From contig CACOIH010000018.1 in the NCBI GenBank assembly GCA_902627245.1, positions 1 through 33,080 of the forward strand: a DNA stretch of 33,080 nucleotides, in the 5' to 3' direction. Origin of the DNA: an uncultured Alphaproteobacteria bacterium. Its GTDB lineage: Bacteria > Pseudomonadota > Alphaproteobacteria > HIMB59 > GCA-002718135. The number at the start of each line of letters is the position of its first letter. Within the stretch, counting starts at the first letter, position 1. The translations under genes were made by a program, and so were the position numbers. Shown here in pieces: positions 1 through 33,080 of this stretch. A model generated the notes under the pieces. The model was not told the origin of the DNA. It made no database searches and saw only the letters and a program-made list of their open reading frames with translations.

Positions 1-1
1 T

Positions 2-799
2 GATAGAGTTTGTATTGAGCCTCAAGTGGTTAGTAAAAAATCAAAAGAATATAAATTAGGGATTTACAATTATGATCAGAAAGTAAAATTTTGGGCTACC
101 CCACCTATTCATGGGTGTCTTGCACCAGAAGTGGTTTTTCCTGGTGATATGGTTTTTAAAATTCCTGATAATTTATCATATGCAGAAGGTGCAATGGTTG
201 AACCATTAGCAGTTGGTATGCAAGGTGTTACTAAAGCAAAGATAAAACCAGGTCAGATAGGATTAGTAATGGGCTGTGGGCCAATTGGACTTGTAACTGG
301 TTTGGCTGCCCTAGCTGGTGGATGTTCAAAAGTTTATATTGCAGACATTTTGTCTGAAAAGTTAAAGATGTGTGAACACTATCCTGATTTAATACCAGTT
401 GATCTATCAAAAGAAAATTTATCAGAAAAAATAATGGATGATACAAATGGTTGGGGTGTTGATCGTTTTTTTGAATGTAGTGGTGCTGTCAAAGCATATG
501 AAGCTATATTTTCTTGTTGTTCTCCAGGAGCACACGTTGTGTTGATTGGTAACAATGCTGAACCTGTACCAATGAATTGGGCAATATTATTTGCCAAAGG
601 ATTAGAATATCAAACTGTTCATAGGTATTCTCATCAGTATGAACCATCAATAAGATTACTTGGAAGTGGTAAAATAGATGTGAAGCCCATGATTACTCAC
701 ACATTTAAATTTGAAGAGAGTGTTGAAGCATTTGAAAGAGCCGCAGAACATAGACCATCAGATGTTAAGCTTCAAATTAAAATTGATGAAGACAATTGA
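2..799 (+). CDS. Zinc-dependent polyol (sorbitol/xylitol-type) dehydrogenase, 5' truncated
   Basis: Medium-chain dehydrogenase that would oxidise a polyol to a ketose with NAD. The gene is cut by the left window edge: the frame is open from base 2 and its first codons read DRVCIEP, the start of the conserved segment after the catalytic zinc site, so the GTG at 26 is internal and not the start. Visible are WATPP.HGCL, EPLAVG (a likely catalytic zinc ligand Glu) and the Rossmann motif GCGPIGLV. It is a clear paralogue of the complete gene at 7144, about 60% identical by eye. As in that gene, the four structural-zinc cysteines of the bacterial family are absent from the loop before WATPP. Its stop overlaps the start of the next dehydrogenase by 14 bp, so the two are probably translationally coupled. 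Substrate is inferred from context. Confidence 0.9.
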   Translation, partial: DRVCIEPQVVSKKSKEYKLGIYNYDQKVKFWATPPIHGCLAPEVVFPGDMVFKIPDNLSYAEGAMVEPLAVGMQGVTKAKIKPGQIGLVMGCGPIGLVTGLAALAGGCSKVYIADILSEKLKMCEHYPDLIPVDLSKENLSEKIMDDTNGWGVDRFFECSGAVKAYEAIFSCCSPGAHVVLIGNNAEPVPMNWAILFAKGLEYQTVHRYSHQYEPSIRLLGSGKIDVKPMITHTFKFEESVEAFERAAEHRPSDVKLQIKIDEDN

Positions 800-2195
800 A
801 TTAAAAATTCCATCTTTTAAAAGAGAAGAATGTAAAATTGGCATAGTGCACCTCGGTGTTGGCAACTTTCATAGAGCACATCAAGCTCTATATATTAATA
901 ATTATATAGAAGAAACTGATGATAAAAATTGGGGTATATGCGGAATAAATCTTAGAAAAGAAGAAAGAGAAAATTTTAGTTTTCTTAAAGAAAGAGATGG
1001 AAAATATGTTTTGAAGACTGTTTCTAGTGATGGAGAGATTGAATTTTCTGAAATACATTCTATTCAAAAACTTATTGATTGGAGTAAGGAAAAAGAGGAG
1101 GCTGAAAAAATTTTGTGTGATAAAGATATTGAAATCCTCACAATGACTGTAACTGAAAGTGGTTATTATATTAATGATGAAAATGATTTGAATCTAAATT
1201 TACAAATAGTTAAAGATAATATTGCACAAAAAGAAAGTACAATTATTTTTTCTTTTCTCCTATCAGCATTAAAAAAAAGAATGCATTCAATTGATAAAGA
1301 AATAACACTGCTATGCTGTGATAATATTAGAGAAAATGGTTTAATGCTTGAAAAATGTCTTAAAGAATATGTCAAACAATCAAATGAGTTGGAATTACTT
1401 GAATGGATTGAACAAAAAGTAAGTTTTCCATCGTGTGTGGTTGATAGAATAACACCCAGAGCTCCAAATTATTTAAAAGGAGAAGTTAAAAAAAAATTTG
1501 ATATAGATGAAAACTGTAGTGTCATGGCTGAACCTTTTATTCAATGGGTTATTGAAGATAAATTTATTGGCAAAAGACCTAAACTTGAGGATGTTGGTGT
1601 ACAATTTGTTAATGATGTTTTCCCATATGAAGAATCTAAAATAAGAATTTTAAATGGAGGCCATGTTGCTTTGAGTTATATTGGAGCACTCAAAGGTCAT
1701 AAAACTTATGATCAAGCTATTTTAGATAAAGAATTACAGCAATATTTTTTCGAACTCGAACGTAAAGAGATCATTCCAGCTTTAGATAATATAGCTCCAT
1801 TTAATTTGGAAGAATATATGATGATTATTTTTGATAGATTTAAAAACGAAAATATTGGTGACAAACTTGAAAGGATTGCTATGGATGGTGTTGGAAAATT
1901 TCCAATATTTATCCTTCCAACAATCAATAAATGTTTTGAATTAAAAATTCATCCTGAAAATACAATTGAGTCTATAGCTAGTTGGTATATTTTTATGAAA
2001 AAAATAAATAATAAAACTTTGGATTTTAATTATTATGAGCCAAGTTGGGACTGGATTAAAAAATATTTAGCAGATGATATGATGGAAGAATTTATATTTA
2101 ATAATGATTTATGGGGAAATACACCAAATAAGTATCCAGAATTTTCAGATATATTAAGAAAAAAAATATTATTTTTTGAAAATATATTTTTATAA
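786..2195 (+). CDS. Mannitol dehydrogenase family (long-chain polyol dehydrogenase; mannitol 2- / D-arabinitol 4-dehydrogenase-like)
   Basis: A 469-residue member of the long-chain mannitol dehydrogenase family, which oxidises mannitol, arabinitol or sorbitol to the ketose, or reduces fructuronate/tagaturonate. The N-terminal dinucleotide motif GVGNFHRAHQ lies at about residues 24-33. The family active site K-x4-N-x2-H is present as Lys285, Asn290, His293. I chose ATG 786 rather than the upstream ATG 711, because 711 lies well inside the preceding gene and adds 25 unrelated residues, while 786 gives MKTIELKIPSF, a normal N-terminus. It overlaps the upstream zinc dehydrogenase by 14 bp and ends 9 bp before the convergent SDR gene. 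In Rhodobacter smo/mtl loci this enzyme sits beside an SDR and a similar ABC transporter, which supports a polyol role. The xylulokinase downstream makes D-arabinitol (to D-xylulose) attractive. Confidence 0.9.
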   Translation: MKTIELKIPSFKREECKIGIVHLGVGNFHRAHQALYINNYIEETDDKNWGICGINLRKEERENFSFLKERDGKYVLKTVSSDGEIEFSEIHSIQKLIDWSKEKEEAEKILCDKDIEILTMTVTESGYYINDENDLNLNLQIVKDNIAQKESTIIFSFLLSALKKRMHSIDKEITLLCCDNIRENGLMLEKCLKEYVKQSNELELLEWIEQKVSFPSCVVDRITPRAPNYLKGEVKKKFDIDENCSVMAEPFIQWVIEDKFIGKRPKLEDVGVQFVNDVFPYEESKIRILNGGHVALSYIGALKGHKTYDQAILDKELQQYFFELERKEIIPALDNIAPFNLEEYMMIIFDRFKNENIGDKLERIAMDGVGKFPIFILPTINKCFELKIHPENTIESIASWYIFMKKINNKTLDFNYYEPSWDWIKKYLADDMMEEFIFNNDLWGNTPNKYPEFSDILRKKILFFENIFL

Positions 2196-2204
2196 ATAAA
2201 AAAT

Positions 2205-2969
2205 TTACCTTGATGTATATCCACCATCTACAACTAATATCTCTCCAGTAATATAACTAGATGCTGGCGAACATAAAAAGAGTGCCGCTGTAGCAACTTC
2301 TTCTGGATTTCCCATTCTTCCCATAGGAGTGAATTTATTCCATTTGTCATACCAGTGTTCATTTTCTTTTGACAAATTTGTCATTGGAGTCTTTATGTAA
2401 CCGGGAGCTATTGCATTAACCCTGATATTAGAATCTGCATAGTCACTTGCTAAACTTTTTGTTAACATATGAACTGCTGATTTTGAGGCATTATAAGCAA
2501 CTTGTGGCTGTGGAAAATTTGAAACAATACCTGACATAGAGCCAATATTTAAAATACACCCCTCTTTTTGATTTTTCATTTTTATAATACTTTGTCTGCA
2601 TAAACGAAAAACTGATTTAAAATTCACATCAAACATTTTTGTTAATGACTCATCATCATAGTTTTCCATTTCTATTGATGCTGCTATTCCTGCACAATTA
2701 ACAAGAATATCCAATGAGTTATATTTACCTATAGCAAAATTTATTAATTCTTCTGGAAAATCAGGATTTGTGATATTTCCTTTAATAAATTCAAAAGTAT
2801 AGTTTTTAGTTTTTAATTTATCCAAGAAGCTTTTATCTTCTTTCATATCCGTCAAAATTAGTTTTGCTCCAGATTCTCCTAAAGCATCAGCAATGGCAAA
2901 ACCCATTCCACCCATAGCACCAGTGACAATTGCAATCTTATTTGGAATTTTAAATTTGTCTAAAATCAT
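2205..2969 (-). CDS. SDR family oxidoreductase (polyol dehydrogenase-like)
   Basis: A 254-residue classical short-chain dehydrogenase/reductase, normal in length. Visible: cofactor motif TGAMGGMG (residues 16-23), NCAG (91-94, a variant of NNAG), and the catalytic triad Ser146, Tyr159, Lys163 in SMSG...YNASK. The C-terminus ends in the usual [11 protein letters not shown]. The start ATG lies one base after the stop of the SorC regulator gene (TAG-A-ATG), so it is the last gene of the leftward operon binding protein - permease - permease - regulator - SDR. In the Rhodobacter smo locus the equivalent SDR (SmoS) is sorbitol/galactitol dehydrogenase. I infer a polyol or ketose reductase role here, but SDR substrate cannot be read from sequence. 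Gluconate 5-dehydrogenase-like activity is an alternative. Confidence 0.88.
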
Positions 2970-2970
2970 T

Positions 2971-3945
2971 CTAAGTTAAAATAATTTTAGCGGCTTCTTC
3001 ATCAGTTATTAAACCATATAAGCATCCATTTAACAAAACTGATTTGATTGCAAAAGCTTTATCAGTACCTCCTGCTATAGCTATGGTTTTTTTCTTCTTA
3101 ATTAAGTCGAAATCTTTTCTAACAATTTCATCATAAAAAAAGTGTTTCCCATTTTTATCAAAAAAATTTCCGCTAGACTCTGCGAGAGCTCCATCTTTTT
3201 TTATCTGATTAAAAAACTTCTTATCAATTAAATAAGGATGATTTTTAACTCTGTTATATAAACTAGTGCCACCTTTCATAGAACCAATCCCCAAAATGAT
3301 ATATTGACATTCTTCTTCTTTTTTAAGAATATCTTTTACAAACTTTAAATTAAAAAATTTATTTTTTTCTTTTAAAGTAGGGAAAATATAAGGTGCACCC
3401 AGGTGATAACATTTCCCATTAGTCTTCCTAGAAAGTGTATTTAATCCCAAAAGTGGATTAAATGACAAATCATTTCTTAAAGATCCCGTGGTATCAACAA
3501 AACTAACCTTCTCATTAATTTGTGGAAGTATATTTGCAATTCTTGTATTTGTAGAACCTGTAGACCAGCCAAAGTTTCTACATTTTTCTTCATTTATTTT
3601 ATTTAGAATAGTATTGGCACCAGCATATGCAATAGATAACGGATCGGGGTCTAATGTATTGGCAGTTGTTTGTTGACCATGCAAACTTTCACTTGGAACT
3701 ACTTCTATATGTTTTAGATTATACCTTTTTTTAATTTCCTCTTCATAGCGCGTACAAATATCAAATGATCCTTCAACAAATACTTTAACTGATCCATTTT
3801 TTTCAGCTTCATTTAAAATTCTATGAACTTGAACTGTATTAATCTTAAATTTTTTTGCTATCTCTTTTTGTGATATTTTTTGTTTCCAGTACATCCATGC
3901 AATTCTATTAGTGTAATCATTGAATCTATTTTTTGATTTTAACAC
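2971..3945 (-). CDS. SorC/DeoR-type sugar-binding transcriptional regulator
   Basis: A 324-residue regulator with an N-terminal helix-turn-helix (about residues 20-47, with [11 protein letters not shown] and VHRILNEAE) followed by a SorC-type sugar-binding domain. The domain begins at the [12 protein letters not shown] segment and contains GWSTGSTN and GIGSMKGG, as expected for a phosphosugar-isomerase-like effector fold. The start is GTG, one base after the permease stop (TAA-A-GTG); the nearest internal Met (residue 18) would remove part of the HTH. Family members sense a sugar, polyol or their phosphates and bind palindromic operators. It is the only transcription factor in the window, so it probably controls the divergent promoter at 7041-7143, where two TGTAA-N4-TTACA palindromes lie. 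Whether it represses or activates is not evident. Confidence 0.88.
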
Positions 3946-3946
3946 T

Positions 3947-4768
3947 TTAGTTTTTTACTGCGCCCAAAGTCAGTCCTGAGACTATATTTTTCTGTAAGAA
4001 TATTGTTAGTAATATTGGAGGAATACTTTGAATAACTGTTGCGGCAGCAACATTACCCCAAATAATTTGAGCTTGACTTACTTGTGCAGAGATAAATATT
4101 GGGAAAGTTCTGGCATCAGATACTGTAAAAAACAGTGCTATTAGTAATTCATTCCAGCTAAAGATAAATACAAATATTGCAACTGTAGCGATACCACCTT
4201 TTGATAAAGGAACAGCAATTTTAAGAAATATATCAAACCATGACGCACCTTCTATTCTAGATGCTTCTATTAAGTCCATTGGTATCCTTCTAAAAAATGA
4301 TGCTGAGACCCATACTGCAAAAGGAATATTAAAAGCAGTATAAACTATAATTAAAGCAAATAAGGAATCTAATAAATTTAAGTATTTAAATAAGATAAAT
4401 AATGGAACTGCTGCAGCAACAGGTGGTAACATACGAGTACTTAATATCCAGTCAGCTAAAAAATTCTGCCCTCTGAATATAAAAAAAGTCAAACCAAAGG
4501 CTGTAGGTAGAGAAAAAATCAATGTGACTATTGTCGAACCGATCGTCACAATCAACGAGTTTATCAGATACATATAGCTCTGTGAAAGCATAATTGTAAA
4601 ATTTTTAAGATAAGTAAAATCTGGTATCCAAATTGGAGGCAATGAAAACATTGCATTTTGATCCTTAAATGATCCAAATAACATCCATAAATTTGGAAGA
4701 ATAAAGATCAACATGAAGAAAATAGCAAATGCTAATAAAATTATATTTTTTCTAGCTGAAGTCCGCAT
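3947..4768 (-). CDS. Carbohydrate ABC transporter permease (MalG/SmoG-like)
   Basis: A 273-residue inner-membrane permease of the MalG family with six predicted hydrophobic segments; the first starts at about residue 9. The cytoplasmic EAA loop that contacts the ATPase is EASRIEGASWFDIFLKIAVP, followed by the typical WNELLIAL segment. The start overlaps the partner permease by 17 bp and is preceded by the SD-like GGAGAG. It works with the permease at 4752 and the binding protein at 5703. The locus resembles smoEFG (sorbitol/mannitol uptake). No MalK-type ATPase gene is adjacent, so one must be supplied from outside the window, perhaps from just upstream of base 1. Confidence 0.92.
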   Translation of the reverse strand: MRTSARKNIILLAFAIFFMLIFILPNLWMLFGSFKDQNAMFSLPPIWIPDFTYLKNFTIMLSQSYMYLINSLIVTIGSTIVTLIFSLPTAFGLTFFIFRGQNFLADWILSTRMLPPVAAAVPLFILFKYLNLLDSLFALIIVYTAFNIPFAVWVSASFFRRIPMDLIEASRIEGASWFDIFLKIAVPLSKGGIATVAIFVFIFSWNELLIALFFTVSDARTFPIFISAQVSQAQIIWGNVAAATVIQSIPPILLTIFLQKNIVSGLTLGAVKN

Positions 4769-5645
4769 TTCTCTCCACTCTTCTTAAAAGTGTAACTGCA
4801 ATAGTTGTAACTATGATACTAATAATTAAAATAATAACAGCTGATGCAGAACCTGTTCCAATTTGAAAACTTCTAAACTCTGTTCGGTAAGTAAAATAAG
4901 CCATAACTTCTGTTGCAATTCCAGGCCCACCTCTAGTTGTAACATAAATTATATCAAATAAACGGATACATTCTATTAACCTTAAAACTATTCCTAAGAG
5001 CATAAAACTTAAAATTGATGGAATCTCAATTTTTGTCATAACATGATACCAGTTTGCACCGTCTATTTTGGCAGCTTCATATTGTTCGCTTGGTACAGTC
5101 ATCAAACCTGCCAACAAAAGTATCATCATAAAAGGCGTCCATTGCCATGAATTAATACAAATAATTGATATCTTTGCTGGTATAGGCTGACCTAAGTATG
5201 CGATTGGTTCTAAACCAAAAAATGTTTCAACAATATAACTAAATATACCAAGTGTTGGGTTCAAAATATATAAAAAAACTAAACCAACACAAAGAGGGGT
5301 TAACATAATCGGTAAGATGGATATTGTTCTAATAGCATTAGATATTTTAAGATGCCTTATTTCAAAAAAAATTTTAGCCATTATGAAACCAAGAATTATT
5401 TCAATAGTTATTGAACTAAAAGCAATCGTAAATGTATTTTGTATTGCTGTTAGAAATACATCGTCTTCAAATAATAATATTTGATAATTTTCCCATCCAA
5501 TAAAAAATTTACGGTGCATTTTAGTTAGCTTAGCCTGAAATGCACTAAGATATACTGAGTATATGAAAGGGAATATGGATATAGCTAAGAGGAATAAACA
5601 GGTTGGTAAAATAAAAAGAGTTTTTTCAATTTTTTCTCTGTTCAT
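4752..5645 (-). CDS. Carbohydrate ABC transporter permease (MalF/UgpA/SmoF-like)
   Basis: A 297-residue inner-membrane permease of the MalF/UgpA family. The N-terminal segment (about residues 10-33) is hydrophobic and five more membrane segments follow. The EAA loop reads EAAKIDGANWYHVMTKIEIP, and the conserved TRGGPG lies near the C-terminus. Its start is preceded by AGGAG (complement of 5651-5655) at a 5-nt spacing. The SD sits directly after the T-run of the hairpin at 5664-5692, so permease expression is likely lower than that of the binding protein upstream. It forms the heteromeric channel with the 3947 gene. Confidence 0.92.
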   Translation of the reverse strand: MNREKIEKTLFILPTCLFLLAISIFPFIYSVYLSAFQAKLTKMHRKFFIGWENYQILLFEDDVFLTAIQNTFTIAFSSITIEIILGFIMAKIFFEIRHLKISNAIRTISILPIMLTPLCVGLVFLYILNPTLGIFSYIVETFFGLEPIAYLGQPIPAKISIICINSWQWTPFMMILLLAGLMTVPSEQYEAAKIDGANWYHVMTKIEIPSILSFMLLGIVLRLIECIRLFDIIYVTTRGGPGIATEVMAYFTYRTEFRSFQIGTGSASAVIILIISIIVTTIAVTLLRRVERNADFS

Positions 5646-5662
5646 TCAAGCTCCTAAAAAAA

Positions 5663-5692
5663 TTACTTGGGCATTATATAAATGCCCAAGTA
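5663..5692 (-). terminator. Intrinsic (probably leaky) terminator between binding-protein and permease genes
   Basis: A perfect 12-bp inverted repeat: arm TACTTGGGCATT at 5664-5675, 5-nt loop, arm AATGCCCAAGTA at 5681-5692. Read leftward, the hairpin comes 10 nt after the binding-protein stop and is followed by seven T residues (complement of 5656-5662), the signature of an intrinsic terminator. The SD of the permease gene starts immediately after the T-run. Inside an operon such an element normally lets only part of transcription through, giving much more binding protein than permease, and protects the upstream mRNA end. Confidence 0.8.
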
Positions 5693-5702
5693 TAAAATAT
5701 TA

Positions 5703-7040
5703 TTAATCAATATATCCTTCAGATTTTAGGAGTCTATCAATTTTTTTGTTTGCCGCATCCATTGCGTCTTGCGCAGATGCTTCCCCTGTTAATGCTTTAT
5801 TAACTTCAATTCCAAGTGTTTCTATCACTTCAAAAGTTAATGCATGTCTTGGTCTTAGTTCTTGCCATGCTCTTAAGCTTGACTCATATAGAACTGGCGT
5901 CCAAGGTTGCTCAGCGTTAATCTGAGGATCATTCATAGCTGAGTGTCTGCTAGGAGGAGCTCCTGTTAGTACCCATTCTCTATGAACTTCAGGGCTTGCA
6001 AACCATTTTAGGTAATCCCAAGCAGCATCGATGTTTTTACTGTGCTTATTAACACAAGCAATCCAACCACCTACTGGAGGTACTGAAGAAGCACCTTCGG
6101 CATGCGGGAATAAGGCAACATCAAATTTGCCAATTACTTTACTAATCTCTGGATCATTAAATAAAGGAGTTCTAACTGACCAGTTATTAATCATAGCAAC
6201 TTTACCTTGTGTAAATGCTTTTGCTCTTTCATCCCATGCATATTGCTCAACACCTGGAGGCATATAATTAATCATTTCTTGCATCCATTCTATAAATGCA
6301 ACTGATTCTGCTGAATTATATAATCCTCTTTGATCAGCGTAGGCATCAGGTGAACCAGGATAGTTACTTTCCCATGGCTTACCACCTGCAGAATAAATCC
6401 ACTCATAAAATTGCTGTCCAGCAGCACTTCCACGAGCCATATTCATTGCATATCCACCTTCGAGTTCAGGATATTTTGGATTATCTTTGAAAAGTTTAGC
6501 TGCAGCTAAAACATCATCAAATGTTTCAGGTGGTTCTAGACCTTCAGCTTCAAATAAATCAGTTCTATAGTGAAGCATATGCCAATATCCACCAAAAGGT
6601 AAGCATTGTTTTTTACCATCCCATATCGCTTGACCAGCAAATGAGCTAATATAATCATCCCATGCTATAACAGACATATCTGTACCTTCTTCAGTCCAAA
6701 GATCTTCAACTGGAGCTATACAATCACCTTCTACAAATTCTCCAATCCAAATTCCATCGACAAAAAGTACATCGTATGAACTATCTCCTTGTGAACATGC
6801 AACGATTTGTTTTTCATGCAAACCATCATATCCAAAACCTTCAACAGTTACTGAAGCTCCAGTAACAGAAGTAAAAGTTGGAGAAATTTCTTTAACAGCA
6901 TCGATGTAAGGGTCCATAATAGACTGAACCTTTAGGTCTACACCGCTGTGATCTCCAAGTTCTTTTGACCAATCTACAGCTAACAAACTGTTCATTGGTA
7001 AAAGAGATAGAGAACAAATTAACAGTATTTTCTTTAACAT
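5703..7040 (-). CDS. Extracellular sugar/polyol-binding protein of ABC transporter (SmoE-like)
   Basis: A 445-residue periplasmic solute-binding protein of the MalE-type family (family 1). The N-terminus MLKKILLICSLSLLPMNSLLA is a typical Sec signal with likely cleavage before VDW. The mature part has the family's FTQGKVAMINNWSVR region and a conserved VGGWIACVNKHSKN segment. Length fits sugar-alcohol-binding proteins (about 430-450). The start at 7040 is backed by a strong SD, AGGGAGGT (complement of 7046-7053), unusual in this window where most genes lack one. This and the downstream hairpin point to high expression. First gene of a leftward operon, divergent from the zinc dehydrogenase at 7144. 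A polyol ligand is inferred from the neighbours. Confidence 0.92.
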   Translation of the reverse strand: MLKKILLICSLSLLPMNSLLAVDWSKELGDHSGVDLKVQSIMDPYIDAVKEISPTFTSVTGASVTVEGFGYDGLHEKQIVACSQGDSSYDVLFVDGIWIGEFVEGDCIAPVEDLWTEEGTDMSVIAWDDYISSFAGQAIWDGKKQCLPFGGYWHMLHYRTDLFEAEGLEPPETFDDVLAAAKLFKDNPKYPELEGGYAMNMARGSAAGQQFYEWIYSAGGKPWESNYPGSPDAYADQRGLYNSAESVAFIEWMQEMINYMPPGVEQYAWDERAKAFTQGKVAMINNWSVRTPLFNDPEISKVIGKFDVALFPHAEGASSVPPVGGWIACVNKHSKNIDAAWDYLKWFASPEVHREWVLTGAPPSRHSAMNDPQINAEQPWTPVLYESSLRAWQELRPRHALTFEVIETLGIEVNKALTGEASAQDAMDAANKKIDRLLKSEGYID

Positions 7041-7143
7041 TAATAACCTCCCTCTAATGTTATCTGAGATTATAATTGCATAAATGGATAGTCATTACAA
7101 TATAATAATTGTAATTTATTACATATGATGTAAGTTATTACAT
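7041..7143. promoter_or_regulatory. Divergent promoter/operator region of the polyol module
   Basis: This 103-bp gap lies between the binding-protein operon (leftward) and the dehydrogenase-epimerase-GMC operon (rightward). TATAAT occurs on the plus strand at 7101-7106 and on the minus strand at 7069-7074, both at positions suitable for -10 boxes. The -35 matches are poor (TTGCAT at 7076-7081 for plus; TTGTAA, complement of 7095-7100, for minus, with a long spacer). An inverted repeat ATTACAAT-N6-ATTGTAAT spans 7094-7115. Placing both promoters here is inference from motif position. Confidence 0.6.
7110..7142. promoter_or_regulatory. Two tandem TGTAA-N4-TTACA operator palindromes
   Basis: TGTAATTTATTACA (7110-7123) and TGTAAGTTATTACA (7129-7142) are 14-bp palindromes 19 bp apart and differ at one base. 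A further outward half-site TTACA lies at 7095-7099. The first copy starts 4 bp after the putative plus-strand -10 box, so it covers the expected transcription start. The second ends one base before ATG 7144. A repressor bound here would block the rightward operon. The SorC-type regulator encoded at 2971 is the obvious candidate binder, but that is inference. Confidence 0.6.
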
Positions 7144-8175
7144 ATGAAAGCCCTTGTTCTAGAAAAAAAATTGCAGTTATCATTGAGAGATATTGATTTA
7201 CCTAGCGATGTAGGATCAAGAGATGTAAAAATAAAAATGAATACTGTTGGTATTTGTGGCAGTGATGTTCATTATTATACACATGGAAAAATTGGACCTT
7301 TCATTGTCAAAGAACCTATGGTTCTAGGACATGAAGGATCAGGAACAATAATAGAAACTGGAAGTGAAGTTTCTAATCTTAAAGTTGGAGATAGAGTATG
7401 TATTGAACCAGGTGTTCCAGATATAAATTCAAAAGAATACATGAAGGGAATTTATAATCTCGATCCAAAGCTAACATTTTGGGCAACTCCACCTGATCAT
7501 GGTTGTCTAACACCAGAGGTTGTTTTTCCATCGAACTTTGTTTTTAAGTTACCCGATAATGTTTCTTATGCAGAGGGAGCAATGATTGAGCCGCTCGCAG
7601 TTGGACTTCAGGCTGCAGAAAAAGCTAAAATTATTCCTGGTGAAACTGCATTAGTAATGGGTTGTGGTCCTATTGGTTTGGTAATTGCTTTGACAGCATT
7701 AGCTGGTGGATGTTCTAAAGTTTTTATTGCCGATATTGTTAAAGAAAAACTAAGAATGTGTGAAAATTATGAAAACTTGATACCGATTGATCTTATGAAT
7801 CAAAATCCAATTGAAATAATTAAAAAACATACTGATGATTGGGGTGCTAATATTATCTTTGAAGCATCAGGAGCAACTAAAGCTTATGATTTTATATTTG
7901 ATTCTATTTGTCCTGCAGGTAAACTAGTTATTGTAGGCAATCCTATGAACGCAATTCCAATGGATTTTGCGACTTTGTTAACAAAAGAAATTGAAATTAA
8001 GACAGTCTTTAGATATGCACATCAATATGACAGAGCAATTAGTTTATTATCAAGTAACAAAATTAATGTTAAACCTATGATTACAGACACAGTAGCTTTT
8101 GATGATAGTATTAAAGCTTTTGAAAGAGCTGCCAAAAACCTGCCAGAAGATGTAAAAATTCAAATTCAATTATGA
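7144..8175 (+). CDS. Zinc-dependent polyol (sorbitol/xylitol-type) dehydrogenase
   Basis: A complete 343-residue medium-chain dehydrogenase that would convert a polyol such as xylitol or sorbitol to the ketose with NAD. Catalytic zinc ligands are visible as Cys in GICGSDVHYY, His-Glu in LGHEGSG and Glu in EPLAVG. The nucleotide fold shows GCGPIGLV. The loop after GDRVCIEP, which in many bacterial relatives carries four cysteines for a structural zinc, here has Asp, Ser, Tyr and Asp instead, so only the catalytic zinc is expected, as in mammalian sorbitol dehydrogenase. No SD is present: the ATG directly follows a TTACAT element, and the expected leader is about 30 nt at most. It overlaps the next gene by 4 bp (ATGA) and is paralogous to the truncated gene at the left edge. 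Confidence 0.92.
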   Translation: MKALVLEKKLQLSLRDIDLPSDVGSRDVKIKMNTVGICGSDVHYYTHGKIGPFIVKEPMVLGHEGSGTIIETGSEVSNLKVGDRVCIEPGVPDINSKEYMKGIYNLDPKLTFWATPPDHGCLTPEVVFPSNFVFKLPDNVSYAEGAMIEPLAVGLQAAEKAKIIPGETALVMGCGPIGLVIALTALAGGCSKVFIADIVKEKLRMCENYENLIPIDLMNQNPIEIIKKHTDDWGANIIFEASGATKAYDFIFDSICPAGKLVIVGNPMNAIPMDFATLLTKEIEIKTVFRYAHQYDRAISLLSSNKINVKPMITDTVAFDDSIKAFERAAKNLPEDVKIQIQL

Positions 8176-9026
8176 ATAAAATTGGTGTACACGCTTTAAC
8201 ATTCATTGGGGATATAGAAAATCATAGCATTGAAAATTGTCTTTCAAGAGTTGCAAAGATTGGCTACGATGTGATGGAATTGCCTCTGCTAAATCCTGAT
8301 GCTTTAGATACAAATTTTGTTTCAAAGATTTATGAAAAGTTTAATATTGAACCAACTGTATCTCTTGGGTTGAGTTTTAAAACTGATATTTCATCTGAAG
8401 ATCAAGAGAGGGTTAATGCTGGTCGTGAGCTTTTATTTAAAGCACTTCAAAAAACAATAGATGTGGGGTCATCAAATTTATGTGGTGTCATTCATTCAGC
8501 GCTTCAAAAAAATGATACTCCTAAAACTAAAAGAGGTTATGAAAACTCTTTATCTATAATTAGAGATCTTGCAGAAGAGGCAAATAAGAATAATGTTACT
8601 TTAAGCCTTGAAGTAGTTAATAGATATGAGACCAATATTATGAATACAGCACAAGATGCTCTAGATTATATTAGAGATCTAGACGTACCAAATGTTAAAG
8701 TTCACCTCGATACTTACCATATGAACATTGAAGAAAACAATTATTCAGAACCAATAAAATTAATTGGAAAAGATAATTTGGGCATGTTTCATTTTGGTGA
8801 AAATCATAGGGGTTATCTTGGTAGTGGTCATATTGACTTTGATGAAACTTTTAAAAGCCTCAAAGAAATTAATTACTCAGGAATTATTACTTTTGAATCT
8901 TTTTCATCTGAGGTTGTAGATCCAGTTCTTTCTAACACCTTGGCAGTTTGGAGAAACTTGTGGAGTGATAGTGACGATTTAGCAACAGAGTCATTAAAAT
9001 TTATTAGAAGTGGACTTCAAAGTTAG
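8172..9026 (+). CDS. D-tagatose/D-psicose 3-epimerase family TIM-barrel protein
   Basis: A 284-residue sugar isomerase/epimerase of the AP-endonuclease-2 TIM-barrel type. The metal-binding residues of ketose 3-epimerases are all present: Glu147 in LEVVNRYET, Asp180 in HLDTYHMNIEE, His207 in FHFGENHRG and Glu242 in TFESF. The GENHRGYLGSGH segment is characteristic of D-tagatose/D-psicose (allulose) 3-epimerases. These enzymes invert C3 of free ketoses, including D-ribulose to D-xylulose. With dehydrogenases upstream and a xylulokinase facing it, a role in turning ketoses made from polyols into a kinase substrate is likely. The start is coupled to the dehydrogenase by an ATGA overlap. Family confidence is high; exact ketose unknown. 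Confidence 0.92.
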   Translation: MNKIGVHALTFIGDIENHSIENCLSRVAKIGYDVMELPLLNPDALDTNFVSKIYEKFNIEPTVSLGLSFKTDISSEDQERVNAGRELLFKALQKTIDVGSSNLCGVIHSALQKNDTPKTKRGYENSLSIIRDLAEEANKNNVTLSLEVVNRYETNIMNTAQDALDYIRDLDVPNVKVHLDTYHMNIEENNYSEPIKLIGKDNLGMFHFGENHRGYLGSGHIDFDETFKSLKEINYSGIITFESFSSEVVDPVLSNTLAVWRNLWSDSDDLATESLKFIRSGLQS

Positions 9027-9060
9027 TTTTCTTTATTCTAATTTAATTTGAAATTTATAT

Positions 9061-10659
9061 ATGAAAACATTTGATTTTATAATTGTTGGTGGAGGTACAT
9101 CGGGAACTGTTACTGCCGAGAAATTAATTAAAAATGGTCATACAGTTTTAATTATAGAAGAAGGAAAGAAAAATAGTAATCCACTATTGAGTATGCCTGC
9201 TGGATGGATACCTATGTTAGAAGGCAGTCCATATTTAAAATTTTACAAATCAATTCCTCAACCTCAACTTGGTGATAGACAACATGATATTGCTCAAGCT
9301 AAAGTTTTTGGTGGAGGATCAAGTGTCAATGGAATGGTTTATATGCGCGGAAAACCTTCAGACTATGCAAAGTGGGTTGACGCGACTGGAGATAAAAGAT
9401 GGGGATGGGACTCAATTATAAAAAGTTATATTAATTTAGAAAATAATCAAAGATTAGGTGCTCCCTCACACGGAACGAGTGGACCAATAAAAGTTTCTGA
9501 TCCTGGATATGTTGCTAAAGGATCAGATTTGTACATTAAATCAATGCAAGCATTGGGATTACCTTACAATAGAGATTTTAATGATGGAAACCAATTTGGT
9601 GTTGGTTTAATGCAATACACAATAGGTAATGGAAAAAGATGTGATACAATTTCCTCATTAATTAACCCAATTCTCAATAATAAAAACCTTAGCATAAAAC
9701 TCAACACTCTTGCATCAAAGATTATAATTGAGAATAAAAAAGCAATTGGCGTAGAAACTATATCAAAGAATAAAGTTCAAAAATATTTTGGAAAAGAAAT
9801 TATACTTACAGCAGGAGCTCTAATAACTCCAAAAATATTGATGCACTCAGGTATAGGAGATGAAGATCAATTAAAAAGATTTGATATAGAAGTTAAAGAA
9901 AAGTTACATGGTGTTGGGAAAAACTTGCAGGATCATCATGAAGTTCCTTTTATTGCAAGAGCTAAACCAGGTTATGGATATTTTAAACAAAATAAGGGGT
10001 TTAGAATGATAAAAAATGGTATTCAATATCTTCTTTTTAAGTCAGGGCCTGTAACTTCTAATGGTGTAGATTGTTGCTCTTTTCTCAATCCAGAAAATTT
10101 AAAAGATGATACTAATCCTAAAATTAAATTATATTGTGTTCAAATTATGTATACTGATAGAGATACAAAAGGTATCAAGCCTGATCATGGAGTTACTTTA
10201 ACATCTTGTATAATGAACCCTAAATCTAGAGGAGAGGTAACAATTAATTCGGCTAATCCAAAAGATTTACCTGATATTAATCCAAACTTTCTTAGCAATA
10301 AAGATGATATTAAAACTTTATTAGATAGTGTAAAATTATCAAGACAAGTGATAAATACAAAACCTTTGTCAGATATTATAATTGAAGAAGTACTTCCTGG
10401 AAATAATATTAAAGATGATAATGAATTAATTAATTATTGTAAAAAAATGATTAAAACTAACTGGCACCCTGTTGGTACATGTAAGATGGGTAGAGACGAA
10501 GATGAAACTTCGGTTCTAAATTCAAAATTACAAGTTAAAGGAATTAATAATTTAAGAGTTTTTGATGTTTCTATGATGCCAAATATTATAGCAGCAAATA
10601 CTAATGCTCCAGCTATGGCAATAGCAGATAATGCAACTAATATTATGCTAGAAGATTAG
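9061..10659 (+). CDS. GMC family FAD-dependent oxidoreductase (choline dehydrogenase-like)
   Basis: A 532-residue glucose-methanol-choline flavoprotein oxidising an alcohol group. The FAD-binding GGGTSG lies at residues 10-15, and GGGSSVNGMVYMRG is the first GMC signature. The active-site pair is His469 in WHPVGTCKMG and Asn513 in NTNAP, 44 residues apart as in choline oxidase. No signal peptide, so a cytoplasmic or membrane-associated quinone- or cytochrome-linked dehydrogenase is expected. It is the third gene of the rightward dehydrogenase-epimerase operon, 34 bp after the epimerase, with no SD. Its 3' end overlaps the convergent xylulokinase by 17 bp. True choline dehydrogenase is unlikely given the neighbours; a polyol or sugar is the more natural substrate (inference). 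Confidence 0.9.
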   Translation: MKTFDFIIVGGGTSGTVTAEKLIKNGHTVLIIEEGKKNSNPLLSMPAGWIPMLEGSPYLKFYKSIPQPQLGDRQHDIAQAKVFGGGSSVNGMVYMRGKPSDYAKWVDATGDKRWGWDSIIKSYINLENNQRLGAPSHGTSGPIKVSDPGYVAKGSDLYIKSMQALGLPYNRDFNDGNQFGVGLMQYTIGNGKRCDTISSLINPILNNKNLSIKLNTLASKIIIENKKAIGVETISKNKVQKYFGKEIILTAGALITPKILMHSGIGDEDQLKRFDIEVKEKLHGVGKNLQDHHEVPFIARAKPGYGYFKQNKGFRMIKNGIQYLLFKSGPVTSNGVDCCSFLNPENLKDDTNPKIKLYCVQIMYTDRDTKGIKPDHGVTLTSCIMNPKSRGEVTINSANPKDLPDINPNFLSNKDDIKTLLDSVKLSRQVINTKPLSDIIIEEVLPGNNIKDDNELINYCKKMIKTNWHPVGTCKMGRDEDETSVLNSKLQVKGINNLRVFDVSMMPNIIAANTNAPAMAIADNATNIMLED

Positions 10660-12127
10660 AGGCTATTTTTTTATTAGAAGAATATATATCTCTCCAAATA
10701 TTATAACGTTTTAAAAGAAGGTCAATTTTATCCTGATTTGGATTAAAACTTTTACTGACATTTATTTCTTTGATTATATTTTCTTTTGTATCAATATTCT
10801 TATCTACATACATTGATAGTCTAGCAACTCCAAGTGCAGCTCCAAATTCACTTTGATCACATACACTAAGGTTTCTGTTCAGTAGCGATGCAAGTAATTC
10901 AATCCAAAATTTACTCTTAGAACCACCTCCAACCATAAAAATTTTTTCAAAGTTATTATTGACCTTTAGTATTGAGTTAACACCATCCAGAATACCAAAA
11001 CTAATTCCCTCTATAACAGCGTATTGTAAATTTGTTGAATTAGTGGTTGTTTTCATTGAGTGAAAAGAACCGCGGATATATGGATCATTATGAGGTGTTC
11101 GCTCTCCAGATAAATATGGTAAAAAAAATGAAGAACTTATAAGATCATTCGTATTAGAAAAGTATTCTTCTACATTAGAAAGAGCTTCTCCAATTGACGT
11201 ATTAGTAATAGAACAAACCCAATCCAAACAATTACTAGCGCTTAGCATGACTGACATTAAATGCCATTTATTTGGCAAACAATGACAAAAAGAGTGAACC
11301 GCGTCTCCAGTATTACTTAAAAAATTTTGAGTTGGTGTAAAAAATACACCTGAAGTTCCAAGTGAAATAAATGACTGATTCTGTTCAGTAATTCCCATCC
11401 CTGCTGCTGCTGCTGCATTATCTCCAGCACCACCAACAATAATGACAGTATTTTTAAAATTAAATTTTTCTTTAAATTTATTTTTAAGCGTTCCTGTCTC
11501 CTCATTTCCTTCTACAAGCTTTGGCATATGTTTTTCTTCTAGAAAAGAACAAGACAATAAATTTTCTGACCATTTTCTTTTTTTAATATCTAACCACAAA
11601 GTTCCTGATGCATCAGACATTTCAGAGAAATATTCTCCAGTTAAATAGAACCTTAAATAATCTTTAGGTAATAGTACTTTAAAAATTTTTGAGAAATTTT
11701 CACTTTCATGCTTCTTAATCCAGTTTATTTTGGGAGCAGTAAAACCAGGCATTGTGATATTTCCAGATATTGATCTTACATCAATTCCTTGATTTTCAAA
11801 TTCAATACACTCCTCATAGGAACGAGTATCATTCCAAAGAATACATGGTCTGATGACTTTACCATCCTTGTCTACAAGAGTTGCTCCATGCATATGGCCT
11901 GAAATTCCAATGGAAATAGTTTCGCAAAATTCAGTAGGCTTTTGCAATTTTAGTGACTCAAAACATTCCATAGTAGCATTTACCCATTCTTGTGGATTTT
12001 GTTCGTTATAGCCATCTTTAGGACTTTGAACTGTGAGACCTGAATTAGCGGTAGCAATAATATTTTGATTGCTATCTATTAAAATCATTTTTACAGACGA
12101 GGTTCCGAGATCAATACCTATATACAT
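10643..12127 (-). CDS. xylB: Xylulokinase (FGGY carbohydrate kinase)
   Basis: A 494-residue FGGY-family kinase that would phosphorylate D-xylulose to D-xylulose 5-phosphate. The N-terminal phosphate-binding GIDLGTSSVKMILID and the xylulokinase-type ISGHMHGATLVD...RPCILWNDTR are clear (most xylulokinases read GQMHG; here Gln is His). GGAGDNAAAAAGMG and FMVGGGSKSKFW give the C-terminal ATPase motifs. Length matches the family (about 480-500). It is the last gene of a leftward run that begins with the Ldh_2-type gene at 15234, separated from the DMT transporter by 39 bp. Its 3' end overlaps the GMC gene. It is the kinase outlet for ketoses made by the polyol dehydrogenases. A close relative such as ribulokinase is less likely. 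Confidence 0.9.
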   Translation of the reverse strand: MYIGIDLGTSSVKMILIDSNQNIIATANSGLTVQSPKDGYNEQNPQEWVNATMECFESLKLQKPTEFCETISIGISGHMHGATLVDKDGKVIRPCILWNDTRSYEECIEFENQGIDVRSISGNITMPGFTAPKINWIKKHESENFSKIFKVLLPKDYLRFYLTGEYFSEMSDASGTLWLDIKKRKWSENLLSCSFLEEKHMPKLVEGNEETGTLKNKFKEKFNFKNTVIIVGGAGDNAAAAAGMGITEQNQSFISLGTSGVFFTPTQNFLSNTGDAVHSFCHCLPNKWHLMSVMLSASNCLDWVCSITNTSIGEALSNVEEYFSNTNDLISSSFFLPYLSGERTPHNDPYIRGSFHSMKTTTNSTNLQYAVIEGISFGILDGVNSILKVNNNFEKIFMVGGGSKSKFWIELLASLLNRNLSVCDQSEFGAALGVARLSMYVDKNIDTKENIIKEINVSKSFNPNQDKIDLLLKRYNIWRDIYSSNKKIASNLLA

Positions 12128-12166
12128 ATGATTATATTATTAAAATTAACTTTTATTACAATTAAT

Positions 12167-13027
12167 TTATTCAGAAGATTGCCTGTTCATCAAAACATAA
12201 ATACCAGATAAAGTAATTATTGATGCACCAACAATTGTGTAAACATCAGGAAAGTCATCATAAAATATATATCCTAATATTATTGCCCACAAAATTAAAG
12301 TGTAGTGAAATGGCTGAACAATACTTGCTTTTGTAAAACCAAGCGCAATTATCTGAAAATAAATTCCTAGAGAGAAGAAAAGGCCGACTCCTAGAAACAA
12401 AAGGTATGAAAAAGATTGCATTGGGTACCAAAAAAATGGCATTAAGAAAGACATCAACACAATACCAACAATTGAAGTGTAAAGTAGTGATGTTTCTGAG
12501 GTATCATATTCTGAGGCTTTTCTTGTAACAATTTGATATAGACTAAGAAAAAATGCTGCCCCTAGTGGTATTAGTGATTTTGGGTCGAATATAGATAATC
12601 CAGGACGCATAATAATTAAAACACCCAAGAAACCAAAAAAGATTGCAACCCACGTCCTCAAATTTACATGTTCCCTTAATATTATTGCAGATAAAGCAAC
12701 AACTATCACTGGAGTTAATGAGCCAATACTGTGAGCATCAGCTAAAGTTAAATACCGAAAAGATAAAACAAAGCACCCTGATTCAATAATCGATAATACA
12801 CTTCTCGTAATTTGTAATTTTAAATTTTTAGTTTTATAAAAAGTATTATTTTTTTTTCTAAATGACTCAGCAATAGATAGAAATAATGTAAAAAAATATT
12901 TCAAAAATAATATCTGAAAGATAGAATGGTATACAACAGCTGTTTTTTGAATTGTATCCAATAAGCTAAAAGAAAAATAAGCTAATATTGCAAATATAAT
13001 TCCAATATATGTTGATGAGAGTTTCAA
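12167..13027 (-). CDS. DMT/EamA-family membrane transporter
   Basis: A 286-residue inner-membrane protein of the drug/metabolite transporter superfamily, with about ten hydrophobic helices arranged as two EamA repeats. The first helix starts within five residues of the N-terminus. Typical features are LADAHSIGSLTPVIVVALSAIILREHVNLRTWVAIFFGFLGVLIIMRPG at the end of repeat one and the matching end of repeat two. The start is a rare TTG, since the codon at 13027-13025 reads TTG and overlaps the upstream stop as TTGA. No other start precedes the first helix. The substrate cannot be told. Such proteins export or import amino acids, sugars or metabolites. It sits between a serine hydrolase and xylulokinase genes. 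Confidence 0.85.
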   Translation of the reverse strand: MKLSSTYIGIIFAILAYFSFSLLDTIQKTAVVYHSIFQILFLKYFFTLFLSIAESFRKKNNTFYKTKNLKLQITRSVLSIIESGCFVLSFRYLTLADAHSIGSLTPVIVVALSAIILREHVNLRTWVAIFFGFLGVLIIMRPGLSIFDPKSLIPLGAAFFLSLYQIVTRKASEYDTSETSLLYTSIVGIVLMSFLMPFFWYPMQSFSYLLFLGVGLFFSLGIYFQIIALGFTKASIVQPFHYTLILWAIILGYIFYDDFPDVYTIVGASIITLSGIYVLMNRQSSE

Positions 13028-14223
13028 ATACTATCCAAATTTTTAAAAATTGAGTCATAGAAGTCTTGTTTAACTACTCTATCACCATCAATAATTTGCA
13101 TCATTAAAACAGCTGATAATTGATTTATGGGGTCAACTAAAAAATATGTTGATGCATATCCAGACCAACCAAATTCACCAATGTTTCCAAATTTGTTACT
13201 TTCTGTATTATTCATTAATATTCTAAAACCTAGACCCCAACCATAACCATCAAGATCGTTAATATAATTTTCATCTTTAATTGTATTTACAGATGTAATT
13301 TCAAGTGGAAACAACTTTGGATTTAAGTTGTTTGATCGCATATTGGTTAGAGTTTCCAAACTTATTATTTGTTTTCCATTATTATTTTTTCCATTTATTA
13401 GCATATGTGCAAACTTAGAATAATCGTTCGCTGTAGAAAATAGTCCGTGTCCTCCCCTTGAATATTCTCGATTATTTATAGGATAAAAATAATTAATTAA
13501 TTTTCTTCCCTCTAAACTTAAGTTTTGTATTTTTTTATTTTTTTTAGAAAACTCTAAAGTTTCTACTAGTTTTTTATTTAGATTTTGATCTATAAAAAAA
13601 TCAGTTGAATACATTTCAAGTGGATGGAAAATATTTTCTTTTAAAATGTTGATAAGTTTATCTTTTGTAATAACTTCTAGTATTCTTGCTAAAATATCTA
13701 TCGAAACTGAGTAGTGCCATTGTGAACCTGGCTCAAAAAGAAGAGGTAACTGTGATATATTATCTATTTCTTCTTCTAAAGATGTGTCTCCTGGAAGAAA
13801 AATTTTTCTTTTATCGTACTCTTCACCGATAACATTATCACTACTATTATAAGTAAAACCAGTCGTATGGAGAAGTAACTGTCTGATTGTGGGAATATTT
13901 TTTGATGTATAAGATTCGTTGATATTATTAGCATTTTTATTTAAAATTTGTACTTCTCGAAACTGTGGAAGAAAAATATCAATGGTGCTATCTAATGATA
14001 GGTAGTTCTTTTCCACTAATTGCATTGTTGCAGTTGAGATGACAGGTTTTGTCATAGACCAAATTCTGTATAATAAATCTTTATTAAAGGGTTTTTTTTT
14101 ATTTAGATCTCTAAAACCAACAAAGTCATGATAAATTTTATTTTTTGAAATAATTTTCCATTCAGCACCATTACATATACCATTTTCAATATGTTTAATA
14201 AAATTATCTTTAATTTCATCCAT
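13024..14223 (-). CDS. Beta-lactamase-fold serine hydrolase (class C / family VIII esterase-like)
   Basis: A 399-residue serine hydrolase of the beta-lactamase/penicillin-binding family used by family VIII esterases. The nucleophile motif SxxK is SMTK in RIWSMTKPVIS. The second motif is YSV in WHYSVSIDILARILE, and the late GGHGLFST loop is typical of this group. I see no signal peptide, so it is probably cytoplasmic, which argues against antibiotic resistance and for an esterase/lactonase/amidase role. It overlaps the DMT transporter by 4 bp and lies 12 bp after the Ldh_2 gene, so it is co-transcribed. No SD at the start. The real substrate is unknown; hydrolysis of an acylated or lactonised sugar derivative would fit the locus but is speculation. 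Confidence 0.82.
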   Translation of the reverse strand: MDEIKDNFIKHIENGICNGAEWKIISKNKIYHDFVGFRDLNKKKPFNKDLLYRIWSMTKPVISTATMQLVEKNYLSLDSTIDIFLPQFREVQILNKNANNINESYTSKNIPTIRQLLLHTTGFTYNSSDNVIGEEYDKRKIFLPGDTSLEEEIDNISQLPLLFEPGSQWHYSVSIDILARILEVITKDKLINILKENIFHPLEMYSTDFFIDQNLNKKLVETLEFSKKNKKIQNLSLEGRKLINYFYPINNREYSRGGHGLFSTANDYSKFAHMLINGKNNNGKQIISLETLTNMRSNNLNPKLFPLEITSVNTIKDENYINDLDGYGWGLGFRILMNNTESNKFGNIGEFGWSGYASTYFLVDPINQLSAVLMMQIIDGDRVVKQDFYDSIFKNLDSI

Positions 14224-14235
14224 ATTTTAAAGGAG

Positions 14236-15234
14236 TTATATTAAACTATTAATTTTTTCTATTAAGCTAGTATTAATTTCTCTTGGGCCTTTATTCTTTC
14301 TGTTATTGTGCCTTCTAGCTCCTGGTAAGCGCACACCTTCTAAAGAGGTCATTTGTTCAAAAAAACTCTCTGCGTGTTCATTCCAGTTTTTTCCTGCAAT
14401 TAATTCAGGTGATAATGCCATGATAAACTCGCCTCCTCTAGCAGGTCCCCCGTCATTATTATCTTCTTCTTTGGCTTCAAAGCTAAATAAATCGCCCACA
14501 AGACCAGCTGCTAAAAGTTCAATCATCATAGCAATTGCAGAACCTTTATAATCTCCAAAAGTTAAAAGAACTCCTCCATTTGCTATTTGAGATGGATCAT
14601 CTGTTTTTTCACCTTCTTTATTCAGACCTGTACCATATGGAACTTTGTGTCCATCCCGTGCTGCAACTTGCACTTCACCCATCGCCATAGTTGAAGTAGC
14701 CATATCATATACTACTGGAGTATTATTTTTTCTAGGCCAAGCAAAAGAAATTGGATTAGTTCCAAAAAGTGGTTTCTTTGCTCCTGCTGGTGCAACACTA
14801 GGTTTGTATGCAGTACAAGCAATACCAATCAAATTATTTTCTGCCAGAGTTTCAGTTTCATGCCATAAAGCAGCAAAGTGATGTGTATTAGTTATTGTTA
14901 AAACTCCAACACCATGATTGTTTGTTGTTTGAATTAAATCAGGTAAACCTACTTTGATGGCTACAGGAGCAAAGCCATAATCGCCTTCAACTCGTATTGC
15001 ATTTTGTGTAAGAAAAGTGTTTGAGGGTCTTGAAACTCCATTTACTTTTTTACTTTTAAGAGAGGCCACATAGCCTGGAATTCTGAATAAGCCATGTGAA
15101 ACACTTCCATCTCTTTCAGCATGAGTAACAGTTGTAGCAACTGACTCTGCATTAAAATCGTCACATCCATGTTTTTTCAGAACATTATATGCTAAATCAT
15201 ATATTTTATTTAATTCTAGAGATGTAGTATTCAT
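14236..15234 (-). CDS. Ldh_2 (malate/L-lactate/ureidoglycolate dehydrogenase) family oxidoreductase
   Basis: A 332-residue NAD(P)-dependent 2-oxoacid/2-hydroxyacid dehydrogenase of the Ldh_2 family, unrelated to classical lactate dehydrogenase. Recognised by ERDGSVSHGLFRIPGY near residues 30-50, GVGVLTITNTHHFAALWHETE, FGTNPISFAWPR with VYDMATS, and GDYKGSAIAMMIELLAAGLVGD. Members act on malate, lactate, ureidoglycolate, 2,3-diketogulonate or cyclic imino acids. It heads a leftward operon (hydrolase, DMT transporter, xylulokinase) and is divergent from the GlcD-like gene with only 35 bp between start codons. Reduction or oxidation of a sugar-derived 2-oxo acid is plausible. Confidence 0.88.
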   Translation of the reverse strand: MNTTSLELNKIYDLAYNVLKKHGCDDFNAESVATTVTHAERDGSVSHGLFRIPGYVASLKSKKVNGVSRPSNTFLTQNAIRVEGDYGFAPVAIKVGLPDLIQTTNNHGVGVLTITNTHHFAALWHETETLAENNLIGIACTAYKPSVAPAGAKKPLFGTNPISFAWPRKNNTPVVYDMATSTMAMGEVQVAARDGHKVPYGTGLNKEGEKTDDPSQIANGGVLLTFGDYKGSAIAMMIELLAAGLVGDLFSFEAKEEDNNDGGPARGGEFIMALSPELIAGKNWNEHAESFFEQMTSLEGVRLPGARRHNNRKNKGPREINTSLIEKINSLI

Positions 15235-15269
15235 TTACTTTTTATAAATTATAAATAATATTCAAATAT
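15235..15269. promoter_or_regulatory. Very short divergent intergenic region with AT-rich -10-like boxes
   Basis: Only 35 bp separate the two divergent ATG codons at 15234 (minus) and 15270 (plus). The gap contains TATAAA at 15243-15248 and again at 15250-15255, and no SD on either strand. Any promoter pair must overlap each other or extend into the opposite coding sequence, and at least one transcript is probably nearly leaderless. Confidence 0.35.
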
Positions 15270-16637
15270 ATGGATAGAGGATTATTAGACAATTTAAAAG
15301 ATCTTTTACAAGAAAGAATCTCATTTTCAGAAAGTGTTAGAAATAATCATGCTAAAGGTGAAGATGCTTATGATCCTATTTTACCTAAAGCAGTTTTATT
15401 TCCAAATAATAATGATGAGTTATCAAAAATATTAAAAATTTGTAATGAATACAAAATTCCTGTCACTGCCTATGGTACAGGTACTTCCTTAGAAGGTCAT
15501 GTTGTTGGAAATGAAGAAGGTTTTACTATATCTCTAGAAAATTTTAACAAAGTTATTTCAATTAATGAACAAGACTTTGATTGTCGTGTCCAGGCAAATG
15601 TATCTCGTGAACAACTTAATGAAGCCTTAAAAGATAAAGGTGTTTTTTTTCCAATTGATCCTGGAGCGAATGCTTCATTAGGAGGTATGGCAGCATGTTC
15701 AGCTTCTGGAACCATGGCAGTGAGATATGGCACAATGAGAACAGCTGTGCTAGGTCTTACAGTTGTTCTAGCTAATGGTGATATAATTAAAACTGGCACA
15801 AGAGCCAAAAAAACTTCTGCAGGTTATAATTTAACAAACTTATTTGTAGGATCAGAGGGCACTCTAGGTATTATAACAGAAGTTCATCTAAGATTGTCTC
15901 CAATTCCAGAAAGTATTATGAGTGCAGTATGTCAATTTCCAGATCTTGACTCAGCAATATTAACAGCTCAAGAAATAATTCAGTATGGGGTACCTATAGC
16001 AAGAGTTGAATTATTAAATAAAGATCAAATGGATATAAGTATAGAATATTCTAATCTTGAAAATTTAGATGTACTTCCAACTTTGTTTTATGAATTTCAT
16101 GGAAGTGAAATTTCAAATAAGGAATCAATAAATGTTGTGGAAGAAATATCAAAAAATAATAATGGAAGTGAATTTAAATGGGCAGAAAATACAGAAGAAA
16201 GAAATAAAATATGGAAAGCAAGACATAATGTTTATTATTCTGTAAAAGCTCAGGGTGATAATATTAGAGTGTATGCTACTGATGTTTGTGTTCCAATTTC
16301 AAATATAGTTGAATGCATTAAATTTGCTGAAAATGAACTTCAAGGTACAGGTCTTAAAGCGCCAATGGTTGGTCATGTTGGTGATGGAAATTTTCATGTT
16401 ACTATTGTCTATGATCCAAACAAAGAAAATGAATACACATATATAAGAGAATTTAGTAACAAATTAATAGATAAAGCGCTCGAAATGGATGGCACTATAA
16501 CTGGAGAACATGGAATTGGTCTTCAAAAAAAGGAATATCTACTCAAACAACATCCAGACAATGTTCCACTTATGAAATTAATTAAAAAAAGTTTTGATCC
16601 AAATAATATTATGAACCCTGGTAAAGTATTTGATTAA
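15270..16637 (+). CDS. FAD-binding oxidoreductase, GlcD / D-lactate dehydrogenase family
   Basis: A 455-residue flavoprotein with an N-terminal FAD_binding_4 (PCMH/VAO-type) domain, seen as VTAYGTGTSLEGHVVG and the PGANASLGGMAACSASGTMAVRYGTM segment, and a C-terminal FAD-oxidase_C domain with VGHVGDGNFHVTI and the signature TGEHGIGLQKKEYL. The protein ends in NPGKVFD as most relatives do. Members oxidise D-lactate, glycolate or other D-2-hydroxyacids and pass electrons to cytochrome c or quinone. It stands alone on the plus strand, divergent from the Ldh_2 gene, and ends 2 bp before the convergent Gfo/Idh gene. D-lactate or glycolate formed by cleavage of keto-deoxy sugar acids would be a logical substrate. 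No GlcE/GlcF partner genes are present, so a single-subunit D-lactate dehydrogenase type is favoured. Confidence 0.88.
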   Translation: MDRGLLDNLKDLLQERISFSESVRNNHAKGEDAYDPILPKAVLFPNNNDELSKILKICNEYKIPVTAYGTGTSLEGHVVGNEEGFTISLENFNKVISINEQDFDCRVQANVSREQLNEALKDKGVFFPIDPGANASLGGMAACSASGTMAVRYGTMRTAVLGLTVVLANGDIIKTGTRAKKTSAGYNLTNLFVGSEGTLGIITEVHLRLSPIPESIMSAVCQFPDLDSAILTAQEIIQYGVPIARVELLNKDQMDISIEYSNLENLDVLPTLFYEFHGSEISNKESINVVEEISKNNNGSEFKWAENTEERNKIWKARHNVYYSVKAQGDNIRVYATDVCVPISNIVECIKFAENELQGTGLKAPMVGHVGDGNFHVTIVYDPNKENEYTYIREFSNKLIDKALEMDGTITGEHGIGLQKKEYLLKQHPDNVPLMKLIKKSFDPNNIMNPGKVFD

Positions 16638-16639
16638 GA

Positions 16640-17695
16640 TTATACTTTCTCAACTTCCTCACTTTTAATTGATCTATAAACTGCATCTAGTACTTTTACT
16701 GTTTTTAAACCAATTTCAGAGTTTGCATGATTGGTAAAATTTTTATTTAAGCAAATATCAACAAAAGTATTTATAGGGGTCTCTGTGCTATAAGCCATTG
16801 TTCCTTGACCTTCTTTAATTTCATCTTCAATATCATTTCCATCATTGAGTCTAATAAGTAATCTTTCTCTTTTTATTTCCATATCTAAATACAGTGTTCC
16901 TTTAGTACCATGTACATTTATATAAAATGTACCACCAAAATCTTTAGGAACATATGCGCATCCAGAAAAAGATCCAGTTGCTCCATTGGAAAATTTAACA
17001 GATATTGCATCTGTATAATCAACGTTTGTTGGTGAGGGAACTGAGAAACAAAAGGCTTTTTCTGCAGTTAATTGTGTTATTTTAAAAACTCCACCAAACA
17101 TATGTGATAATTGACCCCATCCATAACCACCGCCTTTGCTTGGATCTGACCAGGTTGAAGCTAAAGGCTGGAAAGTGTGATCGTTAGATTCAGTTAGTGG
17201 TATTCCTTGAAACAAATCTACTAAAGAAGATGAAAAAGCTGCATCTATATGTTTTATTTCACCAATTACTCCATCTTGAATATATTTTTCAGCCTTAGGC
17301 ATAAAGTTTGTAAAATTAAAACCGTTTGGAACTAGAATTTCTTTATTAACTTGCTTTGCTAATTTATAAAGTTTTTCTGCATCAGCAGTATTTGTTGTCA
17401 TTGGTTTTTCAATCAAAACATGACATCCTTTTTCAAGAGAAGCTTTGGCATTTTCATAATGTGCAAAATGAGGTGATGCAATTACAACACCATCTAAAGG
17501 GCTAAGATTTAACATTTCATGAAAATCTGTTGAAGCATGTTGAAAATTAAATTTATTTTTTACAAAATTCAGCTGATCTTCTTCCAATTTACAAACACTT
17601 ACAAGTTCAACATCATCCCTTTTTTTAAGATTTGGTATATGATATTCAGTAGCCCACCAACCTGCTCCTATAACTCCTATTCTCGCTTTATTCAT
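16640..17695 (-). CDS. Gfo/Idh/MocA family oxidoreductase
   Basis: A 351-residue NAD(P)-dependent sugar/inositol-type dehydrogenase. The Rossmann motif is GVIGAGWWATEYHIP at residues 7-21. The catalytic-lysine motif appears as LIEKPMTTNTADAEKLY, and the C-terminal alpha/beta domain follows. GWGQLSHMFGGVFK supplies the usual substrate-site His region. It is the last gene of the leftward operon starting with the RbsA-type ATPase and begins one base after the mutarotase stop. Position behind an L-rhamnose mutarotase and SDR suggests oxidation of the same sugar or a derived ketone. Members of this family vary widely, so the substrate is left open. Confidence 0.88.
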   Translation of the reverse strand: MNKARIGVIGAGWWATEYHIPNLKKRDDVELVSVCKLEEDQLNFVKNKFNFQHASTDFHEMLNLSPLDGVVIASPHFAHYENAKASLEKGCHVLIEKPMTTNTADAEKLYKLAKQVNKEILVPNGFNFTNFMPKAEKYIQDGVIGEIKHIDAAFSSSLVDLFQGIPLTESNDHTFQPLASTWSDPSKGGGYGWGQLSHMFGGVFKITQLTAEKAFCFSVPSPTNVDYTDAISVKFSNGATGSFSGCAYVPKDFGGTFYINVHGTKGTLYLDMEIKRERLLIRLNDGNDIEDEIKEGQGTMAYSTETPINTFVDICLNKNFTNHANSEIGLKTVKVLDAVYRSIKSEEVEKV

Positions 17696-17696
17696 A

Positions 17697-18011
17697 TTAA
17701 TCTAAATGCATTTGTATAGGTAATAAGTACGGGAAGTTAGTCTTCGGATCAATTTCTGCTTTTAAAATATCGGACATGTACTCACCCCATTTTTTATTTA
17801 CTTCACTATTAACTATATGTTCTATAGATTTTTGTAAGTCATCAGTCTCAAAATAACCAAATAAAGTAAGTCCATGACGGAAAATATTATAATTCCTTAA
17901 TCCAGCTTCACTAAGCATCTGAACCATCTCAGGCCATATTTCGTCGTGTCTTTTTTTGTATTCATCTTCATATCCAGGTCTTACTTCTAAAACCCACGCA
18001 TAGTTACTCAT
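17697..18011 (-). CDS. rhaM: L-rhamnose mutarotase (RhaM/RhaU family)
   Basis: A 104-residue protein of the YiiL/RhaM family, which interconverts the anomers of L-rhamnose (and some related sugars). It has the conserved YAWVLEVRPGYEDEYKKRHDEIWPEM and GLRNYNIFRHGLTLFGYFE segments with the His, Tyr and Trp residues typical of the family. I set the start at ATG 18011: it gives the usual length of about 104, is preceded by AAGGA in the 13-bp gap, and avoids overlapping the SDR stop. An upstream in-frame start at 18047 would add 12 unrelated residues. It lies between an SDR and a Gfo/Idh gene in the transport operon and is the strongest single clue that the transported sugar is L-rhamnose or a related sugar. 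Confidence 0.9.
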   Translation of the reverse strand: MSNYAWVLEVRPGYEDEYKKRHDEIWPEMVQMLSEAGLRNYNIFRHGLTLFGYFETDDLQKSIEHIVNSEVNKKWGEYMSDILKAEIDPKTNFPYLLPIQMHLD

Positions 18012-18024
18012 ATTAATATCCTTT

Positions 18025-18765
18025 CTAGTAAGTGGCTCTTCCTCCACTTAGATCAAATACTGCTCCTGTAGTATAAGAATTCTCTTCAGAAACCAACCAT
18101 GAAACCATTGATGCTAATTCATCTACCTTAATAAAACGACCTCTTGGGATTTTGGATAGCATATAATCTATATGCTCTTGACTAATTTGATCAAAAATTC
18201 TTGTTTTCGCTGCAGCCGGCGTAACACAGTTAACAGCAATATTTTTATCTGCTAATTCTTTACCTAAAGATTTGGTAAGAGCAATTACTCCTGCCTTTGC
18301 CGCACTATATGGCATAGCATTTGGATTTCCTTCTTTACCAGCAATCGAAGCTATATTTACTATTCTTCCATAGTTTGCTTTGATCATATGTGGTACGACA
18401 GATTTGCAACAGTAAAATAATCCTGTTAAATCAATATCAATTACATTTTGCCACTGATCTATCGGATATTCCCATGTTTTAAAACTTGGACCTGCAATTC
18501 CAGCATTATTAATAAGAATATCAATTCTACTATTCTTCTCTAGTGTTATTTCAGTTGAGTTTTTCACACTTTCATAAGATGTCACATCAACAACTTCATA
18601 AGTAGCATTATCAGTTAGACTTAAACTTTTTAAAAGGTCTTCATCCTTATCCCAAATAACAACTTTAGCACCAGATTTAGTAAACCTTTCAACCATTGAA
18701 TATCCAAAACCTTGTGCACCTCCAGTTATAACAGCAACTTTATCTTTTAAGTCTATCTGATTCAT
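18025..18765 (-). CDS. SDR family oxidoreductase, probable sugar 1-dehydrogenase
   Basis: A 246-residue classical SDR with TGGAQGFG (residues 14-21), NNAG (86-89) and catalytic Ser140, Tyr153, Lys157 in NIASIAGKEGNPNAMPYSAAK. It ends in DLSGGRATY. The start is preceded by AAGGAG at a normal distance. By position it would oxidise the anomeric carbon of L-rhamnose, L-fucose or a related aldose to the lactone, feeding the COG3618 lactonase at 23385 and the dehydratase at 24296. This pathway assignment is inference: by sequence alone it resembles generic 3-oxoacyl-ACP reductase-like SDRs. Confidence 0.87.
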   Translation of the reverse strand: MNQIDLKDKVAVITGGAQGFGYSMVERFTKSGAKVVIWDKDEDLLKSLSLTDNATYEVVDVTSYESVKNSTEITLEKNSRIDILINNAGIAGPSFKTWEYPIDQWQNVIDIDLTGLFYCCKSVVPHMIKANYGRIVNIASIAGKEGNPNAMPYSAAKAGVIALTKSLGKELADKNIAVNCVTPAAAKTRIFDQISQEHIDYMLSKIPRGRFIKVDELASMVSWLVSEENSYTTGAVFDLSGGRATY

Positions 18766-18775
18766 TATTATCTCC

Positions 18776-19756
18776 TTACTTTTGTGATTTAGAATAAATA
18801 TAATTAGTTAAAATAATAGCAATAATCAACATTGCACCAAGTATAGTTAATTGTGATTCAATTTTTATTCTAGCAACATTTAATCCCGCCCTTAGAATTA
18901 CAACTATCCAAAAAGCAATAAATGTACCAAAAATATTACCCCTCCCACCAAATATATATGTGCCACCTAGCATAACCATTAAAACAATTTCTAGTTCTGC
19001 ACCCGTTGCCATATTAAATCTAGCAACAGCGAGTCTTGAAGTTGTTAAGACACCAGCAATACCACAAACTAAACCTGATAACGTGAAAAGTAATAACTTA
19101 ATACGATTAACTTTAATTCCAGAATATTTTGCTGTTTGTGGATTAGTACCTATTAAATAAAGTTGCTTACCATAAATTGTTGAACTAAGAAAAAATCCAA
19201 CAACAATTGCAAAAACAGTAAATATAATAACTGGAATTGGAATTATACCAATGTATCGATAATCAATTCCAATAAACCAAGAAGGATATCCACCTAAAGA
19301 AAAATCACTCGCAAGCGATTGTGCAATTCCACGATATAAAGTTAATGTACCTATTGTTAGTATTATTGAAGGTATTTGTAATTTTGTTACCAGTATTCCA
19401 TTAAATAAACCACATATTGTTCCTGAAAAGAGTGCAATAAACATAGAGGCTGGCATGCCCAGGCCTGCATTGTATGCAGTACCAAAAATAACTGCAGTTA
19501 AAGCAATCATTGAAGCAATGGATAGATCAATCTCTCCGGATATAATTATTAGGGTTAATATTATTGCAATCAATCCGTACTCAACATACGGAGTGGCAGA
19601 GTCCATTATAAATGCTAAATCCGCAAAGAATGGTGACAATTGAATTGATGAAATTATTGATATTATTAATAGTATTACTGCAACCCATTCTGGTCTAACA
19701 ATCCAATATCTTAAAGTAGGATTTTCACTTAAATATAATGAAAATTTATTAAGCAT
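18776..19756 (-). CDS. Sugar ABC transporter permease (RbsC/RhaQ-like)
   Basis: A 326-residue inner-membrane permease of the ribose/rhamnose (RbsC) type, with about eight to ten hydrophobic segments. Typical motifs are SGEIDLSIASMIALTAVIFG, KLQIPSIILTIGTLTLYRGIAQSLA, GTNPQTAKYSGIKVNRIKLLLF and MLGGTYIFGGRGNIFGTF. I favour ATG 19756, preceded by GGGGG at 5 nt and overlapping the upstream permease stop by 8 bp. The GTG at 19768 would add four residues. It pairs with the permease at 19749 and the fused-ATPase gene at 20737, as in rhaSTPQ loci. It is followed by the SDR after 10 bp. Confidence 0.91.
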   Translation of the reverse strand: MLNKFSLYLSENPTLRYWIVRPEWVAVILLIISIISSIQLSPFFADLAFIMDSATPYVEYGLIAIILTLIIISGEIDLSIASMIALTAVIFGTAYNAGLGMPASMFIALFSGTICGLFNGILVTKLQIPSIILTIGTLTLYRGIAQSLASDFSLGGYPSWFIGIDYRYIGIIPIPVIIFTVFAIVVGFFLSSTIYGKQLYLIGTNPQTAKYSGIKVNRIKLLLFTLSGLVCGIAGVLTTSRLAVARFNMATGAELEIVLMVMLGGTYIFGGRGNIFGTFIAFWIVVILRAGLNVARIKIESQLTILGAMLIIAIILTNYIYSKSQK

Positions 19757-20735
19757 TAATACCCCCACTTAATTTTTTCATTCTATAAATTATTAGTTGA
19801 TCAAGTGCTAAAGCAACAACAATAATCAAACCATAAATTGCTTTTTGAAACTCTCCTGGAATGTTTAAGACAGGTAATGCTACATTTATAATTCCTAACA
19901 AAAGTATTCCTAAAAATGTACCCAGTACACTTCCAGAACCTCCGGTGATACTTGTCCCTCCAATAATTACACCTGCAATTACAATGAATTCAATTCCAAC
20001 TCCTGTTACACCTGGATTAACATATCCAAATCTTGATGCATAAAACAGACCTGCAACTCCTGCTAACATTCCACAAATACCAAAGCAAAATAAAGTAACT
20101 TTAGTTACATTAATACCCTTAAGATGTGCTGCAACTGGATTGCTACCAGTTGCATAAATTTCCCGGCCTAAAACAGAATGACGCATTAGTAAGTGAGTGA
20201 GTATTACTATGATTGCACTAAAAATCAAAATACCTGGTATTGAAAATAGAAATGAAGTTTGTGAAAATGAAACTACATGTTCTGGAATATCATTTCTATC
20301 AATTTGTCTACCACCACTAACGATAAATACTAAACCTCTATATAAACTCAATGTTCCCAGTGTTACTATTATTGAATGTACATTGAACCTAGTTACGACG
20401 AAACCATTTATTAATCCCATAACCAAACCCACAGATGCAGTTATTAATAAAGATAACCAAAGAGATAAACCAGGAAATTGAATATATAACAATCCAATTA
20501 CAATAGCCGAAAATGCTAAAATGGATCCAATGGATATATCAACATGTCGACAAATTATAACCATCATCTGACCCATAGCCATAACTAAAATTAAGGGTAT
20601 GGCTAAAAATACTGCTCTCCAACTATCCAATGTCATAAACCTTGGATCTATAACGGCAGCAACAATAACAAAAACAACTATAATGGAAAAAATTCCAAGC
20701 TCTCTAATTCGTAAAAATTTATCGAATAATGACAT
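19749..20735 (-). CDS. Sugar ABC transporter permease (RbsC/RhaP-like)
   Basis: A 328-residue permease homologous to its downstream neighbour. Motifs: CRHVDISIGSILAFSAIVIG, VTRFNVHSIIVTLGTLSLYRGLVFIVSGG, GSNPVAAHLKGINVTKVTLFCFGICGMLAGVAGL and GGTSITGGSGSVLGTFLG. The C-terminus QLIIYRMKKL is cytoplasmic. Two distinct permeases with one double ATPase is the arrangement of rhamnose (RhaP/RhaQ) and AI-2 (LsrC/LsrD) transporters rather than ribose transporters, which have one. It starts one base after the ATPase stop. Confidence 0.92.
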   Translation of the reverse strand: MSLFDKFLRIRELGIFSIIVVFVIVAAVIDPRFMTLDSWRAVFLAIPLILVMAMGQMMVIICRHVDISIGSILAFSAIVIGLLYIQFPGLSLWLSLLITASVGLVMGLINGFVVTRFNVHSIIVTLGTLSLYRGLVFIVSGGRQIDRNDIPEHVVSFSQTSFLFSIPGILIFSAIIVILTHLLMRHSVLGREIYATGSNPVAAHLKGINVTKVTLFCFGICGMLAGVAGLFYASRFGYVNPGVTGVGIEFIVIAGVIIGGTSITGGSGSVLGTFLGILLLGIINVALPVLNIPGEFQKAIYGLIIVVALALDQLIIYRMKKLSGGINA

Positions 20736-20736
20736 T

Positions 20737-22221
20737 TTAATTTATTGCATAACTCATAATATTTTCTTGAGTAGCCTCTCTATTATTTAAAACTTTTGTT
20801 ATTTTTCCTTCACGCATTACAATTATTCTATGTGATAAAGAAAGTATCTCAGGTAATTCGGATGAAATTAAAATTATTGCCGTACCTTCTTTAGCTAATT
20901 GATTTATAATTTCATACATTTCTGATTTAACTCCAACATCAACACCTCTGGTTGGCTCATCTAGAATTAGAACTTTTGGTTTTGAAAGTAACCATTTAGA
21001 GATTATACATTTTTGCTGGTTTCCACCCGACAACTCTTCTATTAACTGTCTCCCTGAAGTAAGAATAATATTAAATCTTTTAATATAATCATTTGTTTTT
21101 GATGTTACAGATTTTGAATTAATAAGGCCTAAATTATTAGATATTTCTTTTGGAACTGCTGAAGTCACGTTGTCTTCTACTGCGACAGGACCAAAAATAC
21201 CCATTTGCTTTCTATCTTCAGGCACGTAGGCGAAGCCTTTATTGATAGCTTCATTAGGGGAATTGTTTACAATAGTTTTTCCATTGTAAATAATTTCACC
21301 TTTATCAAATTTTTCTGCTCCAAATATACTTTTAGCTACTTCTGTTCTTCCAGCTCCAACCAAACCTGCAAATCCAAGTATTTCTCCCTTTTTAAGATTA
21401 AATGAAATATCACTAAATTTCTTTGAGAGTGATAAATTTTTAACATTTAAAATATAATCTTCGTTTTTTAGGAATTCATTTTCTTTAACTTCCGTTTCTT
21501 CAATGTTTCTACCAATCATAAATTTTATAATTTCCTCATTTGTAACTTCATTTATATTTTTGGTAGTAATTAAATCTCCATCTCTAAATATTGTCACTCT
21601 ATCAGATATTTGTCTAATTTCTTCCAATCGATGACTAATAAAAATAATTGCCATTCCATTTGATTTAAGTTTGCTTACAATTTCAAATAATTTACCAACT
21701 TCATTAGGTGTTAATGGTGAAGTAGGTTCGTCCATAATTAATACTTTGGAATTTTTTGAAAGAGCTCCTGCTATTTCTATCATTTGTTGATCCGCAATTG
21801 ACAAACCTTCCATAATTATTTTTGGATCGATTTTAAGTCCAATCGATTGTAATAATTCATTTGATTTACTATTAATCTCTTGCCATTTAACTCTTGATAA
21901 ATTGCTACCTTCCATGTGTCCCATAAAAATATTTTCTGCCACAGAAAGATGAGAGAATGATTGTGGCTCTTGGTGGATTAATGATACACCATTTCTTTGT
22001 GCAACAATTGGTGAAGTGATATTAATATCTTTATCATCTAAAAATATATTTCCTTCAGTTGGTGTATAAACACCACTTAGAATTTTTACAAATGTAGACT
22101 TACCAGCACCATTTTCTCCAACTAATGCATGAACTTCTCCAGGTTTTAAGTCAAAATCTACATTTCTTAAAACATTAACCCCACTAAATGTTTTTCCAAT
22201 ATTATTAGTTTTTAATTGCAT
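20737..22221 (-). CDS. Sugar ABC transporter ATP-binding protein, two fused ABC domains (RbsA/RhaT-like)
   Basis: A 494-residue cytoplasmic ATPase with two ABC domains in tandem. Domain one has Walker A GENGAGKST (near residue 35), signature LSIADQQMIEIAGAL and Walker B VLIMDEPTSPL. Domain two has a degenerate Walker A GLVGAGRTE, as usual in this family, signature LSGGNQQK and Walker B VLILDEPTRGVD. It energises import of a monosaccharide through the two permeases downstream. It is the first gene of the leftward operon and is transcribed divergently from its binding-protein gene at 22343. No SD is seen before the ATG. Confidence 0.94.
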   Translation of the reverse strand: MQLKTNNIGKTFSGVNVLRNVDFDLKPGEVHALVGENGAGKSTFVKILSGVYTPTEGNIFLDDKDINITSPIVAQRNGVSLIHQEPQSFSHLSVAENIFMGHMEGSNLSRVKWQEINSKSNELLQSIGLKIDPKIIMEGLSIADQQMIEIAGALSKNSKVLIMDEPTSPLTPNEVGKLFEIVSKLKSNGMAIIFISHRLEEIRQISDRVTIFRDGDLITTKNINEVTNEEIIKFMIGRNIEETEVKENEFLKNEDYILNVKNLSLSKKFSDISFNLKKGEILGFAGLVGAGRTEVAKSIFGAEKFDKGEIIYNGKTIVNNSPNEAINKGFAYVPEDRKQMGIFGPVAVEDNVTSAVPKEISNNLGLINSKSVTSKTNDYIKRFNIILTSGRQLIEELSGGNQQKCIISKWLLSKPKVLILDEPTRGVDVGVKSEMYEIINQLAKEGTAIILISSELPEILSLSHRIIVMREGKITKVLNNREATQENIMSYAIN

Positions 22222-22342
22222 ATTATGTTTAATTATTACTTCTAAGTTAGTTTTAGTAAAATAATAAGGAAAAATTTCAAATTATTCTTGATAAAAACAT
22301 GATTTTATTGAAGATGTTATTAACAATTTATTAGGAGGAATA
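22222..22342. promoter_or_regulatory. Divergent promoter region of the rhamnose-type module
   Basis: A 121-bp gap between the leftward ATPase operon and the rightward binding-protein operon. On the plus strand TTGATA (22288-22293) is a reasonable -35, but no good -10 lies 16-18 bp further on. Small dyads are present: ATAAAA-N6-TTTTAT at 22291-22308 and TGTTATTAACA at 22315-22325, the latter just upstream of the AGGAGG SD (22333-22338) of the binding-protein gene. No TGTAA-N4-TTACA element like that at 7110 is present, so this region is probably under a different regulator. Promoter positions are uncertain. Confidence 0.45.
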
Positions 22343-23335
22343 ATGAATAAACTATTCAAATTTATTTCTGTAAGTATTTTGGGTTTGTTTCTAACAACTG
22401 GAGTTTTTGCAAAAACTGAAGTTGTATACATTCCAAAAAATACTGGTAACCCGTATTTCGATTCAATTATTAAAGGTTTCGAAGTTGGTGCAGAAAAATA
22501 TGGTTACAACTTTTCAACTGTAGCTCCAGCAACAGCTGATGCTACATCACAGTTACCATTTATTAAAGCTGAAATTCAAAGGGGTGTTGACGTTATAGCA
22601 ATTTCGCCAAACTCAAATGACGCACTTAATACTGTTTTTGATCAAGCGAGAAAAAAAGGTATTATAGTTATGGTTGTTAACGGAGACATACCTGGTAGTG
22701 AAGCTCATAGAGATTTAGCAATTATGCCAGTTGATTTCTCAACAGTTGGAACCGCACAAATGACATTGATGGGTCAATTAATTGATCACAAAGGTCAGTT
22801 TGCAATTTTAAGTGCAACTACTGATGCTCCAGATCAAAACACATGGATTAAGGATATGGAAGATAACATAATCGGTAAAGGTATGTTCTCTGATATGGAA
22901 TATCTTGGTGTTGTTTATGGAGATGACGATCCTCAAAAAAGCACAACTGAAGCTGAGGCATTACTTGCTAAGTATCCTGATCTTAGAGGAATTATTTCTC
23001 CAACAACTGTTGGTGTAGCTGCTGCTGCACAAGTTGTAGAGTCTGCTGGTAAATGTGATCAAGTTCAAGTAACTGGTCTTGGAACTCCAAACCAAATGAG
23101 GCCATTCCTAAAAAGCGGATGTGTTAAAGCATTCCAATTATGGGATCCATCTGTTGAAGGTGAAATTGCAGGTTATCTATCTGTTCAAATGGTTGAAAAT
23201 GGAATGAAGTTGTCAGAAGGCATGACAATCAGTGTTCCAGATCAAGGTGATGTTGTAATAAATGCTAATAATTTAATTTATGCAGCTCCAATGCTTGATT
23301 TTGTTCCTGACAATATCGATAATTTTAACTTCTAA
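22343..23335 (+). CDS. Sugar ABC transporter substrate-binding protein (RhaS/RbsB-like)
   Basis: A 330-residue periplasmic binding protein of the ribose/LacI-like fold (Peripla_BP_4). The N-terminus MNKLFKFISVSILGLFLTTGVFA is a Sec signal with likely cleavage before KTE. Family features: YIPKNTGNPYFDSIIKGFEVGAEKYG, RGVDVIAISPNSNDALNTVFDQARKKGIIVMVVNGD and LLAKYPDLRGIISPTTVGVAAAAQVVE. The start is well fixed by AGGAGG 4 nt upstream, the strongest SD in the window. It is the partner of the ATPase and permeases encoded divergently. The hairpin just after its stop separates it from the lactonase gene. Rhamnose or a related sugar is inferred from the linked mutarotase and dehydratase. Confidence 0.93.
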   Translation: MNKLFKFISVSILGLFLTTGVFAKTEVVYIPKNTGNPYFDSIIKGFEVGAEKYGYNFSTVAPATADATSQLPFIKAEIQRGVDVIAISPNSNDALNTVFDQARKKGIIVMVVNGDIPGSEAHRDLAIMPVDFSTVGTAQMTLMGQLIDHKGQFAILSATTDAPDQNTWIKDMEDNIIGKGMFSDMEYLGVVYGDDDPQKSTTEAEALLAKYPDLRGIISPTTVGVAAAAQVVESAGKCDQVQVTGLGTPNQMRPFLKSGCVKAFQLWDPSVEGEIAGYLSVQMVENGMKLSEGMTISVPDQGDVVINANNLIYAAPMLDFVPDNIDNFNF

Positions 23336-23343
23336 TTTAATAA

Positions 23344-23373
23344 TTGAAGAGCAATAGAAATATTGCTCTTCAA
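23344..23373 (+). other. Perfect 13-bp hairpin with GAAA loop after the binding-protein gene
   Basis: The arm TTGAAGAGCAATA (23344-23356) and its perfect complement (23361-23373) flank a GAAA tetraloop, beginning 8 bp after the binding-protein stop. Only a run of A, not T, follows on the plus strand, so a standard intrinsic terminator is unlikely. A 3'-end stabilising or processing hairpin that raises binding-protein mRNA relative to the downstream enzymes fits better. The next start codon is 11 nt beyond the hairpin and has no SD. Confidence 0.75.
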
Positions 23374-23384
23374 AAACTTATAGT

Positions 23385-24293
23385 ATGGATAATATACCTA
23401 TAGTTGACGCACATCACCATTTATGGGATTTGGAAAATGAAAAAACTAAATACTCTTGGTTAATGGTTAAAGAAGGAGAGGCTTTTTTTGGTGATTATGG
23501 AGCTATTAGAAAGAGTTATAAATTAGACGATTACCTTAATGATGCAAAAAATCAAAACTTAATAAAATCAGTTCATGTACAAGCAGAACATGATGATGAT
23601 AGCCCCGTTAGTGAAACAGAGTGGCTTCAAACACTTGCCGATAATCATAATTCCAAACTACCAAATGCAATTATTGCATTTACAGATTTTACTAAAGATA
23701 ACGTAGTAGATATCCTTGATCAACATCAAGAATATAAAAATACTAGAGGTATCAGACAGATTTTATCTTTTAATGCAGATGAACCAAAATATTCACATGC
23801 ATCAGAAGATTTTATGAAAAATACAAATTGGCTGAGAAACTTTAAAAATATGAAAAATAGAAATTTATCTTTTGATATTCAAATTTATCCTCACCAAATG
23901 AATGACGCATTTAATTTAGCCAAAGAAAATGATGATATTTTATTTATATTAAACCATACTGGTGAACCATGTTATCAGTCTGATGAGTATATTAAATATT
24001 GGGAAAGTCGTATGAAAAAAATTGCAAGTTGTAGTAACATTGTAGCAAAGATTTCTGGTCTTGGAATGTTTAATCCAAATTGGACAATAGATAGTACAAA
24101 AATATTTGTTGAAAAAACTATTGAGATATTTGGTGTTGAAAGATGTATGTTTGCATCAAATTTTCCAGTAGACAAAATATTTAATACTTTTGATAATTAT
24201 TGGAATTCATTTAAAACAATTACAAAAAACTATTCAGATAATGATAAAAAAATGTTGTTTTCCTCAAATGCAGAAAAATTTTATAGAATTTAA
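23385..24293 (+). CDS. Amidohydrolase-fold sugar lactonase (COG3618; L-fuconolactonase/L-rhamnonolactonase-like)
   Basis: A 302-residue TIM-barrel amidohydrolase of the COG3618 group, which hydrolyses aldonolactones such as L-fucono- or L-rhamnono-lactone. The metal motif HxH is in VDAHHHLWDLE (His10, His12). HVQAEHDDD and LNHTGEPC supply further active-site residues, and MFASNFPVD carries the catalytic Asp. Usual length for the family is 270-300. It lies between the binding protein and an enolase-superfamily dehydratase, 2 bp before the latter, which is the expected lactone to acid to keto-deoxy-acid order. Exact sugar is inferred; 2-pyrone-4,6-dicarboxylate lactonase relatives share the fold. 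Confidence 0.88.
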   Translation: MDNIPIVDAHHHLWDLENEKTKYSWLMVKEGEAFFGDYGAIRKSYKLDDYLNDAKNQNLIKSVHVQAEHDDDSPVSETEWLQTLADNHNSKLPNAIIAFTDFTKDNVVDILDQHQEYKNTRGIRQILSFNADEPKYSHASEDFMKNTNWLRNFKNMKNRNLSFDIQIYPHQMNDAFNLAKENDDILFILNHTGEPCYQSDEYIKYWESRMKKIASCSNIVAKISGLGMFNPNWTIDSTKIFVEKTIEIFGVERCMFASNFPVDKIFNTFDNYWNSFKTITKNYSDNDKKMLFSSNAEKFYRI

Positions 24294-24295
24294 TT

Positions 24296-25483
24296 ATGAC
24301 ATCAAAAATTAAAGACGTAAGAGCAAAACTATACACATGGAAAGGTCCTATCCAAAAAATACACAATAATTTTTGCACTAGCGCAGCCGATTTATTAAAC
24401 AAAGAAAATATAAGTGCTGATGGTATGTCGACTTTTAAATTTTTAAGTTGGTTAGTTGTTGAAGTTGAAACTGAAGATGGGCATGTTGGTCTTGGTAATG
24501 CAGCACTATCTCCAAAACCATGTAAATCTGTAGTAGATAATTATTTAAAACCGGCAATAATTGGTGAAAGTATTTGGGATTATGAGCACATTTGGCAAAA
24601 AATGTATCGACAAACTTTAGCTTGGGGAAGAAAAGGTGTCGGTATGACAGCTATAAGCGCTGTTGATATAGCAATATGGGATGCACTTGGTAAAGTAGCA
24701 AAACAACCAGTTTACAGTCTTTTGGGTGGTAAAACGAAAGCAAAGTTACCTTGCTATGCAAGTAAATTATATAGTCAGCCTCTTGATACGTTAGCAAAAG
24801 AAGCACAAGAATATTTAGATCAAGGATTTAAAGCAATGAAACTACGTTTTGGTTGGGGACCTAAAGATGGCGCTGAGGGAATGAATAAAAATATAGAATT
24901 AATTAAAACAGTAAGATCAGTAGTTGGTGATAATGTTGATTTGATGGCTGATGTTTATATGGGATGGACATTTGAATACGCCAAAAGAATGATGCGATTA
25001 ATTGATAAAGAAAATTTGAGATGGTTAGAGGAACCAGTAATAGCTGATGATATAGACGGGTATGCAGATTTAAAAGCATCATGCAGAACGCCTATATCTG
25101 GAGGCGAACATGAATATACACTTTATGGCTTTAGGCAACTTTTAGAAAAAAAAGCAGTAGATGTAGTTCAATTTGACACAAACAGAGTTGGAGGAATTAC
25201 ACAGGCACACAAAATTTGTGCTTTAGCAGAAGCATTTCAAATACCTGTAATTCCTCATGCAGGACAAGTACATAATTTTCACGTTTCAATGAGTAGTATA
25301 AATGCCCCTATTGTTGAATACTTTCCATTTTGGCCAGTAGAAATTGGAAATGAGTTATTCTGGTATATTTTTGATGGAGAGCCTCAAGCTAAAAATGGTT
25401 TCATAGAATTAGATGAAAAAAAATCAGGATTGGGTATTGAGTTATCAAATAAATATTTAGATAGCTTTGAAATTACAGAGTAG
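24296..25483 (+). CDS. Enolase-superfamily sugar-acid dehydratase (L-rhamnonate dehydratase-like)
   Basis: A 395-residue mandelate racemase/muconate-lactonising-type enzyme that would dehydrate an aldonate to the 2-keto-3-deoxy acid. Magnesium ligands are Asp219 (LMADVYMGW), Glu245 (WLEEP) and Glu271 (ISGGEH). The general acid/base pair is Asp294 and His321 (VIPHAGQVHNFH). The RFGWGPKDGAEGM segment and GGEH resemble the L-rhamnonate dehydratase subgroup rather than galactonate or mandelate enzymes; this is my reading by eye. It is the last gene of the binding protein-lactonase operon. The final 11 bp overlap the convergent PLP-enzyme gene. No SD is visible. Confidence 0.87.
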   Translation: MTSKIKDVRAKLYTWKGPIQKIHNNFCTSAADLLNKENISADGMSTFKFLSWLVVEVETEDGHVGLGNAALSPKPCKSVVDNYLKPAIIGESIWDYEHIWQKMYRQTLAWGRKGVGMTAISAVDIAIWDALGKVAKQPVYSLLGGKTKAKLPCYASKLYSQPLDTLAKEAQEYLDQGFKAMKLRFGWGPKDGAEGMNKNIELIKTVRSVVGDNVDLMADVYMGWTFEYAKRMMRLIDKENLRWLEEPVIADDIDGYADLKASCRTPISGGEHEYTLYGFRQLLEKKAVDVVQFDTNRVGGITQAHKICALAEAFQIPVIPHAGQVHNFHVSMSSINAPIVEYFPFWPVEIGNELFWYIFDGEPQAKNGFIELDEKKSGLGIELSNKYLDSFEITE

Positions 25484-26522
25484 AATTATTTGTTATCTCT
25501 TCGTTATATGCAAATACTGCAGGGCTACCACCAGTAAACATAAAAATTACCTTTTCACCCTTTTTAATTATCCCTTTTTCAACATAATCAATAAGAGCAG
25601 CGAAACCTTTCGATGTATAAACTGGATCTAAAATTATTCCCTCTTTATTGGCTAAAAGTTTCATTGCTTTTATTCCCTGTTCTGTCGTAGCGCCATATTT
25701 TTCACCTACGTAATTATTATCATGATTAATCATATCATGAGAAAACTCTAAATTAAGATCAAGCATTTTTGCTCCATCATTACATATTCTAGCTATGTCT
25801 TTTTTAATATCCATTTCCCAATACACTGGAGATATACCTTGTATTCTTGTTGGCCAATCTAAAATTTTAGCCCCTAATTCACAACCAGCTTGTGTCATAT
25901 TTGCGGCTGTGACAAACAAATGATCTGCAATAAAATTTTGTTCTTTCATTTGTAAATCAATTTCAGCCATAGCATTGGCATAACTAATCCCAGCAAGTGT
26001 TGTATCTTCTTTTCCAAAACCTCCATATATTAAAAGTGGCTTCCTTCCTTCTTTTATAAGTTGATTATATTTTTTATCTAAATGTATTGGTATTTTTTCT
26101 AAATCTTCTCCCTCAACCACATCTACGTTTGCACCTAAAATATTATATAATAAAAAATTACCTTGCATTTGCTTACCTTTAACTCCATGCATTAACACTA
26201 AGTAACTTTCTAAATTTAATTTGTTTGCAGCGGCAACAGCTTGACGGCAAAAGTTAGACTGGGATGAAGCTCCAGTTAAAATACAATCATAATCTCCAGA
26301 TATTGTCTTTGCCATTATAAACTCTAAATGTCTTGTTTTATTACCTCCAAATGCAAGTGCTGTGCAATCATCTCTTTTAATATAAAGATTAATATTTAAC
26401 TCTTTGGATATATTTGGTGCAAATTCTAATACAGTCGGTAATAAAGCCAAGTTCACTCTTGGAATTTTGTTAATTTTTGCAATTAACTCCTTAGCTGATA
26501 AGGGAACAAAATTACTATTCAT
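25473..26522 (-). CDS. D-cysteine desulfhydrase / ACC deaminase family PLP enzyme (divergent)
   Basis: A 349-residue fold-type II PLP protein. The PLP lysine is Lys62 in KRDDCTALAFGGNKTRHLEF, and the C-terminal LDPVYTSKGFAALIDYVEKG and FMFTGGSPAVFAYNEE are typical of D-cysteine desulfhydrase, L-cysteate sulfo-lyase and ACC deaminase. Two regions are unusual: the substrate loop reads GASSQSNFCRQ, and the phosphate-binding loop, normally rich in Gly/Ser, reads VTAANMTQAG (residues 204-213). It is the last gene of the leftward sugar-acid operon, 18 bp after the IlvD/Edd gene. A carbon-sulfur or amino-acid lyase has no obvious place in aldose oxidation, so it may be a passenger, or act on a hydroxylated amino acid. 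The reaction is left open. Confidence 0.83.
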   Translation of the reverse strand: MNSNFVPLSAKELIAKINKIPRVNLALLPTVLEFAPNISKELNINLYIKRDDCTALAFGGNKTRHLEFIMAKTISGDYDCILTGASSQSNFCRQAVAAANKLNLESYLVLMHGVKGKQMQGNFLLYNILGANVDVVEGEDLEKIPIHLDKKYNQLIKEGRKPLLIYGGFGKEDTTLAGISYANAMAEIDLQMKEQNFIADHLFVTAANMTQAGCELGAKILDWPTRIQGISPVYWEMDIKKDIARICNDGAKMLDLNLEFSHDMINHDNNYVGEKYGATTEQGIKAMKLLANKEGIILDPVYTSKGFAALIDYVEKGIIKKGEKVIFMFTGGSPAVFAYNEEITNNSTL

Positions 26523-26540
26523 TTTTTTATTTCTATAAAT

Positions 26541-28274
26541 TTAATGACTGTGTCTTTTTACTTCTGATCCACGTTTACCGATTAGAAAATCTAAGTCTGC
26601 TCCAGTATCCGCTTGTGTTACATGATCAATATACATTTTTTGATAACCACTTTTTATATCTGGTAAAACTGGTTTGTAATTTTCTAATCTTTCCTTGATA
26701 ATATTGTCATCGACCAAGAGGTTCATTGATCCTTTTTCTACATCTATTTCAATAAAATCATTATTTTGTACAGCTGCTAGAGGTCCTTTTATTGCAGCTT
26801 CAGGAGCAGTGTGAAGTATGACAGTTCCATATGCAGTTCCACTCATTCTTGCGTCAGATATACGTATCATATCTCTGATTCCTTTTTTTAATAATTTCTG
26901 AGGCAGTCTCATATTCCCAACCTCGGCCATTCCAGGATAACCTTTAGGGCCACAATTTTTTAATACAAGAATTGAGTTTTCATCTACTTCAAGATCAGGG
27001 CTATCAATTTTATCATGAAATGCTTCGACACTCTCAAAAACTACTGCTTTACCTTTATGTTTCATAAGTTCTGGAGTCGCAGCAGATGGCTTAATGATCG
27101 CACCGTTTGGCGCAATATTTCCTCTCAGTATTTTTATGCCTCCATCAGCAACCAAAGGATTGTCAAATTCTTTAATGACATCATTATTCCAACATTTTGC
27201 GTTTTTATTATTTTCAGATATTGTTTTACCATTTGCAGTAAGAGAGTCTTTATCCAGAATATTTTTTTCAAGTAGCCTTCTTATAACAACAGGCACCCCA
27301 CCAGCATAATAAAAATCTTCCATTAAATATTTTCCAGAAGGTTGTAAATTTACTAGCGTAGGAATATCTTTACCACATTTTTCCCAATCACTTAATTTAA
27401 GATCTATTTCTAATCTTCCTGCAACTGCTGCTAAGTGAATAACTGCATTTGTTGATCCCCCTATTGCACCATTAACTTTAATAGCGTTTTCAAAAGATTT
27501 TTTTGTTACAATTTTTGACATTATTAAATCTTCCTTAACCATTTCAACAATTCTTTTTCCTGACATATGGGCAAGAGCATACCTTCTTGAGTCAACAGCT
27601 GGTATAGCAGCATTATTGGGTAGAGACATTCCTAATGCTTCTACCATGCTTCCCATAGTTGAAGCAGTTCCCATTGTCATACAGTTTCCTTTTGAACGAC
27701 TCATCGATATTTCTGCTTCAATAAAATCATCCTCAGTAATCTTTCCAGCACTTAAATCAGCATCAAGTTGCCAGACACCTGTACCTGAGCCTATTGTTTT
27801 TCCTCTGTGATGACCATTGAGCATGGGTCCACCAGAAATACCGATTGTAGGGAGATCAACACTAGCTGCGCCCATTAACAATGACGGCGTGGTTTTATCA
27901 CAACCCATTAGTAGAACTACTCCATCAATTGGATTCCCTCTTATAGCCTCTTCCACATCCATGCTTGCTAGGTTTCTAAAAAGCATTGCTGTTGGTCTTA
28001 AATTAGATTCACTCGCAGAAAAAACAGGAAATTCTAATGGGAAACCTCCTGCTTCATATACTCCTTTTTTCACAGACTCAGCAATTTCTCGAAAATGCCC
28101 ATTACATGGGGTAAGCTCAGACCAAGTATTACATATACCAATGACTGGCCTACCATCGAATAAATGATTTGGATGACCCTGATTTCTCATCCAACCTCTA
28201 TGAACAAAAGTATCTCTCTTATGTGTCTTTGAGTTGTACCAAGCTGAAGATCTAAATTTATTTTTTTTTGTCAT
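26541..28274 (-). CDS. IlvD/Edd family sugar-acid dehydratase (L-arabonate/D-xylonate dehydratase-like)
   Basis: A 577-residue iron-sulfur dehydratase. The three cluster cysteines are Cys48 (GICNTW), Cys125 (GCDKTTP) and Cys198 (GNCMTMGTA). RISDARMSGTAYG carries the conserved active-site Ser. The N-terminal segments FVHRGWMRNQG and NPIDGVVLLMGCDKTTPSLLMGAASVDLP match the pentonate-dehydratase branch (L-arabonate, D-xylonate) rather than dihydroxyacid dehydratase of branched-chain synthesis, which also fits the catabolic neighbours. It converts an aldonate to 2-keto-3-deoxyaldonate. The start overlaps the upstream stop by one base (TAATG), so translation is coupled to the DHDPS-fold gene that probably takes its product. 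Confidence 0.92.
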   Translation of the reverse strand: MTKKNKFRSSAWYNSKTHKRDTFVHRGWMRNQGHPNHLFDGRPVIGICNTWSELTPCNGHFREIAESVKKGVYEAGGFPLEFPVFSASESNLRPTAMLFRNLASMDVEEAIRGNPIDGVVLLMGCDKTTPSLLMGAASVDLPTIGISGGPMLNGHHRGKTIGSGTGVWQLDADLSAGKITEDDFIEAEISMSRSKGNCMTMGTASTMGSMVEALGMSLPNNAAIPAVDSRRYALAHMSGKRIVEMVKEDLIMSKIVTKKSFENAIKVNGAIGGSTNAVIHLAAVAGRLEIDLKLSDWEKCGKDIPTLVNLQPSGKYLMEDFYYAGGVPVVIRRLLEKNILDKDSLTANGKTISENNKNAKCWNNDVIKEFDNPLVADGGIKILRGNIAPNGAIIKPSAATPELMKHKGKAVVFESVEAFHDKIDSPDLEVDENSILVLKNCGPKGYPGMAEVGNMRLPQKLLKKGIRDMIRISDARMSGTAYGTVILHTAPEAAIKGPLAAVQNNDFIEIDVEKGSMNLLVDDNIIKERLENYKPVLPDIKSGYQKMYIDHVTQADTGADLDFLIGKRGSEVKRHSH

Positions 28275-29173
28275 TAAAAAAGTCCAAGCGAATTTGCAAT
28301 TTTTTTTGATTTATTAATTCCATAATCCGTTGGTTTTAAATACGGCTTACGATCATATACATTTTTTACTCCCATCCTAAATGCACAAACTCTCTTACCG
28401 TAACATACCAAAGAGTCAATGGATTGCATTATAAATACTATATTTGGAAGAACATTTTTATATTCTCTTTCAGCGTGATCAAGTTTATTTTGTTGAAAGT
28501 AGTTATAAATTTTTATAAATTTATCTGCACCATCTAAACAAGGAACAATACCTTTACAGCCAATTTTAAAATTATCTATTATCTCTTGACCTCCTCTTCC
28601 ATTAAAAACAATTAAGTCTTTTGGATAATTTATTAATTCTTGTTGCATATGAATAGAAGATGCTTCACCTTTTATTGCTCTAAAGTTATTAAATTTTTTG
28701 TATAGGTTTAGAATTTGATTTGAAGATAATCCAACACCAATGTACTCTTTAGCATTTTGAATTCCTGTTAAAGTTCCTTTTGTTAAAGGCATTATCCTTT
28801 TAAAAAAATTATAACAATCTTTATCAGTAGTATTTTTGTTGATCATTGGTTGCAGGATTAACCAGTCAACATTATTTGATTTTGATATATCTATTAGTTT
28901 ACAATAGTCTTCATCTTTTTTTGCATGTATAGTTATTGCCTTTGGAAATGAAGATGGAATTGTTGTTGTAATAAGTTCAATTATTTTTGTTTTTTCTTTT
29001 AAAGTTAATTTGTTTACTTCAGTAGCTAATCCAAGAGCAGCTATGCCATTACATTTTTTTTTAAATATTAGTGAAATTTGTTCTTCCATCAATTTATAAT
29101 CAATAGAATTATTTTTATTGAAAAATGTGTAAAGAATTGGAAAAATTCCTTTTATTTTATTAGTGCTAATCAC
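28274..29173 (-). CDS. DHDPS/NAL-family protein, probable 2-keto-3-deoxy-sugar-acid dehydratase or aldolase
   Basis: A 299-residue class I TIM-barrel enzyme of the dihydrodipicolinate synthase/N-acetylneuraminate lyase family. The Schiff-base lysine lies in FRAIKGEASS (about residue 168). The usual catalytic tyrosine motif YNxP is replaced by QNAK in GIQNAKEYIGVGLS. The Lys-Gly-Glu arrangement and the lost tyrosine recall L-2-keto-3-deoxyarabonate dehydratase, which makes 2-oxoglutarate semialdehyde (from memory of that family). Lying directly before an arabonate-type dehydratase supports this. A 2-keto-3-deoxy acid aldolase releasing pyruvate is the alternative. Start: GTG at 29173 overlaps the upstream stop as GTGA; an in-frame TTG at 29176 would add one residue. 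Confidence 0.83.
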   Translation of the reverse strand: MISTNKIKGIFPILYTFFNKNNSIDYKLMEEQISLIFKKKCNGIAALGLATEVNKLTLKEKTKIIELITTTIPSSFPKAITIHAKKDEDYCKLIDISKSNNVDWLILQPMINKNTTDKDCYNFFKRIMPLTKGTLTGIQNAKEYIGVGLSSNQILNLYKKFNNFRAIKGEASSIHMQQELINYPKDLIVFNGRGGQEIIDNFKIGCKGIVPCLDGADKFIKIYNYFQQNKLDHAEREYKNVLPNIVFIMQSIDSLVCYGKRVCAFRMGVKNVYDRKPYLKPTDYGINKSKKIANSLGLF

Positions 29174-30345
29174 CAATCAACTACTGTTCCATCATTAAGG
29201 TATGCATCAGTTGTTGGCATTATTTCTTGTTTAAAAGGATATTTTGCTGCTTCTTTCTCATTAACATCAATTCCAAGACCAGGTGTGTTTGGAATCAACC
29301 AACAATCCTTATCTTTTTTAACAGGTGTTTGAGATATAACATCATCATACCAAGGTACTGATTTGTCCATAACCTCTTGTATTATATGGTTAGTTGTTGA
29401 AGTAGCAAAATGAAGTGCTGCGGCACCAGCTATTGGACCGTTTGGATTATGTGGCGCTACACCAATGTTTGCTACAGAAGCTGCCGCTGCAATATTTTTA
29501 GCTTCTAGCAATCCACCACAGTGATTTAGGTCTGGTTGTACAATATCAACAATACGATTTGAAATTATATCTTCAAATTCTTGGTGGCCTATCAATCTTT
29601 CGCCAGTGGCAAGAGGACAATTTATTGAGTTTTTAATTTGCAACAAGGTTTTATTATCTCCTGGCAATATCGGCTCCTCAACAAATAGAGGATTATATGT
29701 TTCTAATTCTTTTATGTACTGTACTGAAGAAATTCCTGAAGCACATCTACCATGAAAATCTACCATAATGTCAATATCATCACCGACAGTATTTCTTAAA
29801 GAGGACATTAGCTCATTTACTTTATTTAAATTCTGTGAAGTATTAGTGAAGTGAGTAAATGGAATAAATACAACTTTAAATGCTTTATACCCTTTTTCTA
29901 CTAATGCTGATGCATGGTCATTTAATTTATTTGTCTCCATTGTGTCTCTGTAGACAGCATTCATATCACCCATCCCTAGATGAGTATAAATTTTTATTTT
30001 TTCGCGGACTTTCCCACCCAATAATTGCCATACTGGTGTATTCAAACTTTTTCCTAGTATATCCCAAAGAGCATGTTCAATGCCACTAACTGCAGACATA
30101 CCAATTACACCTAATTTCCAAAAACCATGCTTTGTCATTATTTGAAAATTTTGTTTAATATTTCTTGGATCTTTCCCAACTAATAAAGGTTTTAAATCTT
30201 CTATAGCTCCTACAACTGCTCTAGTTTTCCATTCTACTGTTGCTTCGCCCCATCCGTACAAATCTGAGTCAGTAATTACTTTTACGAACACCCAATTTCG
30301 CATTTCTGCGTTTACAATTGTAGTTTTGATATCAATAATTTTCAT
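29170..30345 (-). CDS. Enolase-superfamily dehydratase (D-galactonate dehydratase-like)
   Basis: A 391-residue mandelate racemase-type enzyme. Metal ligands are Asp196, Glu223 (FVEEP) and Glu249 (ATGER). His198 follows the first ligand in VDFHGR, an Asp-x-His arrangement shared with D-galactonate and D-mannonate-type dehydratases. Asp272 and His299 (GVAPHNPNGP) form the second acid/base pair. APHNPNGP is typical of the galactonate dehydratase group. It probably dehydrates an aldonate with a particular C3 configuration, different from that handled by the neighbouring enolase-type enzyme. It begins one base after that gene's stop and overlaps the DHDPS-fold gene start. Confidence 0.87.
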   Translation of the reverse strand: MKIIDIKTTIVNAEMRNWVFVKVITDSDLYGWGEATVEWKTRAVVGAIEDLKPLLVGKDPRNIKQNFQIMTKHGFWKLGVIGMSAVSGIEHALWDILGKSLNTPVWQLLGGKVREKIKIYTHLGMGDMNAVYRDTMETNKLNDHASALVEKGYKAFKVVFIPFTHFTNTSQNLNKVNELMSSLRNTVGDDIDIMVDFHGRCASGISSVQYIKELETYNPLFVEEPILPGDNKTLLQIKNSINCPLATGERLIGHQEFEDIISNRIVDIVQPDLNHCGGLLEAKNIAAAASVANIGVAPHNPNGPIAGAAALHFATSTTNHIIQEVMDKSVPWYDDVISQTPVKKDKDCWLIPNTPGLGIDVNEKEAAKYPFKQEIMPTTDAYLNDGTVVDW

Positions 30346-30346
30346 C

Positions 30347-31501
30347 TTAAAATATTTTTTCTTTATTAACGTATATTTCTACATCAACCTTATATTGTTC
30401 TAAAGCACTTTGATTAATTTTTATAGCGTGACCAATACCAGGTGGAATATCAATACATCCATTTTCATCCATACCAATATGATTTTCAGTAAGGTCCCAT
30501 GCTAATGATTTTAGCTGTTGAGGAAATTCTGCAAACAAACTTTTTGAGGAACTTGCATAAGACTGTAAAGAAGATGAAAGTTGTAAATGAGAAGTAAAAG
30601 TATGATTTACATATTGCACATTATTACTTTCTGCAAAATCACAAATTTCTTTACCAGCAAGAATACCTCCAGCAATTCCAGCATCTATTTGAATAAATTT
30701 AACTTTACCAAATCTAATCATATTTTTTGCTGACTCAACCGAATGACAAGACTCTCCACCTGCTAAAGGTAGATTTGTTTGATCACTCAATTGACCATAT
30801 TCAAAGAAAGCATCAGAGAAAAATGGTTCTTCTAACCAAGTAATGTTTGCTTTTTTAAAAATGTTTAATCTTTTTTGTGCTTCTTGAACATCAGTACCCC
30901 AAATGGCTCCTACATCAACCATTAGCTCCAAATCTTTACCTATAGCTTCTCTTGCAGCAACTAAATGCTCTTCATCAGTTTTAATATTGAGACCAAAATT
31001 TTGCCATCCAAACTTAATTGCTTTAAAATTTTGATTTTTTAAATTTTTAGCAACCTTAAACGTATCCTCAGGTGTTTTTCCAAATAATACTGAAGCATAT
31101 GCTATTTTTGGTTTTGAATTATCCATCCCAATTAATGAATAAATTGGACAATTTTCTTTTTTTGCTAAAAGATCTAACAATGCTACCTCAATTCCAGAAA
31201 AAGTATGTGGTGTTTGAGCAATCATTAATGATTTATGTTTAACGGTTTGAATTATTTTTTTTACATCATCTAAGTTATTTATGTTTTGATTAATAACTGA
31301 GTCTCTTATTGGATTAGCTGCAGAATGTGATTTAGGACAAATAAAATTTGCAATTGAAGTTAAAGGAGAAGCCTCACACTCACCCCATCCAACTAATCCC
31401 CCAGCCTCCACTTTAACTATTAGCGCATCTTGACTTCCATCAGCCTCATCCAAGATTTCTGGCATAGATAAATAGTAAAGTTCAATATTTTCAATTTTCA
31501 C
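30347..31501 (-). CDS. Enolase-superfamily (mandelate racemase/muconate lactonising) enzyme, substrate unknown
   Basis: A 384-residue member of the enolase superfamily. Lys163 lies in FKAIKFGWQNFG. Metal ligands are Asp196 (LMVDVGAIWG), Glu224 (WLEEP) and Glu250 (LAGGES), and the Asp273/His300 pair lies in QIDAGIAGG and VNHTFTSH. It is only distantly similar to the next gene and to the one at 24296, so the window holds three separate branches. The start is GTG, 2 bp after the SDR stop. A sugar-acid dehydratase or epimerase role follows from the operon, but I do not recognise the subgroup. Confidence 0.82.
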   Translation of the reverse strand: MKIENIELYYLSMPEILDEADGSQDALIVKVEAGGLVGWGECEASPLTSIANFICPKSHSAANPIRDSVINQNINNLDDVKKIIQTVKHKSLMIAQTPHTFSGIEVALLDLLAKKENCPIYSLIGMDNSKPKIAYASVLFGKTPEDTFKVAKNLKNQNFKAIKFGWQNFGLNIKTDEEHLVAAREAIGKDLELMVDVGAIWGTDVQEAQKRLNIFKKANITWLEEPFFSDAFFEYGQLSDQTNLPLAGGESCHSVESAKNMIRFGKVKFIQIDAGIAGGILAGKEICDFAESNNVQYVNHTFTSHLQLSSSLQSYASSSKSLFAEFPQQLKSLAWDLTENHIGMDENGCIDIPPGIGHAIKINQSALEQYKVDVEIYVNKEKIF

Positions 31502-31503
31502 TT

Positions 31504-32301
31504 TTAACCTGCGCCAGTATCTTCATTTTCATGCATTCTTAAAGTAATTCCACCATCTACAACTATGTTTGCTCCAATCATATAATTACATTCATCAGAT
31601 GACATAAACATAATTGTATTAGCAATTTCATCTGTTGTACCCATTCGTTTAATTGGTTGATGATTTTCTGCTTCCTTTCTAGCTGCTATCGGATCTGGTT
31701 TTGTGTTAAAAAATCTATCAATAATAGGAGTCTCTATATAGCCTGGTGAAATTGAATTTATCTTAATACCCTTAGCTGCATAATCTACAGCAAGAGCCTT
31801 TGTTAAACCAATAACTCCATGTTTAGCAACTGGATAAGGAAAACAATTCGGAATTATTTGTATACCATGAACTGATGCAACATTAACAATACTCCCTTTA
31901 TTTTTTTTAAGCATGTGAGGAAGAACCGCCTTACATCCAAACCAAACTCCATCTAAGTCGACCGAAAAAGCTCTTTTCCATTCACTGTCAGGCATATTTA
32001 AAGGTTCACCAAAAACATTTATTCCAGCATTATTAATTAATACATCAGGTATTCCAAATGTATCTAAAGTTTGTGAAACCATATTATCTACTGATTTAAA
32101 TTCTGCTACATTTGTTTCTAAAAAAATAGATTTTCCTCCGTTATTATTTATATGGTCAGAAACTGAATTGCCTGTTTCAGGATTGATATCTGCAACAACA
32201 ACTGAAGCTCCTTCATTTGCAAATTTAATTGCTGTGGTTTCACCAATTCCAGAACCAGCACCAGTTACAATAACGATTTTATTTTTAAAACGATTATTCA
32301 T
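31504..32301 (-). CDS. SDR family oxidoreductase, probable aldose 1-dehydrogenase or keto-acid dehydrogenase
   Basis: A 265-residue classical SDR with TGAGSGIG (13-20), NNAG (90-93) and catalytic Ser143, Tyr156, Lys160 in VASVHGIQIIPNCFPYPVAK. It carries a short C-terminal tail beyond the usual GGITLRMH end (ENEDTGAG). Between an SMP-30 lactonase and sugar-acid dehydratases it would fit as the aldose dehydrogenase making the lactone, or as a dehydrogenase acting on a keto-deoxy acid. Sequence alone does not decide. It starts 22 bp after the lactonase stop with no SD. Confidence 0.88.
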   Translation of the reverse strand: MNNRFKNKIVIVTGAGSGIGETTAIKFANEGASVVVADINPETGNSVSDHINNNGGKSIFLETNVAEFKSVDNMVSQTLDTFGIPDVLINNAGINVFGEPLNMPDSEWKRAFSVDLDGVWFGCKAVLPHMLKKNKGSIVNVASVHGIQIIPNCFPYPVAKHGVIGLTKALAVDYAAKGIKINSISPGYIETPIIDRFFNTKPDPIAARKEAENHQPIKRMGTTDEIANTIMFMSSDECNYMIGANIVVDGGITLRMHENEDTGAG

Positions 32302-32323
32302 AATTAAGGGATTACTTTACTAA

Positions 32324-33080
32324 TTAATTAGCAAATTTAAAGTCAGGTTTTCCCTGAATATCTGTTTCAAGAGCAAATAAACTACCTGCATGCGGTGTAT
32401 TTTCTAATTGCTCATTTGTCATACCCATTCTTGCAGTTGTTATAAACAACGTTTTCAAGTCTTTACCTCCAAAAGTACAACTTGTAACATTTGGAACTGG
32501 TAACTCAACTACTCTGTCTACTTCTCCTTTTAGATTGAAGCGGACTACGCATGATCCATCCCATCGACAATTCCATAAGAAGCCTTCTGAGTCAACAGTT
32601 GAACCATCGGGATAACCTCTATCAAACTTAGCAAATTCTTTTTTATTAGAGATTTTTTTATTTTTATAATCATAATCATAAACAAAGATTGTGCCAGTTA
32701 AAGTGTCTGAAAAATAAAATTTGTCATTTTGCGGACTCCATGCAAAGGTATTTGAAATACCAATGTCATTTTCATGGTTAGTAATATTTAAATCTTTGTC
32801 TATACAATATAAGGAGCCAGAATTTTTAGTAATTTCTATATCACTACCATCGTCTGCAATATTATTTTGCATAGTTCCAATCCAAAAATTACCTAAAAAA
32901 TCTGCCGCTCCGTCATTACATCTGTTATGAGGCTTGTCTTTTTCTAAAGTGATTAATTGATTAAATTCGTTACTCCTTATATTAAAATTATTAATTCCGT
33001 AATGAGAAGCAATTAATAAATTATTATTATCTCGCTCTGCCATAGCTGTTATCATCTCTGGCATTTCAAAAAATTGATAT
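32324..33080 (-). CDS. SMP-30/gluconolactonase family lactonase, 5' truncated at window edge
   Basis: A beta-propeller sugar lactonase that would open an aldonolactone. Visible are NDGAADFLGNFWIGTM (with the metal-binding Asn), FYFSDTLTGTIFVYDYD, YPDGSTVDSEGFLWNCRWDGSCVVRFN (metal-binding Asp) and VTSCTFGGKDLKTLFITTARMG, all hallmarks of the family. The frame stays open through the right edge (codons before the Met at 33064 read YQFFE), so that Met is internal and roughly 40 N-terminal residues, including the metal Glu, lie outside. As the first visible gene of the leftward operon it supplies the aldonate for the dehydratases downstream. Confidence 0.9.
   Translation of the reverse strand, partial: YQFFEMPEMITAMAERDNNNLLIASHYGINNFNIRSNEFNQLITLEKDKPHNRCNDGAADFLGNFWIGTMQNNIADDGSDIEITKNSGSLYCIDKDLNITNHENDIGISNTFAWSPQNDKFYFSDTLTGTIFVYDYDYKNKKISNKKEFAKFDRGYPDGSTVDSEGFLWNCRWDGSCVVRFNLKGEVDRVVELPVPNVTSCTFGGKDLKTLFITTARMGMTNEQLENTPHAGSLFALETDIQGKPDFKFAN

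Follow-up and report, generated by a model that had tools for sequence, protein, structure and literature searches.

A conserved pair of palindromes in a HIMB59-group genome is very probably the operator of a SorC-type regulator encoded nearby

Proteins of the SorC family bind to DNA as dimers of dimers, on two half-operators (PMC11229326), and the two SorC proteins characterised in that paper are repressors (PMC11229326), the mechanisms of the SorC/DeoR family being called largely unexplored there (PMC11229326). DeoR and CggR of Bacillus subtilis are tetramers acting on two half-operators; DeoR binds TTGAA...TTCAA and, as judged by size exclusion, has no affinity for single half-operators (PMC11229326). 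The DeoR operator of dra-nupC-pdp (PMC11229326) has in common with the site described here the protein family, the HTH type and two half-operators for a tetramer, and its left half, TTGAACAAAATTTCAA, shows the same 5-4-5 geometry as the palindrome pairs presented below, above all those of the type TGAAA-N4-TTTCA that go with a second regulator, SorC2. The right half of the DeoR operator, however, is degenerate and lies about 22 bp from the left half (centre to centre, by count), whereas here both palindromes are near-perfect, 19 bp apart and built on TGTAA arms. Furthermore, the DeoR operator (-60 to -21) overlaps the promoter (PMC11229326), whereas the pair studied here is located upstream of the presumed -35 element of one gene and at the presumed start of the other. 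CggR on the gapA operator is likewise a tetramer on two half-operators with palindromic and direct-repeat signatures, but it differs in its winged-helix DNA-binding domain and in its unrelated operator (CGGGAC), which lies downstream of the transcription start (+32 to +77; PMC11229326). LsrR of Escherichia coli also forms a tetramer (PMC11229326). It is the closest solved sequence to the regulator considered here (PDB 4l5i and 4go1), both for the whole protein (7.7e-18 with 4l5i) and for the DNA-binding domain (2.3e-6). LsrR controls autoinducer-2 uptake, not sugar alcohols.

The window, that is, the whole stretch of 33,080 nucleotides that was analysed, is a complete contig (G000:C18) of a draft genome of 1,188,358 bases that is 62% complete. 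On the minus strand it encodes an ABC solute-binding protein (SBP; 5703-7040; PF01547), whose best solved relative, 5iai (5.1e-47), is named a sugar ABC transporter, followed by two ABC permeases (4752-5645 and 3947-4768; both PF00528), a SorC-family regulator of 324 aa (2971-3945), which is the penultimate gene of this operon, and a short-chain dehydrogenase (SDR; 2205-2969; PF13561), for which, among the 25 NCBIfam rows listed, NF005559 alone scored above its cut-off. On the plus strand lie a Zn-dependent dehydrogenase, ZnDH2 (7144-8175; PF08240 and PF00107; closest NCBIfam models those for threonine and for idonate dehydrogenase, below cut-off), a sugar epimerase/isomerase-like TIM barrel protein (8172-9026; PF01261) and a GMC oxidoreductase (9061-10659; PF00732 and PF05199). 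The window also encodes a xylulokinase (10643-12127; 522 bits against an NCBIfam cut-off of 380) and a protein nearest to D-arabinitol 4-dehydrogenase (711-2195; NCBIfam, below cut-off). Together these genes likely specify a sugar-alcohol pathway via xylulose. Alphaproteobacterial sorbitol/mannitol (smo/mtl) clusters contain an SBP, two permeases, an SDR, a mannitol-type dehydrogenase, a SorC-type regulator and a xylulokinase. The same gene set is present here in a different order, and no transporter ATPase gene accompanies the SBP and the two permeases (2205-7040) in the window. The sole ABC ATPase found by Pfam in the 30 window proteins scanned (20737-22221) is located beside a different transporter; since none lies beside the SBP/permease set, an ATPase encoded elsewhere may serve it. 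Use of sorbitol and mannitol has been predicted for a cultured AEGEAN-169 strain (PMC10308909). The uptake operon is flanked by two related zinc dehydrogenases (26-799, cut by the contig start, and 7144-8175) that are 60% identical over 249 residues.

The regulator carries the SorC sugar-binding domain (PF04198; 8.4e-37; 127 bits against a cut-off of 27), and its residues 12-71 match the HTH of LsrR, which makes it a DeoR/LsrR-type HTH and not the winged type of CggR. The match of this HTH to B. subtilis DeoR is weak (0.043), that of the SorC2 HTH being 1.4e-5. When 30 window proteins were scanned with Pfam (10 at E of at most 1e-3 and 20 at E of at most 1e-8), the SorC protein was the sole regulator found.

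Two near-identical palindromes, to which the initial annotation had drawn attention, can be read directly in the sequence 19 bp apart, both within the 103 bp separating the SBP gene from ZnDH2: TGTAATTTATTACA at 7110-7123, the putative half-operator nearest the SBP gene, and TGTAAGTTATTACA at 7129-7142, that nearest ZnDH2 (neither has a strand). Their centres are TTTA and GTTA. The spacing had been described as two helical turns, which is approximate only, 19 bp corresponding to about 1.8 turns. Each palindrome and the next five bases make up a 19-bp unit, so read on the plus strand, two copies of which follow each other in tandem with one mismatch (7110-7128 and 7129-7147). Inside this unit lies the 13-bp direct repeat TTATTACATATGA (7116-7128 and 7135-7147), which does include the ZnDH2 start codon (ATG at 7144-7146) as had been reported, although the inclusion of that codon in the second copy of the unit is particular to this genome. 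An ATG ATG TAA at 7125-7133 forms a two-codon frame before the ZnDH2 start, out of the ZnDH2 frame, and is probably a by-product of the duplicated unit.

The perfect motif TGTAA-N4-TTACA occurs exactly twice in the whole 1.19-Mb draft genome, a scan proposed in the initial annotation, and both copies are at this site. Counts of single palindromes are not raised, either in this genome (2 versus 2 for the reversed pattern, which served as control) or in the 110 genomes of the family (379 versus 623 for the control, with the forward pattern exceeding it in 16 of 110). In 400 dinucleotide shuffles of the window, in which pairs were counted at 15-25 bp spacing, no pair with at most one mismatch appeared, against the one pair without mismatches in the window; looser pairs numbered 4 in 400 shuffles at up to two mismatches and 44 in 400 at up to three. 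The view that the palindromes arose by chance in AT-rich DNA could draw on the single imperfect matches, which are at chance level across the window (40 with at most two mismatches, 44 expected), and on the control pair (ACATT-N4-AATGT twice), which at the same tolerance is found in 13 of the order's 162 genomes, as compared with 10 of 162 for the genuine pair pattern. Since raw pair counts at this tolerance are thus close to chance, the weight falls on the orthologous place and the low number of mismatches (0-1): the signal is carried by the pairing, by the perfection of the arms and by conservation at one orthologous place, not by raw counts. That 10 genomes from two families keep the pair at one place with at most one mismatch, together with the empty shuffles, is nonetheless hardly what chance would give, and this conservation already refutes a chance origin, to which we attach practically no probability. 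All matches of the control pair fall in the family (13 of 110 genomes, 0 of the 52 others of the order), and may perhaps represent a conserved element of its own.

Conservation was followed across 162 genomes of the order, that is, the HIMB59/AEGEAN-169 group, of which 110 belong to the family and 52 are others of the order. The regulator (SorC1; 83-100% identical) and the solute-binding protein (SBP1) are each present in 11 of them. The 19-bp pair adjoins the SBP gene in 10 genomes, with no mismatch in four and one in six, over nine orthologous loci in addition to the present one, and these 10 are exactly the genomes holding both SBP1 and SorC1. In other words, the pair is present in 10 out of 10 SorC1 genomes in which the region is visible; in the eleventh (G014) the contig begins inside the permease gene and has no SBP match, which hides the site. 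The SBP-ZnDH2 intergenic region is absent from the genomes that have neither SBP1 nor SorC1, which leaves 11 genomes informative for the SorC1 operator, many of them closely related. The initial annotation had named beforehand, as an outcome that would speak against an operator, a lack of conservation in orthologous intergenic regions. The opposite was found: pairwise identity is 96% in the arms, 83% in the N4 centres, 77% in the bases between the palindromes and 59% in the flanks, as computed on the seven distinct sequences that the ten SorC-positive loci represent across the block, several being near relatives. At one locus (L012) there is an extra perfect palindrome, TGTAATTTTTTACA (9873-9886), on the ZnDH2 side, 30 bp from the pair. 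A further TGTAA-type pair with two mismatches (G150:C2) lies inside an ORF and was set aside.

One genome has lost the regulator. That is, G071 (locus L010 by coordinates; 67% complete) retains SBP1 (97%), both permeases and ZnDH2, but no SorC is found between permease and SDR, and there is no SorC match in the genome at E of at most 1e-20. Its intergenic region contains a remnant, TGTTTTAAATTACATTCTATGTAAGTATTTTCA, in which the 19-bp frame is kept and 3 of the 20 arm bases are changed. The operator thus occurs, and decays, with the regulator, although the decay is a single case. Conversely, G007 (locus L019) has a perfect operator, yet its SorC1 gene carries an in-frame TAG near codon 10 (about 13095-13125), before the HTH; this exception, which should be watched, may reflect a recent loss, an alternative start, a sequencing error, or evidence against the link with SorC. 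At L010 a different SDR (75%) follows the permeases and is itself followed by a GMC gene (87%; 13165-15521), and a second SDR/GMC pair (61% and 43%) is located on the other side (5603-7954), which is a rearrangement around the lost regulator. Outside the order, nine distant SorC homologues (25-30% identical) were retrieved from 8 genomes among 385 searched in the class; in a crude scan without control, and at a GC content very different from that of the HIMB59-group loci, seven of the nine had no pair, and in the other two (L091 and L094) a single imperfect, GC-rich pair was seen some 1 kb away from the gene. For the SBP relatives from Rhizobiaceae (L020-L023; 54-55%), neither a perfect TGTAA palindrome nor a SorC match was seen within about 21 kb.

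The palindromes are very probably the operator of the SorC-type protein encoded at 2971-3945. The initial annotation had predicted this protein as the binder, and the prediction is borne out by the presence of the pair in all SorC1 genomes with a visible region, by its decay where SorC1 is missing and by a paralogue with a correspondingly changed operator (see below). A different and perhaps global regulator, of CRP/FNR-like or LacI-like type, is an improbable owner. FNR-type sites read TTGAT-N4-ATCAA and LacI-type sites TGTAA-nCGn-TTACA, and TGTAA-N4-TTACA does resemble sites of other regulators. The low site counts given above, however, argue against a global regulon: they are not above chance in the genome or in the family. 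A LacI-family operator would be expected to have CG at its centre, whereas the centres here, TTTA and GTTA, have TT, and none of the seven distinct aligned rows contains a central CG. Moreover, the pair tracks SorC among the 11 informative genomes, and no other regulator is found by Pfam among the 30 proteins scanned, an argument that concerns regulators encoded in the window only.

A consensus promoter scan of 6900-7300 gave no accepted promoter in either direction, and the SBP promoter was therefore deduced from conservation. A TTACA at 7095-7099, which had been taken for a third half-site, is indeed there, but it lies 24 bp from palindrome 1 here and 23 bp in the orthologues, not 19; being out of the 19-bp register, it is best read as part of TTGTAA (7095-7100, minus strand), the probable -35 hexamer of the divergent SBP promoter. 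This hexamer is conserved in the SorC-positive loci 8-9 bp past palindrome 1 and is followed by N14-TG. The alignment would then place a probable extended -10 element, TGCAATTATAAT, at 7069-7080 on the minus strand (TG at 7080-7079, AT-rich hexamer at 7077-7072 or 7074-7069). On the plus strand a possible ZnDH2 -10 element, TATAAT (7101-7106), lies 3 bp before palindrome 1 and would put the rightward transcription start inside that palindrome, although it is not conserved as such in the orthologues.

The initial annotation had further proposed that the operator controls both transcription and translation starts, on the grounds that palindrome 2 abuts the ZnDH2 ATG and that this gene has no SD. 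The abutment is real in this genome but private to it: the distance from operator to ATG is 1 bp here, and 19, 20, 21, 46 (four loci), 48 and 54 bp in the nine orthologues. The missing SD is likewise true but ordinary, an SD-like motif being found in 5 of 25 window genes checked. Since the contact with the start codon is not conserved, the idea of a translation-start operator was rejected. An RNA element in the ZnDH2 leader, with hairpins acting on translation, seems very improbable. The start-codon overlap is suggestive of such an element, and a 5-bp hairpin is possible in either palindrome, that of the second reaching a z-score of -4.1 on its own 14 nt; on the other hand, both hairpins are weak (-0.5 and -1.6 kcal/mol), the stretches of 40 nt and 63 nt are ordinary (z-scores of -1.5 and -0.4), so that folding is unremarkable apart from this one 14-nt hairpin, and the arms are kept as sequence while the distance to the ATG ranges from 1 to 54 bp.

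Overall, we consider it about 85% probable that the palindromes are the two half-operators of one regulator of the SorC/DeoR subfamily, the SorC protein encoded at 2971-3945, located between divergent transcription units. This reading builds on the anatomy and conservation of the site, on the fact that it occurs together with SorC, and on the way in which operator and recognition helix have changed in parallel in the paralogue. From these observations we infer binding, the tetramer, repression, the inducer and the operon structure as follows. Each DNA-binding dimer of a SorC tetramer (dimer of dimers) would occupy its own TGTAA-N4-TTACA palindrome at the 19-bp spacing, between a leftward unit (SBP-permease-permease-SorC-SDR) and a rightward unit (ZnDH2-epimerase-GMC oxidase). 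Without inducer, SorC would block the rightward promoter or start and probably also the adjoining leftward promoter; an intermediate of the pathway (a polyol, a keto-sugar or a sugar phosphate) would loosen the tetramer and free both units. Because its gene is within the leftward operon, SorC would also control itself. Provided that SorC binds, it likely represses both units until an intermediate of the pathway releases it.

An unlikely alternative, though one to be taken seriously, is that SorC binds the pair but activates the SBP operon, and perhaps represses the ZnDH2 operon. The pair is located wholly upstream of the conserved TTGTAA, 8-9 bp off, so that the SBP core promoter as read here is left uncovered and the pair has a position that would also suit an activator; in addition, the pair keeps almost the same distance from the SBP ATG throughout (65-71 bp), in contrast to the variable ZnDH2 side (1-54 bp). 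Against activation, the pairs of the paralogous system end 29-35 bp ahead of SBP2, covering the place where its promoter or start is expected, both SorC proteins whose characterisation PMC11229326 reports act as repressors, and the SBP promoter on which the argument depends is itself a deduction. Repression by a SorC tetramer is the reading that we favour. As a switch, a SorC/DeoR-type tetramer operator is ordinary; what is new is its location here, and literature searches listed no paper on this operator or on SorC sites in HIMB59. In a streamlined marine group, the site provides a precise pairing of regulator and operator that is open to testing, and its near-perfect double palindrome may be a cleaner structural substrate than the asymmetric DeoR operator.

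The paralogue SorC2 was found in 10 of the 162 genomes (E of at most 1e-30), its full-length copies being 38-42% identical to SorC1 and one partial copy 34%; in several loci the two genes are about 1-7 kb apart. The SorC2 intergenic regions contain paired TGAAA-N4-TTTCA palindromes, with a spacing of 18 bp before SorC2/SDR and of 19 bp before SBP2. The latter pairs end at the distance from the SBP2 ATG given above, with an SD in between (11 loci), which, as far as sequence tells, is the position of a repressor. The 19-bp TGAAA pair with at most one mismatch occurs in 8 of 162 genomes, in each case at a distance of 49-64 bp from SorC2, with no match of the control pattern, and the remaining two SorC2 genomes (L008 and L009/L019) have it with two mismatches. 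The recognition helix reads NTVQVHR in 11 out of 11 SorC1 proteins, and all SorC2 copies that extend over the HTH have SKMRVHR, the corresponding place in B. subtilis DeoR being SRPTVSR. We lean towards the view that the HIMB59 group has a pair of related SorC repressors, in some genomes close neighbours, which stay separate through a single base difference in each operator arm (TGTAA versus TGAAA), read by different residues of the recognition helix (TVQVHR versus KMRVHR), within an otherwise fixed frame of 18-19-bp paired palindromes. If true, the SorC family would have here a naturally occurring switch of specificity with loss controls built in, and the paralogous pair would provide a ready test of how the recognition helix of SorC/DeoR proteins chooses its DNA.

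One such loss concerns SorC2 itself. In G121 (locus L014; 63% complete) SBP2 and the SDR are present and SorC2 is gone from between them; no TGAAA pair with at most three mismatches was found in 21 kb, whereas the near relative L013 has two pairs with one mismatch. Each of the two natural losses is a single case in a draft genome (67% complete for G071, 63% for G121), and the flanking DNA is changed in both. The 18-bp TGAAA pair with at most one mismatch was detected in 10 of 162 genomes (control 0), five with SorC2 and five without. In the five without SorC2 the pair has a different sequence, much alike among the five; the two of the five that were examined are coding matches inside an ORF of 930-942 aa, which by eye looks like the alpha chain of DNA polymerase III.
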